Source of the DNA: Nocardioides sp.
GTDB taxonomy: Bacteria > Actinomycetota > Actinomycetes > Propionibacteriales > Nocardioidaceae
NCBI RefSeq assembly: GCF_030019515.1
Contig: NZ_JASEEQ010000004.1
Coordinates: 248,001-312,000, forward strand
DNA length: 64,000 nt
Direction: 5' to 3'
Numbering within the stretch: the stretch's first letter is position 1; every line of letters begins with the position of its first letter. The notes under the pieces are model-generated. The model worked only from the letters and a program-made list of their open reading frames with translations, ran no database searches and was not told the origin of the DNA. The position numbers and the translations under genes are program-made. Positions 1-64,000 of the stretch are shown in pieces.

Positions 1-41
1 CGCTGCCCGCGGACGTCACGGCGGCCGAGCCGGGCCGGTGA
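1..41 (+). CDS. 3' end of a CDS cut by the window edge
   Basis: Reading the frame that ends in TGA at 39-41 gives the tail LPADVTAAEPGR. The stop overlaps the GTG start of the next gene (GTGA), so the two are translationally coupled. In related genomes the gene before this histidine phosphatase is often the ribosome silencing factor rsfS, but twelve residues cannot prove that. Confidence 0.45.
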   Translation, partial: LPADVTAAEPGR

Positions 42-670
42 GCGCGCCGCGCCGCCTGCTCCTCCTCCGGCACGGGCAGACCGCCTGGAACGCCGTACGC
101 CGCGTCCAGGGCCAGCTCGAGTCCGAGCTCGACGACACCGGTCACCGGCAGGCGGCCGCGCTCGCGCCGGTGCTCGCCGCGATGGGTCCGGCGGCGCTGT
201 GGTGCTCCGACAGCGCCCGCGCCCGCCAGACGGCGGCGTACCTCGCGAAGGAGACCGGGCTGGACCCCACCTTCGACCCCCGGTTGCGCGAGTACCTCCT
301 CGGCGAGCGCCAGGGACTGACCCACGAGGAGTACGCCGCCGCCGCGCCCGAGGAGTTCGCGGTCTTCCGGACCGGGGACTTCGACGTCGTCCCGGGCGGC
401 GAGACGGCCGCGCAGGTGTCCGCGCGGATGACCGCCGCGCTGCACGAGCTGCTCGCCTCGATCGGCCCGGGCGAGCTCGCCGTGGCGGTCTCCCACGGCG
501 CCGCGATCCGCGACTCCGTGCCGGTCCTGCTCGGCTGGCCGGTCACCGAGCGAGCGGCGCTGCACGGCATGGCGAACTGCGGTTGGGCACTGCTCGACCA
601 GCCGGCCGCGGGCGAGCCGCTGCGGCTGGTGGCCTACAACCGGGTGCTGCCGTCCTCGGACCCGGCCTGA
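38..670 (+). CDS. histidine phosphatase family protein (phosphoglycerate mutase-like)
   Basis: A 210-residue cytoplasmic phosphatase of the phosphoglycerate mutase / acid phosphatase fold. The signature LLLLRHGQTAWN near residues 7-18 supplies the catalytic His12 in the RHG motif. A second histidine comes in AVSHGAAIRD near residue 150, and RLREYLLGERQG contributes the phosphate-pocket region. Length fits the single-domain family. The GTG start overlaps the upstream stop, indicating an operon with the preceding gene. The substrate cannot be read from sequence: family members act on sugar phosphates, nucleotides or cobalamin intermediates. Confidence 0.9.
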   Translation: MSAPRRLLLLRHGQTAWNAVRRVQGQLESELDDTGHRQAAALAPVLAAMGPAALWCSDSARARQTAAYLAKETGLDPTFDPRLREYLLGERQGLTHEEYAAAAPEEFAVFRTGDFDVVPGGETAAQVSARMTAALHELLASIGPGELAVAVSHGAAIRDSVPVLLGWPVTERAALHGMANCGWALLDQPAAGEPLRLVAYNRVLPSSDPA

Positions 671-681
671 CGGACCCCGAT

Positions 682-710
682 TTCGCATCGGCCGGGCCGT
701 TGGCTAGTAT
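682..710 (+). promoter_or_regulatory. promoter of the tRNA-Ala gene
   Basis: TTCGCA at 682-687 and TAGTAT at 705-710 are separated by 17 bases and lie about 38 bases before the tRNA. This is a normal housekeeping-sigma arrangement. Inferred from sequence only. Confidence 0.5.
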
Positions 711-747
711 TCCGCGAGTTGTCACCCCGCTGGTCGGGGGAAGCAAT

Positions 748-820
748 GGGGCTGTGGCGCAGCTGGTAGCGCATCTGCATGGCATGCAGAGGGTCAGGGG
801 TTCGAGTCCCCTCAGCTCCA
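748..820 (+). tRNA. tRNA-Ala, anticodon GGC
   Basis: A 73-base cloverleaf reads directly from the sequence. The acceptor arm is GGGGCTG/CAGCTCC with discriminator A, the D arm GCGC/GCGC, and the anticodon stem TCTGC/GCAGA encloses ATGGCAT with GGC at loop positions 3-5. The T arm AGGGG/CCCCT has the TTCGAGT loop. It decodes GCC, the dominant Ala codon in this GC-rich genome. CCA is not encoded (CCG follows the discriminator). Confidence 0.97.
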
Positions 821-850
821 CCGAGACCGAGACCGAGAACAAGACCGAGA

Positions 851-871
851 GCCCGGCGCCGAGCGCCGGGC
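851..871 (+). terminator. hairpin terminator downstream of tRNA-Ala
   Basis: A perfect 9-bp stem GCCCGGCGC/GCGCCGGGC closes on a CGA triloop 30 bases past the tRNA. Only a weak T-rich tail (CTTCGTC) follows, as is common for actinobacterial terminators. Confidence 0.7.
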
Positions 872-1040
872 TTCGTCGATCTCGGCGGTCCCCGGGACGT
901 CAGGCGGGGGGTGTCACCCGTCCCACGTGCCGCAGGACGTCCCGACGCGGCGCGGCGAGGATGCGACCCGATGGCTCGGTCGCACGGCCCGGGTGCGAGG
1001 GTGGCCCGGACGCGAACCGCACCGATCCCGAGGAGTCATC

Positions 1041-1385
1041 ATGAGCGACCACACCGTGCGACAGGTCGTCCTGTCCACCGACGACCTGGACGAGTCGATC
1101 ACGTTCTACGAGGCCCTCGGCTTCACGCTGAAGTTCCGCGACGGCACGCACTACGCGGCGCTGGACGGCGGCTCGGTCACCATCGCCCTGGCCACCGCCA
1201 TCGACCACCCGCTGCCCGGCAAGGTCGTCATCGGCATCAGGACCGACGACGTCGACGGTGCGGCGGCGGCGATCGAGGCGAGCGGTGGCGCGATCGTGCG
1301 GGCGCCGTACGACGACGCCCACGAGCGGCGTGCCGTGGTCTACGACAACCAGGGCAACGGCCTGGTGTTCTACAAGGCCCACTGA
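1041..1385 (+). CDS. VOC (glyoxalase/bleomycin-resistance fold) family protein
   Basis: A 114-residue single-domain vicinal-oxygen-chelate protein. The start is the ATG at 1041, eight bases after GAGGAG. An upstream in-frame ATG at 927 lacks a ribosome site and would add a low-complexity Arg-rich stretch. The segments VLSTDDLDESITFYEALGF and AVVYDNQGNGLVFYKAH are the typical first strand/helix and last strand of the beta-alpha-beta-beta-beta module. Substrate and metal dependence are not evident. It stands alone between the tRNA and a convergent membrane-protein gene. Confidence 0.85.
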   Translation: MSDHTVRQVVLSTDDLDESITFYEALGFTLKFRDGTHYAALDGGSVTIALATAIDHPLPGKVVIGIRTDDVDGAAAAIEASGGAIVRAPYDDAHERRAVVYDNQGNGLVFYKAH

Positions 1386-1425
1386 TCGCGGGCGGTCGCG
1401 CCTCGCCAGCCGCCGAGGTGCCGGC

Positions 1426-1947
1426 TCAGGCGCCCGGGTGCGCCGTCGGGTGCGCTCCCGAGCTGAGCCAGCTCTGGAAGCCCGCGATGTCTCGGGCCTC
1501 CAGCTCGTCCAGGTAGGCCTGCCGGACGTTGACGATCTCGAGCTGCTCGGCCGGGGTCCGCGCCCGCCGCAGCGCCAGGCAGCTCTCGGACCAGGCGGCC
1601 CAGAGCCGCGCGTCGTCGGCGGCGCGCAGGTCGACGGCGGGGAGTCGGTCGCGACGGTGCGCGCGGACCAGTGGCCCGACGACAGCGGGCGACGTGGCGA
1701 GCGCGAACGCGCCGACTCCCAACGCCGCGGGCCCGAGCCACCCCAGCATCGCGACCCCGGCGACCGCCGCGAGGCCGGTCCCGACGCACTGCGCCGCCGT
1801 GGAGCGGGCGATCACCGCACGGCTCCCGGCGATCAGGACCGCCGCGCAGAGGAGCGCGGCCGGCGGCGCCACGAGCAGCCCGAAGAAGACCGGCACGGAC
1901 CCGACCGCCACCCAGGCCGAAGCCCAGACCCGTCGGTAGATGCCCAC
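1426..1947 (-). CDS. hypothetical membrane protein
   Basis: A 173-residue protein with a GTG start. The N-terminal half contains about four hydrophobic segments (roughly residues 8-30, 33-45, 52-70, 72-92). The C-terminal half is soluble, charged and helical (about 98-173), with the segment LEIVNVRQAYLDELEARDIAGF. I do not recognise the family. It is convergent with the VOC gene and lies over 100 bases downstream of the YceI gene on the same strand. Confidence 0.6.
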   Translation of the reverse strand: MGIYRRVWASAWVAVGSVPVFFGLLVAPPAALLCAAVLIAGSRAVIARSTAAQCVGTGLAAVAGVAMLGWLGPAALGVGAFALATSPAVVGPLVRAHRRDRLPAVDLRAADDARLWAAWSESCLALRRARTPAEQLEIVNVRQAYLDELEARDIAGFQSWLSSGAHPTAHPGA

Positions 1948-2070
1948 GCCCGTCGGTACCCACCGGCCGCTCCGACCACGCCCGGCCGGGCGGCGGCGGT
2001 GCTCAGACAGCGACGGACGGGGGCGGCCGGCGATGCCGACCGCCCCCGTCGCGGGTGGTGTGTGCCTCGG

Positions 2071-2640
2071 TCAGACGCTCTTGATCGCGGAGACCTCGAA
2101 CTCGAGGACGATCTTCTCGCCCACGAGCACGCCGCCGGTCTCGAGCGCGGCGTTCCAGGTGATCCCGAAGTCCTTGCGGTTGATCGTGACCGAGCCCTCG
2201 AAGCCGGCGCGCAGGTTGCCGAACGGGTCGGTGGCCGCGCCCTCGAACTCGAACGGGATCGTGACCGACTGGGTGACGCCCTTGATGGTCAGGTCGCCGA
2301 CCAGGTCGAAGGAGGTCGCGCCGGTGCTGCGGACGCCGGTGGAGACGAACGTGATGGTCGGGTACTCGTCCATCGCGAGGAAGTCGTTGCTGCGCAGGTG
2401 GCCGTCGCGCTGCTCGTTGCGGGTGTCGATGCTGGCGGCCTGGATGGTGACGGTGACCGTGGAGGCGGCCAGGTCGGTGCCGTCGACGACGGCGGTGCCC
2501 TCGAACTCGTTGAAGGCGCCGCGGACCTTGGTCACCATCGCGTGCCGGGCGACGAAGCCGACCCGGGTGTGCGAGGCGTCCAGCGTCCAGGTGCCGGTGA
2601 GGTCGGAGACGGTGGTGGGGGTGGCGGGGGTGGTGGTCAT
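2071..2640 (-). CDS. YceI family protein
   Basis: A 189-residue lipocalin-like beta-barrel protein of the YceI family, whose members bind polyisoprenoid or fatty-acyl ligands. The pattern is clear: GTWTLDASHTRVGFVARH near the N-terminus, a central VTVTIQAASIDTRNEQRDGHL with FLAMDEYPTITF, and the C-terminal RKDFGITWNAALETGGVLVG. No signal peptide is seen, so this form is probably cytoplasmic, as usual for the actinobacterial branch. ATG 2640 is chosen because GAGGAG stands just upstream; an in-frame start at 2685 lies inside the operator. It is divergent from marR and probably repressed by it. Confidence 0.93.
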   Translation of the reverse strand: MTTTPATPTTVSDLTGTWTLDASHTRVGFVARHAMVTKVRGAFNEFEGTAVVDGTDLAASTVTVTIQAASIDTRNEQRDGHLRSNDFLAMDEYPTITFVSTGVRSTGATSFDLVGDLTIKGVTQSVTIPFEFEGAATDPFGNLRAGFEGSVTINRKDFGITWNAALETGGVLVGEKIVLEFEVSAIKSV

Positions 2641-2668
2641 CTGAAGCTCCTCGTGGTGATGCGTGGCT

Positions 2669-2690
2669 AGTGGTTGATCGATCAACTACT
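2669..2690. promoter_or_regulatory. near-palindromic operator between yceI and marR
   Basis: A perfect 14-bp palindrome GTTGATCGATCAAC at 2673-2686 extends to 22 bp with one mismatched pair (2672/2687). It lies 29 bases upstream of the yceI start, and a further half site TCAACTA at 2714-2720 lies in the marR promoter. Size and position fit a MarR dimer site controlling both genes. Confidence 0.7.
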
Positions 2691-2728
2691 TTGCCACCAA
2701 CCTGGATGACGTGTCAACTATTCCCGGG

Positions 2729-2734
2729 TATGCT
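2729..2734 (+). promoter_or_regulatory. -10 box of marR (leaderless)
   Basis: TATGCT ends six bases before ATG 2741, so transcription should start at or beside the A of the start codon. No ribosome site precedes the ATG. Confidence 0.5.
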
Positions 2735-2740
2735 CGCCCC

Positions 2741-3217
2741 ATGAGCCCGGATGTCGAGTGGTTGACCACCGAGCAGGAGCAGGTCTGGCGCCGGTGGCTG
2801 GCCCTGAACGCGCTGCTGCCTGCTGCGTTGCACCACGCGCTGCAGGCCGACGCCGGACTCTCGCTGCCCGACTTCGACGTCCTGGTGCACCTGACCGACA
2901 GCGCGGCGGGCCGGGTGCGGGTCACCGACCTCGCGCAGGCACTGCAGTGGGAGAAGAGCCGAGTCTCCCACCACGTCACCCGGATGGAGCGCCGGGGGCT
3001 GGTCCGTCGCGAGGAGTGCCCGGACGACGCCCGCGGTGCGTTCGTCGTCGTCACCCCGGCCGGGCGAGCGGCGATCGAGCAGGCCGCGCCGGGCCACGTG
3101 GGGGCGGTGCGCGACCTGGTCTTCGACCAGCTGACCGGCGCCGAGCTCGCGAGCCTCGACGTGATCACCCGCAAGTTGCTCGCCCGCCTGGAGCCGGCCG
3201 CCCGCACCGGCGACTGA
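2741..3217 (+). CDS. MarR family transcriptional regulator
   Basis: A 158-residue winged-helix repressor. The DNA-binding core runs about residues 35-105: the recognition helix region is VTDLAQALQWEKSRVSHHV, followed by RMERRGLVRREECPDDARG, the wing with its conserved DxR. Terminal helices form the dimer interface. ATG 2741 is preferred over an in-frame GTG at 2711 because the -10 box lies between them. It is divergent from the YceI gene with the 22-bp operator in between, so autoregulation plus control of yceI is the simplest reading. MarR proteins usually respond to small aromatic ligands or oxidants; the ligand is unknown. Confidence 0.93.
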   Translation: MSPDVEWLTTEQEQVWRRWLALNALLPAALHHALQADAGLSLPDFDVLVHLTDSAAGRVRVTDLAQALQWEKSRVSHHVTRMERRGLVRREECPDDARGAFVVVTPAGRAAIEQAAPGHVGAVRDLVFDQLTGAELASLDVITRKLLARLEPAARTGD

Positions 3218-3269
3218 CCGTCACGACCCCGCAGGTAGCGTGGGCCGCCGGTCGACGGGAGGAGCGGGT

Positions 3270-4409
3270 GTGGGTGAGCCGGTCGAGATCGACACCGGGC
3301 AGGCGGACCAGCGCGCCGTCTACGACGCGCTGCGCGCCCGCTGCCCGGTCGCCCACGAGGACGGCGCCTGGGTGGTGCTGCGCCACGCTGAGGTCGTCGC
3401 CGCGGCCACCGACCCGGTCGCCTTCTCCAGCAACGTCACCGGCCGGCGCGCGATCCCGAACAGCCTGGACGGGCCGGAGCACGCGGCGTACCGAGCGGTC
3501 GTCGACCGCTACCTGACCGCCGAGCGCGTGGCCCGGCAGGAGCCGGTCTGCCGCCAGCACGCGGTCGCCATCGTCGACGCGCTGCCACGCGACGTCACCG
3601 TGAAGACCATCGGTGGGATCGGTGTGCCGTACGCCGTGCGCTCCCAGTCCTCCTGGCTGGGCTGGCCGGCCGAGCTCGAGGGGGAGCTGGTCGCCTGGAT
3701 GCAGGACAACCACGCCGCCACCCGGTCCGCGGACCGCGCGCGGACCGCGGAGGTAGCCGAGCGCTTCGACCACTTCATCCGCACCCTGCTGGACGAGCGG
3801 CGGGACCGCCCGGTGGTCGACGTCACCGGCGAGCTGCTGCAGGAGACCGTCGAGGGCCGGCCACTGACCGTCGAGGAGGTCGTGTCGATCCTGCGCAACT
3901 GGACCGCCGGCGATCTCGGGTCGCTGGCCACCTCGGTCGGCGTGATCGTGCACTTCCTCGCGGCCAACCCGGCACCGCAGCGCGAGGTGCGCGCGCTGGT
4001 CGAGGCCGGGGACCGGGCCGGGGTGGAGGCGGCCGTCGAGGAGATCCTGCGCATCGACGACCCGTTCGTGGCCAACCGCAGGGTGGCGACCAGGACCCTG
4101 GGGCTCGGCGGCGAGACGATCTCCGAGGGTGATCGGCTGCTGCTCAACTGGACCGCCGCCAACCGCGATCCGCTCGTCTTCGGGGACCCCGACGAGTTCG
4201 ACCCCGCCGGTCACGCCGCGGCCAACCTGGTCTTCGGGATCGGTCCGCACGTCTGCCCGGGCCGCGAGCTCACCCTGATGGAGCTGCGCGTGGTCGTCGA
4301 GGAGCTGCTGGTGCGCACCACCTGGCTCGAGCCCGCGCGCGACCGGCCGGCCGTGCGCGAGACCCCGCCGGTCGGGGGCTGGGCCCGGGTCCCCGTCGTG
4401 CTGCGCTGA
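3270..4409 (+). CDS. cytochrome P450
   Basis: A 379-residue class I bacterial P450. The heme-binding loop FGIGPHVCPGREL places the thiolate ligand at Cys329. The K-helix ExxR motif is EEILR (about 257-261) and the I helix reads WTAGDLGSLATS. In the I helix, the usual acid-Thr pair is represented by AGD with Ser three residues on, so oxygen activation chemistry may be altered. The start is GTG 3270, five bases after GGGAGGAG. No ferredoxin or reductase gene is adjacent, so electron donors must come from elsewhere. Substrate unknown. Confidence 0.93.
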   Translation: MGEPVEIDTGQADQRAVYDALRARCPVAHEDGAWVVLRHAEVVAAATDPVAFSSNVTGRRAIPNSLDGPEHAAYRAVVDRYLTAERVARQEPVCRQHAVAIVDALPRDVTVKTIGGIGVPYAVRSQSSWLGWPAELEGELVAWMQDNHAATRSADRARTAEVAERFDHFIRTLLDERRDRPVVDVTGELLQETVEGRPLTVEEVVSILRNWTAGDLGSLATSVGVIVHFLAANPAPQREVRALVEAGDRAGVEAAVEEILRIDDPFVANRRVATRTLGLGGETISEGDRLLLNWTAANRDPLVFGDPDEFDPAGHAAANLVFGIGPHVCPGRELTLMELRVVVEELLVRTTWLEPARDRPAVRETPPVGGWARVPVVLR

Positions 4410-4440
4410 TCCTCGGCAGGCCCGGGCCGACTCCGGGCCG

Positions 4441-4701
4441 TCAGGCGTGCGTGCGGTCCTTGCCGGCGACCGACTCCGCGACGCCGATCAGGAGCACGGC
4501 CGCGACGACGGCCAGCACGAAGCCGAGCACGTTGAGCTCCCAGATGCTGCCGGTGCCGAACGCCTGGGCGATCAGGCCGCCGATCAGCGAACCGACCAGG
4601 CCCAGGCCCAGGGTCGCGAGGATGCCGAGGTTCTGCCGGCCGGGCTTGATGAGGCGGGCCAGGGCGCCGATGATGAGCCCGGCCACGAGGAAACCGATCA
4701 T
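4441..4701 (-). CDS. GlsB/YeaQ/YmgE family stress-response membrane protein
   Basis: An 86-residue integral membrane protein with three hydrophobic, glycine-rich segments (about 2-16, 27-46, 55-76). The linker IKPGRQNLGILATLGLGL is diagnostic of the transglycosylase-associated protein family. ATG 4701 follows GAGGAG almost directly. It is a single gene convergent with the P450 and divergent from yjjI. The family is stress induced in several bacteria; the biochemical role is not established. Confidence 0.9.
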   Translation of the reverse strand: MIGFLVAGLIIGALARLIKPGRQNLGILATLGLGLVGSLIGGLIAQAFGTGSIWELNVLGFVLAVVAAVLLIGVAESVAGKDRTHA

Positions 4702-4812
4702 GCTCCTCAACGTATCCGCTGGCCCCCCGGCCGAAACCGACGCGAGCGTCCGGAGCCGGGCCGGGGCCCTTCGGCCCTTTTTTCCCAGGACCGCGATCCG
4801 CATGCTGGAGGC

Positions 4813-6360
4813 ATGGAGCTGCCCGAACTGCGTCGTCAGGCGCGCGACATCGTCGACGACCCCACCTTGACCTTCCGCCAGCGGATGCACCGGCTCGCGA
4901 CGCTCGCCGAGAACTCCCTGGAGCCGCCCGAGGTCTCCGCGGCATGCGCGGAGGCGCTCGACAAGCGGATCATCTGCGACATGTACGAGGGCAACGCGCC
5001 GCACCGGCCGCGCTACCTGCTGCCCGACTACGCGACGCTGCTGCGCCACGGCTCGGCGTTCCTCGAGCTCGGTCCGGCGACGGACCTGGACGAGGCGCTC
5101 ACCACGCTGCTCATCGGCTACAGCCAGGTGCCGTCCATCACCGGCTACCCGGTGTGGCTCGGCGACCTCGACGCGCTCCTGGAGCCGTACGTCGAGGGCG
5201 TCTCCGACGAGGAGCTGCACCGCAGGCTGCGGCTGTTCTGGATCTCGCTGGACCGGATGTTCCCCGACGCGTTCACCCACGCGAACCTCGGGCCCGACGA
5301 CAGCCGGGTCGGCCGGATGGCCCTGCGCCTGGAGCGCGAGCTGCTGCAGGTGGTGCCGAACCTCTCGCTCAAGGTCGACCCCGAGCGCACCCCGGACGAC
5401 TACGTCCGCGACGCGGTCGAGACCGTGTTCGCCTGCGGCAAGCCGCACTTCGTCAACCACCCGATGATGGTCGGCGACCTGGGTCCGGCGTACGGCGTGG
5501 TGTCCTGCTACAACTCGCTGGTCGCCGGCGGCGGCTCGCACACCCTGACCCGGCTGAACCTGCGCGAGGTCGCGCTGCGCCACGAGGGCGAGCGCACCTC
5601 GTTCCTCGACGAGCTGCTGCCGCGCTACGTCGAGCTGACCGCGGAGCTGATGGAGGCGCGGATCCGGCACCTGGTCGAGGAGGCCCGGTTCTTCGAGCAC
5701 TCCTGGCTGGTCACCGATGGTCTGCTGCACCTGGACCGCTACGCCGCGATGTTCGGCGTCTACGGCCTCGCGGAGGCGGTGTCGATCGTGCTCGAGCACG
5801 AGGGCGTCGACGCCCGCTACGGCCACGACGACGTCGCTGACGAGCTCGCGCTCCAGATCCTCACCCGCGTGCACGAGCTGGTCGCGGCCCGGCCGATGCC
5901 CTACTGCGAGGGGAACGGCGGGCGGGCGTTCCTGCACAGCCAGTCCGGCATCGACTCCGACGTCGGCGTGACCGCCGGCTGCCGGATCCCGGTCGGCGAC
6001 GAGCCGGACCTGCTGCGGCACCTGCGCACGATCACCCCGAACCACGCGCTGTTCCCGGCGGGCATCAGCGACGTGCTCGCCTTCGACGACACCGCGCGCC
6101 GCAACCCGGACGCCGTGGTCGACGTGATCCGCGGCGCCTTCCGGACCGGGATGCGGGACGTGACGTTCAACCTGGACAGCAACGACTTCATCCGGATCAC
6201 CGGCTACCTGGTGCGCAAGTCCGACCTGGCCAGGATCGAGCAGGGCGCGCGGCACGACAGCACGTTCCTCGGTGCGGGGTCGGTCGCCCAGTCGCACGTC
6301 GACCGGAGAGCGCCGAAGCGGATCGTCGCCCATGAGATCGACGCCGGTCCGGCTCGCTGA
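4813..6360 (+). CDS. yjjI: YjjI family glycyl-radical enzyme
   Basis: A 515-residue protein, the same size as the Escherichia coli YjjI family. The C-terminal radical loop is RITGYLVRK, placing the radical-bearing residue at Gly464. Candidate active-site cysteines lie in FACGKPHF and VSCYNSLV. Family members need a radical-SAM activase, and the yjjW-like gene follows with a 29-base overlap. ATG 4813 (MELPELRRQ) matches the family N-terminus; longer in-frame extensions are Arg-rich and run antisense to glsB. The reaction is not established. Glycyl radicals are oxygen labile, so presence in a presumably aerobic actinobacterium is notable. Confidence 0.92.
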   Translation: MELPELRRQARDIVDDPTLTFRQRMHRLATLAENSLEPPEVSAACAEALDKRIICDMYEGNAPHRPRYLLPDYATLLRHGSAFLELGPATDLDEALTTLLIGYSQVPSITGYPVWLGDLDALLEPYVEGVSDEELHRRLRLFWISLDRMFPDAFTHANLGPDDSRVGRMALRLERELLQVVPNLSLKVDPERTPDDYVRDAVETVFACGKPHFVNHPMMVGDLGPAYGVVSCYNSLVAGGGSHTLTRLNLREVALRHEGERTSFLDELLPRYVELTAELMEARIRHLVEEARFFEHSWLVTDGLLHLDRYAAMFGVYGLAEAVSIVLEHEGVDARYGHDDVADELALQILTRVHELVAARPMPYCEGNGGRAFLHSQSGIDSDVGVTAGCRIPVGDEPDLLRHLRTITPNHALFPAGISDVLAFDDTARRNPDAVVDVIRGAFRTGMRDVTFNLDSNDFIRITGYLVRKSDLARIEQGARHDSTFLGAGSVAQSHVDRRAPKRIVAHEIDAGPAR

Positions 6361-7057
6361 CGTCATCCCGTTCTCCTGGGTGGACGGCCCGGGGAACCGG
6401 TTCGTCGTCTTCGTCCAGGGCTGCTCGTTCGACTGCCTGGCCTGCCACAACCCCGAGACGATCGCACCGTCCGGGCCGGCCGCCCGGGTCAGCTCGACGG
6501 GGGAGCTGCTCGAGCAGATCCGGGTGGCCGAGCCCTACCTGTCCGGGGTCACGGTCTCGGGCGGCGAGGCGACCGGGCAGTGGCGGTTCGTGCGCGACCT
6601 GTTCGCCGAGGTGCGCGCGGACCCGCAGCTGGCCCGCCTGACGACGTACGTCGACTCGAACGGGCACGCGCTCCCGCGGGTCTGGGACGCGCTGCTGCCG
6701 GTGACCGACGGGTTCATGATCGACCTCAAGGCGCTCGACCCCGAGGTGCACCGCCGGCTCACCGGGCGGGGCAACGAGCTGGTGCTCGACTCGATCCGCT
6801 ACCTGCACGGTCAGGGTCGGCTGCACGAGGTGCGGCTGCTCCTGGTTCCGGGGTACAACGACAGCCCGGACCAGCTCGCCCGGACGGCCGCGTGGCTCGC
6901 CGCCCTCGACCCGCGCCTGCGGGTGGTGGTCATCGGCTTCCGCCGGCACGGCGTGCGCCCGGAGCACCAGCACCTCCCCGAGGCCACGCCGGAGCTGATC
7001 GAGGACGCCCGGCGAGCGCTCGCCGCGGCCGGCCTCGGTGCGGTCGTCACCGTCTGA
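6332..7057 (+). CDS. yjjW: YjjW family glycyl-radical enzyme activase (radical SAM)
   Basis: A 241-residue radical-SAM protein. CSFDCLACHN gives the CxxxCxxC cluster motif at Cys31, Cys35 and Cys38. SGVTVSGGEATGQ is the GGE motif that contacts S-adenosylmethionine, and MIDLKALDPEVHRRLTGRGN is typical of pyruvate formate-lyase activase relatives. It is somewhat shorter than E. coli YjjW, and I see no second ferredoxin-type cysteine cluster. The start lies inside the 3' end of yjjI, so the two are made together; the expected role is to generate the Gly464 radical on YjjI. Confidence 0.92.
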   Translation: MRSTPVRLADVIPFSWVDGPGNRFVVFVQGCSFDCLACHNPETIAPSGPAARVSSTGELLEQIRVAEPYLSGVTVSGGEATGQWRFVRDLFAEVRADPQLARLTTYVDSNGHALPRVWDALLPVTDGFMIDLKALDPEVHRRLTGRGNELVLDSIRYLHGQGRLHEVRLLLVPGYNDSPDQLARTAAWLAALDPRLRVVVIGFRRHGVRPEHQHLPEATPELIEDARRALAAAGLGAVVTV

Positions 7058-7079
7058 CGGGCCGGCGCGAGGTCCGCTC

Positions 7080-7766
7080 TCAGCCGAAGGCGTGGTCGGG
7101 GGCCTCGCTCGGCAGCTCGCTCAGGCGGACGGTCGACTCCGGCCAGGCGATCTCGGCCGCCTCGGCGCCGACGATCACGGTGTGCCGATGCAGGCGGCGT
7201 ACGACGGTCCGCACCAGCCACGGGCCCTGGTCGCCGCGCCGGTCGTAGCCCAGCAGCGACCCCGGACGGCCGTGCCCGACCATCAGCGAGCAGAGCACCA
7301 GCGAGCCGTCGTCACCGGGCTCGAACCGGGCGTCCATGACCCGACCGACCCGCTCGCCGTCGGGGCCGCGGACCGCCATCCCGGTCAGCCGCCCCAGGCG
7401 GTGGCCCTCGTGGTCGCGGCGCAGCACCCCGTCGCGTCGCACCGAGAGGTGCAGCGCGCTGTCGAGGCGGTCCACGTCCTCCATGTCGATGCGCCACGGG
7501 CGGGTTCGGTGCGGCTCGGCGGGCTTGAGCTGGGCCCACTTCTCCACGAGCGCGCTGCCGGTCCGTCCGCCGATCCGGGCGAGGAGCGCAGCGGGCCCGG
7601 TCAGCACCGCGGTGATCGCCAGGTGCGTGCCGACCTGGGTGAGCTCGACGTCGTCGACCTTGCCGAGCAGGGCGCCCTCGGAGTCGACGAGCTGACGGTC
7701 GAGCAGGTGCAGGGCACCGTCGATCCGTCCCTCGAGCCGGTTCTCCCGGCGCTCGTCGCCGCTCAC
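7080..7766 (-). CDS. PRC-barrel domain protein
   Basis: A 228-residue soluble protein. LHLLDRQLVDSEGALLGKVDDVEL at about residues 16-39 is a PRC-barrel strand set, and a second barrel-like unit follows around VRGPDGERVGRVMDARFEP. The middle resembles the linker of cytoplasmic PRC/MgtE-N-like proteins. The GTG start overlaps the stop of the NRAMP-like gene by four bases (GTGA), making it the last gene of a three-gene operon. PRC barrels mediate protein or RNA contacts; here a regulatory or scaffold role for the transporter is inference. Confidence 0.75.
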   Translation of the reverse strand: MSGDERRENRLEGRIDGALHLLDRQLVDSEGALLGKVDDVELTQVGTHLAITAVLTGPAALLARIGGRTGSALVEKWAQLKPAEPHRTRPWRIDMEDVDRLDSALHLSVRRDGVLRRDHEGHRLGRLTGMAVRGPDGERVGRVMDARFEPGDDGSLVLCSLMVGHGRPGSLLGYDRRGDQGPWLVRTVVRRLHRHTVIVGAEAAEIAWPESTVRLSELPSEAPDHAFG

Positions 7767-8992
7767 TGGCCCATCCTCGTCCAGATCATCAGCGGCAGCG
7801 CCGCCACCGAGGCCACCCCGATCACCACCAGGTAGATGCTGCCGAGACCGTTGGCCAGGCGTCCGTTGACGTGCTCGCCCATGTAGTCGGGGTCGTTGGC
7901 CACGACGAGGATCGGGAAGTAGGTCAGCGGCAGCGCGACCGCCGAGAACACCACGGACACCTCCGTGACCAGGATCGGGTCGACGGCGGTCATCAGGAAT
8001 GCCGTGGCGGCGAGCGTGGCCAGCACCACCACCGCGTGGAAGGAGACCGCCTGGCTCGGGCGGACGTACTTGCCCCACTGGGTGCCGAAGTACTGCCCGA
8101 TGCTGTAGCCCACGCTGAGGCCCGTCTCGCAGGCCGCACCGAACGTCGCCGCGACGAAGCCGAGGATCGCGAAGGCGAGCCCGACCTTGCCCAGGGCGGC
8201 GGCGACCGGGAGCCCGACCTGGCCGAGGCTGTCCACACTGATCTCCGACGGGCCGAGCACCAGCCAGGCGCTCCCTGCGATCGCCAGCGAGAGCAGGCCA
8301 CCGAGCGGGAACCCGACGAAGACGTTGGCTCGCATGGTCGGGATGTCCTCCGGGGTCCAGCGCTCCTCGACGCCGCCGGAGGAGAAGAAGAAGACCTCGT
8401 ACGGCGTCATCGCGGCGCCGAACAGCGCGACGGAGTAGTAGGCGAAGGTGCGCCAGTGCTCGTCGGACGGCTTCTCGGCGGCCGCGGCCTGCTGGGCGAG
8501 CGCGGCCCAGTCCGGGCCGAGCTGCCACAGTCCGACCGCGAACACGATCAGCGCGAGCCCGAGCAGGCCCAGCACGTTCTCGATCGCGCTGAACTTCGCC
8601 TTCCACAGCACGAACCAGACCAGCAGCCCGATCAGCGGCACGATCAGCAGCAGGTGCACGGAGGCGACCAGCTGGAGCGCGAGGGCGACGCCGCCGATCT
8701 CGGCGACGAACGTGAGGAACGTGATCAGCAGCGAGGCGAGCAGGTTCAGCAGCCCGAGCCGCGGCCCCAGCCGCTCGCGCACCAGGTCGAAGGTGGCCCG
8801 CCCGCTGACCGCGGCGACGCGGCCGGACATCTCGGCGAAGACGCAGATGCCGAGGACGCCGACGACGACCACCCAGGCCAGGGAGAGACCGAAGCGCGCG
8901 CCGACCTGGGCGTTCGTGACGAGGTCCCCGATGTCGACGAAGCCGCCGATCGCGGTGAGGATGCCGAGGGCGACCGCGAGGTACTTCTTCAC
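7763..8992 (-). CDS. NRAMP-family (divergent) metal ion transporter
   Basis: A 409-residue membrane protein with about 11 helices of the LeuT-fold NRAMP family. The two unwound metal-binding segments differ from the canonical ones. TM1 carries D20-I-G-D23 in place of DPGN. TM6 carries M195-T-P-Y-E199, so the usual Met-Pro-His becomes Thr-Pro-Tyr. Known NRAMP relatives that lose this Met (plant Nrat1, bacterial NRMT) move Al or Mg ions rather than Mn or Fe, so substrate should not be assumed. The start overlaps the preceding lipoprotein stop (ATGA), and the stop overlaps the PRC-barrel start. Confidence 0.85.
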   Translation of the reverse strand: MKKYLAVALGILTAIGGFVDIGDLVTNAQVGARFGLSLAWVVVVGVLGICVFAEMSGRVAAVSGRATFDLVRERLGPRLGLLNLLASLLITFLTFVAEIGGVALALQLVASVHLLLIVPLIGLLVWFVLWKAKFSAIENVLGLLGLALIVFAVGLWQLGPDWAALAQQAAAAEKPSDEHWRTFAYYSVALFGAAMTPYEVFFFSSGGVEERWTPEDIPTMRANVFVGFPLGGLLSLAIAGSAWLVLGPSEISVDSLGQVGLPVAAALGKVGLAFAILGFVAATFGAACETGLSVGYSIGQYFGTQWGKYVRPSQAVSFHAVVVLATLAATAFLMTAVDPILVTEVSVVFSAVALPLTYFPILVVANDPDYMGEHVNGRLANGLGSIYLVVIGVASVAALPLMIWTRMGQ

Positions 8993-9441
8993 CGCAGGCC
9001 GTCCGCGGCGTCGGTCAGGTCACGGTCCAGTCCCTCGAGCTGGTCGAGCAGCCTCGGGTACCGGTCGCTGTCGCGGCGCACGATCGCGATCCGGACCTCG
9101 CTGAGCAGGTCGGAGGCGTCGGACATCAAGCTGGTGACGCGCTTGTACGTCGCGTCGTCGCGGGGCTCGGGCTGCTCCCCGCCGAACTTGGCCATGGTCG
9201 CGCCCACCGCGGACTCGCTGTCCTGCGCGACGACCTGCTGGTACTTGCCCGGCACCTTGTTCTCGCGCTCGAGCCGCAGCAGCAGGGCGACGGTGGCCAC
9301 CTGGCTGGCCGTGTCCTCCAGGGCCTGGCGGGCCTGGTCGGTCCACGAGGTGTGGTCGGGCGACTGGGGTGCGCAGCCGCCGCCCAGGAGCACCACCAGC
9401 GCGGTGCCCAGGGCCGCGAGCGCACGCGCGGTCGATCTCAC
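8989..9441 (-). CDS. putative lipoprotein of the NRAMP operon
   Basis: A 150-residue exported protein. The GTG start is followed by a signal segment RALAALGTALVVLLGGGC with a weak lipobox (GGGC), then a soluble helical domain rich in Asp, Glu and Arg (about 45-150). I know no family for it. It opens the operon lipoprotein / NRAMP-like transporter / PRC-barrel with four-base overlaps, so it may act as an extracytoplasmic partner of the transporter. That role is inference. Confidence 0.65.
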   Translation of the reverse strand: MRSTARALAALGTALVVLLGGGCAPQSPDHTSWTDQARQALEDTASQVATVALLLRLERENKVPGKYQQVVAQDSESAVGATMAKFGGEQPEPRDDATYKRVTSLMSDASDLLSEVRIAIVRRDSDRYPRLLDQLEGLDRDLTDAADGLR

Positions 9442-9470
9442 GCCGGCTCCGTACCCAGAGGGTCGGAGGG

Positions 9471-10406
9471 TCAATCGGTCGCCGATCGACGCACGAGGCT
9501 GCGCAGCAGCCCGCGGGTGCGCCGGCCCTCGGGGATCGCCCGGGTCATCCAGACGTGGAACATCGACGGCACCTCGATCACGTCCAGGGCGGCGCCGGCA
9601 CCCTCGGCGCGCGCTGCGAGCGCGTCGACGGCCGGCCGCAGGATGTCCCGGTCGCCGATGAGCACGTGCAGGGGTGGGAGGCCGGAGAGGTCGCCGTGGA
9701 CCGGGCTCACGGTCGGGTCGGCGGGGCCGCGCTCCGCGGCCCACCACCGTCCGGCCGCGCGCAGCCCGGACTCTGCGAGCATCGGGTCGCTGGCCTCGAG
9801 GTCGGCGACCTCGTGCTCGTCGAGGGTGGCATCGGCCCAGGGGCACAGCGCCACCACCGCGGCCGGCTGCGGGCCGCCAGCGTCGCGGAGCTGCTGCGCG
9901 AGCACGATGACGAGCGCGCCGCCCGCGGAGTCACCCATCAGCACCGTCGGGAGGTCGTCCGCACCGGTGCTCGCCGCCGCGAGCCGGGTGAGCTGGGGGA
10001 GCACCTGCGCGACGGTCGCGTCCGGCGCGAGGGGGTACGCCGGCACCGCCACCTCGGCCGGGGTGCGAGCCAGTGCGCGCACGAGCCGCCAGTAGTCGGC
10101 GGTCAGGGGGTGCACGTAGCCGCCGCCGTGGATGTAGAGCACCCGGGCGACCGGTCGCGGGCGCCGGGGCCTCGCGGTCCACACTCGCAGGTCGCCGACG
10201 GTGGTCGTCGCGACCCGGCAGGCCAGGCGGGTCAGCAGGGTGGGTGGCCGGTCGCCCTTGCGCTGCCGGTCCAGGGCGGTCCGGCGGGTGCGCTCGGCTC
10301 CCTCGAACGCCTGCTTGTCTCGCGCCAGGCGCATGAGGACGACGTACCCGCGAGCCCGCAGGCTCGCCGGTCGGTCGTCGACGTGCCAGGTGACCATGCC
10401 GCCCAT
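9471..10406 (-). CDS. alpha/beta hydrolase, hormone-sensitive lipase family
   Basis: A 311-residue serine hydrolase. LYIHGGGYVHP is the HGGG oxyanion-hole motif, LMGDSAGG holds the nucleophile Ser, and IGDRDILRP and SMFHVWM supply the Asp and His of the triad. These features define the bacterial hormone-sensitive-lipase (class IV) group acting on short-chain esters. ATG 10406 is chosen, with ATG 10397 as an alternative. Neither has a strong ribosome site. It is a monocistronic gene, and its start lies about 80 bases from the divergent MmcQ/YjbR gene. Confidence 0.88.
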   Translation of the reverse strand: MGGMVTWHVDDRPASLRARGYVVLMRLARDKQAFEGAERTRRTALDRQRKGDRPPTLLTRLACRVATTTVGDLRVWTARPRRPRPVARVLYIHGGGYVHPLTADYWRLVRALARTPAEVAVPAYPLAPDATVAQVLPQLTRLAAASTGADDLPTVLMGDSAGGALVIVLAQQLRDAGGPQPAAVVALCPWADATLDEHEVADLEASDPMLAESGLRAAGRWWAAERGPADPTVSPVHGDLSGLPPLHVLIGDRDILRPAVDALAARAEGAGAALDVIEVPSMFHVWMTRAIPEGRRTRGLLRSLVRRSATD

Positions 10407-10488
10407 CCTGACGGACCGGCGGTGAGCCGGGCCGGCTCCTGGGGCGACGCACCGAGGGCCGAGGAGCCTCGTGCGGGAGGATCCAGGG

Positions 10489-10836
10489 GTGAGCTCGATC
10501 GACGACTTCTCGAGCCTGGTCGCGCAGCTGCCGGGCGTGACGCGCACCGACCGGGCCCGGTGGTCGCAGTTCGACGTCCTCGGCCAGCGCTTCGCCTATC
10601 TGTGGGAGCGCACCGTGACCGTCGGGCTGAAGCAGACCATCGCCGAGCAGCTCGGGCTGGTGGGGGAGCGACCGGACGTGTTCGAGGTGCAGTTCACGGC
10701 GCACGGCTTCGGCTGGGTCGTCGTGCACCTGGAGAAGGTCGAGCGCGACGAGCTCGCCGAGCTGGTCTTCGAGGCGTGGCGGCTCTCGGCGCCCGCCGAG
10801 CTGGTGGCCGAGCGCGCGGACCGGCTCCCGGTGTGA
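10489..10836 (+). CDS. MmcQ/YjbR family protein
   Basis: A 115-residue protein. The family core appears as a basic N-terminal region followed by FTAHGFGWVVVHLEKVERDELAEL, a CyaY-like alpha/beta sandwich found in MmcQ/YjbR proteins. GTG 10489 lies eight bases after GGGAGG, which favours it over GTG 10471. Members are called DNA-binding on the basis of fold. Role here unknown. Confidence 0.8.
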   Translation: MSSIDDFSSLVAQLPGVTRTDRARWSQFDVLGQRFAYLWERTVTVGLKQTIAEQLGLVGERPDVFEVQFTAHGFGWVVVHLEKVERDELAELVFEAWRLSAPAELVAERADRLPV

Positions 10837-10857
10837 CCGCGCGGTAGCATCGCCCGG

Positions 10858-11130
10858 ACCAACCTGTCGACGGTCCTCGCCACGGTCGCCCGCGCGGTAC
10901 CCGACCAGGAGGTGCTGGTCTGGCGCGACCGGAGGCTGACCTACGCGGGGCTGGACGCCCGGGTCGACGGTCTCGCGCACGCGTGGGTCGAGCACGGCCT
11001 GGGCTGCCACGCGGAGCGCGACCGGCTGGCGGTGGTCCGGGTCGACGTCGTCGAGCGCTCCCCGTCGGGCAAGGCCGGCTACCGCTGGGCCCGGACCCGG
11101 GCGACCTCCGTGGGCGCCGCCCGAGCATGA
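10858..11130 (+). pseudogene. remnant of an acyl-CoA synthetase gene with a large internal deletion
   Basis: One open frame joins two ends of an AMP-forming acyl-CoA synthetase. NLSTVLATVARAVPDQE with VWRDRRLTYAGLDARV and HGLGCHAERD is the N-terminal start. This fuses at about 11028 directly to VERSPSGKAGYRWART, the C-terminal end that normally comes over 400 residues later and holds the catalytic-lysine SPSGK motif. All nucleotide-binding motifs are missing. The first codon is ACC, exactly seven bases after TAGCAT (10845-10850), so an old leaderless promoter survives while the start codon is gone. Confidence 0.8.
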
Positions 11131-11157
11131 AGGCCGGGTGACCGGGCACCGACGCGC

Positions 11158-11847
11158 ATGGCCTCCTTCGACACCGTGGTCCTCGACATCGACGGCACGC
11201 TGCTCGACTCCAACTACCACCACGCCCTGGCCTGGTCGCGCGCCTTCGACAGGGTCCTGGACCGGCACGTCCCGGTCTCCGCGATCCATCGCCACATCGG
11301 GATGGGCGGGGACCGCCTGGTCGCGGCCGTCGCCGGCGACGACGTCGAGGACCGGCACGGCGACGAGGTGCGCGAGCGCTGGGAGAAGGAGTACGACGAG
11401 GTCATCGACCGGACCCGGCTCTTCGAGTCGGCGCGCGACCTGCTCATCGCGATCGGCGAGGCGGGCGCGAAGGTCGTGCTGGCCAGCTCGAGCATCCCGA
11501 AGCACGCCCAGCGCCCCCTGGAGCTGCTGCGCGCGGGCGAGCACTCCGACGCGTGGACCACCAGCGAGGACGCCGAGGAGTCCAAGCCCGACCCCGAGCT
11601 GCTCGAGGCCGCCCTCGAGAAGGTCGCCGGCGGCCGCGCGGTGATGATCGGCGACTCGGTGTGGGACGTGGCGGCCGCCGACGCGCAGGGGATCCCGACC
11701 ATCGGGCTGCTCTGTGGCGGCTACGGGCGCCAGGAGCTCCTGCACGCCGGCGCCGTCGCCGTGTACGACGACCCGGCCGACCTGCTCGCCCACCTGGACG
11801 CGGCGTTCGCCACGGCCGCGACGGGCACGCCGGGCACGCCGGGCTAG
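11158..11847 (+). CDS. HAD family hydrolase (phosphoglycolate phosphatase-like)
   Basis: A 229-residue haloacid dehalogenase-superfamily phosphatase. Motif I is VVLDIDGTLLDS (nucleophile Asp in the first DxD), motif II VLASSSI, motif III the Lys of ESKPDPE, and motif IV IGDSVWDVAAA. A helical cap lies between motifs I and II (about 18-85), as in beta-phosphoglucomutase and phosphoglycolate phosphatase. It starts at ATG 11158, 27 bases after the synthetase remnant. The exact phosphorylated substrate is unknown. Confidence 0.9.
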   Translation: MASFDTVVLDIDGTLLDSNYHHALAWSRAFDRVLDRHVPVSAIHRHIGMGGDRLVAAVAGDDVEDRHGDEVRERWEKEYDEVIDRTRLFESARDLLIAIGEAGAKVVLASSSIPKHAQRPLELLRAGEHSDAWTTSEDAEESKPDPELLEAALEKVAGGRAVMIGDSVWDVAAADAQGIPTIGLLCGGYGRQELLHAGAVAVYDDPADLLAHLDAAFATAATGTPGTPG

Positions 11848-11914
11848 TGCCGGCGGGCCCCCGTCCCGCCGGCACTCGTCACCTGGTCGCCGCCTGGTGC
11901 CGGCCGGTCGCTGG

Positions 11915-12475
11915 CTAGTCGCTCGCCGCGATCGTCCAGTAGCTGTCGGCCGGGGCACCCGCGCTGTCGAAGCAGCGCACGTTCACGCTGCTGGACCCCC
12001 AGGAGCCGACCGTGCACCAGGTCGGGGTGCCGCCGTACCCCGAGACGACCACGTTGCCGCCGTTGAGGTTCAGGCCGGCGAAGGTGATGGTGTAGCTGCC
12101 GGTGCCGTTGTGCACCACGTCGACCGAGCCGCCGGAGCGGTTGTAGGTGTAGCCGTTGCTGGTCAGGTCCGCGTTCGCGCTCGGGGAGCTGTTCCACGCG
12201 TAGGCGCGCACGACGCCCAGGTCTCCGGTGCCGAACACGCTCGCCCGGTCGACCGCGCCGGCAGCCAGGTCGGTGCCGGTGACGCCGCCGTTCTTGAGGT
12301 CGACGCTCTTCACCGAGTTGTTGACGATCTGACGCGACCCGACGGAGTTGGCAGGCACCATGCTCGCCGCGACCGCGGCGCCGCCGCCGCCGATCGCGAT
12401 GACCAGGGCCATGGTGCTGGCGACGTTCGCGTAGGTCATCCGTGCCTTGAGCCTGCTGAACATGAGCTGGTCCAC
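11915..12475 (-). CDS. secreted protein, function unknown
   Basis: A protein of 186 residues from GTG 12475, or 182 from ATG 12463; neither has a clear ribosome site. The N-terminus RLKARMTYANVASTMALVIAI is the membrane/export segment common to a group of actinobacterial surface proteins. It is followed by short motifs of the form NSVxSxxIVNNSVKSVDLKN and then a Gly/Ser/Asn-rich beta domain with two cysteines. It is probably exported. No enzymatic motif is visible. Confidence 0.65.
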   Translation of the reverse strand: MDQLMFSRLKARMTYANVASTMALVIAIGGGGAAVAASMVPANSVGSRQIVNNSVKSVDLKNGGVTGTDLAAGAVDRASVFGTGDLGVVRAYAWNSSPSANADLTSNGYTYNRSGGSVDVVHNGTGSYTITFAGLNLNGGNVVVSGYGGTPTWCTVGSWGSSSVNVRCFDSAGAPADSYWTIAASD

Positions 12476-12565
12476 CGTTCTGGAGGGGATGGGTGCTCGT
12501 CAGCAAAGAGCAGATCCCCAGCGCCCACCTGACGCGGACGGGCGTCCGCGACCGGCCCGGTGTGG

Positions 12566-14023
12566 CTATTGCGACCGGCCGACCTCCTCGAGCTCGCTCC
12601 AGTCGACGGTCGCGGTGCGTCGCTTGTACTCGGTGACCAGGCCGGGCCAGTTGGTGGTGATCCGGCTGCCGTCGACGTACCAGCTGTCGCAGCCCGCCCA
12701 CACGCTCTCGCCCAGTCGCCCCTGCATCTCGCGGTCGTAGGCCTCCCAGACCTCACGGCGCACGGCGACCCGGTGCGCGGCGCCGTCGGCGATCCGCCGG
12801 GCGACCTGGGCGATCCAGCCGGCCTGGGCCTCCATCATCCCGATGATCGAGCTGCCGCCGAGGTTGGTGTTGGGCCCGTAGACGCAGAACAGGTTGGGGA
12901 AGCCGGGCACGCTCAGCCCGAGGTGGGCGCGGGCGCCGTCGGCCCACACCTCCTTCAGGGATACGCCGCCGGCGCCGCGCACGTCGATGCCGGCCAGGAA
13001 CTCGGTCGCGGCGAAGCCGGTGCCCCAGATCAGCACGTCGGCCTCGTGCAGCGCGCCGTCGGCGGTCCGTACGCCGGCCGGCTCGATGTGGGTGATCCGG
13101 TCGGTGACCACGTCGACGTGGTCGCGGTCCAGCGCGGGGTACCAGTCGTTGGAGAACAGCAGGCGCTTGCAGCCGATCGGGTAGTCGGGCAGCAGCCTGC
13201 GGCGCAGCGCGGGATCGCGCACCTGGCGGCGCAGCTGGAGCCGCCACGCGGCTCGCAGCGCGCCGATCATCGGCCGGGTGATCGGCGACTCGCCCGCCAG
13301 CGCTCCGTTGAGCCGCTCGGTGAGCCAGTAGACCGCCCGCCGCTCCGCGGCCGGGATCGCCGGCCACCGGTGGAACAGCCGGTGGTGGCGCGGTCGGTAG
13401 GCCTGGTCCGGCTTGGGGACGACGTACGGCGCGGACCGCTGGAAGACCGCGAGCGCGCCGACCCGGTCCACGATCCCGGGGACGAACTGGATCGCGCTCG
13501 CGCCGGTGCCGACGACGGCGACCCGCTTGCCGGTCAGGTCGACCTCGTGGCGCCACTGCGCCGAGTGGAAGGCGGGGCCGGCGAACGTCGAGGCGCCCGG
13601 GATGGTCGGCACGATCGGGTTCGAGAGCTGCCCGACGGCGGAGATCACCAGGTCGGCCGTCACCGTGCCCGTGCTGGTGATGACCCGCCAGGTCGACGTG
13701 GCGTCGTCGTACTCCACTGCGGTGACCTCGACCCCGGTGCGGACCAGGTCGAGCAGCCCGTCCGCCGCGGCGGTGCGCCGGATGTAGTCGAGGATCTCCG
13801 GCTGCGGGGAGTAGCGCCGGCCCCACTCCGGGTTGGTCGCCCACGACCAGGAGTAGAGCGGCGACGGGACGTCGCACGCGGCGCCCGGGTAGGTGTTGTC
13901 CCGCCAGACCCCGCCGATCTCCTCGGCCCTCTCGAGGATCGTCACGTCCGTGACGCCCGCCTGCCTGAGGGCGTGGGCCATGCCCAGCCCGCCGAACCCG
14001 GCGCCGATGACGACCACGTGCAT
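12566..14023 (-). CDS. flavin-containing monooxygenase (Baeyer-Villiger type)
   Basis: A 485-residue two-dinucleotide-fold oxygenase. GAGFGGLGMA at residues 7-16 binds FAD and GTGASAIQFVP binds NADPH. FAGPAFHSAQWRH fits the Baeyer-Villiger signature FxGxxxHxxxW, with Arg where Pro or Asp is usual. A substrate-domain ATG motif appears as IWGTGFAATEF. Likely an oxygenase of ketones or cyclic ketones; the natural substrate is unknown. It is divergent from phoX with 97 bases between starts and is predicted to be leaderless. Confidence 0.9.
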   Translation of the reverse strand: MHVVVIGAGFGGLGMAHALRQAGVTDVTILERAEEIGGVWRDNTYPGAACDVPSPLYSWSWATNPEWGRRYSPQPEILDYIRRTAAADGLLDLVRTGVEVTAVEYDDATSTWRVITSTGTVTADLVISAVGQLSNPIVPTIPGASTFAGPAFHSAQWRHEVDLTGKRVAVVGTGASAIQFVPGIVDRVGALAVFQRSAPYVVPKPDQAYRPRHHRLFHRWPAIPAAERRAVYWLTERLNGALAGESPITRPMIGALRAAWRLQLRRQVRDPALRRRLLPDYPIGCKRLLFSNDWYPALDRDHVDVVTDRITHIEPAGVRTADGALHEADVLIWGTGFAATEFLAGIDVRGAGGVSLKEVWADGARAHLGLSVPGFPNLFCVYGPNTNLGGSSIIGMMEAQAGWIAQVARRIADGAAHRVAVRREVWEAYDREMQGRLGESVWAGCDSWYVDGSRITTNWPGLVTEYKRRTATVDWSELEEVGRSQ

Positions 14024-14030
14024 GGTGCCG

Positions 14031-14036
14031 ACCGTA
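14031..14036 (-). promoter_or_regulatory. -10 box of the monooxygenase gene (leaderless)
   Basis: On the minus strand TACGGT is followed by seven bases and then ATG 14023. No ribosome site is seen. Confidence 0.45.
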
Positions 14037-14058
14037 GCGGTCCGGGTCGTCGGCCGTC

Positions 14059-14080
14059 GTTCACGTCCGGGTCACGTTCC
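14059..14080 (+). promoter_or_regulatory. PHO-box-like direct repeat upstream of phoX
   Basis: Two adjacent 11-mers, GTTCACGTCCG and GGTCACGTTCC, form a direct-repeat pair of the length and core (G-T/G-TCAC) of actinobacterial PhoP boxes. The gene downstream is an exported phosphatase, the expected target of phosphate-starvation control. A leaderless -10 box TAGGTT (14108-14113) follows, seven bases before ATG 14121. Confidence 0.7.
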
Positions 14081-14120
14081 TTCCGCCGAGACGGCACCTG
14101 CGGTCCCTAGGTTCCGGTCC

Positions 14121-16223
14121 ATGACGACTGCCCCCGCACCCCACGACCGCCCGCTGCTGCCCGTGCACCCGGTCGGCTCCGGCAACCGGCACGGCTCCCG
14201 GAGCCACCTGACCTGCTACTTCCGCTGCGGCAACGCCTGCGACCGGCCCGAGCCCAACCGCAGCGACAACGGGCACATCCAGGACGAGATCGCGAAGGCC
14301 GTCCAGCGCCGCTCCGTGCTCAAGGGCGCCGCCGTCGGATCGGGCGCGCTGGTGCTCGGCGGGATGGTCGGCTCGCAGGCTCCGGCCGCGGCTTCGGTGC
14401 CGCCCGGTACCCCAGCAACCGGTGAGCGGGCTGCGGCCGGCGACCTCGCCCGGACGGCGTTCCGGCCGGTGGCGCCCAACAAGCGGGACGCGGTGACCAC
14501 GGCGGAGGGCTTCGACCACGACGTCGTGATCCGCTGGGGCGACCCGGTGGTCCCGGGAGCGCCGGGGTTCGACGTCCGCCACCAGACGCCGGAGGCCGCG
14601 AGGCAGCAGTTCGGCTACAACTGTGACTACGTCGGCGTGCTGCCGCTGGCCCGGGACAAGAAGCGGGCGCTGCTCGTGGTCAACCACGAGTACACCGACG
14701 AGGACCTGATGTTCCCGACCGGTGCGTACTCGGCCGAGGACATCGCGAGGATCGCGATGGCCAACCACGGCATGTCGGTGGTCACGATCAAGCGCGGGCT
14801 GGTGCCCGGGTCGTGGCTCCGCGAGCGGACGGCCGCCAAGGCGCGCCGCAACCGGCGCATCCACACCGAGACCGCCTTCACGATCGTCGGCCCGGCGGCC
14901 GGCGACGAGCGGCTCCGGACGACGGCCGACCCGACCGGCAAGCGCGTCCTGGGCACCCTCAACAACTGCGCCGGCGGAACGACGCCGTGGGGAACCGTCC
15001 TCTCCGGCGAGGAGAACTTCAACCAGTACTTCGACAAGTCCGGGGAGCTCGACCCCCGCTACGCGGCTGAGTACGCCCGATACGGCATCACCGGTACCGG
15101 GAGCAGGGGCTGGTCGGCCGTCGACCCGCGCTTCGACCTGACGACCGAGCCGCACGAGCCGCACCGCTTCGGGTGGATCGTCGAGATCGATCCGGACGAC
15201 CCGACGTCGACGCCTCGCAAGCTGACGATGCTCGGCCGGTTCAAGCACGAGGGCGCCAACATCGCCATCGCCAGGAACGGTCGCGTCGTCGCCTACATGG
15301 GTGACGACGAGCGGGGCGACTACATGTACAAGTACGTGTCGGCCGGGAAGCTCGACAGGAGCGGTACGGCGAAGGCCCGACGGCACAACATGACGCTGTT
15401 GTCGAAGGGCACGCTCCACGTCGCCGCCTTCGCCGGCGACGGTACGGACGACGGCGTCTTCGACGGCACCGGGCGGTGGATCCCGCTCTGCTCCGACACA
15501 GAGTCGTTCGTCGACGGCATGTCGGTCGCCGACGTCTTGATCTTCACCCGCCTGGCCGCCGACAGGGTCGCGGCCACGAGGATGGACCGTCCCGAGGACG
15601 TCGAGCCGAACCCCGTCAACGGCAAGGTGTACGCCGCGCTGACCAACAACTCCAACCGCGGCAAGGCCGGCATGGAGGCCGACGAGGCCAACCCGATCAC
15701 CTCCTCGATGGTCCGGTCGGCGCTGGGGGAGCCGCTCACCTCGGCCTCGGGCAACCGCAACGGCTACGTGCTGGAGCTGACCCCGGCCGCCACCGACCAC
15801 GCTGCCACCACGTTCACCTGGGACCTGATGCTGGTCTGTGGCGACCCGGCCGCCGCAGAGACCTACTTCGGCGGCTACGACAAGGCCGGCGTGAGCCCGA
15901 TCAGCTGCCCGGACAACGTCGCGTTCGACACGACCGGCAACCTCTGGATCTCCACCGACGGGAACGCGCTCGGCTCCAACGACGGCATCTTCCGGGTGCC
16001 GACCAAGGGCCCCGAGCGCGGCCGGGTCCAGCAGTTCGTCACGATGCCGCGCGGTGCCGAGGCCTGCGGCCCGCTGATCGCCGACCAGAACCGGTCGCTG
16101 TTCTTCGCGGTCCAGCACCCCGGCGAGGTCGACGGGGCGACGTTCGAGGACCAGGCGAGCACCTGGCCGCACACCGACGACTTCCCGCGCCCCTCGGTCT
16201 GCGTCGCGTTCCGCCAGGCCTGA
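14121..16223 (+). CDS. phoX: PhoX family alkaline phosphatase, Tat-exported
   Basis: A 700-residue exported protein of the DUF839/PhoX family, calcium- and iron-dependent phosphatases that release phosphate from organic esters outside the cell. The N-terminus has a PhoX leader with three spaced cysteines (Cys32, Cys36, Cys40). A twin-arginine signal QRRSVLKG (Arg63-Arg64) precedes a hydrophobic stretch. Family landmarks include WGTVLSGEENFNQYF, LGRFKHEGANIAI and MGDDERGDYMYKYVS, which hold the metal ligands. Start ATG 14121 is leaderless. The upstream PHO box suggests induction under phosphate limitation. Confidence 0.93.
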   Translation: MTTAPAPHDRPLLPVHPVGSGNRHGSRSHLTCYFRCGNACDRPEPNRSDNGHIQDEIAKAVQRRSVLKGAAVGSGALVLGGMVGSQAPAAASVPPGTPATGERAAAGDLARTAFRPVAPNKRDAVTTAEGFDHDVVIRWGDPVVPGAPGFDVRHQTPEAARQQFGYNCDYVGVLPLARDKKRALLVVNHEYTDEDLMFPTGAYSAEDIARIAMANHGMSVVTIKRGLVPGSWLRERTAAKARRNRRIHTETAFTIVGPAAGDERLRTTADPTGKRVLGTLNNCAGGTTPWGTVLSGEENFNQYFDKSGELDPRYAAEYARYGITGTGSRGWSAVDPRFDLTTEPHEPHRFGWIVEIDPDDPTSTPRKLTMLGRFKHEGANIAIARNGRVVAYMGDDERGDYMYKYVSAGKLDRSGTAKARRHNMTLLSKGTLHVAAFAGDGTDDGVFDGTGRWIPLCSDTESFVDGMSVADVLIFTRLAADRVAATRMDRPEDVEPNPVNGKVYAALTNNSNRGKAGMEADEANPITSSMVRSALGEPLTSASGNRNGYVLELTPAATDHAATTFTWDLMLVCGDPAAAETYFGGYDKAGVSPISCPDNVAFDTTGNLWISTDGNALGSNDGIFRVPTKGPERGRVQQFVTMPRGAEACGPLIADQNRSLFFAVQHPGEVDGATFEDQASTWPHTDDFPRPSVCVAFRQA

Positions 16224-16466
16224 CCGCGTCTGGCGTGTCGGCTTCGCCGCCACGCCGGCCGCGGATCGCTCTTGGGTCAGTCGCGAGACGGTGTGGTTGC
16301 GGTCGGTGCGTCGGCTGCGGGCCTCGGGACGTCATACGAACCGTACGTTCTCTGATCGTGGCGGTGTGTGACGTCCCGGGGTTAGCACGCACACTCAACA
16401 AGAGAGCCCGACTCGGCCCCGTCGGGCGACTGTGGCCCTCCGGCGCGGGAGGGGTACCCTGGCTGC
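16224..16466. other. phoX-leuS intergenic region with inverted repeat
   Basis: No gene is apparent in this stretch. A 10-bp inverted repeat CGGGACGTCA (16325-16334) / TGACGTCCCG (16369-16378), with 34 bases between arms, could end phoX transcription. The last bases hold TACCCT (16455-16460), a -10 box six bases before the leuS leader peptide. Confidence 0.5.
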
Positions 16467-16493
16467 ATGTGGAGGACCCTGCTCCTTACCTAG
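16467..16493 (+). CDS. leuS leader peptide MWRTLLLT
   Basis: Eight codons then TAG, with three consecutive Leu codons (CTG CTC CTT). The ATG lies six bases after TACCCT, so translation would begin on a leaderless transcript. The stop codon abuts the first hairpin and terminator before leuS. This is the layout of ribosome-mediated attenuation, sensing charged leucyl-tRNA, the product of the downstream enzyme. Confidence 0.75.
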   Translation: MWRTLLLT

Positions 16494-16549
16494 CCGCGTC
16501 GATCGCACCACCTCGACGCGGCTGCCCCTCGTGCCCGAGGGGCTTTTTT
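16493..16549 (+). terminator. leuS attenuator: two hairpins and a T tract
   Basis: The first stem is GCCGCGTCGA/TCGACGCGGC (16493-16502 with 16513-16522). The second is an intrinsic terminator GCCCCTC/GAGGGGC (16524-16530 with 16537-16543) followed by six Ts. It lies 43 bases before leuS and after the Leu-rich leader peptide. I could not identify a convincing antiterminator pairing by eye. Confidence 0.8.
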
Positions 16550-16592
16550 GTGCCCGGAGCAGCCCCACGACACCAGAGCTGAGAGAGACGAG

Positions 16593-19085
16593 ATGAGCGA
16601 GCAGGAGACCCAGCAGGCCCCGCAGGCGACGGAGACCGCGACGTACGACGCGCGCGCGATCCAGGACAAGTGGCTGCCCGTGTGGGAGCGGCTGCAGCCC
16701 TTCCGCGCGGACGACGCGTCGCCGCGGGAGCGGAAGTACGCGCTCACGATGTTCCCCTACCCCAGCGGCGACCTGCACATGGGCCACGCGGAGGTCACCG
16801 CCCTGCACGACGTGATCGCGCGCTACTGGTGGCAGCGCGGCTACGAGGTGCTGAACCCGATGGGCTGGGACTCCTTCGGCCTGCCCGCCGAGAACGCCGC
16901 GATCCGCAACGACGAGCACCCGGCGACCTACACCTACGCGAACATCGAGACGCAGTACGAGTCCTTCAAGCGGTACGCCGTCTCCTTCGACTGGTCGCGC
17001 CGGCTGCACACCTCCGACCCGGAGTACTACCGCTGGACCCAGTGGCTGTTCCTGAAGTTCCGCGAGCGCGGGCTGGCCTACCGCAAGTCCTCACCGGTCA
17101 ACTGGTGTCCCAACGACCAGACGGTGCTGGCCAACGAGCAGGTCGTCGACGGCCGCTGCGAGCGCTGCGGCGCCGAGGTCACCAAGCGCGAGCTGACTCA
17201 GTGGTACTTCAAGATCACCGACTACGCCCAGGAGCTGCTGGACCGCCTGGACGACCTGGAGCCGACCTGGCCGGCGCGGGTCGTCACCGCACAGCGCAAC
17301 TGGATCGGGCGCTCCGAGGGCGCGCACGTCGACTTCGTGGTCGAGGGGCGTGACGAGCCGGTGACGGTCTACACGACCCGGCCGGACACCCTGTACGGCG
17401 CGACGTTCATGGTCGTGGCCGCGGACGCCAGGCTGGCCGCGCAGATCGTGTCCGACGAGCAGCGGCCGGCGCTGGAGACCTACCTGGAGAGCGTGCGCCG
17501 GGAGTCCGAGATCGACCGGCTGGCGACCGACCGTCCCAAGACCGGCGTGTTCCTGGGCGTGCACGCGGTCAACCCGGTCAGCGGCGAGCGGATCCCGGTC
17601 TGGGCGGCCGACTACGTGCTGGCCGACTACGGCACCGGCGCGATCATGGCCGTCCCTGCGCACGACCAGCGCGACCTGGACTTCGCCAAGGAGTTCGGCC
17701 TGCCCGTCCGGCGCGTCGTGGACACCGGCGAGGAGAACCCGGAGGAGACGTACGTCGCCACCACCGGTGACGGCGTCTACGTGAACTCCGGCCCGCTGGA
17801 CGGCATCACCGACAAGGCGACCGGCGTCCGCACCACCATCGAGATGTTGGAGGCCGCCGGCACCGGCACCGGCGCGGTCAACTTCCGGCTGCGCGACTGG
17901 CTGCTGAGCCGGCAGCGCTACTGGGGCGTCCCGATCCCGATCATCCACTGCGACGCGTGCGGCGAGGTCGCCGTGCCGTACGACCAGCTGCCGCTGGAGC
18001 TGCCCGAGCTGCGGGGTGCCGACCTGAAGCCCAGGGGCGTGTCGCCGCTGGCGGCCGCCGAGGACTGGGTCAACGTCACCTGCCCCGAGTGCGGCGGCGC
18101 CGCCAAGCGGGACAGCGACACGATGGACACGTTCGTCGACTCCTCCTGGTACTTCCTGCGCTACTGCTCGCCGGACTACACCGACGGCCCGTTCGACGTG
18201 GAGAAGGCGAAGGCGTGGATGCCCGCCGACATCTACGTGGGCGGCGTCGAGCACGCGGTCCTGCACCTGCTGTACGCGCGCTTCTTCACCAAGGTGCTGC
18301 GCGACATGGGGATGCTGGAGGTGGACGAGCCGTTCGCCGCCCAGCTGAACCAGGGCATCGTCATCAACCAGGGCAAGAAGATGAGCAAGTCGCTGGGCAA
18401 CGGCGTCAGTCTGGGGGACCAACTAGCGGAGTTCGGGGTGGACGCGGTCCGTGTGACGCTGGTCTTCGCCGGCCCGCCGGAGGACGACATCGACTGGGCG
18501 GACGTGTCGCCGGCCGGCGCCCTGCGGTTCCTGCAGCGCGCCTGGCGGCTGTCGGGTGACGTCACCTCCGCGGCCGGTACGCCGGCCGCCGGCGGCGACG
18601 TCGCGCTGCGCCGGGTCACCGCGCGGACCGTGCACGACGCGGCCGAGCTGGTCGAGTCCTACCGGTTCAACGTGATGGTGGCCCGGGTGATGGAGCTGGT
18701 GAACGCCACCCGCAAGGCGATCGACGGCGGCCCCGGCCCGGCCGACCCCGCGGTGCGCGAGGCGACCGAGACGGTGGCGATCCTGCTGTCGCTGGTCGCG
18801 CCGTACGTCGCCGAGGAGATGTGGGAGCGGCTGGGGCACGAGCCCACGGTCGCCCGCGTCGGCTGGCCCGAGGTGGACCCGGCGCTGCTGGTCGAGGAGC
18901 AGGTGACCGCGGTGGTCCAGATCCAGGGCAAGGTGCGCGCCCGGCTGGAGGTCGCGCCGGACATCAGCGAGGCCGACCTGGAGCAGCTGGCGATGGCGGA
19001 TCCCGCCGTGGTCCGCGCGATCGACGGCCGCCCGGTGCGCAAGGTGATCGTCCGGGCGCCGAAGCTGGTCAACGTCGTCGTGTGA
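16593..19085 (+). CDS. leuS: leucyl-tRNA synthetase
   Basis: An 830-residue class I aminoacyl-tRNA synthetase that charges tRNA-Leu. [12 protein letters not shown] near residues 52-63 contains the HIGH-type signature and [10 protein letters not shown] near 594-603 the KMSKS loop. The CP1 editing domain between them has the [12 protein letters not shown] motif. A zinc-type cluster ([13 protein letters not shown] with CERCG) and the C-terminal anticodon domain are present. ATG 16593 follows a GAGAGAGACGAG ribosome site. Expression is probably attenuated in response to leucine through the upstream leader. Confidence 0.98.
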
Positions 19086-19115
19086 CGGCTCGGTGGTCGG
19101 GCTTGCCGAGACCAC

Positions 19116-19121
19116 TACCCT
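19116..19121 (+). promoter_or_regulatory. -10 box of degV (leaderless)
   Basis: TACCCT lies seven bases before ATG 19129, 30 bases after the leuS stop. It has the same hexamer as the leuS leader promoter. Confidence 0.45.
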
Positions 19122-19128
19122 CGCCCTC

Positions 19129-19983
19129 ATGCCGGTCGTCATCGTCACCGACTCGACCGCCAGCCTCCCGCCGGAGGTGGCGGCCGAGCGCGGCGTACTG
19201 GTGGTGCCGCTGCAGGTGGTGATCGGTGCGACCGTGTACGACGAGGGCGCCGACGGGGCGACGCCGGAGCTGGTGGCGGCCGCGCTCAAGGAGTGGAAGC
19301 CGGTCAGCACGTCCCGGCCCGGGCCGGCCGCGCTCCTGGAGGTCTACGAGCAGGCCGCCCGGGACGGCGCCACCGAGATCGTCTCGATCCACCTGTCCGG
19401 TCAGATGAGCGGCACCTTCGAGTCCGCCCAGCTGGCCGCCCGCGACGCCTCGATCCGGGTGCTCCCGGTCGACACCCGGCAGGTCGGCGTGGCGACCGGG
19501 TACGCCGTGCTCGCTGCCGCCGACGTCCTCGACGCCGGGGGAGACGCGGCCGCGGCCGCGGCGGCGGCCCGGGCGCGGGCCGCCGCGTCGGCCTCCCTGT
19601 TCTACGTCGACACGCTGGAGTACCTGCGCCGCGGCGGCCGGATCGGCAAGGCCGCCGCCCTGCTGGGCGGCGCGCTGTCGGTGAAGCCGCTGCTCCAGAT
19701 CGAGGACGGCGTGGTCGCCTCGCTCGAGCGGGTCCGCACCTCGGCACGGGCGCTCGCGCGCCTCGAGGAGCTCGCCGTGCAAGCGGCCGGGGAGGCGGCG
19801 GTGGACGCCTGCGTCGCGCACCTGGCCAACCCCGAGCGCGCCGGCCAGCTCGCCGAGCGGCTCGCGCGCCGCCTCGAGGGCAACCTCGACGGCCGCGAGG
19901 TCTGGTGCGGCGAGCTGGGCGCCGTCCTCGGCGCCCACGTCGGTCCGGGCATGATCGCCGTCTGCGTCGCTCCGCGACTCTGA
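19129..19983 (+). CDS. DegV family protein (fatty-acid-binding, FakB-like)
   Basis: A 284-residue cytoplasmic DegV protein. The opening IVTDSTASLPPE is the conserved DSxxxL motif. VSIHLSGQMSGTFESA and VDTRQVGVATGY continue the family core that buries one fatty-acyl chain. Relatives (FakB) present fatty acids to FakA kinase in Gram-positive phospholipid metabolism; no fakA-type gene is nearby. It lies 44 bases after leuS with its own predicted leaderless promoter. Confidence 0.92.
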   Translation: MPVVIVTDSTASLPPEVAAERGVLVVPLQVVIGATVYDEGADGATPELVAAALKEWKPVSTSRPGPAALLEVYEQAARDGATEIVSIHLSGQMSGTFESAQLAARDASIRVLPVDTRQVGVATGYAVLAAADVLDAGGDAAAAAAAARARAAASASLFYVDTLEYLRRGGRIGKAAALLGGALSVKPLLQIEDGVVASLERVRTSARALARLEELAVQAAGEAAVDACVAHLANPERAGQLAERLARRLEGNLDGREVWCGELGAVLGAHVGPGMIAVCVAPRL

Positions 19984-20129
19984 GTCGGGACCCGGAGCCC
20001 GGACTCCGGAGCCTCGGGCCGCGCGGCGCTGACCCGGACGTTCGGCCCGGGCGGCGTCCACAGGCGGTGCTGCGGCGCCGCCGTCCACATCCGTGGTCGC
20101 AGGCGCGGGCCGGGGTCCGTGCCGCTGCC

Positions 20130-20135
20130 TAGCGT
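20130..20135 (+). promoter_or_regulatory. -10 box of comEA (leaderless)
   Basis: TAGCGT followed by six bases and ATG 20142. The rest of the 158-base gap after degV holds only a loose GC hairpin. Confidence 0.45.
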
Positions 20136-20141
20136 CGCGGC

Positions 20142-21059
20142 ATGTCCACCCCTCGCTCCGCCCGTCCCCGCCCCGAGCGCGAGGAGGTCGTCGCCCGCCG
20201 CCTCGCGCTGCTGCACGCCGAGCTGGCGGGCGCCCGGCCGGCGGCTCCGCTCCCCGCTGCCCTCCCCGGTGCGCTCCCAGGTCCGCCGCCCGAGCCGCCA
20301 GGGGTCCCGCCGCCCGAGCCGCCAGGGGGCGCGCCGCGCCCGGGCACGCCACCCGCGGTGCCGGTTCCCGGGCGGCACGCGTCGCGACGGCCCGGCGGGC
20401 CGACCGCGGTGCTGCCGGCCACCTTGCGCGGCCGGGTGTCCCTCGGGCCGGCGCAGCTCACGGTCGTCGCGCTGGTCGTCGCCCTTGGGCTGGCCGTGAC
20501 CTGCTGGTGGGTGGTGCGTGGCGACGCCGACCGGCTCGAGGCGCCCGTGCTCGAGCCGACCGGTGCAGCCCTGACGACGGAGGGACCGCTCTCGGACGCG
20601 TCCCCGGTCGCGGCGCAGGCGTCCGCGGCCGCGACGGTCACCGTGGACGTGACCGGCAAGGTCCGCCGGCCCGGGATCGTCGTGCTCGACACCGGCGCCC
20701 GCGTCGTGGACGCGCTCGAGGCGGCCGGCGGCGCCCGCCGGGGCGTCGACCTGTCCGGGCTGAACCTCGCCCGGGTGCTCGTCGACGGCGAGCAGGTCGT
20801 GGTGGGCGAGCCGCCGCCGACGACCCTCGGGGCCGCCGCGGTGCCGAGTCCCGGAGCCTCCGGCGGGCCGTTGGTGAACCTCAACACCGCCACCCAGGCC
20901 GAGCTCGAGGCGCTGCCGGAGGTCGGGCCGGTGACGGCGCAGGCGATCCTCTCGTGGCGTGCCGAGCACGGCGGCTTCACCGCGGTCGACGAGCTGCTGG
21001 AGGTCGACGGCATCGGCGACGCGACGCTCGGTCAGCTCGCGCCCTTCGTGACGGTCTGA
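20142..21059 (+). CDS. comEA: ComEA family DNA-binding competence protein
   Basis: A 305-residue protein anchored in the membrane. A Pro-rich cytoplasmic tail (about 28-85) contains the doubled unit PEPPGVPPPEPPGG. One transmembrane helix follows near 106-125, then an SLBB domain starting TVTVDVTGKVRRPGIVVLD, then two helix-hairpin-helix motifs beginning LVNLNTATQAELEALPEVG. In transformable bacteria ComEA holds incoming DNA at the cell surface and passes it to ComEC, encoded four bases downstream. Many actinobacteria keep the pair without known transformation. Confidence 0.92.
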   Translation: MSTPRSARPRPEREEVVARRLALLHAELAGARPAAPLPAALPGALPGPPPEPPGVPPPEPPGGAPRPGTPPAVPVPGRHASRRPGGPTAVLPATLRGRVSLGPAQLTVVALVVALGLAVTCWWVVRGDADRLEAPVLEPTGAALTTEGPLSDASPVAAQASAAATVTVDVTGKVRRPGIVVLDTGARVVDALEAAGGARRGVDLSGLNLARVLVDGEQVVVGEPPPTTLGAAAVPSPGASGGPLVNLNTATQAELEALPEVGPVTAQAILSWRAEHGGFTAVDELLEVDGIGDATLGQLAPFVTV

Positions 21060-21063
21060 CGAC

Positions 21064-23403
21064 GTGGCCGAGGCTCTACCCCGCCGGCCGCCCGACCTGC
21101 GGATGCTGCTGCTCGGCGGTGCGGCGTGGGGCGGCGCCCTGGCCGCCCGGGCGATCGGCTGGTGGGTGCTCCCGGCGGCCCTGGGAGTCGGGCTGCTGGC
21201 CTGGCCGTCGGCCCGGGGCCGTGGTCGAGCAGCGGTGCGCACGACCGCCGGGCTGGTCCTGGTCGTCGCCGCGGTGGGTGCGGTCGCGACCCTCCGGCTC
21301 GAGCAGGTCGCCCACAGCCCGGTCGCGGACCTCGCCCGGGAGGGTGCGGCGGTGCGTCTGGTCGGCACGGTGCGGTCGGACCCGCGGCGCGCCGAGGGCC
21401 GCTTCGGCGACATCGTGACCGTGCGCCTCGACGTCCGCGAAGTGACCGGGCGCGGAGCGACGTACGCCCTGGCCGCGCCGGTCCTGGTGCTGGCCGACGA
21501 GGACTGGGCGGACGTCCCGCTGGGTGCGACCGTGACGGCCGCCGGCCGGCTCTCGCCGGCCGACGGCGGCGACCTCGCCGCGGTCCTCGGCGCCCGGGGC
21601 CCCCCGGAGGTGGTCGACGACCCGGACCGGTGGTGGGACGCAGCGGCGGCGGTGCGCGCCTCGGTCCGCGCGGCCGTCGCGCGCCGGCCGGACGCCCAGC
21701 GGTCGCTGGTCCCCGCGCTGGTCGACGGTGACGACGCCGCAGTCGACGACACGCTGGCCGCGGACTTCCGGACCACCGGGCTCACCCACCTGCTCGCCGT
21801 CTCGGGCACCAACCTGACCCTGGTGGTCGGGTTCCTGCTCGTGCTCGCCCGCTGGTGCGGAGTCCGAGGTCGCTGGCTGTACGCCGTGGGCGCGCTGGGC
21901 ATCGCCGGCTTCGTGCTCCTGGCCCGCACCGAGCCGAGCGTGCTGCGGGCCGCGGTGATGGGGACGGTCGCGCTGTTCGCGATGGGCACGGAGGGGCGTG
22001 AGCGGGGCTCCCGGGCGCTGGGCGTGGCGGTGCTCGCGCTGCTGCTGGTGCGACCGGACCTCGCCGCCTCGGCGGGCTTCACGCTCTCGGTGCTCGCGAC
22101 CGCCGGCATCCTGCTGCTCGCGCCGGGATGGCGCGACGCCCTCGCCCGGTGGCTGCCGCGGTGGGTGGCCGAGGCGATTGCGGTCCCGGCCGCGGCCCAG
22201 CTGGCCTGCACCCCGGTCGTGGCCGCGATCTCCGGCCAGGTCAGCCTGGTCGCGGTCGCCGCCAACCTGGCCGCCGCGCCGGTGGTCGGCCCGGCGACGG
22301 TGCTCGGGCTCGGGGGCGGGCTCGTGGGGCTCGTCTGGGAGTCCGGCGGCCGGTTGCTCGGCACCCTCGCCGGCTGGTGCGTCGGCTGGCTCGTGGTGGT
22401 CGCCACCCGCGGCGCGGCCCTGCCGTCCGCGGCGCTCGGGTGGGGGACCGGGGCCGTCGCGCTGGCCCTGCTGACGCTGGTGGTCGCGACGATCGCGCTC
22501 GTGGGTCCGCTGCTCCTGCGGCGCAGGTCCACCGGCCTGGGGTGCTGCGCGCTGCTGGTCGCGACCGTGCTGGTGCGCCTGCCGACGCCGGGCTGGCCTC
22601 CCGACGGGTGGGTGCTGGTCGCGTGCGACGTCGGCCAGGGCGACGCCCTGGTGCTCAACGCCGGGCCGCACGCCGCCGTGGTCGTCGACGCCGGGCCGGA
22701 GCCGGCGCTGGTGGACGCCTGCCTGGACCGGCTCGAGATCGAGACGGTGCCGCTGGTGGTGCTGACCCACTTCCACGCCGACCACGTCGACGGCCTGCCC
22801 GGGGTGCTCGACGGGCGCACCGTCGGCGCCGTGGAGACCACCCGGCTGCTGGACCCGCCCGAGGGCGTGGCCGCCGTGTCCGACGCGCTCGACGCGCTCG
22901 ACGGCGCTGCCCTCGCGGCGGTCCCCGCGCCGTACGGCGCCACGCGCCGCGTGGGCCAGGTGTCCTTCCAGGTGCTGTGGCCGCCGGCGGACTCCCCGAC
23001 GGTCGGACCCGGTGACGGGAGCACCGCGAACGAGGCCAGCGTGGTGCTGCTGGTGGAGGTGCGCGGCCTGCGGATGCTGCTCACCGGTGACGTCGAGCCC
23101 GAGGGCCAGGCCGCGCTCGCGCGGGCGCTGCCAGGCCTGCGGGTGGACGTGCTCAAGGTGCCTCACCACGGCAGCCGCTACCAGGACGAGGATTGGCTGC
23201 TGAGCCTGGGCGCGCGAGCGGCGCTCGTCTCGGTCGGTGCCGACAACGACTACGGGCACCCGGCGCCGGAGACCCTCGCCCCCCTCGAGGCCGCCGGCGT
23301 ACGCGTGCTGCGCACCGACCTCGACGGGGACCTCGCGGTCATCGTCGACGGTGCGGGGGACGGCACCGGTGAGGGCGGTGGGCTGTCGGTGGCCACGCGT
23401 TAG
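21064..23403 (+). CDS. comEC: ComEC/Rec2 family competence channel protein
   Basis: A 779-residue integral membrane protein. The N-terminal region holds an OB-like periplasmic domain (about 90-190). The competence domain follows with many helices and the motif HLLAVSGTNLTLVVGF. The C-terminal metallo-beta-lactamase domain (about 515-775) starts ACDVGQGDALVLN and has the HFHADHVDG metal motif and HHGSRYQDE. It should form the channel that takes up single-stranded DNA, with the hydrolase domain trimming it. GTG start four bases after comEA. Confidence 0.93.
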   Translation: MAEALPRRPPDLRMLLLGGAAWGGALAARAIGWWVLPAALGVGLLAWPSARGRGRAAVRTTAGLVLVVAAVGAVATLRLEQVAHSPVADLAREGAAVRLVGTVRSDPRRAEGRFGDIVTVRLDVREVTGRGATYALAAPVLVLADEDWADVPLGATVTAAGRLSPADGGDLAAVLGARGPPEVVDDPDRWWDAAAAVRASVRAAVARRPDAQRSLVPALVDGDDAAVDDTLAADFRTTGLTHLLAVSGTNLTLVVGFLLVLARWCGVRGRWLYAVGALGIAGFVLLARTEPSVLRAAVMGTVALFAMGTEGRERGSRALGVAVLALLLVRPDLAASAGFTLSVLATAGILLLAPGWRDALARWLPRWVAEAIAVPAAAQLACTPVVAAISGQVSLVAVAANLAAAPVVGPATVLGLGGGLVGLVWESGGRLLGTLAGWCVGWLVVVATRGAALPSAALGWGTGAVALALLTLVVATIALVGPLLLRRRSTGLGCCALLVATVLVRLPTPGWPPDGWVLVACDVGQGDALVLNAGPHAAVVVDAGPEPALVDACLDRLEIETVPLVVLTHFHADHVDGLPGVLDGRTVGAVETTRLLDPPEGVAAVSDALDALDGAALAAVPAPYGATRRVGQVSFQVLWPPADSPTVGPGDGSTANEASVVLLVEVRGLRMLLTGDVEPEGQAALARALPGLRVDVLKVPHHGSRYQDEDWLLSLGARAALVSVGADNDYGHPAPETLAPLEAAGVRVLRTDLDGDLAVIVDGAGDGTGEGGGLSVATR

Positions 23404-23415
23404 GGTGTGCGCACC

Positions 23416-24408
23416 ATGGCAGGTCCCTCCCAGCCGCGCGCGGCAGACGTCCTCGGTCGGGTCATCCTGGTGACCGGCAAGGAGGAGTTCCTCAACGAGC
23501 GGACGGTCGCCGCGGTGCGCGCCGCGGTCCGCGGCCACGACGCCGAGGCGGAGCTGTCCGAGACGGTGGCCGGTGACCTCTCGCTGGCCACGCTGGGCGA
23601 GCTGGCCGCGCCCTCGCTGTTCTCGAGCATCCGGTGCGTCGTCGTGCGGGCACTGGAGAACCTGCCCGACGAGTCGGTCGAGGGACTGGTCGCCTACGCC
23701 ACGGCGCCCGCGGAGGACGTGGCGCTCGTGCTGGTGCACGGCGGCGGGCCCAAGGGAAGCGGCACGCTCACCAAGCTGCGCAAGCTGGAGGCGGTCACCG
23801 AGTCCAAGTCGGGGGAGCTGCGTCCTGCGGAGTTCCCGTCGTTCGTGGCCGCCGAGGTGCGCAGCCACGGGTCGTCCATCGACCAGGAGGCGGCCGACTT
23901 CCTCGTGCAGGCCGTCGGCCAGGACCTGCGCTCGCTCTCGGCGGCCGCCGACCAGCTGACCAACGACTTCCCGGGCCAGCCGTTGAGCGTCGAGAAGGTC
24001 AAGCAGTACTTCGGCGGCCGGGCCGAGGCGAAGTCCTTCGCCGTCGCCGACGCCGCGTTCTGGGGCCGGCGCACCGCCGCGCTCGAGGAGCTGCGCTGGG
24101 CCCTGGACGGCGGCACCGCACCGGTCCTGGTGACCTCGGCGTTCGCCGGCGGCGCCCGGGGGGTGGCGCGCTACAAGGCGGCCCCGCGGGGGATGCGCGA
24201 CGCCGACCTGGCCCGCGAGGTCGGGGTGCCGCCGTGGAAGCTGCGCACCATCCGCGACCAGTCCCGCGGCTGGTCCGACGGCGGCATCGCCCGCGCGATC
24301 CGCGCGATCGCCCGGGCCGACGCCGACATCAAGGGCGCGGCCAGCGACCCGTCGTACACCCTCGAGCGCCTGGTCCTGACGATCACCGGCCTCCGCGAGC
24401 CCCGCTGA
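23416..24408 (+). CDS. holA: DNA polymerase III subunit delta
   Basis: A 330-residue clamp-loader delta subunit, which opens the sliding clamp during replication. The N-terminus VILVTGKEEFLNERTV is the degenerate ATPase strand, and AAADQLTNDFPGQPLSVEKV and the C-terminal WSDGGIARAIRAIARADADIKG fit the family. The order comEA-comEC-holA-rpsT is a well-kept bacterial synteny. ATG 23416 is taken, with GTG 23407 also possible. TAGGGT at 23401-23406 is a good -10 box and at the same time contains the comEC stop codon. Confidence 0.93.
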   Translation: MAGPSQPRAADVLGRVILVTGKEEFLNERTVAAVRAAVRGHDAEAELSETVAGDLSLATLGELAAPSLFSSIRCVVVRALENLPDESVEGLVAYATAPAEDVALVLVHGGGPKGSGTLTKLRKLEAVTESKSGELRPAEFPSFVAAEVRSHGSSIDQEAADFLVQAVGQDLRSLSAAADQLTNDFPGQPLSVEKVKQYFGGRAEAKSFAVADAAFWGRRTAALEELRWALDGGTAPVLVTSAFAGGARGVARYKAAPRGMRDADLAREVGVPPWKLRTIRDQSRGWSDGGIARAIRAIARADADIKGAASDPSYTLERLVLTITGLREPR

Positions 24409-24446
24409 CGCCGCCCCGGTCCTCCCCGCCCCGGCGGCCTGTCGAC

Positions 24447-24534
24447 GGTTTCCCCGGCTAGCCGGGGATGTTGCCACTTGTGGGCCGAAACTTCGCCCGA
24501 CAAGTGCCGGTTTCCCCGGCCGGCCGGGGAAACC
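24447..24534. repeat. nested palindromic element between holA and rpsT
   Basis: Three palindromes are nested in 88 bases. TCCCCGGCTAGCCGGGGA is perfect at 24451-24468. A hairpin with stem CACTTGT/ACAAGTG (24475-24481 with 24500-24506) continues through GGGC/GCCC. A 26-bp perfect palindrome lies at 24509-24534, centred on GGCCGGCC. The outer arms GGTTTCCCCGGC (24447-24458) and GCCGGGGAAACC (24523-24534) can also pair. It sits between convergent genes, so it may end transcription both ways, but it looks like a mobile-type palindromic repeat. Confidence 0.75.
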
Positions 24535-24645
24535 TGCGGGCCAGCGCCGCGGACCATCCGTTGCTCCTGCTAGGCGGGCCGGCGGCAGCCCGAAATGCAG
24601 ATCGACCCGCCAGACCTGGTCTGACGGGTCGACGGTGGCGGCGGC

Positions 24646-24906
24646 TCAGAGAGTCGCGGCCTTCTTGGCGATCGCGGACTTGCGGTTCGCGGCCTGGTTC
24701 TTGTGGATGATGCCCTTGGAGGCGGCCTTGTCCAGCTTGCGTGCGGCGTCGCGGCCGAGCGCCACGGCGCTGTCCTTGTCGCCGGTCTCGGCGGCCTCGC
24801 GGAACTTGCGCACGGCGGTCTTCAGGCCCGTCTTGACGGCCTTGTTGCGCTCGTGGCGCCGCTCGTTCTGCTTGTTCCGCTTGATCTGGGACTTGATGTT
24901 CGCCAC
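24646..24906 (-). CDS. rpsT: 30S ribosomal protein S20
   Basis: An 86-residue, Lys/Arg-rich helical protein that binds 16S rRNA in the small subunit. [20 protein letters not shown] and [19 protein letters not shown] are diagnostic of S20. Start GTG 24906, with AGAAGG upstream. It is convergent with holA and has a leader of about 80 bases if TAACGT upstream is its -10 box. Confidence 0.97.
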
Positions 24907-25029
24907 TGGAGCAGCCTTCTGGTCGATGTGGACACGGGTCTTGATGTCTGGGTGCGTATCGGCGTGCGGGCAGCCGGACACGCGACGGACAACGTTAGCA
25001 GCGCAGCGCGCAGCGGCCCAAATCGCTCC

Positions 25030-25977
25030 TCACGTCCACCCGCGCCGCTCGCAGAGCCACTCCCAGCACACCTCGCCCTGCCAGCGCTGGGCGTCGCGCA
25101 TGTACGGCGAGGTCGGCGGCACCGGCAGGGCCGCGGAGCGGAGGAAGTAGCCGGTGACCAGGGCGAGCGCGACGTCGACGGCCTCGGGGTCGAGGTCGCG
25201 GGTCAGCGGCGAGCCCGCGAGCACGGCGTCCACGTCCAGCCCGTCGCCGCGCGGCCCGATGAGCAGGAACAGGGTGTCCAGCCAGGCCGCGCCGACCACC
25301 GGCCAGTTCCAGTCGCACAGCAGGACCCGGCCGTCGTCGGCGAGCATCAGGTTGTCGTCGCGGACGTCGGTGTGGACCAGCGTGGACCCGGCGGTCACCT
25401 CACGGAACCGCGCGGCCAGGTCGGCGGCCCGGTCGGCGTGGTCGCGGCGTACGTCGGCCCAGAGGGCCGGCCAGCCGTCGAACTCGGTGGCGAAGTCGTC
25501 GACAGCCAGTCCCGCCGGCGGCGGGGTCAGCGTGAGCGCCAGCTGCTCGGTCATCCGCACGCAGGCCGCCAGGTCCTCCACGCGCCAGGGACGCTCCGGC
25601 TGGCGGGAGGCGACGTGCTCGATGCCGAGCACCACCCAGTCGTCGGGGTCGCCCGTGTCGTGGACCCAGAGCAGCCGCGGTGCCGGCGCCTCGTCGGGCA
25701 GCGCAGCCAGCTTGCGCGCCTCCTCCCGGTAGGCCTCGGCGAACATCCGCTGCGCCCGGGCCGAGGCCGCCTTCACGAAGTGCCGGGAGCCGTCCGCGCA
25801 GGTCAGCACGGACGCGAAGCCCGGGGTGAACCCGGCGCCCTGGGAGGCGGCCTCGACCACCGGCGACCCGCACCGCTGCTCGACCAGGGCGCGGATCCGC
25901 GGTGGCAGGTGCGGCCACTCCAGCCGCCGTGCGGTGCGGCCGTGCGGGATGGTCGTCGGACGGCGTGCGGCGCTCAC
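25030..25977 (-). CDS. aminoglycoside phosphotransferase (APH) family protein
   Basis: A 315-residue protein-kinase-like small-molecule phosphotransferase. The catalytic loop is [13 protein letters not shown] (Asp base in HTDxRxxN) and the metal-binding motif is [11 protein letters not shown]. The N-lobe has [23 protein letters not shown] with the ATP lysine. Start GTG 25977. The substrate is unknown: such genes in soil actinobacteria act on antibiotics, homoserine, choline or other hydroxyls. It is divergent from lepA by 140 bases. Confidence 0.88.
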
Positions 25978-26116
25978 CGAGCCATCCTCGCGGATCCGGC
26001 CCCGCCGATCGCGCGGGGTGTGCGCCGGGCGCGTGCCGGGCTGGTGCGGAGTGAGGGTTTCGGCCCGCGCAATGGAACAATGGGCGCCGTCCCCGCCCGC
26101 TCGACGAGAGTCACCT

Positions 26117-27987
<1,871 letters not shown>

Positions 27988-27988
<1 letters not shown>

Positions 27989-28899
27989 TGCTGCCGTCCG
28001 GGTTCTCGGCGTACGCCGCGCGCGGGCCGGAGTGGGTCGCGTTCCTCGACCGGCTCCCGGGGCTGGTGCGTGGCCTGCTCGAGGACTGGCAGCTCATCGT
28101 CGACGGGCCCGCCACGCACGGCTTCTGTGCCCTGGTACTGCCGGTGCGGACGGCCGGTGGGCGGCCCGCGGTGCTCAAGGTGAGCTGGCCGCACTGGGAG
28201 GCCGAGCTCGAGCACGTCGCGCTCCAGCGCTGGCACGGTGACGGCGCCGTCGAGCTGCTGCGCGCCGACCCGCACCGCTACGCGCTGCTGCTCGAGCGGC
28301 TGCACCCCGAGGACCTGGGCGACCTGTGGGACGTCGAGGCCTGTGCCGTCGTGGGCGGGCTGTATGAGCGGCTGCACGTGCCGGCCCCGCCGCAGCTGGT
28401 GACCCTGTCCTCCTGCGTGGCCCGGTGGGGCACCGAGCTCGCCGCCCTCCCGCGCGACGCCCCGCTGCCGCGCCGGCTGGTCGAGCAGGCGGCCGCGCTC
28501 GGCCGGAGCCTCGCGGTCGACGAGGCCACCGACGGGCGGCTGGTGCACACCGACCTGCACTACGCGAACGTGCTGGCGGCCGACCGCGAGCCGTGGCTGG
28601 CGATCGACCCGAAGCCGCTCAGCGGCGACCCGCACTACGAGGTCGCGCCGATGCTCTGGAACCGGTGGGACGACCTGGTCTCGGCCACCCGGAGCGTGCG
28701 GGACGGGATCCGGCTGCGCTTCCACATCCTGGTCGACGTGGCCGGGCTCGACGAGCGCCGGGCCCGGGACTGGGTCGTGGTCCGGATGCTGTGCAACGCG
28801 CTGTGGCGGCTGCAGGACCCGCCCGAGGCGCACCGGCTGACCCCGACCGACGAGTACCTCACGCGCTGCGTCACCGTGGCGAAGTCGGTGCAGGACTGA
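27988..28899 (+). CDS. APH(6)/hydroxyurea-kinase family phosphotransferase
   Basis: A 303-residue kinase-like enzyme of the family that includes streptomycin 6-kinases. VLPVRTAGGRPAVLKVSWP holds the ATP-binding lysine strand. DGRLVHTDLHYANVLA is the catalytic loop and AIDPKPLSGDPHYEVAPML the metal motif, with the characteristic DPKP. The start codon overlaps the lepA stop (TAGTG), so it is translated with lepA. Activity on streptomycin is plausible from family but not proven; most chromosomal members have unknown substrates. Confidence 0.88.
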
Positions 28900-29014
28900 C
28901 GCAGGCGCGCCGGCGGATCCGTCGATGGTGGTCGAGCGAGCCGCGCGAGCGGGCTCGCGGCCGGCGTGTTCGGGAGACCGGCGCCCGCGTGGCCGCACCT
29001 GGGAGGATGGCGCC

Positions 29015-29662
29015 GTGGCCATCCTGCACTCCGTCAACGTCGGTCTCGACCGCGAAGCGCCGTACGCGAACCTCGGGCACTCCGGCATGGACAAGCGGCC
29101 GGTCACCGGCCGGGTCGCGGTCCGCACGCTCGGCCTGGACGGCGACCAGATCGGTGACACCGTCCACCACGGCGGCGTCGACCAGGCGGTGTACGCCTTC
29201 GCCCGGGAGGACCTGGACCGGTGGGCGGTCGAGCTCGGCCAGGAGATCCGGGACGGGGGATTCGCGGAGAACCTCACGACCCGCGGCATCGACGTCAACG
29301 AGGCCGAGGTCGGCGAGCGCTGGCGGATCGGCTCGGCCGAGCTCGAGGTCGCCAGCGTGCGGATCCCGTGCAACGACTTCAAGGGCTGGATGGGCGTCGG
29401 CGGCTACGACAACCGGGCCTGGGTGAGGCGGTTCACCGCCACCGGCCGTCCCGGGCCCTACCTGCGAGTGCTCGTCGAGGGCGAGATCGGCGCCGGCGAC
29501 GAGATCGCGGTGGTGCACCGGCCCGGGCACGGCGTCACCGTGTCGACGATGTTCCGGGCGCTGACGACCGAGACCGGCCTGCTGCCGGAGCTCCTGCGCG
29601 TCGACGGCCTGGTCGACCAGGCGCGCGCGACGGCCGAGAAGTACGTCGCGGCGCGCGGTTGA
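29015..29662 (+). CDS. MOSC domain protein
   Basis: A 215-residue protein with a MOSC beta-barrel, related to YiiM and the C-terminal domain of molybdenum cofactor sulfurase. VHHGGVDQAVYAFAREDLD and GGFAENLTTRGIDVNEAEVGERW are the core, and the conserved cysteine lies in VRIPCNDFKGWMG. GTG 29015 follows GGGAGG by eight bases. YiiM-type proteins, with Moco, reduce N-hydroxylated compounds; the local genes do not show which substrate applies. Confidence 0.88.
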   Translation: MAILHSVNVGLDREAPYANLGHSGMDKRPVTGRVAVRTLGLDGDQIGDTVHHGGVDQAVYAFAREDLDRWAVELGQEIRDGGFAENLTTRGIDVNEAEVGERWRIGSAELEVASVRIPCNDFKGWMGVGGYDNRAWVRRFTATGRPGPYLRVLVEGEIGAGDEIAVVHRPGHGVTVSTMFRALTTETGLLPELLRVDGLVDQARATAEKYVAARG

Positions 29663-29745
29663 GGGGGGTTTGCTACCCGCGAGTCGCTTAGGTGATCTAG
29701 GTTACTGCGCAACCCGTCCTTCTCGGCAGCACTGCAGGAGTGTCC

Positions 29746-31587
29746 ATGACCGCCCAGGCCAGCAGCGCCCCCCACTACGACGCCGGCTTCGTCGACAACC
29801 TGACCCAGAACTTCGCCCTCCAGTTCCTCGACCGGGTCGCCGCGTCGGCCGAGCGGGAGGCGTTCCGGTACCCGCGAGGGGAGGCGTGGGAGTCGGTCAC
29901 CTGGAAGCAGGCCGGTGAGCTCGTGGAGAAGCTCGCGGCGGGTCTGCTCGCCCTGGGGCTCCAGTCCGAGCAGCGGGTGGGCATCGCGGCCGGCACCCGG
30001 TACGAGTGGATCCTGGCCGACCTGGCGATCATGTGCGCGGGCGCGGCGACGACCACCGTCTACCCGTCGACCAACGCCGAGGACACGGCGTACATCCTGA
30101 GCGACTCCGAGTGCCGGGTGGTCTTCGCCGAGGACGACGAGCAGATCGCGAAGCTCAAGGGGCACCGCAACGAGCTGCCGCACCTCGACAAGATCGTCAC
30201 CTTCGACGGGACCGCCGACGGCGACTGGGTGATCGGGCTCGACGACCTGTCGACGCTGGGTGAGGCCTACCTCGCCGAGCACCCGGGCGTCATCGAGGAG
30301 ACCGTCCGCGCGATCGCCCCCGAGCAGCTCGCGACGCTCATCTACACCTCCGGGACCACCGGCCGGCCCAAGGGCGTGCGGCTGCTGCACCGGTCCTGGG
30401 TCTACGAGGGCACCGCCATCCAGGTGCAGGACATCCTGCACGAGGACGACCTGCAGTTCCTGTGGCTGCCGATGGCGCACTCGTTCGGCAAGGTGCTGCT
30501 CTCGGCGCAGCTGGCCTGTGGCTTCGCCACCGCCATCGACGGCCGGGTCGACAAGATCGTCGACAACCTGGGGGTCGTCAAGCCGACGTTCATGGGCGCC
30601 GCGCCGCGCATCTTCGAGAAGGCGCACGGCCGGATCGTCACCATGCAGGCCGCCGAGGGCGGTGCCAAGGAGAAGATCTTCAAGAAGGCCTTCCAGGTCG
30701 GCATCAAGGTCGACCAGCTCAAGCGCGAGGGCCGCTCGGTGCCGCTGCTGCTGGGCGTCCAGCACGGGCTGTTCGACAAGCTCGTCTTCAGCAAGGTCCG
30801 CGAGCGCTTCGGTGGCCGGGTGCGCTTCTTCATCTCCGGATCCGCCGCCCTGAACGCGGAGATCGCCGAGTGGTTCCACGCCGCCGGCATCCTCATCCTC
30901 GAGGGCTACGGCATGACCGAGAACGCCGCGGGCGCGACGGTCAACCACCCGGCCGACTACAAGATCGGCACCGTCGGCCCGGCGCTCCCGGGCAGCGAGG
31001 TCAAGATCGGCGAGAACGACGAGGTGCTGCTGCGCGGCCCGCACGTGATGGCCGGCTACCACAACCTTCCCGAGGAGACCGCGGCGACGCTCACCGACGA
31101 CGGGTGGCTGCACACCGGCGACAAGGGCAGCCTCGACGCGGACGGCTTCTTGACCATCACCGGCCGGATCAAGGACCTCTTCAAGACCTCCGGCGGCAAG
31201 TACGTCGCACCCTCGGCGATCGAGTCGAAGTTCAAGGCGGTCTGCCCCTACGCCAGCCAGTTCCTGGTCTTCGGCAACGAGCGCAACTACGTGGTCGCGC
31301 TGATCACCCTCGACCCCGACGCGATGGCGGGCTGGGCGGAGGAGAACGGCATGGCCGGCTCGTCGTACACCGAGGTCGTCAACTCCGACCAGGTCCAGAA
31401 GATGGTGGGGGAGTACGTCGACGAGCTGAACTCCCGCCTGAACCGCTGGGAGACCATCAAGAAGTGGCGGGTCCTCGACCACGACCTGACCATCGAGTCC
31501 GGCGAGCTCACCCCCTCGATGAAGGTCAAGCGCAACATCGTGGAGAAGAACAACCAGGAGCTGATCGACTCGCTGTACGGGGGCTGA
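29746..31587 (+). CDS. long-chain fatty acid-CoA ligase (AMP-forming)
   Basis: A 613-residue adenylate-forming enzyme that activates fatty acids to acyl-CoA. The P-loop is LIYTSGTTGRPKG, the A5 motif ILEGYGMTE, and A8 HTGDKGSLDADGFLTITGRIKDLF. The C-terminal lysine region is SGELTPSMKVKRNIV. ATG 29746 is five bases after GCAGGAG; GTG 29740 would overlap that site. It is a complete enzyme, unlike the synthetase remnant at 10858-11130. TAGGTT at 29697-29702 is a possible -10 box. Confidence 0.93.
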   Translation: MTAQASSAPHYDAGFVDNLTQNFALQFLDRVAASAEREAFRYPRGEAWESVTWKQAGELVEKLAAGLLALGLQSEQRVGIAAGTRYEWILADLAIMCAGAATTTVYPSTNAEDTAYILSDSECRVVFAEDDEQIAKLKGHRNELPHLDKIVTFDGTADGDWVIGLDDLSTLGEAYLAEHPGVIEETVRAIAPEQLATLIYTSGTTGRPKGVRLLHRSWVYEGTAIQVQDILHEDDLQFLWLPMAHSFGKVLLSAQLACGFATAIDGRVDKIVDNLGVVKPTFMGAAPRIFEKAHGRIVTMQAAEGGAKEKIFKKAFQVGIKVDQLKREGRSVPLLLGVQHGLFDKLVFSKVRERFGGRVRFFISGSAALNAEIAEWFHAAGILILEGYGMTENAAGATVNHPADYKIGTVGPALPGSEVKIGENDEVLLRGPHVMAGYHNLPEETAATLTDDGWLHTGDKGSLDADGFLTITGRIKDLFKTSGGKYVAPSAIESKFKAVCPYASQFLVFGNERNYVVALITLDPDAMAGWAEENGMAGSSYTEVVNSDQVQKMVGEYVDELNSRLNRWETIKKWRVLDHDLTIESGELTPSMKVKRNIVEKNNQELIDSLYGG

Positions 31588-31643
31588 GCGGGTCGGTCGA
31601 GAAACGTCGGCCGGCCGACGAAAATCGATGGACCGGCCCCCGA

Positions 31644-31672
31644 TTGACTCACTCGAACACATGTTCGATGAT
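31644..31672 (+). promoter_or_regulatory. SOS promoter with perfect LexA box for the mutasome
   Basis: TCGAACACATGTTCGA at 31653-31668 is a perfect 16-bp actinobacterial SOS box (TCGAAC-N4-GTTCGA). It fills the spacer between TTGACT (31644-31649) and GATGAT (31667-31672), exactly 17 bases apart, so bound LexA would block RNA polymerase. The start codon GTG 31678 lies five bases past the -10 box. Confidence 0.93.
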
Positions 31673-31677
31673 GGGGT

Positions 31678-32361
31678 GTGGGCACCTCGACCGGCACCGG
31701 CAGCACCGCCGAGACCATCGCGCAGCTGCGCAACCGGATGGCGCGCATGCACGACGGGGTCCCGCGGCTGGCGCTGGAGACCCACCCGGCGCTCGCCGGG
31801 CTGGTCCAGCTGCGGGCCGGGGGCAGCTACGCCGTCGACAGCGCGAGCCTGGCGCTCGCGCTGATGGCCGGGCCCTCGCGGGCCGGGGGCTGGTGCGCGG
31901 TCGTGGGCGTGGGCGACTTCGGGGCGGAGGCGGCGTACGCGCTCGGGGTCGACCTGGGCCGCACCGTGCTGGTCCCCGACCCCGGTGACCAGTGGCTGGA
32001 GGTCACCGCCGCGCTCGTGGACGTCGCCACGGTCGTGGTGGTCAGCCCGCCCGGCCGGGTCACCGAGCAGGTCGCCGACCGGCTGGCCGCCCGGCTCCGC
32101 AAGCGCTCGGCCGTCCTGGTCGCCCAGGAGCGGACGCCGGGGGACTGGCCGCGCTGCGAGGTGCGGCTGACCAGCCGCGAGCCGGCCTGGTCCGGCGCCG
32201 GCGCGGGACACGGGCACCTGCGGGCCCGGAGGCTGGTCGTCGAGGCGCAGCGCGGTACGGCGCCGCCGCGCCGCGGCGCGCTGTGGTTCCCCGCTGAGGA
32301 CCAGACCTGTCGCCGGCTGGAGGGCGTCGCCCCGGTCGCCGGGGTCGAGGTGGCGAGCTAG
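31678..32361 (+). CDS. imuA': ImuA' (RecA-like SOS mutagenesis protein)
   Basis: A 227-residue protein of the actinobacterial ImuA' group. It is a RecA-fold relative that lacks clear Walker motifs in this sequence: SRAGGWCAVVGVGDFGAEA takes the P-loop position. In mycobacteria ImuA' joins ImuB and DnaE2 for translesion synthesis. Assignment rests on position, size, the SOS box and the next two genes, since sequence conservation in this family is low. The stop is two bases before the imuB ATG. Confidence 0.85.
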   Translation: MGTSTGTGSTAETIAQLRNRMARMHDGVPRLALETHPALAGLVQLRAGGSYAVDSASLALALMAGPSRAGGWCAVVGVGDFGAEAAYALGVDLGRTVLVPDPGDQWLEVTAALVDVATVVVVSPPGRVTEQVADRLAARLRKRSAVLVAQERTPGDWPRCEVRLTSREPAWSGAGAGHGHLRARRLVVEAQRGTAPPRRGALWFPAEDQTCRRLEGVAPVAGVEVAS

Positions 32362-32363
32362 CG

Positions 32364-33935
32364 ATGCGCGTGATGGTCGTGTGGTGCCCGGACTGGCCGG
32401 TGGTCGCCGCGCTGGCCGACGAGGGCTTGCCCACCCGGCTGCCGGCGGCGGTCTTCCGCGCGAACATCGTGCAGGCGTGCAACGCCGCGGCCCGGGCCGT
32501 CGGCGTACGCCGCGGCATGCGCCGGCGCGACGCGCAGGGACGGTGCCCGGAGCTGAGGGTGTACGCCGCGGTCCCCGACCGCGACGCCCGGGCGTTCGAG
32601 CCGGTGCTGGCCGCGGTCGAGGAGCTGCGGCCCGGCGTGGCGCCGCTGCGGCCGGGCCTGGTGGCACTGCGTGCGCCGGGCCGGTTCTACGGCGGCGAGC
32701 CGGCCGCGGCGGCGCTGCTCGCCGAGCGGCTGGTGCGGCTCGGCGTCTGGGACTGCCGGGTCGGGATCGCCGACGAGCTGTTCACCGCCGAGCAGGCCGC
32801 GCGGCGGGCTGCGCCGCAGGACTGCTTCGTGGTCGAGCCGGGGCAGTCGGTGCCGTTCCTGCGCGAGCTGCCGGTCGAGGTGATCGAGGACCTCCCCGAC
32901 GGACGCGACGCGGTCAGCCTGCTCAAGCGGCTCGGCCTGCGCACCCTCGGTCAGCTCGGTGATCTGGCGGCGGCCGACGTGCGCGACCGGTTCGGCTCGC
33001 AGGTGGCGTGGGTGCACCGGGTGGTCGGTGGCGGCGGCGCCGAGCTGCTCGCGACCCGGACCCCGCCGCCGGAGCTGACCTGCCACGTCGACTTCGAGCC
33101 GCCACTGGACTCCGCCGAGACGATCAGCTTCAGCGTGCGGCGGACCGCGGACCGGTTCGTCGCCGGGCTGGCCGGCCAGCACCTCGTCTGCACCGAGGTG
33201 CGGATCGAGGCCCGGTGCGAAGGTGAGTCGGAGCCGTCCTGCTCACGGGTCTGGCTGCACCCCCGCTGGTTCGGCGCCGCCGACCTGGTGGACCGGCTGC
33301 ACTGGCAGCTCCAGGCGGTCACGACCGTCCGGAGGTCCGGACCGGTGCGGGCGCCGGTCGACCGGGTGGTCTTCGAGCCGGTGAGCGTGGTCCCCGACGC
33401 CGTGCACGCCGACGGGCTGTGGGGCGGCACCGAGGAGCGGGTCGAGCGCGGCATCGCCCGGGTGCAGGGGATGCTCGGCCACGAGGCCGTCGTACGTCCG
33501 GTGCTCCAGGGCGGCCGGAGTCCCGCCGCCCGGCAGGCGTTCGTGGCATGGGGGGAGCGGCCCAGCGGATTGCGGCCCCGAGATGGCCAGGGCGCCCCGC
33601 CGTGGCCGGGCAGCATCCCCCCGCCCGCGCCGTCCCGGGTGCTGGCGACCCCGTGGTCGGCCGACGTCACCGGGGCGGCCGGTCGCCCGGTCGACGTCGA
33701 CGAGCGCGGTTCGGTCACCTGCGCACCGGAGCGGTTCCGCCCCGACCCGTCCGGCGGCTGGCAGCCGGTCGCCGCCTGGGCCGGGCCGTGGCCGGTCGAG
33801 GAGCTGTGGTGGGAGGGCGACCCACGAAGGGTCGCGCGCTTCCAGGTGGTCGGCGTCGACGGCCGGGCCTGGTTGATGACCTGGGAGTCGACGGGGGACG
33901 CGGGCGTGTGGTGGACCGAGGCGGCCTACGACTGA
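32364..33935 (+). CDS. imuB: ImuB, inactive Y-family polymerase subunit of the SOS mutasome
   Basis: A 523-residue Y-family polymerase homologue. The palm start is VVWCPDWPVVAALADEGLP, where active Y polymerases have the catalytic Asp, so the catalytic acids are missing as expected for ImuB. PVEVIEDLPDGRDAVSLLKRLGLRTLGQL is the helix-hairpin-helix region. A little-finger domain and a long C-terminal tail follow. ImuB links ImuA', DnaE2 and the beta clamp. It is ten bases upstream of dnaE2. Confidence 0.93.
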   Translation: MRVMVVWCPDWPVVAALADEGLPTRLPAAVFRANIVQACNAAARAVGVRRGMRRRDAQGRCPELRVYAAVPDRDARAFEPVLAAVEELRPGVAPLRPGLVALRAPGRFYGGEPAAAALLAERLVRLGVWDCRVGIADELFTAEQAARRAAPQDCFVVEPGQSVPFLRELPVEVIEDLPDGRDAVSLLKRLGLRTLGQLGDLAAADVRDRFGSQVAWVHRVVGGGGAELLATRTPPPELTCHVDFEPPLDSAETISFSVRRTADRFVAGLAGQHLVCTEVRIEARCEGESEPSCSRVWLHPRWFGAADLVDRLHWQLQAVTTVRRSGPVRAPVDRVVFEPVSVVPDAVHADGLWGGTEERVERGIARVQGMLGHEAVVRPVLQGGRSPAARQAFVAWGERPSGLRPRDGQGAPPWPGSIPPPAPSRVLATPWSADVTGAAGRPVDVDERGSVTCAPERFRPDPSGGWQPVAAWAGPWPVEELWWEGDPRRVARFQVVGVDGRAWLMTWESTGDAGVWWTEAAYD

Positions 33936-33945
33936 TGGGGACCTG

Positions 33946-36900
33946 ATGGGCTGGAGCAACCCTCCGATCTCCTGGGGCGAGCTGGAGAAGCGGCTCTCCG
34001 GGCGGGTCGGCACGCCCCAGGACCCCGAGGCGCCGATCTCGACCCGCAAGCGCAGGCGCACCCGGGTCGACGTGGCGCGGCCCGACGGCCCGGTGACGCC
34101 GTACGCCGAGCTGCACTGCCACTCCAGCTTCAGCTTCCTCGACGGCGCCAGCGGCCCCGACCACCTGGTGCTCGAAGCGATCCGGCTCGGGCTGCACGGG
34201 CTCGCGATCACCGATCACGACGGGTTCTACGGGGCGCCGCTGTTCGCCGAGACGGCGAAGATGTACGGCGACCTGAGGACGGCCTACGGGGCCGAGCTCT
34301 CCCTCGGCCTGACCAGGCCGCAGAACGGCGTCGCCGACCCCGAGGGCGGCCACCTGCTGGTGCTGGCCCGGGGCGTCGAGGGCTACCACCGGCTGGCCGC
34401 CGCGATCACCGACGCCCAGCTGCGCGGCGACGAGAAGGGCCGGCCCGTCTACGACCTGGGCGAGCTCGCCGAGCGGGCCGGCGGCCGCCGCGACGGGCAC
34501 TGGCTGGTGCTGACCGGCTGCCGCAAGGGCGCCGTACGCCGAGCCCTCCTCGAGCACGGGTCCGCGGCCGCGGCCGCCGAGCTGGACCGGCTCACCGCGC
34601 TCTTCGGCCACGGCAACGTCGTGGTGGAGCTGATCGACCACGGCTACCCCGCCGACTCCACCCACAACGACCTGCTCGCGGCGCTGGCGGCCGACCACGG
34701 GTTGCCGGTGGTGGCCACCAACAACGTCCACCACGCCCGGCCCGAGCAGCACCGGATCGCCGACGCGATGGCGGCGGTCCGGGCCCGACGCAGCCTCGCC
34801 GAGATGGACGGCTGGCTGCCGGCGTCCGGGATGGCCTGCCTGCGGTCGGGGGAGGAGATGGCGCGCCGGTTCGCCCGCTACCCCGGGGCGGTGGCACGCA
34901 GCGTCGAGCTCGCCGGCGAGGTGGCCTTCGACCTGCAGAAGGCCACCCCCCGGCTGCCCAAGGACGGCATCCCCGCCGGGCACACGCCGGCCACCTGGCT
35001 GCGCGAGCTGACCGAGCAGGGGTTCGCGCAGCGGTACGCCGGGGGACCGCTCGAGACGCAGGCCCGCGAGACCGTCGAGCACGAGCTGCGGATCATCGGC
35101 GAGAAGGACTTCGACGGCTACTTCGTGATCGTCCACGACATCGTGGCATTCGCGCGCTCGCGGGGGATCCTGTGCCAGGGCCGCGGATCCGCGGCCAGCT
35201 CGGCGGTCTGCTACGCGCTCGGTATCACCGCGATCGACCCGGTCTTCTACCGGCTGCCGTTCGAGCGGTTCATCTCCCAGCACCGCGACGAGGAGCCGGA
35301 CATCGACGTCGACTTCGACTCCGACCGCCGCGAGGAGGTGATCCAGTGGGTCTACGACCGCTACGGCCGGCACAACGCCGCGCAGGTCGCGAACGTCGTC
35401 GGCTACCGGCCCAAGATGGCGGTCCGGGACGCGGCCAAGGCGCTGGGGCACTCCCCGGGCCAGCAGGACGCCTGGTCCAAGCAGGTCACGTCGTGGACGA
35501 CGGTGGCCTCACGTGACGGCGGCGAGCACCCCGCTGATCTCGACGTACCCGCTCCCGTCGTCGAGCTCGCCAACGGCTTCCTGGGAGCCCCGCGCCACCT
35601 CGGCATCCACTCCGGCGGCATGGTGCTCACCGAGCGACCGATCGGCGAGGTCGTGCCGATCGAGCGGGCTCGCATGGACAAGCGCACCGTCCTGCAGTGG
35701 GACAAGGACGGCTGCGAGTTCATGGGACTGGTCAAGTTCGACCTGCTCGGGCTCGGAATGCTCAGCGCGCTCGACCACATGATGCGCATCGTCGAGCAGC
35801 ACCTCGGCGAGCACTGGGAGCTCAGCACGATCCCCAAGGAGGAGCCGGCGGTCTACGACCTGCTCTGCCGGGCCGACTCGGTCGGGGTGTTCCAGGTCGA
35901 GAGCCGTGCCCAGATCGGCACGCTGCCGCGGCTGCGGCCCCGGGAGTTCTACGACCTCGCGATCGAGATCGCGCTGATCCGGCCCGGCCCCATCCAGGGC
36001 GGCGCGGTCCACCCCTACATCCGGCGGGCCACGGGACGTGAGGAGGTCGAGTACGCCCACCCGTTGCTGGTGCCGGTGCTCGAGCGCACCAAAGGGGTGC
36101 CGCTGTTCCAGGAGCAGCTGATGGACATGGCCCGGGTGCTCGGCGACTGCACCCGCGACGAGGCCGACCTGCTGCGGCGGGCGATGGGCTCCAAGCGCGG
36201 CATCGAGCGGATCGAGAGCATCAAGGACAAGCTCTACGCCGGGATGGCCCGCAAGGGGCTGGTCGGCGAGGAGGCCGACGCGATCTACCTCAAGATCCTG
36301 TCGTTCGCGAACCTCGGCTTCGCCGAGAGCCACGCGCTGTCGTTCGCCAAGCTCGTCTACGCCAGCTCCTGGTGCAAGCTGCACTACCCGGGGGCGTTCC
36401 TCGCCGCGCTGCTGCGGGCCCAGCCGATGGGGTTCTACTCCCCGCAGTCGCTGGTCCACGACTCCCGGCGGCACGGCGTCGAGGTGCGGCGTCCCGACCT
36501 GGTCCGCTCCGCGGCGAGCGCCGACCTGGAGCCGCTGGGCGACCAGCGGGGTGCGGGCGGGCCGGCCGGTCTGCCCGGGTGCCTGGCCGACCATCCGGAG
36601 CGGACCGAGTGGGTCACCGGCACGCCCGATCCCACCCCGGCGCACCGGCGGGACGAGGCGTACGCCGTACGCCTCGGGCTGGACGCGGTCCGCGGCATCA
36701 GCACCCCCGTCGCCGAGCGGATCGTCGCCGCCCGGGCCGAGCGCCCGTTCGCCGACCAGACCGACCTGTCCCGGCGGGCCGGCCTCGACGCCGGGCAGCT
36801 GGAGGCGCTGGCCACGGCCGGCGCCTTCGACGACGCGTTCCCCGGGGGCGGGCTGTCACGACGCCAGGCGCTGTGGAACGCCGGCTGGACCGAGGGCGAG

Positions 36901-37392
36901 GAGCACCTGGAGGGCATCCGGGTCGCGGGTCCGGCGCCGATGCTGCCCGAGATGGACGACGTCGAGGTCACCATGGCCGACCTGTGGGCCACCGGGATCA
37001 CGCCCGAGCAGCACCCGTTCGGCCACCTGCGCGACCGGCTGCGGGCCGCGGGCATCAAGTCGGTGGCCGACACCGCGACCGCCGAGCCGGGGCGCCGGGT
37101 GCACGTCGCCGGCCTGGTCACCCACCGACAGCGGCCGGGCACCGCCGGTGGCGTCACGTTCCTCAACCTCGAGGACGAGACCGGGATGCTCAACGTGATC
37201 TGCACGGTCGGGGTGTGGCGGCGGCACCGCGCCACGGCTGCCAGCGCCGCCGGGATGGTGGTGCGCGGCATCCTCGAGCGCCAGGACGGCGTGACCAACC
37301 TGGTCGCCGACCGGCTCGCCCCGATCGAGGCGGTCCACCCCGAGGCCGGTCAGGCCCTGCGCTCCCGGCACCGCTCCCGCGACTTCCAGTGA
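33946..37392 (+). CDS. dnaE2: error-prone DNA polymerase III alpha subunit DnaE2
   Basis: A 1148-residue C-family polymerase, the catalytic part of the SOS mutasome that copies damaged DNA with mutation. The PHP domain opens with AELHCHSSFSFLDGAS and ITDHDGFYG. The polymerase active site is PDIDVDFDSDRRE near residue 450, and VLQWDKDGCEFMGLVKFDLLGL and GLDAVRGISTPVAERI follow. An OB-fold domain lies near the C-terminus. It is shorter than replicative DnaE1 and lacks its extended C-terminal region. Cotranscribed with imuA'-imuB under LexA. Confidence 0.96.
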   Translation: MGWSNPPISWGELEKRLSGRVGTPQDPEAPISTRKRRRTRVDVARPDGPVTPYAELHCHSSFSFLDGASGPDHLVLEAIRLGLHGLAITDHDGFYGAPLFAETAKMYGDLRTAYGAELSLGLTRPQNGVADPEGGHLLVLARGVEGYHRLAAAITDAQLRGDEKGRPVYDLGELAERAGGRRDGHWLVLTGCRKGAVRRALLEHGSAAAAAELDRLTALFGHGNVVVELIDHGYPADSTHNDLLAALAADHGLPVVATNNVHHARPEQHRIADAMAAVRARRSLAEMDGWLPASGMACLRSGEEMARRFARYPGAVARSVELAGEVAFDLQKATPRLPKDGIPAGHTPATWLRELTEQGFAQRYAGGPLETQARETVEHELRIIGEKDFDGYFVIVHDIVAFARSRGILCQGRGSAASSAVCYALGITAIDPVFYRLPFERFISQHRDEEPDIDVDFDSDRREEVIQWVYDRYGRHNAAQVANVVGYRPKMAVRDAAKALGHSPGQQDAWSKQVTSWTTVASRDGGEHPADLDVPAPVVELANGFLGAPRHLGIHSGGMVLTERPIGEVVPIERARMDKRTVLQWDKDGCEFMGLVKFDLLGLGMLSALDHMMRIVEQHLGEHWELSTIPKEEPAVYDLLCRADSVGVFQVESRAQIGTLPRLRPREFYDLAIEIALIRPGPIQGGAVHPYIRRATGREEVEYAHPLLVPVLERTKGVPLFQEQLMDMARVLGDCTRDEADLLRRAMGSKRGIERIESIKDKLYAGMARKGLVGEEADAIYLKILSFANLGFAESHALSFAKLVYASSWCKLHYPGAFLAALLRAQPMGFYSPQSLVHDSRRHGVEVRRPDLVRSAASADLEPLGDQRGAGGPAGLPGCLADHPERTEWVTGTPDPTPAHRRDEAYAVRLGLDAVRGISTPVAERIVAARAERPFADQTDLSRRAGLDAGQLEALATAGAFDDAFPGGGLSRRQALWNAGWTEGEEHLEGIRVAGPAPMLPEMDDVEVTMADLWATGITPEQHPFGHLRDRLRAAGIKSVADTATAEPGRRVHVAGLVTHRQRPGTAGGVTFLNLEDETGMLNVICTVGVWRRHRATAASAAGMVVRGILERQDGVTNLVADRLAPIEAVHPEAGQALRSRHRSRDFQ

Positions 37393-37431
37393 CCCCACCC
37401 CCCACCACGTTGATTCGGGACTCCGTACGCC

Positions 37432-37514
37432 GAGTCGGCGCGTCTTGCCCGCGTGGAGGGCTCGAGTCGGCGCGTCTTGCCCGCGGTGGGGGCTCGAGTC
37501 GGCGCGTCTTGCCC
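37432..37514 (+). repeat. 32-bp tandem repeat array, three copies
   Basis: The core GAGTCGGCGCGTCTTGCCC occurs at 37432, 37464 and 37496, an exact 32-base period; between cores lie variable GC-rich spacers of 13 bases such as GCGTGGAGGGCTC. The same core in reverse orientation makes up the second array 30 bases on. It begins 40 bases after the dnaE2 stop. Confidence 0.9.
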
Positions 37515-37543
37515 ACTTCCTCCACAGTTGCCGGCCGCGAGGC

Positions 37544-37693
37544 GGGCATGATGCGCCGAGTCGGCGGTGCTGGGCGGGCATGATGCGCCGAGTCGGCGGT
37601 GCTGGGCGGGCATGATGCGCCGAGTCGGCGGTGCTGGGTGGGCATGATGCGCCGAGTCGGCGGTCCTGGGTGGGCATGATGCGCCGACTCGGC
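37544..37693 (-). repeat. 32-bp tandem repeat array, five copies, inverted relative to the first
   Basis: GGGCATGATGCGCCGAGTC starts at 37544, 37576, 37608, 37640 and 37672, again exactly 32 bases apart. The last copy has GACTC for GAGTC. The reverse complement of the core, GAGTCGGCGCATCATGCCC, differs from the first array at two positions. Each unit carries an 11-base near-palindrome GCCGAGTCGGC. The array ends 39 bases before the hemW start and contains no supported gene. Confidence 0.9.
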
Positions 37694-37732
37694 GATGGGG
37701 GGCGGGTGGGGCGTCGGTGGGAGGATGAGCCG

Positions 37733-38986
37733 GTGCCCCCGTCCGCCTTGCCCGCCGGTGACCCGGTGCCCGAGGACGGCTCGCTGCCGGAGAGCGCGCT
37801 GGAGCACGTGGGGGAGCGGGGCTTCGGGTTCTACGTGCACGTGCCGTTCTGCACGGTGCGGTGCGGCTACTGCGACTTCAACACCTACACCGCCGAGGAG
37901 CTGGGACCTGCCGGCGGGGCGCCCGGGGCGAGCCGGGCGACGTACGCCGAGGCCGCGATCGCCGAGGTGCGCCGGGCGCGGCAGGTGCTCGGCGACGTCG
38001 ACCTACCGGTCGACACCGTGTTCTTCGGCGGCGGCACCCCCACCCTGCTCGGCCCCGCCGACCTGGGGGCGGTGCTGGCGGCGATCGGCGCGGAGTTCGG
38101 GCTGGCCGACGACGTCGAGGTCACGACCGAGGCGAACCCGGACAGCGTGGCCCGCTGGGACCTCGACCAGCTCCGGGCGGCCGGCTTCACCCGGCTCTCC
38201 TTCGGCATGCAGTCGGCGGTCGACCACGTGCTGCGGGTGCTGGACCGCACCCACGACCCGCTCCGGGTGCCCGCGGTCGTCGACTGGGCGCGCCAGGCGG
38301 GCTTCGAGCAGATCAGCCTGGACCTGATCTACGGCACCCCGGGTGAGTCCATCGCCGACTGGGAGGTCAGCGTCGAGGCGGCCCTGGCGTGCGGACCGGA
38401 CCACCTGTCGGCGTACTCCCTGATCGTCGAGGACGGCACCGCCCTGGCCCGCCGGGTCAAGCGCGGCGAGCTGCCGATGCCGGACGAGGACGACCTCGCC
38501 GACAAGTACCTCCTGGTCGACGACCGCCTCGCGGCCGCCGGGCTGGAGTGGTACGAGGTGTCGAACTGGGCGCGCGGCCTCGACGACAACACCGCGAGCC
38601 GCTGCCGGCACAACCTGCTCTACTGGACCGGGGGCGACTGGTGGGGGGTCGGGCCGGGTGCCCACTCGCACGTCGGCGGCGTGCGGTGGTGGAACGTCAA
38701 GCACCCCGCGGCCTACGCGGACCGGATCGCCGCCGGCCGCAGCCCCGGGCACGCCCGCGAGGTCCTCGACGCCGAGAGCCGGCGGGTCGAGCGGGTGCTG
38801 CTCGAGCTCCGGCTGCGCGAGGGCGTGCCTCTCGAGGTCCTCGACCCGGTCGGCCGGGCGGCGGTTCCGGACCTGGTCGCACGCGGCCTGATCACCCAGC
38901 TGGAGAGCGGGTCGGGACACCGGTTGGTGCCGACCCGGCGCGGCCGGCTCCTCGCCGACGCGGTCATCCGCGATCTCCTGCCGTGA
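37733..38986 (+). CDS. hemW: radical SAM heme chaperone HemW
   Basis: A 417-residue coproporphyrinogen-dehydrogenase-like radical SAM protein that traffics heme. YVHVPFCTVRCGYCDFNTY holds the CxxxCxxC cluster motif and VFFGGGTPTLL the SAM contact. SLDLIYGTPGES, YEVSNWARG and the C-terminal HemN domain follow. GTG 37733 is eight bases after GGGAGG; an in-frame extension upstream would run into the repeat array. lepA-hemW proximity is conserved in many bacteria, here separated by the mutasome and other genes. Confidence 0.95.
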   Translation: MPPSALPAGDPVPEDGSLPESALEHVGERGFGFYVHVPFCTVRCGYCDFNTYTAEELGPAGGAPGASRATYAEAAIAEVRRARQVLGDVDLPVDTVFFGGGTPTLLGPADLGAVLAAIGAEFGLADDVEVTTEANPDSVARWDLDQLRAAGFTRLSFGMQSAVDHVLRVLDRTHDPLRVPAVVDWARQAGFEQISLDLIYGTPGESIADWEVSVEAALACGPDHLSAYSLIVEDGTALARRVKRGELPMPDEDDLADKYLLVDDRLAAAGLEWYEVSNWARGLDDNTASRCRHNLLYWTGGDWWGVGPGAHSHVGGVRWWNVKHPAAYADRIAAGRSPGHAREVLDAESRRVERVLLELRLREGVPLEVLDPVGRAAVPDLVARGLITQLESGSGHRLVPTRRGRLLADAVIRDLLP

Positions 38987-39001
38987 GGGTCCGCGCGGTC
39001 C

Positions 39002-39007
39002 TAGGGT
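39002..39007 (+). promoter_or_regulatory. -10 box of the TM2 gene (leaderless)
   Basis: TAGGGT followed by six bases and ATG 39014, just 15 bases after the hemW stop. Confidence 0.5.
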
Positions 39008-39013
39008 GAGGCC

Positions 39014-39457
39014 ATGACCACAGGCCCAGAGAACCCGGATCCCTCCCAGCAGCAACCGGGCCAGCCCGAAGGACAGTCGGCACCGCCGCCGTACGGCGCG
39101 CCGGCCCCGCCGCCCTACGGCCAGCCCAGCGGCTACCCGCCGCCGCCCGCCGGCGGCTACCCGCCGCCGCCCGCCGGCGCCGCACCGTACGGCGCCAGCC
39201 CGGCCGCGCCGTACGGCGTGCACCCGGTCACCGGCATCCCGTACTCCGACAAGTCCAAGCTGGTCGCCGGGCTGCTGCAGATCCTGATCCCGCTCGGCAT
39301 CGGCCGGTTCTACATCGGGGACACCAAGACGGGTGTCTGGCAGGTGATCGTCACCGTGCTGACCTGTGGGATCGGCGCGCTGTGGCCGTTCATCGACGGG
39401 ATCATCATGCTGGCCACCGACAGCGTCGACGCCCAGGGACGGCCGCTGCGCAGCTAG
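39014..39457 (+). CDS. TM2 domain protein
   Basis: A 147-residue membrane protein. The first half is a Pro/Gly/Tyr-rich tail with PPPYG and a doubled GYPPPPAG unit (about 25-70). The second half is a TM2 domain: KLVAGLLQILIPLGIGRFYIGDTKTGVWQ, then a hairpin to FIDGIIMLATDSVD. TM2 proteins are small membrane proteins of unknown molecular function. The start is leaderless. Confidence 0.88.
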   Translation: MTTGPENPDPSQQQPGQPEGQSAPPPYGAPAPPPYGQPSGYPPPPAGGYPPPPAGAAPYGASPAAPYGVHPVTGIPYSDKSKLVAGLLQILIPLGIGRFYIGDTKTGVWQVIVTVLTCGIGALWPFIDGIIMLATDSVDAQGRPLRS

Positions 39458-39470
39458 CTGCCCCGGCCGC

Positions 39471-40325
39471 TCATCCAGCCGAGACGGTGACGAAGTCGAT
39501 CAGCTCCTCGACCCGGCCCAGCAGGGCCGGGTCGAGGTCGTTGTAGGACGACACCCGGCCGAGGATGTGCTGCCAGGCGCGGGCGATGTCGGCCTGGTCG
39601 CGATGCGGCCAGCCGAGGTGCTGGCACACGCCCCTCTTCCACTCGATGGACCGCGGCACGTCCGGCCAGCGGGTCAGGCCGAGGCGGTCGGGCTTGACCG
39701 CCGCCCAGACGTCGATGAACGGGTGGCCGACGATCAGCACGTGCCGCCCCACCGGCGAGGTGGCGACCGCGTGGGCGATCCGGCTCTCCTTCGAGCCCGG
39801 CACCAGGTGGTCGACCAGGACGCCGACCTTGCGGTCCGGCCCGGGTCCGAAGTCGCGCAGGTGCTCGGCGAGGTCGTCGACACCGTCGAGGTACTCGACC
39901 ACGACGCCCTCGATCCGCAGGTCGTCGCCCCACACCTTCTCGACCAGCTCGGCGTCGTGGCGGCCCTCGACGAAGATCCGGCTGGCGCGGGCGACCCGGG
40001 CCTTGGCGCCGCGGACGGCGACCGAGCCGGACGCGGTGCGGGTCGGCCGGGCGGGCGCACCGCCGCGCACCGGCGGCACCAGGATCACCGGCCGGCCGTC
40101 GAGCAGGAACCCCGGCCCCAGGGGGAAGGTACGGCGCTTGCCGCGCCGGTCCTCCAGGGTGAGCGTGTCGAGGTCGCGGTCGACCGCCACGATCTCGCCG
40201 CACCAGTCCGTGGTGACCTCCTCGACCACCGCACCCAGCTCGGCGGGCGCCTCGACGGCGCGGCCGCGCCTGGGTGCGCGCCAGTCGGTGGCCAGCACGT
40301 CGGATCCGTAGCGGTCGTGGGTCAC
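39471..40325 (-). CDS. DUF3097 family protein
   Basis: A 284-residue actinobacterial protein of the DUF3097 family, beginning [17 protein letters not shown] and containing [22 protein letters not shown], a TOPRIM-like strand-helix, and [20 protein letters not shown] 40325 is chosen because TAGCGT stands seven bases before it; in-frame GTG 40355 and 40334 lie at or upstream of that -10 box. TOPRIM-type acidic motifs suggest nucleic-acid metal chemistry, but no function is established. It is convergent with the TM2 gene. Confidence 0.85.
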
Positions 40326-40332
40326 CTGCGCC

Positions 40333-40338
40333 ACGCTA
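40333..40338 (-). promoter_or_regulatory. -10 box of the DUF3097 gene (leaderless)
   Basis: Minus-strand TAGCGT followed by seven bases and GTG 40325. It decides the start among three in-frame GTGs. Confidence 0.5.
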
Positions 40339-40374
40339 GGCGGCGCCGCCGACACCGTCGGGGAGGGCGCGCCG

Positions 40375-40641
40375 TCAGCCCGCGGAGTCGTCCCCGCGGT
40401 CGTCGCCGTGGTCGTCCCCTTGGTCGTCGCTGGCCACCTCGTCCGGCCCGTCGGACCCGTCGCCGTCGCTCTCGGAGGACTCCTCCGGGGTCTTGCCGCC
40501 CAGCACGTCGAGCTCCTCGGCCGACCTCGGGTCGTCCTCGTCGGTCAGCGGCTTGGCGAGCGGGTTGTCGTCGGTCGGCCGCAGGTCCTCGGGCAGTCGC
40601 TCGTCGGAGATCCCGGCCGGTTCGTCGTCGTGGGTGCTCAT
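40375..40641 (-). CDS. small acidic conserved hypothetical protein
   Basis: An 88-residue, strongly acidic and probably disordered protein. The N-terminal [20 protein letters not shown] is the conserved part. The tail is Asp/Gly/Ser-rich with [14 protein letters not shown]. Start ATG 40641. It lies between DUF3097 and the metallo-hydrolase, all on the minus strand. Function unknown. Confidence 0.7.
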
Positions 40642-40659
40642 GGTGGAGACGTACCCGGC

Positions 40660-41520
40660 CTAGACGAGCGGCAACCGCTTCTGGCTGCGGGGGAGCTGCT
40701 CGTAGCCCCGGCGGACGGCGGCGGCCAGCTCCGCGCGCGGATAGGGCCACTCGGCCGCGTCGAGCGCCTGGTCGACCGGGACGCCGCGGCCGGCCAGGTC
40801 GCGGATGGTCTCGGCGACCACGCCGATCGCGTTGCGCTGCTCATCGACGAAGTCGCGGTCCACGGGCGCCCCGTGCCCGGGCACGACCACGGAGGCCGGC
40901 GTGGTCAGCGCGAGGACGACGTCGAGGCTCAGCGGCCAGTCGAAGGGGTAGCAGTCCTCGCCGAAGCCCGGCACACCCGCGCGCAGCGCCGACTCCTCGA
41001 CCAGGTCGCCGGCCAGCAGCACGTCGGCGTCGGGGACCCGGACCACGAGGTCACCGGCGGTGTGCCCGCGTCCGGGGTGCACCAGCTCGACCATCCGGTC
41101 GCCGAGGTCGAGCACCCGTGCCGAGGAGAACGTCCGGTCGGCCGGCACGATCTCGGTGGCCCGGACCTCCTCGCGGTGCGGGTCGTCGGGATCCTCGTCG
41201 TACGCCGCCTTGATCCGCTCGCCGGCCGGGACGGTGCGCTCGGCCGCGGTCTCGTGGGCGTGGATCGGCAGGTCGCCGTACGCCGCGCGGAGCACGCCGT
41301 TGCCGAACGTGTGGTCGAAGTGCTCGTGGGTGTTCGCGACGGCGACCACGTCGCCGGCCCCGAGCCGGCGGATGTCCTCGACCACCGTCCGCGCGGCCGT
41401 CGCGGACGCGTGCGTGTCGACGACGAGGAGCCCGGAGTCGCCGCCCACCAGGGTCACGTTGACGTCGAACCACTCGTAGCGCGCGACCCAGACCCGGTCC
41501 GCGACCTCCCTGAATGCCAC
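40660..41520 (-). CDS. MBL-fold metallo-hydrolase
   Basis: A 286-residue metallo-beta-lactamase-fold hydrolase. [12 protein letters not shown] is the HxHxDH metal motif; [26 protein letters not shown] and [11 protein letters not shown] supply the remaining His/Asp ligands. No extra domain and no signal peptide, so it is probably cytoplasmic. GTG 41520 lies six bases after minus-strand TAGGGT. Substrate unknown. Confidence 0.9.
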
Positions 41521-41526
41521 CGGCCC

Positions 41527-41532
41527 ACCCTA
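41527..41532 (-). promoter_or_regulatory. -10 box of the MBL hydrolase gene (leaderless)
   Basis: Minus-strand TAGGGT, then six bases, then GTG 41520. No ribosome site is present. Confidence 0.5.
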
Positions 41533-41601
41533 GGCGGTGGGGGTGCCGGCCCGAGGACAGGGCGCGCGCCACGACGGACGACGACGGCTCGCCTAGTAGG
41601 C

Positions 41602-41628
41602 TTGGCACTCAGGACTTTCGAGTGCCAG
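41602..41628 (+). promoter_or_regulatory. CIRCE operator for HrcA
   Basis: TTGGCACTC-N9-GAGTGCCAG at 41602-41610 and 41620-41628 matches the CIRCE heat-shock operator (TTAGCACTC-N9-GAGTGCTAA) with the exact nine-base spacer. It overlaps a -10 box TAGGCT (41597-41602) and lies 45 bases before hrcA, so HrcA autoregulates hrcA-dnaJ. Confidence 0.93.
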
Positions 41629-41673
41629 CCCCGGACGACCGGCAGGGTGGCCCGACACGAGGAGGTGAGGCGG

Positions 41674-42687
41674 GTGCAGGAGGAGCGCAGGCTCGCCGTC
41701 CTCCGCGCGATCGTGGAGGACTACGTCGCCACCGAGGAGCCGGTCGGCTCCAAGGCCCTCGTCGAGCGGCACGGCCTGGGGGTGTCCCCGGCGACGGTCC
41801 GCAACGACATGGCGGCCCTGGAGGACGAGGGCTACATCACCCAGCCCCACACGAGCGCCGGCCGGGTCCCGACCGACAAGGGCTACCGCCTGTTCGTGGA
41901 CCGGCTGAGCACCATCAAGCCGATGAGCTCGGCGGAGAAGCGGGCGATCGCCACCATCCTCGACGGCGCGATCGACCTCGACGACGTCGTCCAGCGCTCG
42001 GTGCGGCTGCTGGCCCAGCTGACCCGCCAGGTCGCCGTGGTGCAGTACCCCACGCTGTCGCGCTCGACGGTGCGCCACATCGAGCTGGTGGCCCTGACCC
42101 CGACCCGACTGCTGGTGGTGCTGATCCTCAGCACCGGGCGGGTCGAGCAGCGCCTCGTCGACCTGGCCGCCGAGCTGGGGGACGACGAGGTGGCCGACCT
42201 GCGCAGCGTGGTCAACCGTGCCGCGCTCGGCGAGATCATCGCCGATGCCGCGACCGCGCTGCGTGCGCTGGTGCCGGCCGAGGACGCCGCCGCCACCGGA
42301 GCGGTCGTCGACGTCCTGGTCGAGGCGATGTCCGACCACCGCTCCGACGAGCGGATCGCGGTCGGCGGCGCCGCGAACCTGGCCCGCTTCGGCGACAGCT
42401 TCGACTCAGCGGTCCGGCCGCTGCTCGAGGCGCTCGAGGAGCACGTGGTGCTGCTCAAGCTGCTCGGTGAGGCGACGGCCGGCGAGGTCCTCACCGTCCG
42501 GATCGGCCACGAGGGCCCCTACCAGGAGCTCTCCTCGACCAGCGTGGTCGCGACCGGCTACGGGCCCGGCGACGAGGCGTTCGCGCGCCTCGGGATCGTC
42601 GGCCCCACCCGCATGGACTACCCGGGCTCGATGGCGGCGGTCCGTGCGGTGGCGCGCTACGTGTCGCGGCTCCTCGACGAGGGCTAG
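41674..42687 (+). CDS. hrcA: heat-inducible transcription repressor HrcA
   Basis: A 337-residue repressor. The winged-helix domain reads [20 protein letters not shown] and [20 protein letters not shown]; the GAF-like dimerisation domain follows. HrcA binds CIRCE and is kept active by GroEL. GTG 41674 sits just after GGAGGTGAGG. The typical actinobacterial partner dnaJ follows 42 bases on, and a CIRCE element lies upstream. Confidence 0.97.
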
Positions 42688-42729
42688 CCCGCCGCCCCAG
42701 ACAACAGCGAGATCACAGAAGGAACCACG

Positions 42730-43914
42730 TTGAGCCAGGACCTGTACGAGCTTCTCGGTGTCGGCCGCGATGCGGACGCCGACGCCATCAAGAAGGCCTA
42801 CCGGCGACTGGCCCGCCAGTACCACCCCGACGTCAACCCCGACCCGGACGCGCAGGAGCGCTTCAAGGAGATCTCGCTCGCCTACGAGGTGCTCTCCGAC
42901 CCGCAGAAGCGCGCGCACTACGACCGCGGCGGCGACCCGTTCGGCGGCGCCGGCGGCTTCGGCCAGGGCGCGGGCTTCTCGTTCACCGACATCATGGACG
43001 CGTTCTTCGGCGGCGGTGCGGCCACCGGCGCGGGCCGGGGGCCGCGGCCGCGGGAGCGGCGCGGCCAGGACGCGCTCATCCGCCTGGAGGTCGAGCTCGC
43101 CGAGGCGGCCTTCGGCGTGACCCGGGAGATCAAGGTCGACACCGCGGTGCGGTGCAGCACCTGCCACGGCGAGGGTACGGCGGCCGGCACCCACCCGATC
43201 CCGTGCGAGACCTGCCACGGTGCCGGCGAGGTGGCGCACGTGCAGCGGTCCTTCCTCGGCGAGATCCGCACGCTGCGGCCCTGCCCCGCGTGCCGCGGGT
43301 TCGGCACGATCATCCCCGAGCCCTGCCGCGAGTGCTCCGGGGACGGCCGGGTGCGCTCCCGCCGTACCCTCACCGTCAAGATCCCGGCCGGCGTCGACAA
43401 CGGCACCCGCGTCCAGCTGTCCGGCGAGGGCGAGGTCGGTCCCGGCGGCGGCCCCGCCGGCGACCTGTACGTCGAGATCCACACCGCGCCCCACGAGACC
43501 TTCACCCGCCACGGCAACGACCTGCACTGCACGGTGACCCTGCCGATGACCGCGGGGGCCCTCGGCACCACGCTCACGCTGCCCACCCTGGAGGCGGACG
43601 TGGTGACCGGCGCTGACAGCGGGGGAGACACCGACTCGGGGGTGGAGACGTCGTTCGACCTCGACATCCGGCCCGGTACCCAGTCCGGCACCGAGCAGGT
43701 GCTGCGCGGCCGGGGCGTCCCGGGTCTGCGCGGCGGGCGCGGCGACCTCATCGTGACCGTGGTCGTCGAGACGCCGACCCGGCTGGACCCCCGCCAGGAG
43801 GAGCTGCTGCGCGAGCTGGCCGTGATCCGCGGCGAGGAGGCGCCGACCGGCCAGGTGCGCCCGGGCGCCAAGTCGGTCTTCGGCCGGCTCCGCGACGCGT
43901 TCAACGCCCACTGA
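42730..43914 (+). CDS. dnaJ: molecular chaperone DnaJ (DnaJ2 type)
   Basis: A 394-residue co-chaperone that stimulates DnaK. The J domain opens [19 protein letters not shown] with HPD in RQYHPDVNP, followed by a Gly/Phe-rich linker. A zinc domain with four CxxCxGxG-type repeats begins CSTCHGEG and CETCHGAG. Peptide-binding domains follow. The start codon is TTG 42730, with AAGGAAC just before. Cotranscribed with hrcA. Confidence 0.96.
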
Positions 43915-43925
43915 GCGGCGCCGCC

Positions 43926-44666
43926 ATGTCGCTGCCGGTCCACGTGGTGCCGAGCCTCGAGGGCGCGGCCGCCGGCGCGGAGGTCACGGTCGAGGGCGAC
44001 GAGGCCCACCACGCGGTGGCGGTGCGGCGGCTGCGTGTGGGCGAGCAGGTGGTGCTCACCGACGGGGGCGGTACGTCGGTCGTCGGGACGGTGTCCGCCA
44101 CCGGCAAGCGGGTGTTCACGGTCACCGTCGAGTCGGTGCGGTCCCACCCCGAGCCGGAGCCCGCGGTCGTGGTCGTGCAGGCGCTCCCGAAGGGTGACCG
44201 GGGCGAGCTCGCCGTCGAGGTGCTGACCGAGATCGGGGTGGCCGAGGTCGTGCCGTGGGCCGCCGCGCGCAGCGTCGCCGTGTGGAAGGGGGAGCGGGCC
44301 GCGCGGTCCCTGGCCCGCTGGCGCGCCACCGCCCGGGAGGCCGCCAAGCAGTCCCGCCGCGCGTGGTTCCCGGTGGTCGCCCCGCTCGCGACCACCGCCG
44401 ACGTGGTCGGCCTGGTCGGTGCCGCGGACCTGGCCGTGGTCCTCCACGAGGACGCGACCGAGCCGGTCACCGCCCTCGCCGTACCTGCCGCGGGGCGGGT
44501 CGTGGTCGTGGTCGGCCCCGAGGGCGGCCTCACCGAGGACGAGGTCGCTGCCCTCGTGGACGCCGGCGCGGTGTCCGTGCGGCTGGGCGCCGAGGTGCTG
44601 CGTACGTCGACCGCCGGCGTCGCCGCCGTGGCCGCGCTGCTCTCCCGCACCCCGCGCTGGGGCTGA
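43926..44666 (+). CDS. rsmE: 16S rRNA (uracil-1498-N3)-methyltransferase RsmE
   Basis: A 246-residue SPOUT-class methyltransferase that modifies U1498 of 16S rRNA. EGDEAHHAVAVRRLRVGE is the N-terminal PUA-like start. VVVVGPEGGLTEDE and RLGAEVLRTSTAG form the SAM-binding trefoil knot. It follows dnaJ by 11 bases, so it may belong to the same heat-shock operon. Confidence 0.95.
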   Translation: MSLPVHVVPSLEGAAAGAEVTVEGDEAHHAVAVRRLRVGEQVVLTDGGGTSVVGTVSATGKRVFTVTVESVRSHPEPEPAVVVVQALPKGDRGELAVEVLTEIGVAEVVPWAAARSVAVWKGERAARSLARWRATAREAAKQSRRAWFPVVAPLATTADVVGLVGAADLAVVLHEDATEPVTALAVPAAGRVVVVVGPEGGLTEDEVAALVDAGAVSVRLGAEVLRTSTAGVAAVAALLSRTPRWG

Positions 44667-44681
44667 GCCGCCCGGCGCCCC

Positions 44682-44733
44682 CGGGAGGTCATCCGGACGG
44701 TGTTACCGCTTGCTCCGTCCGTAGGACCTCCCG
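44682..44733. terminator. bidirectional hairpin terminator
   Basis: A two-part stem: CGGGAGGTC/GACCTCCCG (44682-44690 with 44725-44733) outside and CGGACGG/CCGTCCG (44694-44700 with 44715-44721) inside. It lies exactly between the convergent rsmE and GerMN-lipoprotein genes. Confidence 0.8.
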
Positions 44734-44742
44734 CGCACGCCG

Positions 44743-45627
44743 TCACCCCACGGTGATCGTCTTGGTGTCCTCGGTCGGGCCGTGGCCCTCGCCGCCGGAC
44801 GGGTCGTCGGTCATCGCCGCGAACGTGTAGGTGCCGGGCGCGAGGTCGGAGACGTCGACCTCGGTCTCCCACGGGTAGAGCTTGTCCATCCAGCCCTCGG
44901 CCGTCGCGAAGCCCTTCGCCGCCACCGTGCCGTCCTCGGCCCGGACCTCCCACGGCGTGGTCGCCTCGAACGAGCTGGAGACCCCGCTCGCGGTGAACGT
45001 GCCGCTCACCGTCGCGCCCTCCTCGGGGCTGGTGACGTTGACCAGCGCGCGGACGTCGAGCTCGGGCTCGTCGGCCAGCTCGCCGCCGAGGCCGAACAGG
45101 TCGGCCGGCGCGCCGTCGAGCTGGATCGCGACCGCGGAGCGCGCCTGGGCGACGCCCTGGAGGGTGTAGACCAGCTGCTGCGCGGCGAGCCGGGCGTCGT
45201 CCTGCGACATCCCGTCCGGCGCGGTGGTCCAGCTCTCGTCGGGCAGCTCCACGACCATCGGGTCCGCGTCGACCTGCACGCTCGCGAAGGAGCCGCCCGG
45301 GTAGAGCGTGCGGTAGTCGGGGTCGAGGGCGTCGCCGGAGGTCATCAGCGCCAGCGCGCCGGACGCCGGGTCGTCGGCCGGGACCTGCCGGAACTCGCGG
45401 AACAGCCGCGGCCCCTGCGGGGTGTCGCCGACGAAGTAGACCGGCACGGCCACCGTCTCGGCCGCGCTCTCGGAGGGCTCCGATAGCTCCGGGCTCTCGG
45501 CGCGCCCCTGGGTCGAGCCGCTCGCGGGCGTCGGGTCCTCGGCGGTCCGGTCGCTCCCGCACGCGGCGAGCGCGCCCAGGCAGATGGCGGCGGACAGCAG
45601 GACGGCGAAGCGGGTGCGGACGCTCAT
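44743..45627 (-). CDS. GerMN/Gmad2 domain lipoprotein
   Basis: A 294-residue exported lipoprotein. Signal peptide with lipobox LAAC (Cys near residue 23) and a Ser/Glu-rich linker are followed by a GerMN domain from about 60 (VPVYFVGDTPQGPRLFREF). An immunoglobulin-like Gmad2 domain follows from about 195 (VNVTSPEEGATVSGTFTASG). GerMN/Gmad2 proteins are common at actinobacterial cell surfaces, even in non-sporulators; function is unclear. It is a paralogue of the next gene upstream and shares the motif DKLYPW. Confidence 0.88.
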   Translation of the reverse strand: MSVRTRFAVLLSAAICLGALAACGSDRTAEDPTPASGSTQGRAESPELSEPSESAAETVAVPVYFVGDTPQGPRLFREFRQVPADDPASGALALMTSGDALDPDYRTLYPGGSFASVQVDADPMVVELPDESWTTAPDGMSQDDARLAAQQLVYTLQGVAQARSAVAIQLDGAPADLFGLGGELADEPELDVRALVNVTSPEEGATVSGTFTASGVSSSFEATTPWEVRAEDGTVAAKGFATAEGWMDKLYPWETEVDVSDLAPGTYTFAAMTDDPSGGEGHGPTEDTKTITVG

Positions 45628-45653
45628 GGTTCCATCCTCTCGGTCGGGGGCGC

Positions 45654-46586
45654 TCAGCGGACGATGATCGTGCGCGTGTCGACCGCCGGGTGCGATCCCT
45701 CGGCGCCGCCGGACGGGTCGTCCTCGCGCACCACGAACGTGTAGGAGCCGTCCGGCAGGCCGGTCAGGTCGATCTCGGCCTGCCACGGGTAGAGCTTGTC
45801 CGTCCAGCCGGCGGCGGTGGCGAACCCGTCGCGTACGACGGTGCCGGACTCGTCCTGGAGCTCCCAGTGCACGGTGGCCTCGAAGGAGTTCGCGCGACCG
45901 CGCGCGGTGAACGAGCCGTGGTAGCCCTGGCCCTCGGCGGGGTCGCTGATGCTGACCAGGTTCAGTACGTCGTTCTGGGGCCGGGAGTCGATCGGCGCGC
46001 CGACGGCCTCGCCGTCGCGCACGAACTGGACCGGAGCCTGGGTGTGCAGCGTGCCCTGCAGGGTGTAGACGACCTGCTGGTCGACGAGGTCGCCCGCCGG
46101 GTGGTCGAGGTCGGGTGCCGCGTCGCCGAGCTCGACCTCGATCACGCCGTCGGCCAGCCGGGCGCTCTCGAAGGAGCCCTGCGGCCAGGGCGACTCGTAG
46201 TCGGGGTCCAGTGCGGGACGCTGCAGCCGCTCCAGGGCGGCCGCGGCGGGGTCGTCGCCGACGACCGGGTCGAACTCCCGGAACAGCCGCCAGCCGTCGG
46301 CCGTCTCGCCGAGGTAGTACGCCGGCACCAGCACGGTCTCGGTCCCGTGGTCCGGGTGCGCCGGGCCCCCGTCGGGGGCGGGCCGGTCGCCGCCGAGGAC
46401 CGCGAACGCGGCGACCGCGGCGGCCGTGGCGAGCGCGACGCCGCCCGCGGTGTAGAGCCACGGCCGGGCGGCCCGGGCCGGTGCGTGCGCCGTGCGCGCC
46501 CGGATCGCGTCGATCCGGTCGGCGGGCTCGATGTCGTCGACAGCGCCGCGGAGCAGGTGGCCCAGGTCGGGCAGCGGGGTGTTCAC
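45654..46586 (-). CDS. membrane-anchored GerMN/Gmad2 protein, possible anti-sigma partner
   Basis: A 310-residue protein. A short cytoplasmic N-terminus (about 1-40, LGHLLRGAVDDIEPADRI) precedes one membrane helix (43-63) and an extracytoplasmic GerMN domain beginning VLVPAYYLGETADGWRLFREF, followed by Gmad2 ending near DDPSGGAEGSHPAVDTRTI. The GTG start overlaps the stop of the sigma gene (GTGA). A membrane protein directly coupled to a sigma factor is the usual place of an anti-sigma factor, but no known anti-sigma motif is visible. Confidence 0.82.
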   Translation of the reverse strand: MNTPLPDLGHLLRGAVDDIEPADRIDAIRARTAHAPARAARPWLYTAGGVALATAAAVAAFAVLGGDRPAPDGGPAHPDHGTETVLVPAYYLGETADGWRLFREFDPVVGDDPAAAALERLQRPALDPDYESPWPQGSFESARLADGVIEVELGDAAPDLDHPAGDLVDQQVVYTLQGTLHTQAPVQFVRDGEAVGAPIDSRPQNDVLNLVSISDPAEGQGYHGSFTARGRANSFEATVHWELQDESGTVVRDGFATAAGWTDKLYPWQAEIDLTGLPDGSYTFVVREDDPSGGAEGSHPAVDTRTIIVR

Positions 46587-47086
46587 AGATCCTCCTGGAG
46601 CAGGGCGCGCAGCGCGGCGGCGCCGCGCGAGGCGTGGCTCTTTACCGCACCCCGGCTGATGCCGAGCGTGTCGGCGATCTCCGCCTCGGACAGCTCGAGG
46701 TAGTAGCGCAGCGCGAGCACCTCGCGCTGCCGGTCGGGGAGAACGCGCAGGGCCTCGAGCACCGCCTCGCGCCGGTCGGTGTCCGGGGTCGGGTCCGGGG
46801 TGTCGACCGCGCGCACCGACGCCGCGTGCCGGTTGACGACCGCGCGGTGCCGCAGCGCGGACCGCGACCGGTTGACGACCGCCTGGCGCAGGTAGGCGAG
46901 GGCGTTCTCGGGGTCGCGCAGCCGCGACCACCGCCCGTGCACGGCGACGAAGGCGTCCTGCACGATCTCCTCGGCCAGGCCCTGGTCGCGCACGAGCAGC
47001 ACCGAGAGCCGCACCAGCTGGCGCCAGTGCGCAGCGTAGAGCTGCTCGAGCGCCTCGTCCGCGGTCCAGACGGGCCGATCCATCAC
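46583..47086 (-). CDS. SigE-family ECF RNA polymerase sigma factor
   Basis: A 167-residue extracytoplasmic-function sigma factor. Region 2 is LYAAHWRQLVRLSVLLVRD through AEEIVQDAFVAVHGRW. Region 4 is LEALRVLPDRQREVLALRYY with helix-turn-helix LSEAEIADTLGISRGAVKSH. Start GTG 47086 is chosen because TAGCGT stands seven bases before it; ATG 47083 is the next codon. It heads an operon with two GerMN/Gmad2 surface proteins and is divergent from the HIT gene. Confidence 0.92.
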   Translation of the reverse strand: MMDRPVWTADEALEQLYAAHWRQLVRLSVLLVRDQGLAEEIVQDAFVAVHGRWSRLRDPENALAYLRQAVVNRSRSALRHRAVVNRHAASVRAVDTPDPTPDTDRREAVLEALRVLPDRQREVLALRYYLELSEAEIADTLGISRGAVKSHASRGAAALRALLQEDL

Positions 47087-47093
47087 CGCACTC

Positions 47094-47099
47094 ACGCTA
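47094..47099 (-). promoter_or_regulatory. -10 box of the SigE-family gene (leaderless)
   Basis: Minus-strand TAGCGT followed by seven bases and GTG 47086. Confidence 0.5.
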
Positions 47100-47150
47100 G
47101 TGGCACGCTCGGGACCAGGATCCGGTTTACCCTCGCACCCAGGAGGATTC

Positions 47151-47489
47151 GTGGAGGACTGCCTGTTCTGCAAGATCGTCGCGGGGGACATCCCCGGCGA
47201 GGTCGTGCACACCACCGAGCGGACCGTCGCGTTCCGTGACATCGACCCGAAGGCGCCGACCCACGTGCTGGTCGTGCCCCGGGACCACTACGCGAACGCG
47301 GCGGAGCTGGCCGCGGCCGACCCGCAGGCCACGGCGGAGCTGGTGACGACGGCCGCGGCCGTCGCGGCCGCCGAGGGGTACGCCGACTACCGCATCGTGT
47401 TCAACACCGGCGCCGAGGCCGGCCAGAGCGTCTTCCACACCCACCTGCACCTGCTCGCCGGCCGGCCGCTGACCTGGCCGCCTGGATGA
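47151..47489 (+). CDS. HIT family protein
   Basis: A 112-residue histidine-triad nucleotide hydrolase of the HINT type. EDCLFCKIVAGDIPGEVVH contains the zinc-binding cysteines and SVFHTHLHLLAG is the triad HxHxH. It should hydrolyse aminoacyl-AMP or similar phosphoramidates. GTG 47151 follows AGGAGG closely. Its stop overlaps the next ATG by four bases. TACCCT at 47127-47132 is a likely -10 box. Confidence 0.95.
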   Translation: MEDCLFCKIVAGDIPGEVVHTTERTVAFRDIDPKAPTHVLVVPRDHYANAAELAAADPQATAELVTTAAAVAAAEGYADYRIVFNTGAEAGQSVFHTHLHLLAGRPLTWPPG

Positions 47490-48703
47490 GCCGGATCCGG
47501 GCCCGTGGCCGGCTCGGGCTGCTCCTGGCCGTCCTCGCCCTGGTGCTGCCTCTGGCCGCGTGCGTCTCGACCGACGCCGACCGACGGACCGGAGCACCGC
47601 AGGAGCTCCCGGCACCGCCGGACCCGCCGGCCGTCGGGGGCGACCGGCTGGCCGACGTACCGCCCGGCACGCAGCTGCCGCTGCGGCCCGGCGAGCGCCG
47701 GATGACCCTCACCATGCCCGCGGACTACACCCCCTCTGCGCCCTCCGGAGCCGGGACCGACGACTACCGCTGCTTCCTGCTCGACCCCGGCCTGGACCGG
47801 GACGTGTGGCTCACCGGCAGCAACGTGCTGCCCGGCAACCCCCAGGTCGTGCACCACGTGATCCTGTTCCGGGTCCCGCCGGAGAAGGTCGCCGAGGCGG
47901 AGCGGCTCGACGCCGGCGCGCCGGGCGAGGGCTGGACCTGCTTCGGAGGCACCCGCATCTCGGGCGACTTCACCAACGTCGACGATGCCTCGTGGCTGGC
48001 CGCCTGGGCACCCGGCGGGGACGAGACCAAGGTGCGCGACGGGTACGGCGTCCGCCTCGACGCGGGGTCCCGGATCGTGATGCAGGTGCACTACAACCTG
48101 CTCCAGGGTGCGGCCCCGGACACGTCCGGCACCCGGCTGCGCTGGATGCCGGCGAGCCGCGACCTGACCGCGCTGCACACCTACCTCACCCCGGCGCCGG
48201 TCGAGATGCCGTGCCGGCCCGACCACGACGACTCGCCGCTGTGCGACCGGGACGCGGCCGTGGCGGACGTGCTGGCGCGCTTCGGCGCCGCCGGCAACAC
48301 CAACAGCCTGCTGCACCTGCTCTGCGGCACCGAGGCGCGTGCCTCCCGCACGGCCTCGTGCACCCGCTTCGTGGACCGGCCGATGACCGTCCTCGGCGTC
48401 GCCGGCCACATGCACCTGCTGGGTCGCTCGCTGCGCATCGAGGTGAATCCCGACACCCCCGCGGCGCGGACCGTCCTGGACATCCCGATCTGGGACTTCG
48501 ACGACCAGCAGGTCCACCCGATCCGCCCGGTGCACCTCGACCCCGGCGACACCGTGCGGATCACCTGCCGCCACGTGCAGTGGCTGCGCGACGTCCTGCC
48601 GGCGTTCGCGAGCAGTCGCGAGGACCGCTACGTGATCTGGGCCGAGGGGTCGACCGACGAGATGTGCCTGGGCATGCTGCAGGTCGCGTTCGACGGGAGG
48701 TGA
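47486..48703 (+). CDS. copper type II monooxygenase-like (PHM/DBM fold) lipoprotein
   Basis: A 405-residue exported lipoprotein: hydrophobic signal and lipobox LAAC with Cys26. The body resembles the two-domain copper hydroxylases of animals (peptidylglycine and dopamine monooxygenases). All six copper ligands have candidates. VVHHVILF gives His123 and His124, and VMQVHYNLL gives His202. GHMHLLG gives His308 and His310, and STDEMCLGM gives Met393. The ATG overlaps the HIT stop. Such proteins are rare in bacteria; substrate unknown. Some homologues may have lost catalysis. Confidence 0.78.
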   Translation: MSRIRARGRLGLLLAVLALVLPLAACVSTDADRRTGAPQELPAPPDPPAVGGDRLADVPPGTQLPLRPGERRMTLTMPADYTPSAPSGAGTDDYRCFLLDPGLDRDVWLTGSNVLPGNPQVVHHVILFRVPPEKVAEAERLDAGAPGEGWTCFGGTRISGDFTNVDDASWLAAWAPGGDETKVRDGYGVRLDAGSRIVMQVHYNLLQGAAPDTSGTRLRWMPASRDLTALHTYLTPAPVEMPCRPDHDDSPLCDRDAAVADVLARFGAAGNTNSLLHLLCGTEARASRTASCTRFVDRPMTVLGVAGHMHLLGRSLRIEVNPDTPAARTVLDIPIWDFDDQQVHPIRPVHLDPGDTVRITCRHVQWLRDVLPAFASSREDRYVIWAEGSTDEMCLGMLQVAFDGR

Positions 48704-48710
48704 GCCTCGC

Positions 48711-49007
48711 TCACCAGGCGTAGAGGACCCGCAGCACCGCGAGGACGACCGGCAGCCCGAACAGCACCAGCAGCGCCCACGCGGTGACGCGGTGGGCGAG
48801 CTTGGAAGGGTCCAGCTGGCCGGCGAAGTCGAGGATCGCCCCGTCGGGCACGTGGTGGGTCAGCCCGAGCCGGCGGGCGTCCGGCGGCAGGTGCTGCCCG
48901 GGGAACCAGTACGGCGGCGCCGGGCGGTCCGGGTCGTCGTCGAGACCCCAGTCCTCGGCGTACGGGTCGTCGCCGGCGGCACCCTCTCCCCACGCCTGGC
49001 CACCCAT
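48711..49007 (-). CDS. small hypothetical membrane protein
   Basis: A 98-residue protein with an acidic, Pro-rich N-terminus, a central HHVPDGAILDFAGQLDPS segment, and one C-terminal helix (about 76-95, ALLVLFGLPVVLAVLRVL). No family recognised. ATG 49007 lies six bases after minus-strand TACCGT (49014-49019). It is convergent with the copper-protein gene and divergent from phoH. Confidence 0.7.
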   Translation of the reverse strand: MGGQAWGEGAAGDDPYAEDWGLDDDPDRPAPPYWFPGQHLPPDARRLGLTHHVPDGAILDFAGQLDPSKLAHRVTAWALLVLFGLPVVLAVLRVLYAW

Positions 49008-49013
49008 GCGGTC

Positions 49014-49019
49014 ACGGTA
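49014..49019 (-). promoter_or_regulatory. -10 box of the small membrane protein gene (leaderless)
   Basis: Minus-strand TACCGT followed by six bases and ATG 49007. Confidence 0.45.
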
Positions 49020-49090
49020 CTCGCAACTCGCTGGGCCGGTGCGGGAGCAGCCCGTAACATGGAGGGGCTCGATCGCCTATCGGAGAGGGT

Positions 49091-49104
49091 GCCCCGCACG
49101 GGGC
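49091..49104 (+). other. hairpin between the ribosome site and start codon of phoH
   Basis: GCCCC-GCAC-GGGGC lies between a purine-rich site GAGAGGG (49083-49089) and ATG 49109. Unfolded, the spacing is about 19 bases; with the hairpin looped out it drops to about five. TAACAT at 49055-49060 is a likely -10 box. Confidence 0.55.
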
Positions 49105-49108
49105 TTCC

Positions 49109-50149
49109 ATGACTGACAGCAACCACCAGGGGGACCGCCCCGCGACCGCCACGCGGCACACGGTCGTGGTCCCCAACAGCATCAACATGGTCAGCCTGCT
49201 CGGCCCCGGTGACGAGCACCTCGGTGTCATCGAGCGCTCCTTCGACGCCGACGTCCACGTGCGCGGCAACCGGGTGGCGCTCTCCGGCGAGCCCGGCGAG
49301 GTGGCGCTGGCCGAGCGGCTCCTCGACGAGCTGGTCGCGATCATCCGCACCGGCCAGGGCGTGACGACCGAGACCGTCGAGCGGGTGGTCTCGATGCTGC
49401 GCGCCGAGACCACCGAGCGCCCGGCGGACGTGCTCAGCCTCAACATCCTGAGCAACCGCGGCCGGTCGATCCGTCCCAAGACGCTGAACCAGAAGCGCTA
49501 CGTCGACTCGATCGACAAGCACACGATCACGTTCGGGATCGGCCCGGCCGGCACCGGCAAGACCTACCTCGCGGTCGCCAAGGCGGTGCAGGCGCTGCAG
49601 TCCAAGAACGTCAACCGGATCATCCTCAGCCGCCCGGCGGTCGAGGCCGGCGAGCGCCTCGGGTTCCTGCCGGGCACGCTCAGCGAGAAGATCGACCCCT
49701 ACCTGCGGCCCCTCTACGACGCGCTGCACGACATGATCGACCCCGAGACCATCCCCAAGCTGCTCGCCGCCGGCACCATCGAGGTGGCGCCGCTGGCGTT
49801 CCTGCGCGGCCGCTCGCTCAACGACTCCTTCATCATCCTCGACGAGGCACAGAACACCACGCCCGAGCAGATGAAGATGTTCCTGACCCGGCTCGGCTTC
49901 GGCTCCAAGATCGTGGTCACCGGCGACGTGACCCAGACCGACCTCCCCAACGGGCAGAAGTCCGGGCTGCGGGCGGTCGAGGAGATCCTCGACGAGGTGG
50001 AGGACATCAGCTTCAACCGGCTCACCAGCCACGACGTCGTACGCCACAAGCTGGTCGGCAGGATCGTCGCCGCGTACGACGAGTTCGACGCGCACGTGGC
50101 GCGCTCCCAGGAGCTCAAGCAGGCGAACCGTCCCGGGGCGCACAGTTGA
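49109..50149 (+). CDS. phoH: PhoH family ATPase
   Basis: A 346-residue cytoplasmic NTPase. A KH-like N-terminal domain ([20 protein letters not shown]) precedes the PhoH ATPase domain with Walker [14 protein letters not shown] and Walker [16 protein letters not shown]. PhoH/YbeZ proteins work with YbeY in rRNA and RNA maturation, and ybeY follows with a four-base overlap. ATG 49109. Confidence 0.95.
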
Positions 50150-50595
50150 GCATCGAGATCCTCAACGAGTCCGGCCACCCGCTGGACGTCAAGCGGCTCG
50201 CGGCGCTCAGCCGCTTCGTGATGGACCGGATGCGGGTGCACCCGCTGGCCGAGCTGTGCATCAAGGCGGTCGACGAGCCGACCATCGCGCAGCTCAACGA
50301 GCAGTGGATGGAGAAGGAGGGGCCCACCGACGTGCTGGCCTTCCCGATGGACGAGCTGCGCCCCGGCCTGGTCAACGAGGAGCCCGAGGAGGGCGTGCTC
50401 GGCGACCTGGTCCTCTGCCCCGACGTCGCCGCCCGCCAGGGCGAGACCGCCGGGCACGGCACCGAGGCCGAGATCGAGCTGCTGACGGTGCACGGCATCC
50501 TCCACCTGCTCGGCTACGACCACGCCGAGCCGGAGGAGCACCGGGAGATGTTCGGGCTCCAGGACGAGCTCCTGGCCGCCTGGCGCGCCCAGTGA
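50146..50595 (+). CDS. ybeY: endoribonuclease YbeY (rRNA maturation)
   Basis: A 149-residue zinc metalloprotein needed for 16S rRNA 3' end processing. VHGILHLLGYDHAEPEEH carries the H-x3-H-x5-H zinc motif. PTDVLAFPMDE and VLGDLVLCPDVA are family landmarks. The start is TTG 50146 overlapping the phoH stop (TTGA), so it is translationally coupled. No ATG or GTG fits better. Confidence 0.95.
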   Translation: MSIEILNESGHPLDVKRLAALSRFVMDRMRVHPLAELCIKAVDEPTIAQLNEQWMEKEGPTDVLAFPMDELRPGLVNEEPEEGVLGDLVLCPDVAARQGETAGHGTEAEIELLTVHGILHLLGYDHAEPEEHREMFGLQDELLAAWRAQ

Positions 50596-50625
50596 TCGAC
50601 CCAGTGATCGACCAGTGAACGACCC
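50590..50625 (+). repeat. short tandem repeat across the ybeY stop codon
   Basis: The unit CAGTGATCGACC occurs about three times (third copy CAGTGAACGACC), each carrying a TGA. The first TGA is the ybeY stop. It fills most of the 42-base gap before the CNNM gene. Confidence 0.7.
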
Positions 50626-50637
50626 GGTGAGACCGCG

Positions 50638-51930
50638 GTGAGCGTCTGGCTGCTGCTGGTCGCGGCCGCCCTGGTCGTGCTGGCCGGGCTGTTCTCGGCA
50701 GTCGACGCCGCGGTGTCGTCGTTCTCCCGCGCCCGCGCCGAGGAGCTGCTCGCCGAGGGCCGGCCCGGGTCGAGGCGGCTGGTCGCCCTCCTCGACGACC
50801 TGCCGCGCTACCTGAACACCGCGCTCCTGCTGCGGCTGCTCTGCGAGGTGTCCGCGATCGTCATCGTCACCCTCGAGGCGAGCAGCGCGTACGACGGGCG
50901 CTGGTGGGCGACCGCGCTGACGGTGATCGGCGTGATGCTGGTGGTCTCGTTCGTCGCGATCGGCGTCGCGCCGCGCACCCTGGGCCGGCAGCACTTCGAG
51001 CGGGTCGCGCTGCTCTCGGCCGCGCCGCTGGCCACGGTGACGGCCGTCCTGGGCCCGCTGCCGCGGCTGCTGATCGTGGTCGGCAACGCGCTCACGCCGG
51101 GCAAGGGCTTCCGCGAGGGACCGTTCTCGACCGAGACCGAGCTGCGCGAACTGGTCGACCTGGCCGAGGCCTCCGCGGTGATCGAGTCCGGCGAGCGCAA
51201 GATGATCCACTCGGTCTTCGAGCTCGGCGACACCATCGCCCGCGAGGTGATGGTTCCCCGCACCGACGTCGTCTACGTCGAGCGATACAAGAACCTGCGC
51301 CAGACGCTGTCGCTGTTCCTGCGCAGCGGCTTCTCCCGGGTGCCGGTCATCGGGGAGAACCTCGACGACGTCGTGGGGATCGCCTACCTCAAGGACATCG
51401 TCCGCCGCGACTTCGAGGCACCCGACGTCGAGTTCACCCAGCGCATCGACGAGGTGATGCGGCCCGCGCACTTCGTGCCGGAGTCGAAGCCGGTCGACGC
51501 GCTGCTCTCCGAGATGCAGGCGATGCGCCAGCACATCGCGGTCGTCGTCGACGAGTACGGCGGCACCGCCGGGCTGGTCACGATCGAGGACGTGCTGGAG
51601 GAGATCGTCGGCGAGATCACCGACGAGTACGACGAGGCCACGGTCGAGGTGGAGAGCCTCGACGACGGGGCGGTCCGGGTCTCCTCGCGCTACCCGATCG
51701 ACGACCTCGACGAGCTGTTCGGCTTCGCGGTCGAGGAGGAGGACATCGACAGCGTGGGCGGCCTGATGGCCAAGCACCTGGGCCGGGTCCCGATCCCGGG
51801 CTCGTCGGTCGAGGCGCACGGCCTGCGGTTCGAGGCCGAGGGGGTCTCCGGGCGCCGCAACAAGATCGGTACCGTGCTGATCCACCGGGTGGAGCCGGCC
51901 CACGACGAGGACGAGGAGCACGATGACTGA
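50638..51930 (+). CDS. CNNM/CorC family (hemolysin C-like) membrane protein
   Basis: A 430-residue protein. The N-terminal DUF21/CNNM transmembrane domain (about 1-150, four hydrophobic segments) is followed by a pair of CBS domains (about 205-325; VMVPRTDVVYVER, VVVDEYGGTAGLVTIEDVLEEIVGE) and a CorC/HlyC C-terminal domain (about 340-425). CNNM/CorC proteins transport or control magnesium. GTG 50638. The order phoH-ybeY-CNNM-deaminase-era is conserved in actinobacteria. Confidence 0.93.
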   Translation: MSVWLLLVAAALVVLAGLFSAVDAAVSSFSRARAEELLAEGRPGSRRLVALLDDLPRYLNTALLLRLLCEVSAIVIVTLEASSAYDGRWWATALTVIGVMLVVSFVAIGVAPRTLGRQHFERVALLSAAPLATVTAVLGPLPRLLIVVGNALTPGKGFREGPFSTETELRELVDLAEASAVIESGERKMIHSVFELGDTIAREVMVPRTDVVYVERYKNLRQTLSLFLRSGFSRVPVIGENLDDVVGIAYLKDIVRRDFEAPDVEFTQRIDEVMRPAHFVPESKPVDALLSEMQAMRQHIAVVVDEYGGTAGLVTIEDVLEEIVGEITDEYDEATVEVESLDDGAVRVSSRYPIDDLDELFGFAVEEEDIDSVGGLMAKHLGRVPIPGSSVEAHGLRFEAEGVSGRRNKIGTVLIHRVEPAHDEDEEHDD

Positions 51931-52276
51931 CCTCGCCGGCGGGCTGTCCGCCGAGGACGCGAAGCTGGTGACGCTGGCCCGCGCCACCCGCGCCCGGACC
52001 GGGGCCGCGGAGGGCGCCGCCGTCCGCGACGCCGACGGACGCACCTACGCCGCCGCCACCGTGGACCTGCCCTCGTTGCGCGTCTCCGCCGTCGGCGTCT
52101 GCGTCGCGATGGCCGTCGCGAGCGGCGCCAAGGGGCTCGAGGCGGCGGTCGTGCTGACGGACGCGGCGCGCCTCGCCGAGGCCGACCTCGCCGCGCTGCG
52201 CGACCTGGGCGGCGCCGGGGTCGTGGCCCATCGCGGCGACCCGCGCGGGGCCGTCCTCGAGTCGACGACGACCTGA
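51923..52276 (+). CDS. degenerate cytidine deaminase-like protein
   Basis: A 117-residue protein with the cytidine-deaminase fold pattern (LVTLARATRARTGAAEGAAVRDADGR, then SLRVSAVGVCVAMAVASGAKGLEAAV). The zinc ligands and catalytic Glu are absent: no HAE/CAE and no PCxxC is visible. It occupies the cdd position of the era operon and overlaps the CNNM gene by eight bases. It is probably not a deaminase; a structural or regulatory role is possible. Confidence 0.75.
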   Translation: MTDLAGGLSAEDAKLVTLARATRARTGAAEGAAVRDADGRTYAAATVDLPSLRVSAVGVCVAMAVASGAKGLEAAVVLTDAARLAEADLAALRDLGGAGVVAHRGDPRGAVLESTTT

Positions 52277-52330
52277 CGCACGCCGTCCGGACGGCGAAAT
52301 TCCGGAGCGCGCCCGACCGGGCGCCTGGAG

Positions 52331-52336
52331 TAGGTT
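52331..52336 (+). promoter_or_regulatory. -10 box of tmsA (leaderless)
   Basis: TAGGTT followed by six bases and GTG 52343. Confidence 0.5.
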
Positions 52337-52342
52337 GCTCCC

Positions 52343-53719
52343 GTGAGTCTGCGTGGCTGGGCCGCACACGAGGCGGCCGTCGAGCGCCTCAGGTCCTCCT
52401 ACGCCGCGATCCCCGCGGGCGCGCCGGTGCGCCTCGCGAAGCGGACCTCCAACCTGTTCCGCCCGCGCACGGCCACCCACGCCCCCGGGCTGGACGTCTC
52501 CGGGCTGGACGGCGTGATCGCGGTCGACGCCTCCGCGCGGACTGCCGACGTGCAGGGGATGTGCACCTACGAGGACCTCGTCGACGCCACGCTGCCGCAC
52601 GGCCTGGTCCCGAAGGTGGTCCCGCAGCTGCGCACGATCACCCTCGGCGGCGCGGTCACCGGCCTCGGCATCGAGTCCACGAGCTTCCGCAGCGGCCTGC
52701 CGCACGAGTCGGTGCTCGAGATGGACGTCTTCACCGGCGCGGGCGAGGTCGTCACCTGCCGTCCGGGCCCGGACGGCGAGCACGGCGACCTCTTCGCCGC
52801 GTTCCCCAACTCCTACGGCTCGCTCGGCTACGCCACCCGGCTGCGGATCGAGCTCGAGCAGGTGCCGGCGTACGTCTCGCTGCGCCACCTGCGCTTCGAC
52901 GACCTCGGCGCGCTGGCGAAGTCGATCGCCGAGATCGCCGACGCGCGCTCGTACGACGGCGTCCGCGTGGACGGGCTGGACGGGGTGGCCTTCGGGCCGG
53001 GGGAGTACTACCTCACGCTCGCCACCTGGACGGACGCACCCGGGCCGGCGCCCGCGAGCGACTACACCGGGCAGCAGATCTACTACCGGTCGCTCCAGCA
53101 CCGCGAGACCGACCTGCTGACCACCTACGACTACCTGTGGCGCTGGGACACCGACTGGTTCTGGTGCTCGGGCGCGTTCGGGGTGCAGAACCCGACGGTG
53201 CGCCGGCTGTGGCCCCGGCGCTGGCGGCGCTCGGACGTCTACCACCGGCTGATCGGGCTGGACCGGCGGATCGGCTTCGCCGACTGGCTGGACCGGCGCC
53301 GGGGCCGGCCGCTGCGCGAGCGGGTCATCCAGGACGTCGAGGTGCCGGTCGAGCGGCTGCCCGACTTCCTGGAGTGGTTCGACGAGGCCGTGGGGATGCG
53401 CCCGGTCTGGCTGTGCCCCTGCGTGGCGCTGCGCAGCTGGCCCACCTACCCGCTCGAGCCCGGGCTGCTCTACGTGAACGTGGGCTTCTGGGGCACCGTG
53501 CACGTCGGCCCGGAGGCCGTCCGGGCGCCGCGCAACCGGGCCATCGAGGAGCGGGTGCACGAGCTCGGCGGCCACAAGTCGCTCTACAGCGAGGCCTTCT
53601 ACGACCGGGCGACGTTCGACAGGCTCTACGACGGCGAGAACCTCGCCGTCGTGAAGGGTCGCTACGACCCGCAGGACCGGCTGACCAGCCTCTACGACAA
53701 GGTGGTGAAGAGACATTGA
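52343..53719 (+). CDS. tmsA: FAD-binding reductase of 10-methyl fatty acid synthesis (TmsA/BfaB-like)
   Basis: A 458-residue FAD-linked oxidoreductase with a PCMH-type FAD domain: LVPKVVPQLRTITLGGAVTG and FPNSYGSLGYATRLRIE. The C-terminal part has GFWGTVHVGPEA and ends near DPQDRLTSLYDKV, like DHCR24/diminuto-type reductases. Paired with the methyltransferase downstream, it matches the two-gene system that turns oleate into 10-methylstearate (tuberculostearate): the partner adds a methylene and this enzyme reduces it. Nocardioides membranes typically contain such fatty acids. Start GTG 52343. Confidence 0.85.
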   Translation: MSLRGWAAHEAAVERLRSSYAAIPAGAPVRLAKRTSNLFRPRTATHAPGLDVSGLDGVIAVDASARTADVQGMCTYEDLVDATLPHGLVPKVVPQLRTITLGGAVTGLGIESTSFRSGLPHESVLEMDVFTGAGEVVTCRPGPDGEHGDLFAAFPNSYGSLGYATRLRIELEQVPAYVSLRHLRFDDLGALAKSIAEIADARSYDGVRVDGLDGVAFGPGEYYLTLATWTDAPGPAPASDYTGQQIYYRSLQHRETDLLTTYDYLWRWDTDWFWCSGAFGVQNPTVRRLWPRRWRRSDVYHRLIGLDRRIGFADWLDRRRGRPLRERVIQDVEVPVERLPDFLEWFDEAVGMRPVWLCPCVALRSWPTYPLEPGLLYVNVGFWGTVHVGPEAVRAPRNRAIEERVHELGGHKSLYSEAFYDRATFDRLYDGENLAVVKGRYDPQDRLTSLYDKVVKRH

Positions 53720-54996
53720 CCCGGCAGACCAGGACCATCACGATCGCCCAGGCGTTCGACACCCTGCTCAAGGAGCCGCTGCCACTGCGGTTCACGGCGT
53801 ACGACGGCAGCTCGAGCGGTCCGAAGGATGCGCCGTTCCGCTTCGACCTGCGCAACCAGCGCGGCCTCTCCTACCTGCTGACCGCCCCCGGTGACCTCGG
53901 GATGGCGCGCGCCTACGTGACCGGCGACCTGGTCATCGAGGGCGTCCACCCCGGTGACCCGTACGAGGCGATGCGGCTGCTGCAGAAGGGGCTCAAGATG
54001 CGCCGCCCGTCCCCTGCGGAGGCGGTCGAGATCCTGCGCGCGGTCGGCTTGTCGACGCTGCGCCCGCCCGCGCCGCCGCCCCAGGAGACGATCCCGCGCT
54101 GGCGGCGCGTCGTCGAGGGGCTGCGCCACTCCGAGGGCCGTGACGCGGAGGTGATCCGCCACCACTACGACGTCTCGAACACCTTCTACGAGTACGTCCT
54201 CGGCCCGTCGATGACCTACACCTGCGCCGTGTATCCCACCGAGGAGGCGACCCTCGAGGAGGCGCAGTCCGCCAAGTACGAGCTGATCGCCCAGAAGCTC
54301 GGCCTCCAGGCGGGCCAGCGCCTGCTCGACATCGGCTGCGGCTGGGGCGGCATGGTCCGCCACGCCGCCCGCGAGCACGGCGTCCAGGTCCTCGGCGTCA
54401 CCCTGTCCAGGGAGCAGGCCTCATGGGCTCAGCAGGCGATCAAGGAGGAGCGCCTCGACCACCTCGCGGAGGTCCGGTTCATGGACTACCGCCACGTGGA
54501 GGAGACCGGCTTCGACGCCATCTCCTCGATCGGCCTGACCGAGCACATCGGCGTGCGGAACTACCCGGCGTACTTCGGCTGGATCCGCGACCACCTGCGC
54601 CCCCAGGGCCGGTTGCTCAACCACTGCATCACCCGCCACGACAACCGGCCCCGCGAGACCGGTGCGTTCATCGACCGCTACGTGTTCCCGGACGGGGAGC
54701 TGATCGGGTCGGGCACGATCATCACCGAGGCGCAGGACGCCGGCCTCGAGGTGCAGCACGAGGAGAACATCCGCGTGCACTATGCCAAGACGCTCGCCGC
54801 CTGGTGCCACAACCTCCAGGAGAACTGGGACGCGTGCGTCGCCGAGGTCGGCGAGGAGACCGCCCGGGTGTGGGGGCTCTACATGGCCGGCTCGCGGCTG
54901 GCGTTCGAGCGCAACGAGATCCAGCTCCACCACGTGCTCGCCACCAGGACCGACGCCAACGGCGCCAGCGGCTACCCGCTCCGGCACGCCTTCTGA
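53716..54996 (+). CDS. tmsB: S-adenosylmethionine fatty-acyl methyltransferase (TmsB/BfaA-like, cyclopropane synthase family)
   Basis: A 426-residue protein of the cyclopropane-fatty-acid synthase family. The SAM site is LLDIGCGWGGMVRHAA. VIRHHYDVSNTFYEYVLG and SSIGLTEHIGVRNYPAYF hold the bicarbonate/acyl pocket residues (E in TEHIG). Next to the reductase it should form 10-methylene and then 10-methyl fatty acids on phospholipids. The start is TTG 53716 overlapping the tmsA stop (TTGA). A third gene (tmsC) of some operons is not present. Confidence 0.87.
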   Translation: MTRQTRTITIAQAFDTLLKEPLPLRFTAYDGSSSGPKDAPFRFDLRNQRGLSYLLTAPGDLGMARAYVTGDLVIEGVHPGDPYEAMRLLQKGLKMRRPSPAEAVEILRAVGLSTLRPPAPPPQETIPRWRRVVEGLRHSEGRDAEVIRHHYDVSNTFYEYVLGPSMTYTCAVYPTEEATLEEAQSAKYELIAQKLGLQAGQRLLDIGCGWGGMVRHAAREHGVQVLGVTLSREQASWAQQAIKEERLDHLAEVRFMDYRHVEETGFDAISSIGLTEHIGVRNYPAYFGWIRDHLRPQGRLLNHCITRHDNRPRETGAFIDRYVFPDGELIGSGTIITEAQDAGLEVQHEENIRVHYAKTLAAWCHNLQENWDACVAEVGEETARVWGLYMAGSRLAFERNEIQLHHVLATRTDANGASGYPLRHAF

Positions 54997-55000
54997 CCCG

Positions 55001-55063
55001 CCGCGCACCTGACGGAACTGTCCTCCGTCCGCGGGTTCTCGGACACCTCCGTCAGGTGCGCGG
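55001..55063. terminator. long hairpin terminator after tmsB
   Basis: A perfect 16-bp stem between 55001-55016 (CCGCGCACCTGACGGA) and 55048-55063. A further TGTCC/GGACA pairing lies inside, with no T tract. It lies five bases after the tmsB stop. Confidence 0.8.
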
Positions 55064-55085
55064 GCCACCCGGGTGCGGGCACCGA

Positions 55086-55091
55086 TAGCCT
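55086..55091 (+). promoter_or_regulatory. -10 box of the siderophore-interacting protein gene (leaderless)
   Basis: TAGCCT followed by six bases and GTG 55098. This promoter would also drive era. Confidence 0.5.
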
Positions 55092-55097
55092 CGACCC

Positions 55098-55871
55098 GTG
55101 AGCACGAGGGCCCAGCAGTACGACGCGCAGGTGCTGCGCTGCGAGCGGCTCTCGGCGCACCTGGTCCGGCTCACCCTGGGCGGTGCGGGCCTCGCGGGCT
55201 TCGCGAGCACCGGCATCCCCGACGAGTGGGTGGGCCTGGTGGTGCCCGGGCAGTTCCAGAGCCGCTACTACACGGTGCGCTCCTGGGACGGCACGGAGCT
55301 GGTGGTCGACGTGGTCGTGCACGAGACCGGGCTCGTCACCGAGTGGGCGCAGCTGGACGTCGTGGGACAGACGGTGACGATCACCGAGGCCAAGGGCTCG
55401 TTCGCGATCCCGGCGGACGCGCAGTGGCTGATCCTGGTCGGGGACCTGACCGCGCTGCCGGCGATGGCCCGGATCGCCGACGGCGTCCAGGTGCGCACGT
55501 ACGTGTTCGCCGAGGTGCCGGACGAGCTGCCGGACTACCTCCCGGCCGGCCCGCAGGTCACCTGGCTGGCCCCGCCGGGCGCGGGCCGGAGCCGGCTGGC
55601 CGAGGTCGTCGAGGGCATCGACTGGCCGGAGGGCGAGGGCTACTTCTGGATGGCGGGCGAGTCCGCGCAGATGCGCGCGATCCGCAAGCACCTGATGCGG
55701 GTGCGCCGCCTGCCGAGCATGGCGTACGACGTGATGGGCTACTGGCGCGCCAACGCGCAGCGCCAGCCGCGCGCCGTCGACCCGGGCCCGATCTACCGGG
55801 CCGGCAAGGCGGCCGGGAAGTCCGACGAGCAGATCTGGGCCGAGTACGACGAGGCGAGGGACCACTCATGA
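55098..55871 (+). CDS. siderophore-interacting protein (ferric-siderophore reductase family)
   Basis: A 257-residue flavoprotein of the SIP/ViuB family, which reduces ferric siderophores in the cytoplasm. RYYTVRSWDG is the FAD motif RxYTxR, and GDLTALPAMARI and WMAGESAQMRAIRKHL the NAD(P)H domain. GYWRANAQ is the typical C-terminus. Start GTG 55098, leaderless. The stop overlaps the era ATG, so era is translated with it. No siderophore uptake or synthesis genes are nearby and no clear iron-regulator box is seen. Confidence 0.92.
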   Translation: MSTRAQQYDAQVLRCERLSAHLVRLTLGGAGLAGFASTGIPDEWVGLVVPGQFQSRYYTVRSWDGTELVVDVVVHETGLVTEWAQLDVVGQTVTITEAKGSFAIPADAQWLILVGDLTALPAMARIADGVQVRTYVFAEVPDELPDYLPAGPQVTWLAPPGAGRSRLAEVVEGIDWPEGEGYFWMAGESAQMRAIRKHLMRVRRLPSMAYDVMGYWRANAQRQPRAVDPGPIYRAGKAAGKSDEQIWAEYDEARDHS

Positions 55872-56797
55872 CCGAGCAGCCGAGCAAGCACCGGAGCGGG
55901 TTCGTGTCCTTCGTCGGCCGACCCAACGCCGGCAAGTCGACGCTGACCAACGCCCTGGTCGGCAGCAAGGTCGTGATCACCTCCGACAAGCCGCAGACCA
56001 CGCGCACGGTGGTGCGCGGCATCGTGCACCGCGACGACGCGCAGCTGATCCTGGTCGACACCCCCGGGCTGCACCGGCCCCGGACCCTGCTGGGGGAGCG
56101 GCTCAACGACCTCGTGAAGACCACGCTCGCGGAGGTCGACGTGGTCGCGGTCTGCCTGCCGGCCAACGAGAAGGTCGGCCCGGGCGACCGATTCATCGTC
56201 AACGAGATGGCGAAGATCAAGCGCACCACCAAGGTCGCGGTCGTGACCAAGACCGACCTCGCCTCCGCGGACCGGATCGCCGAGCACCTGCTCGACATCG
56301 CGCGCCTGGGCTCCGAGACCGGCACCGAGTGGGCCGAGATCGTCCCCGTCTCGGCGCGGTCGGGCGACCAGGTGGGGCTGTTGGCGGACCTGCTGGTCGG
56401 GCTGCTGCCCGAGGGGCCGCAGCTCTACCCCGACGGCGAGCTCAGCGACGCTCCCGAGGAGATCCTCGCCGCGGAGCTGATCCGCGAGGCCGCCCTGGAG
56501 GGCCTGCGCGACGAACTGCCGCACTCGGTGGCGGTCGTGGTCGAGGAGATGGGCCTGCGCGAGGGGCGTCCCGACGACAAGCCGCTGCTCGACGTGCACG
56601 CGAACCTCTACGTCGAGCGCGACTCCCAGAAGGGCATCATCATCGGACCGAAGGGCGCCCGGCTGCGCGACATCGGCACCCGCGCCCGGACCCAGATCGA
56701 GGCGCTGCTCGGTACCCCGGTCTATCTGGACCTGCACGTCAAGATCGCCAAGGACTGGCAGCGAGACCCGCGCCAGCTCAGGAAGCTGGGCTTCTAG
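55868..56797 (+). CDS. era: GTPase Era
   Basis: A 309-residue ribosome-assembly GTPase. G1 is VGRPNAGKSTLTNAL, switch I region SDKPQTTRTVVRGIV, G3 DTPGLHRPR and G4 VTKTDL. The C-terminal KH domain includes QKGIIIGPKGARLRDIG and binds the 3' end of 16S rRNA. ATG 55868 overlaps the preceding stop (ATGA). In relatives era often follows cdd directly; here about 3.5 kb of lipid and iron genes intervene. Confidence 0.96.
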   Translation: MTEQPSKHRSGFVSFVGRPNAGKSTLTNALVGSKVVITSDKPQTTRTVVRGIVHRDDAQLILVDTPGLHRPRTLLGERLNDLVKTTLAEVDVVAVCLPANEKVGPGDRFIVNEMAKIKRTTKVAVVTKTDLASADRIAEHLLDIARLGSETGTEWAEIVPVSARSGDQVGLLADLLVGLLPEGPQLYPDGELSDAPEEILAAELIREAALEGLRDELPHSVAVVVEEMGLREGRPDDKPLLDVHANLYVERDSQKGIIIGPKGARLRDIGTRARTQIEALLGTPVYLDLHVKIAKDWQRDPRQLRKLGF

Positions 56798-56812
56798 GAA
56801 GGGGGGGTCCTG

Positions 56813-57232
56813 ATGAGCCGTCCCGCGCCGTTGGCGCGCTGGCACGCGATCGCCGAGGCCCGCGACCCCGCCGGCCTGGCCGAGCTGCTGGCCGACGACG
56901 TCACGTTCCGCTCGCCGGCCGTCCACACGCCGCAGGAGGGGCGCGACCTGACCACGGCGTACCTCTCCGCCGCGATCGTGGTGCTCGGCCCGACGCTGAC
57001 CTACCTCCGCGAGTGGTACGACGACTCCTCGGCGGTGCTGGAGTTCCGCGCCGAGCTGGACGGGCGGACCGTCCACGGCGTCGACATGCTGACCTGGGGC
57101 GAGGACGGGCGGCTCACCGACTTCACCGTGATGGTCCGCCCCTTCACGGGCCTGCAGCGGCTGATCGAGCTGATGGCCGCGGAGCTCGCCAGGCTGGCAG
57201 CGGCTCAGCCCGGAGCCCAGCAGCGCCCGTAG
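56813..57232 (+). CDS. NTF2-like (SnoaL fold) protein
   Basis: A 139-residue protein with the cone-shaped NTF2-like fold pattern: LARWHAIAEARDPAGLAELLADDVTFRSPAV, then GRTVHGVDMLTWGEDGRLTDFTVMVRP. ATG 56813 follows a GGAAGGGGGGG site. It may be an enzyme or a binding domain; no function is assignable. The last 28 bases overlap the convergent lipoprotein gene tail to tail. Confidence 0.8.
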   Translation: MSRPAPLARWHAIAEARDPAGLAELLADDVTFRSPAVHTPQEGRDLTTAYLSAAIVVLGPTLTYLREWYDDSSAVLEFRAELDGRTVHGVDMLTWGEDGRLTDFTVMVRPFTGLQRLIELMAAELARLAAAQPGAQQRP

Positions 57233-58062
57233 CGCTGGCCGCCGGCCCACTGCTCCGCGGTCGGCCACTCGTAGCCCCACTGGTAGTCGAGCGAGGACTC
57301 GGCCGCCGCGGCGCCCGCGTCGCGGCACGGGCCCTCCCCGGCCGCGCGCACCTTCTCCTCGCCCGGGTAGGCGGTCCCGGCCAGCGGGACGACCGCGATC
57401 GCGCGCCAGGAGTGCTCGGCCGCGCAGACGACCCGTTCGAAGCCCTTCGTCCCGGGCTGTGCGGTGCCGCACATGGCGTAGCGGTCCCGGCCCGCGGTCT
57501 CGTCGAGCACGCCCGCCAGGCGCCCGGTCAGCGGCGCGAGCCGGTCCTGCGCGGCCAGCGCGACCACGTCGCAGCGGTACCACGACGCGCCGGAGTCCGA
57601 CTCCTCGACGCTGGGCGTGAACCACACGGCGCGCAGCATGCTGAGCCGCCGGTCCTCCCGGGTGCCGCCGACGAACGCGGCCAGCCGCTCGGGGCAGGCC
57701 TCGGCGACCTGGGCCTGCACCCGGTCCGCGTCGACCGCGAGCAGGTGCCCGTCGACGACCGTGTCGAGCCTGCCCACGGCGAACGTCATCGAGGTGTGCC
57801 GGGAGCGGCAGGCGACCGGCTGGTGGTCGGTGGTGGGCGCGATCGCCTCGTCGTAGGCCAGCCGGTAGCAGGCCCGGTCCGGCGGGGCCGGGACCGGCGT
57901 GGCGGACGGCGGCGGCACCGGGGTGCTGCTCGGTGCGGCGGGCGGCCGGTCCGCCGTCGGGTCGTCCCCGCCGGTGCAGCCGGCGACACCCACGGCCAGG
58001 CCCACGGCCAGGCCCGCTGCCAGCACGGCGGTCGGCACCACGGTGGCGGACGGCCGGGTCAC
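57205..58062 (-). CDS. septum-formation domain lipoprotein, copy 2
   Basis: A 285-residue exported protein. Signal TAVLAAGLAVGLAVGVAGC with lipobox VAGC (Cys29) is followed by a Pro/Ser-rich linker. Two septum-formation-type repeats follow, each with paired cysteines (ACYRLAY, VACRSRHTSMTFAVG, CDVVAL, VCAAEHSWRAIAVVPL, CRDAG, RCWAPG). The domain was named from an actinobacterial septum-formation protein, but its role is poorly known. The GTG start overlaps the stop of copy 1. Confidence 0.83.
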   Translation of the reverse strand: MTRPSATVVPTAVLAAGLAVGLAVGVAGCTGGDDPTADRPPAAPSSTPVPPPSATPVPAPPDRACYRLAYDEAIAPTTDHQPVACRSRHTSMTFAVGRLDTVVDGHLLAVDADRVQAQVAEACPERLAAFVGGTREDRRLSMLRAVWFTPSVEESDSGASWYRCDVVALAAQDRLAPLTGRLAGVLDETAGRDRYAMCGTAQPGTKGFERVVCAAEHSWRAIAVVPLAGTAYPGEEKVRAAGEGPCRDAGAAAAESSLDYQWGYEWPTAEQWAGGQRYGRCWAPG

Positions 58063-58859
58063 TGGTCGGTCTTCGCCCAGCACACCGACCGGCGGTTGCC
58101 CGCGTCCCACTCCGCCTGGTGGAACCACGTGTAGCCGAAGTCGTAGTCGACCGGGTAGTTCAGCCACGCGCCGACCGACTTGGAGCAGAAGTCCCGGGTC
58201 GTGACCTCCACCACCCGGTCGCCCGGGTAGTCGTCGCCCTGGTCGCCGAGGGCGATCGTGGTCACCGCGCGCCACTGGTGCGGCTCGTTGCACGGGACCT
58301 TCACCGAGCCGGCGACCGTCGGCCCGTCGGCGCAGACCATCCAGTGGTCCTTCGGGCGGCCGAGCAGCAGGCCCTTGGCCGTGGTCGGCAGGTCGACGTA
58401 CTCCTTGCTCTGCTCGCCGCCGCCGACGACGTCGCAGCGGTACCAGCGTGCGCCGTCGTCCCAGGCGTCCTCGCTCGGCCGGAACCAGGCCCAGCTGACG
58501 ACGGTGCGCATCACCAGGCTCTCGTCGGCGCCGAGGAAGTCCATGAACGCCTGGGAGCACGTCTCGTAGGCCCAGGAGCCGAGGCCCCCGTCGTCGTAGT
58601 CGACGTCGTCGAAGGTGTCCGGCAGCTGGCCGACGGCGTAGGTCTCGGCCGTGTGCGGCTCGGTGCAGTCGACCGGAGCGGTGGTGTTGCTCGACCGGGC
58701 GACGTCCTCGGGGGCGAGCACCCGGCAGGCGCCGAGGTCCGGGGCCGTGTCGGCCGCGGCGGGCGTCGCCTCGTCACCGCACGCAGCGAGGGCACCGGTC
58801 AGCGCCAGCCCGAGCGCGAGCGCGCCCAGCCGCGCACGGCGGCGCTCGGCCAACGGCAC
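58059..58859 (-). CDS. septum-formation domain lipoprotein, copy 1
   Basis: A 266-residue lipoprotein: GTG 58859 preceded by GAGGAGG, signal RLGALALGLALTGALAAC with lipobox LAAC (Cys near 23). Repeated cysteine-paired modules follow: VDCTEPHTAETYAVGQLP, WYRCDVVGGG, VPCNEPHQWRAVTTIALG, then SVCWAKTDQ. It is a paralogue of the next gene, with which it forms a GTGA-coupled pair. The HxxE/VxxG cadence after each Cys is typical of the family. In-frame extension upstream lacks a ribosome site. Confidence 0.83.
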   Translation of the reverse strand: MPLAERRRARLGALALGLALTGALAACGDEATPAAADTAPDLGACRVLAPEDVARSSNTTAPVDCTEPHTAETYAVGQLPDTFDDVDYDDGGLGSWAYETCSQAFMDFLGADESLVMRTVVSWAWFRPSEDAWDDGARWYRCDVVGGGEQSKEYVDLPTTAKGLLLGRPKDHWMVCADGPTVAGSVKVPCNEPHQWRAVTTIALGDQGDDYPGDRVVEVTTRDFCSKSVGAWLNYPVDYDFGYTWFHQAEWDAGNRRSVCWAKTDQ

Positions 58860-59035
58860 GGTTCCTCCTCGCAGGGTGCGGGCCAGAGTCCGCGTGATCG
58901 TACCGCCGCGGGCCGGGCACGGGGGCACCCGTCGTAGTGATCCGGGACGGATCGGGTACCCGGGCGGCAAGGACGGACCCGGTGCCCCGGGCCACGGGGA
59001 TGGCAGGGGCAGCGTATACGACGAGGGGGTGTGCG

Positions 59036-60571
59036 GTGGACCGGGAAGGACTCCGGCAGCGTGACCGGCACGTCGTGACCACCATGCAGGACGCCCTCCT
59101 GCCGGGCGGCGTGGTCGCGCTGCCCCGGGTCGACGTGGCCGCCCGCTACCTGCTCTGCGAGGACGAACGCTCGGCCGGCGGCGACTGGTTCGACGCGGTG
59201 CCGCTGGGCGGGGGCCGGGTCGGGCTCGTCGTCGGCGACGTCGTCGGCCAGGGCGTCGGCGCGGCCTCGGCCATGGGACAGCTCCGTGCGGTGCTCACCG
59301 CGGCGCTGCTCTCCCGGGAGGACCCGCTGGCCGCGCTCCAGGATGCCTCCCGCTTCGCCGCGGCCGTGCCCGAGGCGCGCGGCGCCACCGCAGCCGTCGC
59401 GCTGGTCGATCCCGCCGGCGGCGCGCGGGCGTCGGTGCGCTACTGCACCGCCGGCCACCCGCCGCCGCTGGTGGTCCGGGCGGACGGGTCCGCGGCGTTC
59501 CTGCCGGTCACCGGAGGCGGCCCGCTCGGCAGCGGTACGCCGCTGCCGGGCGCGGACGCGGCCCTCGACCCGGGCGACCTGCTGCTGCTCTACACCGACG
59601 GCCTGCTCGTCCGCCCCGACGCGGTCCCTGGGTCGAGTCTGGACGACCTGCTGGCCGTGGCCGCCGGGGCGTGCCGGGACGCCGCGCAGGCGCCGGCGGG
59701 CGCGACCGCCGAGGACGCCTGCGAGCGCACCCTCGAGCGACTGACCCGGGACACGGGCGTCACCGACGACGCCACCGTGCTCGCCGCCCGGCTGCTCCCC
59801 GGCGCGACCGCGGACCTGGTGCTCGACCTGCCCGCGCTGCCGGACACCCTCCGGGTGGTCCGCCTCGAGCTCGGCGGGTGGCTCGCCGACCTGCGGCTGT
59901 CCGCGATCGACCAGTTCGCGCTGCAGCAGGCGGTGGGCGAGCTGGTGGGGAACGCCGTCGAGCACGCCTACCCGGCGGGGTCGCACGCGACGCGCACCTC
60001 GGTGCGGGTCCGGGCCACCCATACCGACGAGGGATGCATCCAGGTGGACGTGGCCGACGACGGGCGGTGGCGGCCGCGCTCGCCCGACCGGGCCCACCGC
60101 GGGCTGGCCCTCGCCAGCGGCTTCGTCGACCACCTCGAGCCGGTGCCCGCCGAGGCCGGCACCCACCTGCGGGTCCGCCACCGCCCCCTGCGTCCCGCAC
60201 CCCTGCTGACCGCGGCCGCGGTCGGCCCTGACGGCCGGGCCCGGCCGGGTCGGGAGCTGCCGGGCCTGACCATCCGGCGGGGCGCGGGCGGCGACCTCCG
60301 CCTGGGCGGCGCCGTGGACCAGCTCAGCGTCGACCGGCTCGCAGCGGAGGTGCGCCGCTCGACCGCCGGGGCGGGTCCGTCGGTCGTCGTGGACCTCTCG
60401 GGCGTGACCCTGCTCTGCAGCGGCGCCGTTCAGGTGCTCAGCGACGCCGTCCCGGGCATGGCCGCCGTGCACGCGCCGGTGGTGCTGCGGGCGCCGGCCG
60501 GCAGCGTGGCCGAGCTGGTGCTGGACCTGACCCGGGTGCCCCACGAGACGACGAACGGCCCGACCGGCTGA
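59036..60571 (+). CDS. fused PP2C/SpoIIE phosphatase - anti-sigma kinase - STAS protein
   Basis: A 511-residue three-domain regulator of partner switching. Residues about 15-245 form a PP2C-type SpoIIE phosphatase (GDWFDAVPLGGGRVGLVVGD, YTDGLL, VTDDATVLAAR). About 255-385 form an RsbW-like ATPase (LQQAVGELVGNAVEHAY N-box, VADDGRWRPR). About 405-505 form a STAS domain (VVVDLSGVTLLCSGAVQVL). In that last motif the usual DSSG is LCSG, so the phosphorylatable Ser is Cys. No sensor domain. GTG 59036, six bases after GAGGGGG. The sigma gene it may control is next, convergent. Confidence 0.87.
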   Translation: MDREGLRQRDRHVVTTMQDALLPGGVVALPRVDVAARYLLCEDERSAGGDWFDAVPLGGGRVGLVVGDVVGQGVGAASAMGQLRAVLTAALLSREDPLAALQDASRFAAAVPEARGATAAVALVDPAGGARASVRYCTAGHPPPLVVRADGSAAFLPVTGGGPLGSGTPLPGADAALDPGDLLLLYTDGLLVRPDAVPGSSLDDLLAVAAGACRDAAQAPAGATAEDACERTLERLTRDTGVTDDATVLAARLLPGATADLVLDLPALPDTLRVVRLELGGWLADLRLSAIDQFALQQAVGELVGNAVEHAYPAGSHATRTSVRVRATHTDEGCIQVDVADDGRWRPRSPDRAHRGLALASGFVDHLEPVPAEAGTHLRVRHRPLRPAPLLTAAAVGPDGRARPGRELPGLTIRRGAGGDLRLGGAVDQLSVDRLAAEVRRSTAGAGPSVVVDLSGVTLLCSGAVQVLSDAVPGMAAVHAPVVLRAPAGSVAELVLDLTRVPHETTNGPTG

Positions 60572-60604
60572 CGGCCTCGCCGCCCGCGAGCGTCCGGGCT
60601 GGGC

Positions 60605-61441
60605 TCACCCGGCCTGCTGCAGCTCCTCCCTCAGGTCGCCGAGGATCCGGCTGAGCAGGCGGGAGACCTGCATCTGGGTGACCCCGAGGTCCTTGCCGAT
60701 CTCCTCCTGGGTGAGGTCCTCGAAGAACCGCAGGTACAGGATGCGGCGGTGCCGCTCGGGGAGCCGGCGTACGACGGGCGCCAGGATCATCCGGGCCTCG
60801 GTCGCGGACCCGTCGGCATCCTCGCCGGCGAGCAGGTCGCCGACCGGCGTCTCGCTCTCGCGCCCGACCGGCTGGTCCAGGGAGGCCGGCTGGAAGCAGC
60901 CGAACGCGGACGCGGCGTCGCGGTACTCCTCGACCGTCGTGTCGAGCTCGGCCGCGATCTCGGCCTCGGAGGGCTCGCGGCCGCGCTCCTGGGTGAGCCG
61001 CTCGATCACCTGGTTCACCCGCCACTGGAGCTCCTGGATGCGGCGCGGCGGGCGCACGGTCCAGCCCTGGTCGCGGAAGTAGCGCTGCAGCTCGCCGCGG
61101 ATGGTGGGGACCGCATAGGTGAGCAGGTCGTTCCGCAGCTCGGGGTCGAAGCGGTGCACGGCCTTGGTCAGGCCCTCGTAGGCGACCTGACGCAGGTCCT
61201 CCTGGGGGACCCCGCGGTTGCGGAACCGGGCGGCGACGGCCTCGGCGACGCCGCGGTTGATCACCACGACCCGCCCGAGCGCCTCCTCGCGCTGCTCGGG
61301 ATCGCTGCTGTGCTGGGCCTCGTCGAGGAGCCGGGCCGTCTGCTCGGACCGCTCGGGCCGGGTGAGCCCGCAATCGGGGTCCGTGGTCGGGTCGATCTGG
61401 TCGAGAGGGCCGTCCGTCGAACGGGTGGGCAACGCGGTCAT
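60605..61441 (-). CDS. SigB/SigF/SigG family RNA polymerase sigma factor
   Basis: A 278-residue stress-type sigma-70 factor. Region 2 spans about 55-125 (RNRGVPQEDLRQVAYEGL, DLLTYAVPTIRGELQRYFRD), region 3 is VNQVIERLTQERGREPSEAEIAAEL, and region 4 is LPERHRRILYLRFFEDLTQEEIGKDLGVTQMQVSRLLSR. ATG 61441 follows GGAGGTG. This class is normally held by an anti-sigma kinase and freed by a STAS antagonist; the adjacent fused regulator encodes all three switch activities. Confidence 0.94.
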   Translation of the reverse strand: MTALPTRSTDGPLDQIDPTTDPDCGLTRPERSEQTARLLDEAQHSSDPEQREEALGRVVVINRGVAEAVAARFRNRGVPQEDLRQVAYEGLTKAVHRFDPELRNDLLTYAVPTIRGELQRYFRDQGWTVRPPRRIQELQWRVNQVIERLTQERGREPSEAEIAAELDTTVEEYRDAASAFGCFQPASLDQPVGRESETPVGDLLAGEDADGSATEARMILAPVVRRLPERHRRILYLRFFEDLTQEEIGKDLGVTQMQVSRLLSRILGDLREELQQAG

Positions 61442-61470
61442 CGGGCACCTCCATCCCGAGTGAATGGGGG

Positions 61471-61494
61471 CCTTGCCGACGTCCTTCGGCAAGG
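61471..61494 (-). other. hairpin in the sigma-gene leader
   Basis: An 8-bp stem CCTTGCCG/CGGCAAGG (61471-61478 with 61487-61494) lies in the 5' leader, about 30-53 bases before the sigma start codon. It may affect translation or mRNA stability. Confidence 0.5.
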
Positions 61495-61520
61495 TTCGAG
61501 CGTCCGTCTCCTCCCTGGCG

Positions 61521-61548
61521 ACGCTACCGGCTCAGCCCGGTTGCGCAA
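61521..61548 (-). promoter_or_regulatory. sigma-gene promoter with palindrome over the -35 box
   Basis: On the minus strand TTGCGC (61548-61543), 16 bases, then TAGCGT (61526-61521). The 12-bp palindrome GGTTGCGCAACC at 61539-61550 covers the -35 element and could be a regulator site. Confidence 0.45.
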
Positions 61549-61715
61549 CCTCGCGGCGGCGTGGGACGCCACGTCGGGGCCCTTACCCGGGGGTCCCGGG
61601 CGAGAAACGCCGCCGGGCCCTCGGCACGCCAAGACCACCCGTAGGGGTGATGCCGCCGCGGGCCGGCCTGGGTACCCGCGGTGGAAGTCGACCGAGAGCA
61701 GGAAGGCAGGAACCG

Positions 61716-62897
61716 ATGCAGGCTGTGACCTGGCAGGGCCGCAAGGACATCCGCGTGGAGGAGGTCCCCGACGCCCGGATCGAGGAGCCCACGGACGCGG
61801 TGATCCGGGTCACCAGCACGGGGCTGTGCGGCTCGGACCTGCACCTCTACGACCCGCTGACCCCGTTCATGACGCCCGGCGACATCGTCGGCCACGAGCC
61901 GATGGGCGTGGTGGAGGCGGTCGGCGCGCAGGTGTCCGCGCTCTCGGTGGGCGACCGGGTGGTGGTCCCGTTCAACATCAGCTGCGGATCGTGCTGGATG
62001 TGTGAGCGCCGGCTCTACAGCCAGTGCGAGACGACGCAGAACAGGGAGACCGGCACCGGCGCGAGCCTGTTCGGCTACAGCTCGCTGTACGGCGCCGTGC
62101 CCGGTGGCCAGGCCGAGCTCCTCCGGGTGCCGTTCGCGGACTTCCTGCCGGTCAAGGTGCCGCACGGGCCGCCGGACGACCGCTTCGTCTACCTGTCCGA
62201 CGTGCTGCCGACCGCCTGGCAGGGCGTGGAGTACGCCGCGATCCCGGAGGGTGGCACGCTCCTCGTGCTCGGCGCCGGGCCGATCGGGGACATGGCCACC
62301 CGGATCGCGCTGCACCGCGGGATCCGCGTGATCGTCGTCGACCGGGTGCCCGAGCGACTGGCGAGGGTGTCGGCCCGGGGCGCCGAGATCCTCGACCTGG
62401 GCGAGATCGACGACGTGGCCGAGCAGGTCCGCGGGCTGACCGGCGGGCGGGGCGCGGACAGCGTCCTCGAGGCGGTCGGCATGGAGGCGCACGGCTCGCC
62501 GGTCGCCGAGGCGGTCCAGAAGTCGCTGCGGCTGCTGCCCAAGAAGCTGCAGCAGCTGATGATGACCAACCTGAGCGTGGAGCGGCTCGCGGCGCTGTAC
62601 CTCGCCTTCGAGGCGGTGCGCCGGGGAGGGACCGTGTCGATCTCGGGCGTGTACGGCGGCACCTCGGACCCGATGCCGATGATGCAGCTGTTCGACAAGC
62701 AGCTCCAGCTGCGGATGGGTCAGGCCAACGTCCGGGCCTGGACCGACGAGCTGCTCGCGCTGCTCCAGCAGGACGAGGACCACCTCGGCGTCGAGGGCTT
62801 CGCGACCCACCACCTGCCCCTCGACGCGGCACCCCAGGCGTACGCGTCGTTCCAGGCCAAGGAGGACGGGATGGTCAAGGTGCTGTTCCGGCCGTGA
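61716..62897 (+). CDS. zinc-dependent alcohol dehydrogenase (MDR family)
   Basis: A 393-residue medium-chain dehydrogenase. Catalytic zinc ligands lie in TGLCGSDLHLY and GHEPMGVVEAVG. The structural zinc loop is CGSCWMCERRLYSQC with four cysteines. The Rossmann motif is LVLGAGPIGDMATRIAL. It resembles glutathione-independent formaldehyde dehydrogenase-like and threonine-dehydrogenase-like enzymes; the substrate is unknown. ATG 61716 follows GGAAGGCAGG. Confidence 0.92.
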   Translation: MQAVTWQGRKDIRVEEVPDARIEEPTDAVIRVTSTGLCGSDLHLYDPLTPFMTPGDIVGHEPMGVVEAVGAQVSALSVGDRVVVPFNISCGSCWMCERRLYSQCETTQNRETGTGASLFGYSSLYGAVPGGQAELLRVPFADFLPVKVPHGPPDDRFVYLSDVLPTAWQGVEYAAIPEGGTLLVLGAGPIGDMATRIALHRGIRVIVVDRVPERLARVSARGAEILDLGEIDDVAEQVRGLTGGRGADSVLEAVGMEAHGSPVAEAVQKSLRLLPKKLQQLMMTNLSVERLAALYLAFEAVRRGGTVSISGVYGGTSDPMPMMQLFDKQLQLRMGQANVRAWTDELLALLQQDEDHLGVEGFATHHLPLDAAPQAYASFQAKEDGMVKVLFRP

Positions 62898-62924
62898 CCC
62901 GCGTGGGCTAGAGTGGTCCGCGTC

Positions 62925-64000
<1,076 letters not shown>

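Follow-up and report, generated by a model that had tools for sequence, protein, structure and literature searches.

Helix-phased facing repeat arrays at gene ends of Nocardioides: a dispersed REP-like family with a possible role as a transcription barrier

The repeat array that separates a dnaE2-type gene from a hemW-like gene in Nocardioides sp. GCF_030019515.1, hereafter the host genome, is one member of a dispersed family of arrays at the 3' ends of genes. As read from the sequence, the spacing of the repeat units and of the two facing arms follows the turns of the DNA helix. The best explanation is a REP-like array of putative protein sites on one face of the helix, acting as a two-way transcription barrier; this reading is tentative, and its probability was put at roughly 45%. 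Its main rivals, a pure RNA terminator and a selfish element, were each considered unlikely. All coordinates refer to the window, which is the whole 64-kb stretch of DNA that was analyzed. The features of the locus are as follows.

33946..37392, + strand: dnaE2-type DNA polymerase III alpha gene, upstream of the array (ORF; Pfam DNA_pol3_alpha E 4e-80, with finger and PHP matches)
37393..37694, no strand: gained block of ~300 bp with approximate ends and no counterpart in the close relative G032 (alignment)
37432..37514, + strand: forward arm, 19-bp sites at 37432-37450, 37464-37482 and 37496-37514, period 32
37515..37543, no strand: centre between the arms, 29 bp, length class X=67
37518..37527, + strand: degenerate centre motif TCCTCCACAG, 1 mismatch to TTSTCCACAG (read by eye)
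37544..37690, - strand: reverse arm, five 19-bp sites at 37544-37562, 37576-37594, 37608-37626, 37640-37658 and 37672-37690, period 32
37733..38986, + strand: hemW-like radical SAM gene (Pfam Radical_SAM E 4e-22)

The name dnaE2 is the reader's assignment, and no profile model separates dnaE2 from dnaE1. The start codon of the hemW-like gene was placed by eye from relatives, and its HemN_C match in Pfam lay below the cut-off of that model. Pattern matching confirmed the three forward and five reverse copies given in the preliminary description, with a spacing of 32 bp inside each arm and 48 bp start-to-start over the junction. When up to three mismatches were allowed, the site pattern matched eight times in the window against 0.10 expected, and none of 100 shuffles reached eight; the tandem-repeat scores were 152 and 283. 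The difference between the arms at two core positions (GTCT vs ATCA) was also reproduced. The odd palindrome that had been ascribed to every unit, GCCGASTCGGC, was present in six of the eight units and absent from the others, and forward units 2 and 3 started with CTCGAGTCGGC. The 13-base part described as variable was found to be a linker that is almost constant within each arm. Accordingly, when the array was tested for the CRISPR pattern of identical repeats with unique spacers, it did not conform, and the earlier view that the linkers are not CRISPR-type spacers was upheld.

To place this array in its genomic context, the core was searched in the whole host genome. With up to two mismatches, 180 matches (93 + 87) were obtained, compared with 11 (7 + 4) for the reversed-pattern control, and with up to one mismatch the numbers were 160 and 0. 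The preliminary description had regarded the array as a local, inert duplication in the event that the core occurred nowhere else and copy number was fixed across strains; the approximately 180 matches exclude the first of these conditions. Thirty-one stretches were taken around exact matches, among the matches listed, and few sites lie outside them because 165 of the 180 matches fall inside; they hold 33 arrays of at least two sites. Over 164 host units, the consensus was GASTCGGCGC-RTCT-TGCCC (GASTCGGCGCRTCTTGCCC), the ten-base half being nearly invariant, and the bases preceding it vary, with CGTC as one of the variants. Neighboring host units were oriented ++ in 52 cases, -- in 52, +- in 26 and -+ in none. 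Thus, all 26 two-armed arrays are tail-in, and 7 of the 33 arrays are one-armed. The variable tetramer was common to 74 of 106 same-arm neighbors vs 1 of 26 facing pairs, which bears out the proposal that each arm expanded separately.

Genes around the arrays were called with a purpose-built dicodon caller trained on host loci. Thirty of the 33 host arrays start within 25 bp of a stop codon, and the array between dnaE2 and hemW, at 39 bp, is one of the three exceptions. The genes on either side are convergent at 17 host arrays, tandem at 15 and divergent at one; all gaps longer than 20 bp in the 31 stretches, those with arrays included, comprised 28 convergent, 61 tandem and 35 divergent ones. 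When loci of every source were pooled, 251 of the 319 flanking genes had their 3' end towards the array, and a further nine overlapped it. The groups recurring beside arrays were groEL (9 loci), acyl-CoA ligases (8), ABC ATPases (7) and an aminopeptidase (5). Judged by eye, the recurrent neighbors were housekeeping genes or members of large families, with no obvious DNA-binder and no transposase-like group among them. On a read-off of the 33 host arrays, no relation was visible between arm copy number and which flanking gene ends at the array. The special link to dnaE2 and the SOS response that the preliminary description had raised was not supported by the host arrays, which adjoin many different genes, or by five relatives (G032, G225, G231, G018 and G055) in which dnaE2 stands directly before hemW with no array. 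The association with dnaE2 appears incidental, although arrays of other cores at the dnaE2 end of G001, G052, G011 and G015 speak in favor of a link.

The distribution of the family was then considered among relatives. Inverted pairs of the constant half GASTCGGCGC were found in 45 of 245 Nocardioidaceae genomes (some with one match only, which may be chance) and in 3 of 26 genera, and the reversed pattern was found in two genomes. Phylum-wide, the inverted pair occurred in 3 of 296 genomes, the host included, and the other two look like chance. A scan of named genomes gave, among the matches listed, mostly Nocardioides with scattered matches elsewhere, and loci L188-L220 are not all proven Nocardioides. 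The loci of other species were collected with patterns that allowed total lengths of 42-72 or 42-70 only, save for G032 and some further loci. The second half of the site is common to many copies within a genome and differs among species, as exemplified by TTGTGCACG, TTGTGTCC, ATCTGCAG and AGTCTCAG. Carriage by plasmids was looked for, and only weak plasmid matches (E 0.3 and above) were obtained; viral carriage was rejected, as three viral contigs had single pattern matches that look like chance. In the Verrucomicrobia metagenome bins AV5 and AV2 (L108, L135, L152, L174 and L180), dispersed inverted pairs of GAGTCGGCGC with a total length of 47-49 and unrelated tails were observed, which are probably a coincidence. 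A literature search on Nocardioides repeats, actinobacterial convergent-gene terminators and REP found no account of the family, subscription papers being mostly outside its scope.

Comparison with individual relatives indicated how the arrays change. In the close relative G032, 11 of 14 sampled arrays are, on a positional check, at loci that also bear a host array; two G032 regions opposite host arrays (L253 and L255) have fewer than two sites and are outside the 14. The centre length was equal at eight of nine comparable loci (65 vs 67 at the ninth), and the arm copy numbers differed at 9 of the 11 common arrays. At the host L050 locus, G032 has a long insertion. In the more distant G225, two of seven arrays were common with the host, one of which has an X of 45 where the host has 67, so that the two differ by about two turns. 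Another host array, L036, has no counterpart in G032, G225 or G184. By parsimony, this array and the one between dnaE2 and hemW would be gains, the latter since the split from G032, but repeated losses are possible. No clear target duplication was visible in two empty-site comparisons. The units between dnaE2 and hemW are nearly identical to those of L045 and L043, which suggests copying of units from one locus to another. The readings of centres, flanks, empty sites and the ATTT behind groEL, and several of the gene names, rest on visual inspection of the sequence.

The spacing of the arrays was analyzed next to these positional data. The 26 host junctions had start-to-start distances of 26-27 (7), 36-38 (7), 48-49 (8), 58-59 (3) and 89 bp (1), with none between, and one 58-59 junction and the 89 junction skip a decayed unit. 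Facing distances group near 36, 46, 57, 67 and 78. A period scan over 5-20 bp gave a best period of 10.5 for the facing distances of the host (R=0.946, n=26) and of 10.6 for the other-species set (R=0.72, n=141), a set that joins relatives' loci and scan loci partly from the same genomes, includes chance loci from other phyla and had duplicates taken out within groups only. The scan kept pairs whose tails agreed at at least 5 of 9 letters, so that the host X values of 87 and 108 are unit-skipping pairs, and the count of 26 junctions was made without that rule. Host arrays share ancestry and the loci are not fully independent; accordingly, the test was redone with one value per class. For five genomes (n=21), R was 0.907 at 10.5, which none of 20,000 random draws reached (P<1e-4), and the pooled class test peaked at 10.4 with R 0.917. 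The exact pitch is uncertain, since a Rayleigh test on X<62 only gave a best period of 10.9-11.1. Within the arms, the spacing in the host was 32 in 96 of the 97 pairs that passed the tail filter. In other species it was 21, 22, 31 or 32 and never 25-30 or 34-41, although single or few pairs had 42, 52 or 64; the exceptions to 21/22 and 31/32 were 23 (1), 24 (3) and 33 (1), and the 24-bp cases were off-phase. Of all the findings, this whole-turn spacing within the arms and over the centre points most strongly to a protein bound to the DNA.

The REP-like family resides, dispersed, at the 3' ends of genes. In the proposed mechanism, its unit of 19-23 bp, CGASTCGGCGC followed by a species-specific tail, would be the site of a putative sequence-specific DNA-binding protein. 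With two or three helical turns from unit to unit and whole-turn spacing between the facing arms, bound molecules would lie on one face of the DNA, in contact along the arms and over the centre. Behind genes, the symmetric complex would most likely stop transcription from both sides, as a barrier or as a fail-safe terminator, and in some relatives the inverted pair may form the stem of an ordinary terminator. Arms would lengthen or shorten in 32-bp steps, and new arrays would arise at further gene ends by copying. A wider formulation, in which the arrays would be a novel type of chromosomal element, was regarded as doubtful: at Nocardioides gene ends, helix-phased facing arrays may assemble a symmetric one-faced protein complex, with a DnaA box in the centre as its possible seed, that insulates neighboring transcription units, with the code and the protein changing between species and groEL-type positions recurring. 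Many gene ends of high-GC bacteria lack classic U-tailed terminators. If a protein reads the arrays, they would represent a protein-based fencing of transcription units in such bacteria, and the species-specific tail would be a natural experiment on the joint change of a DNA-binding code and its protein.

The same position behind genes would be expected if the repeat worked as RNA only, that is, as a dispersed intrinsic terminator hairpin multiplied by slippage, with the DNA read by no protein. The groEL loci agree with this explanation. In 30 chosen genomes, which were mostly array-bearing and not random, the repeat was found within 300 bp behind groEL in 11, and ATTT followed the pair within 6 nt in 9 of these 11 (by eye). 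TTT stood just outside 10 of 12 pairs, and the stems, read by eye, were self-complementary with sequences differing among species. Several genomes without the repeat behind groEL, the host included, have hairpins of other sequence there (by eye). In the named-genome scan, among the matches listed, 30 of 85 pairs had TTT no more than 14 nt away, vs a background of 2.4%; from this count, 18 of 113 scan loci had been excluded as other phyla or chance, and L189, L191 and L212 were judged by sequence alone. The earlier statement that no terminator explains the array was therefore correct for the window, in which no intrinsic terminator with a T-run was found by scanning, and did not hold for many relatives, whose pairs have TTT beside them. 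Some relatives seem to use the inverted pair as a terminator stem, and in the host genome the pair seems to have been expanded into long, imperfect, phased arrays.

The explanation by RNA only is unlikely. A hairpin behind the stop codon is compatible with the distances of 25 bp or less and with the fold of the array between dnaE2 and hemW, the sole array folded (z = -8.8), but such a fold is expected of any inverted repeat. TTT near the outer end was found in 1 of 26 host arrays, so it is only their position that points to a barrier role in the host. Facing host units had 45 identical letters in the variable tetramer vs 58.4 expected (P 1e-5) and one identical tetramer vs 4.3 expected (P 0.04); they avoid identity and hence complementarity. 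Moreover, a hairpin gives no cause for the loop length to move in 10.5-base steps and needs no direct repeats at 21/22 or 31/32 bp. A search of Rfam gave no family match, and the only hit was to the sub-threshold microRNA model MIR7486 (E 0.054).

A selfish non-autonomous mobile element was judged unlikely as well. Here, each arm would be an element end with several transposase sites, the phasing would serve the mobilizing enzyme, and gene ends would merely tolerate insertion. The empty sites of two loci in relatives, the patchy spread over 45 of 245 genomes, and the near-identity of the units between dnaE2 and hemW with those of L045 and L043 are consistent with mobility. So are the genes enclosed by the two arms at L042/L224 and at L226, and the one next to a remnant site at the L059 locus in G032; it is as if array centres accepted gene insertions. 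One such gene lies at the same place between the forward and reverse arms in the host (L042:4158-5132; C11:64360-65331) and in G032 (L224:1382-2347), and its host copy has an AbiEi_4 DNA-binding domain and a weak match to the MTES_1575 nuclease. In G044 (L226:2003-2623), an ArsR-type regulator (Pfam) is between the arms, and in G032 (L326/L332) a probable secreted protein, recognized by eye, is beside the array remnant. The AbiEi_4/MTES_1575 nuclease was considered as a candidate cognate enzyme and set aside, since the host has four matches including the L042 gene itself, no such group is recurrent, and other arrays enclose unrelated genes. Against a mobile element, the Y1 (RAYT/TnpA-REP) transposase PF01797, the one transposase family searched, was found in 0 of 26 genomes, with matches in 5 of 14 controls, and a RAYT-driven REPIN was thereby ruled out. 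The two empty-site comparisons without a clear target duplication and the lack of a recurrent transposase-like neighbor, as read by eye, weigh in the same direction. Finally, the ends of an element should accept any cargo length, and the whole-turn spacing of the centres is not expected from them.

The centres of the arrays contain a further element. In many longer centres, TTSTCCACAG or a decayed form of it is beside the innermost unit. This motif occurred 27 times in the host genome vs 3 for the control, with six occurrences in array centres and one beside a one-armed array, and it was also found in the rpmH-dnaA and dnaA-dnaN gaps, whose genes were recognized by eye. PMC4285127 lists TTGTCCACA as the high-affinity DnaA box of Mycobacterium tuberculosis and Streptomyces coelicolor and describes that whole-turn vs part-turn spacing of DnaA boxes matters. 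A DnaA-linked function, in which the centre box nucleates DnaA, the arms hold a partner, and the arrays titrate DnaA or time replication, would draw on these findings. It was considered very unlikely, because an intact box is missing from 20 of 26 host centres, the short-centre class is too small for a box, and many relatives' pairs have none. Elsewhere in the host, three genes (L297, L298 and L311) have TTSTCCACAG within ~100 bp upstream; one has AbiEi_4, one has DUF559 and a weak MTES_1575 match, and L298 has no Pfam match and resembles L297. A compact DnaA-box-like cluster with an inverted repeat was observed at L307:999-1066 (host C32), ~19 kb from the dnaA-dnaN gap.

Some relatives have arrays built on different cores. 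The dnaE2 3' ends of G001 (L286), G052 (L287), G015 (L288) and G011 (L291) have convergent arrays of other cores with a 21- or 22-bp period, and the groEL ends of G148 and G042 have arrays of unrelated cores with a similar layout. In G042, the core TCGAGGTGTKRGG forms a 22-bp array behind groEL (L365:3190-3360); this core occurs 20 times in G127, compared with 0 to 6 times in 11 further genomes. That other cores form similar arrays at dnaE2 and groEL ends would not be explained by one conserved protein. SbcCD-type nucleases cut in steps of a helical turn. It is conceivable that palindromic terminators are cut and repaired in such steps, giving 21/22/31/32-bp duplications without selection on binding, and the convergent 21/22 or 31/32 arrays of unrelated cores are what this would produce. 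Nevertheless, such a mutational origin is highly improbable. It does not account for a core that recurs over loci and species, for an exclusively tail-in orientation, or for X classes that agree between orthologous loci (identical at 8 of 9). The other cores also have a weak 10.5-bp signal (n=61, R=0.37) and are fitted better by a period near 20. An inert local duplication, for which nothing speaks except slippage within arms, was ruled out with near certainty by the 180 dispersed matches, the spread over the genus and the non-random position, orientation and spacing.

The preferred reading, a one-faced protein array at gene ends, was compared with known systems. Like intrinsic terminators, the arrays follow stop codons, the pair can form a stem, and ATTT is behind groEL in 9 of 11 genomes. 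Unlike them, the host arrays are nearly free of T-runs, contain many surplus units and avoid perfect complementarity between facing units. Plasmid iterons are direct repeats spaced by helical turns, and Escherichia coli oriC has DnaA-site arrays in opposite orientation. The present arrays share direct repeats at whole helical turns, mostly 21/22 and 31/32 bp, and the two orientations with these systems, but they occupy dozens of loci at gene 3' ends instead of one replication origin. According to PMC4285127, the spacing of selected DnaA boxes tolerates a whole turn and not a partial one. In E. coli oriC, both low-affinity arrays are reported to be free of helical phasing, in contrast to the arms described here. 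The dialects of the Neisseriaceae DNA uptake sequence resemble the present family in having a constant core with species dialects and terminator-associated inverted pairs; they differ in numbering thousands per genome (PMC3630211), compared with ~180 sites in helically phased arrays here.

The family also resembles REP, BIME and REPIN elements (GTAG and CGTC families), which PMC3733652 presents as short dispersed intergenic palindromic units forming inverted dimers near 3' ends. By the same account, most conv-REPs are no more than 20 bp from a 3' end, and they stand chiefly in unidirectional and convergent gaps; most families prefer heterodimers, many families have 20-100 units, and CGTC families are without a dedicated transposase. 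In the wide sense, the present family is REP-like, consisting of dispersed intergenic inverted dimers near 3' ends, with 7 of 33 arrays one-armed. In the strict sense it is not, as the consensus has no GTAG or CGTC tag at the foot of the stem-loop and the preceding bases vary. Unlike REP or REPIN, the arrays have neither a GTAG tag nor a RAYT, and they combine a constant half and a species-specific half with a fixed whole-turn period in the arms and whole-turn facing spacing; the word 'helical' is absent from the text of the REP paper PMC3733652. Helix-phased facing arrays at dozens of gene ends set the present family apart from the repeat families compared, of which they are not a feature.
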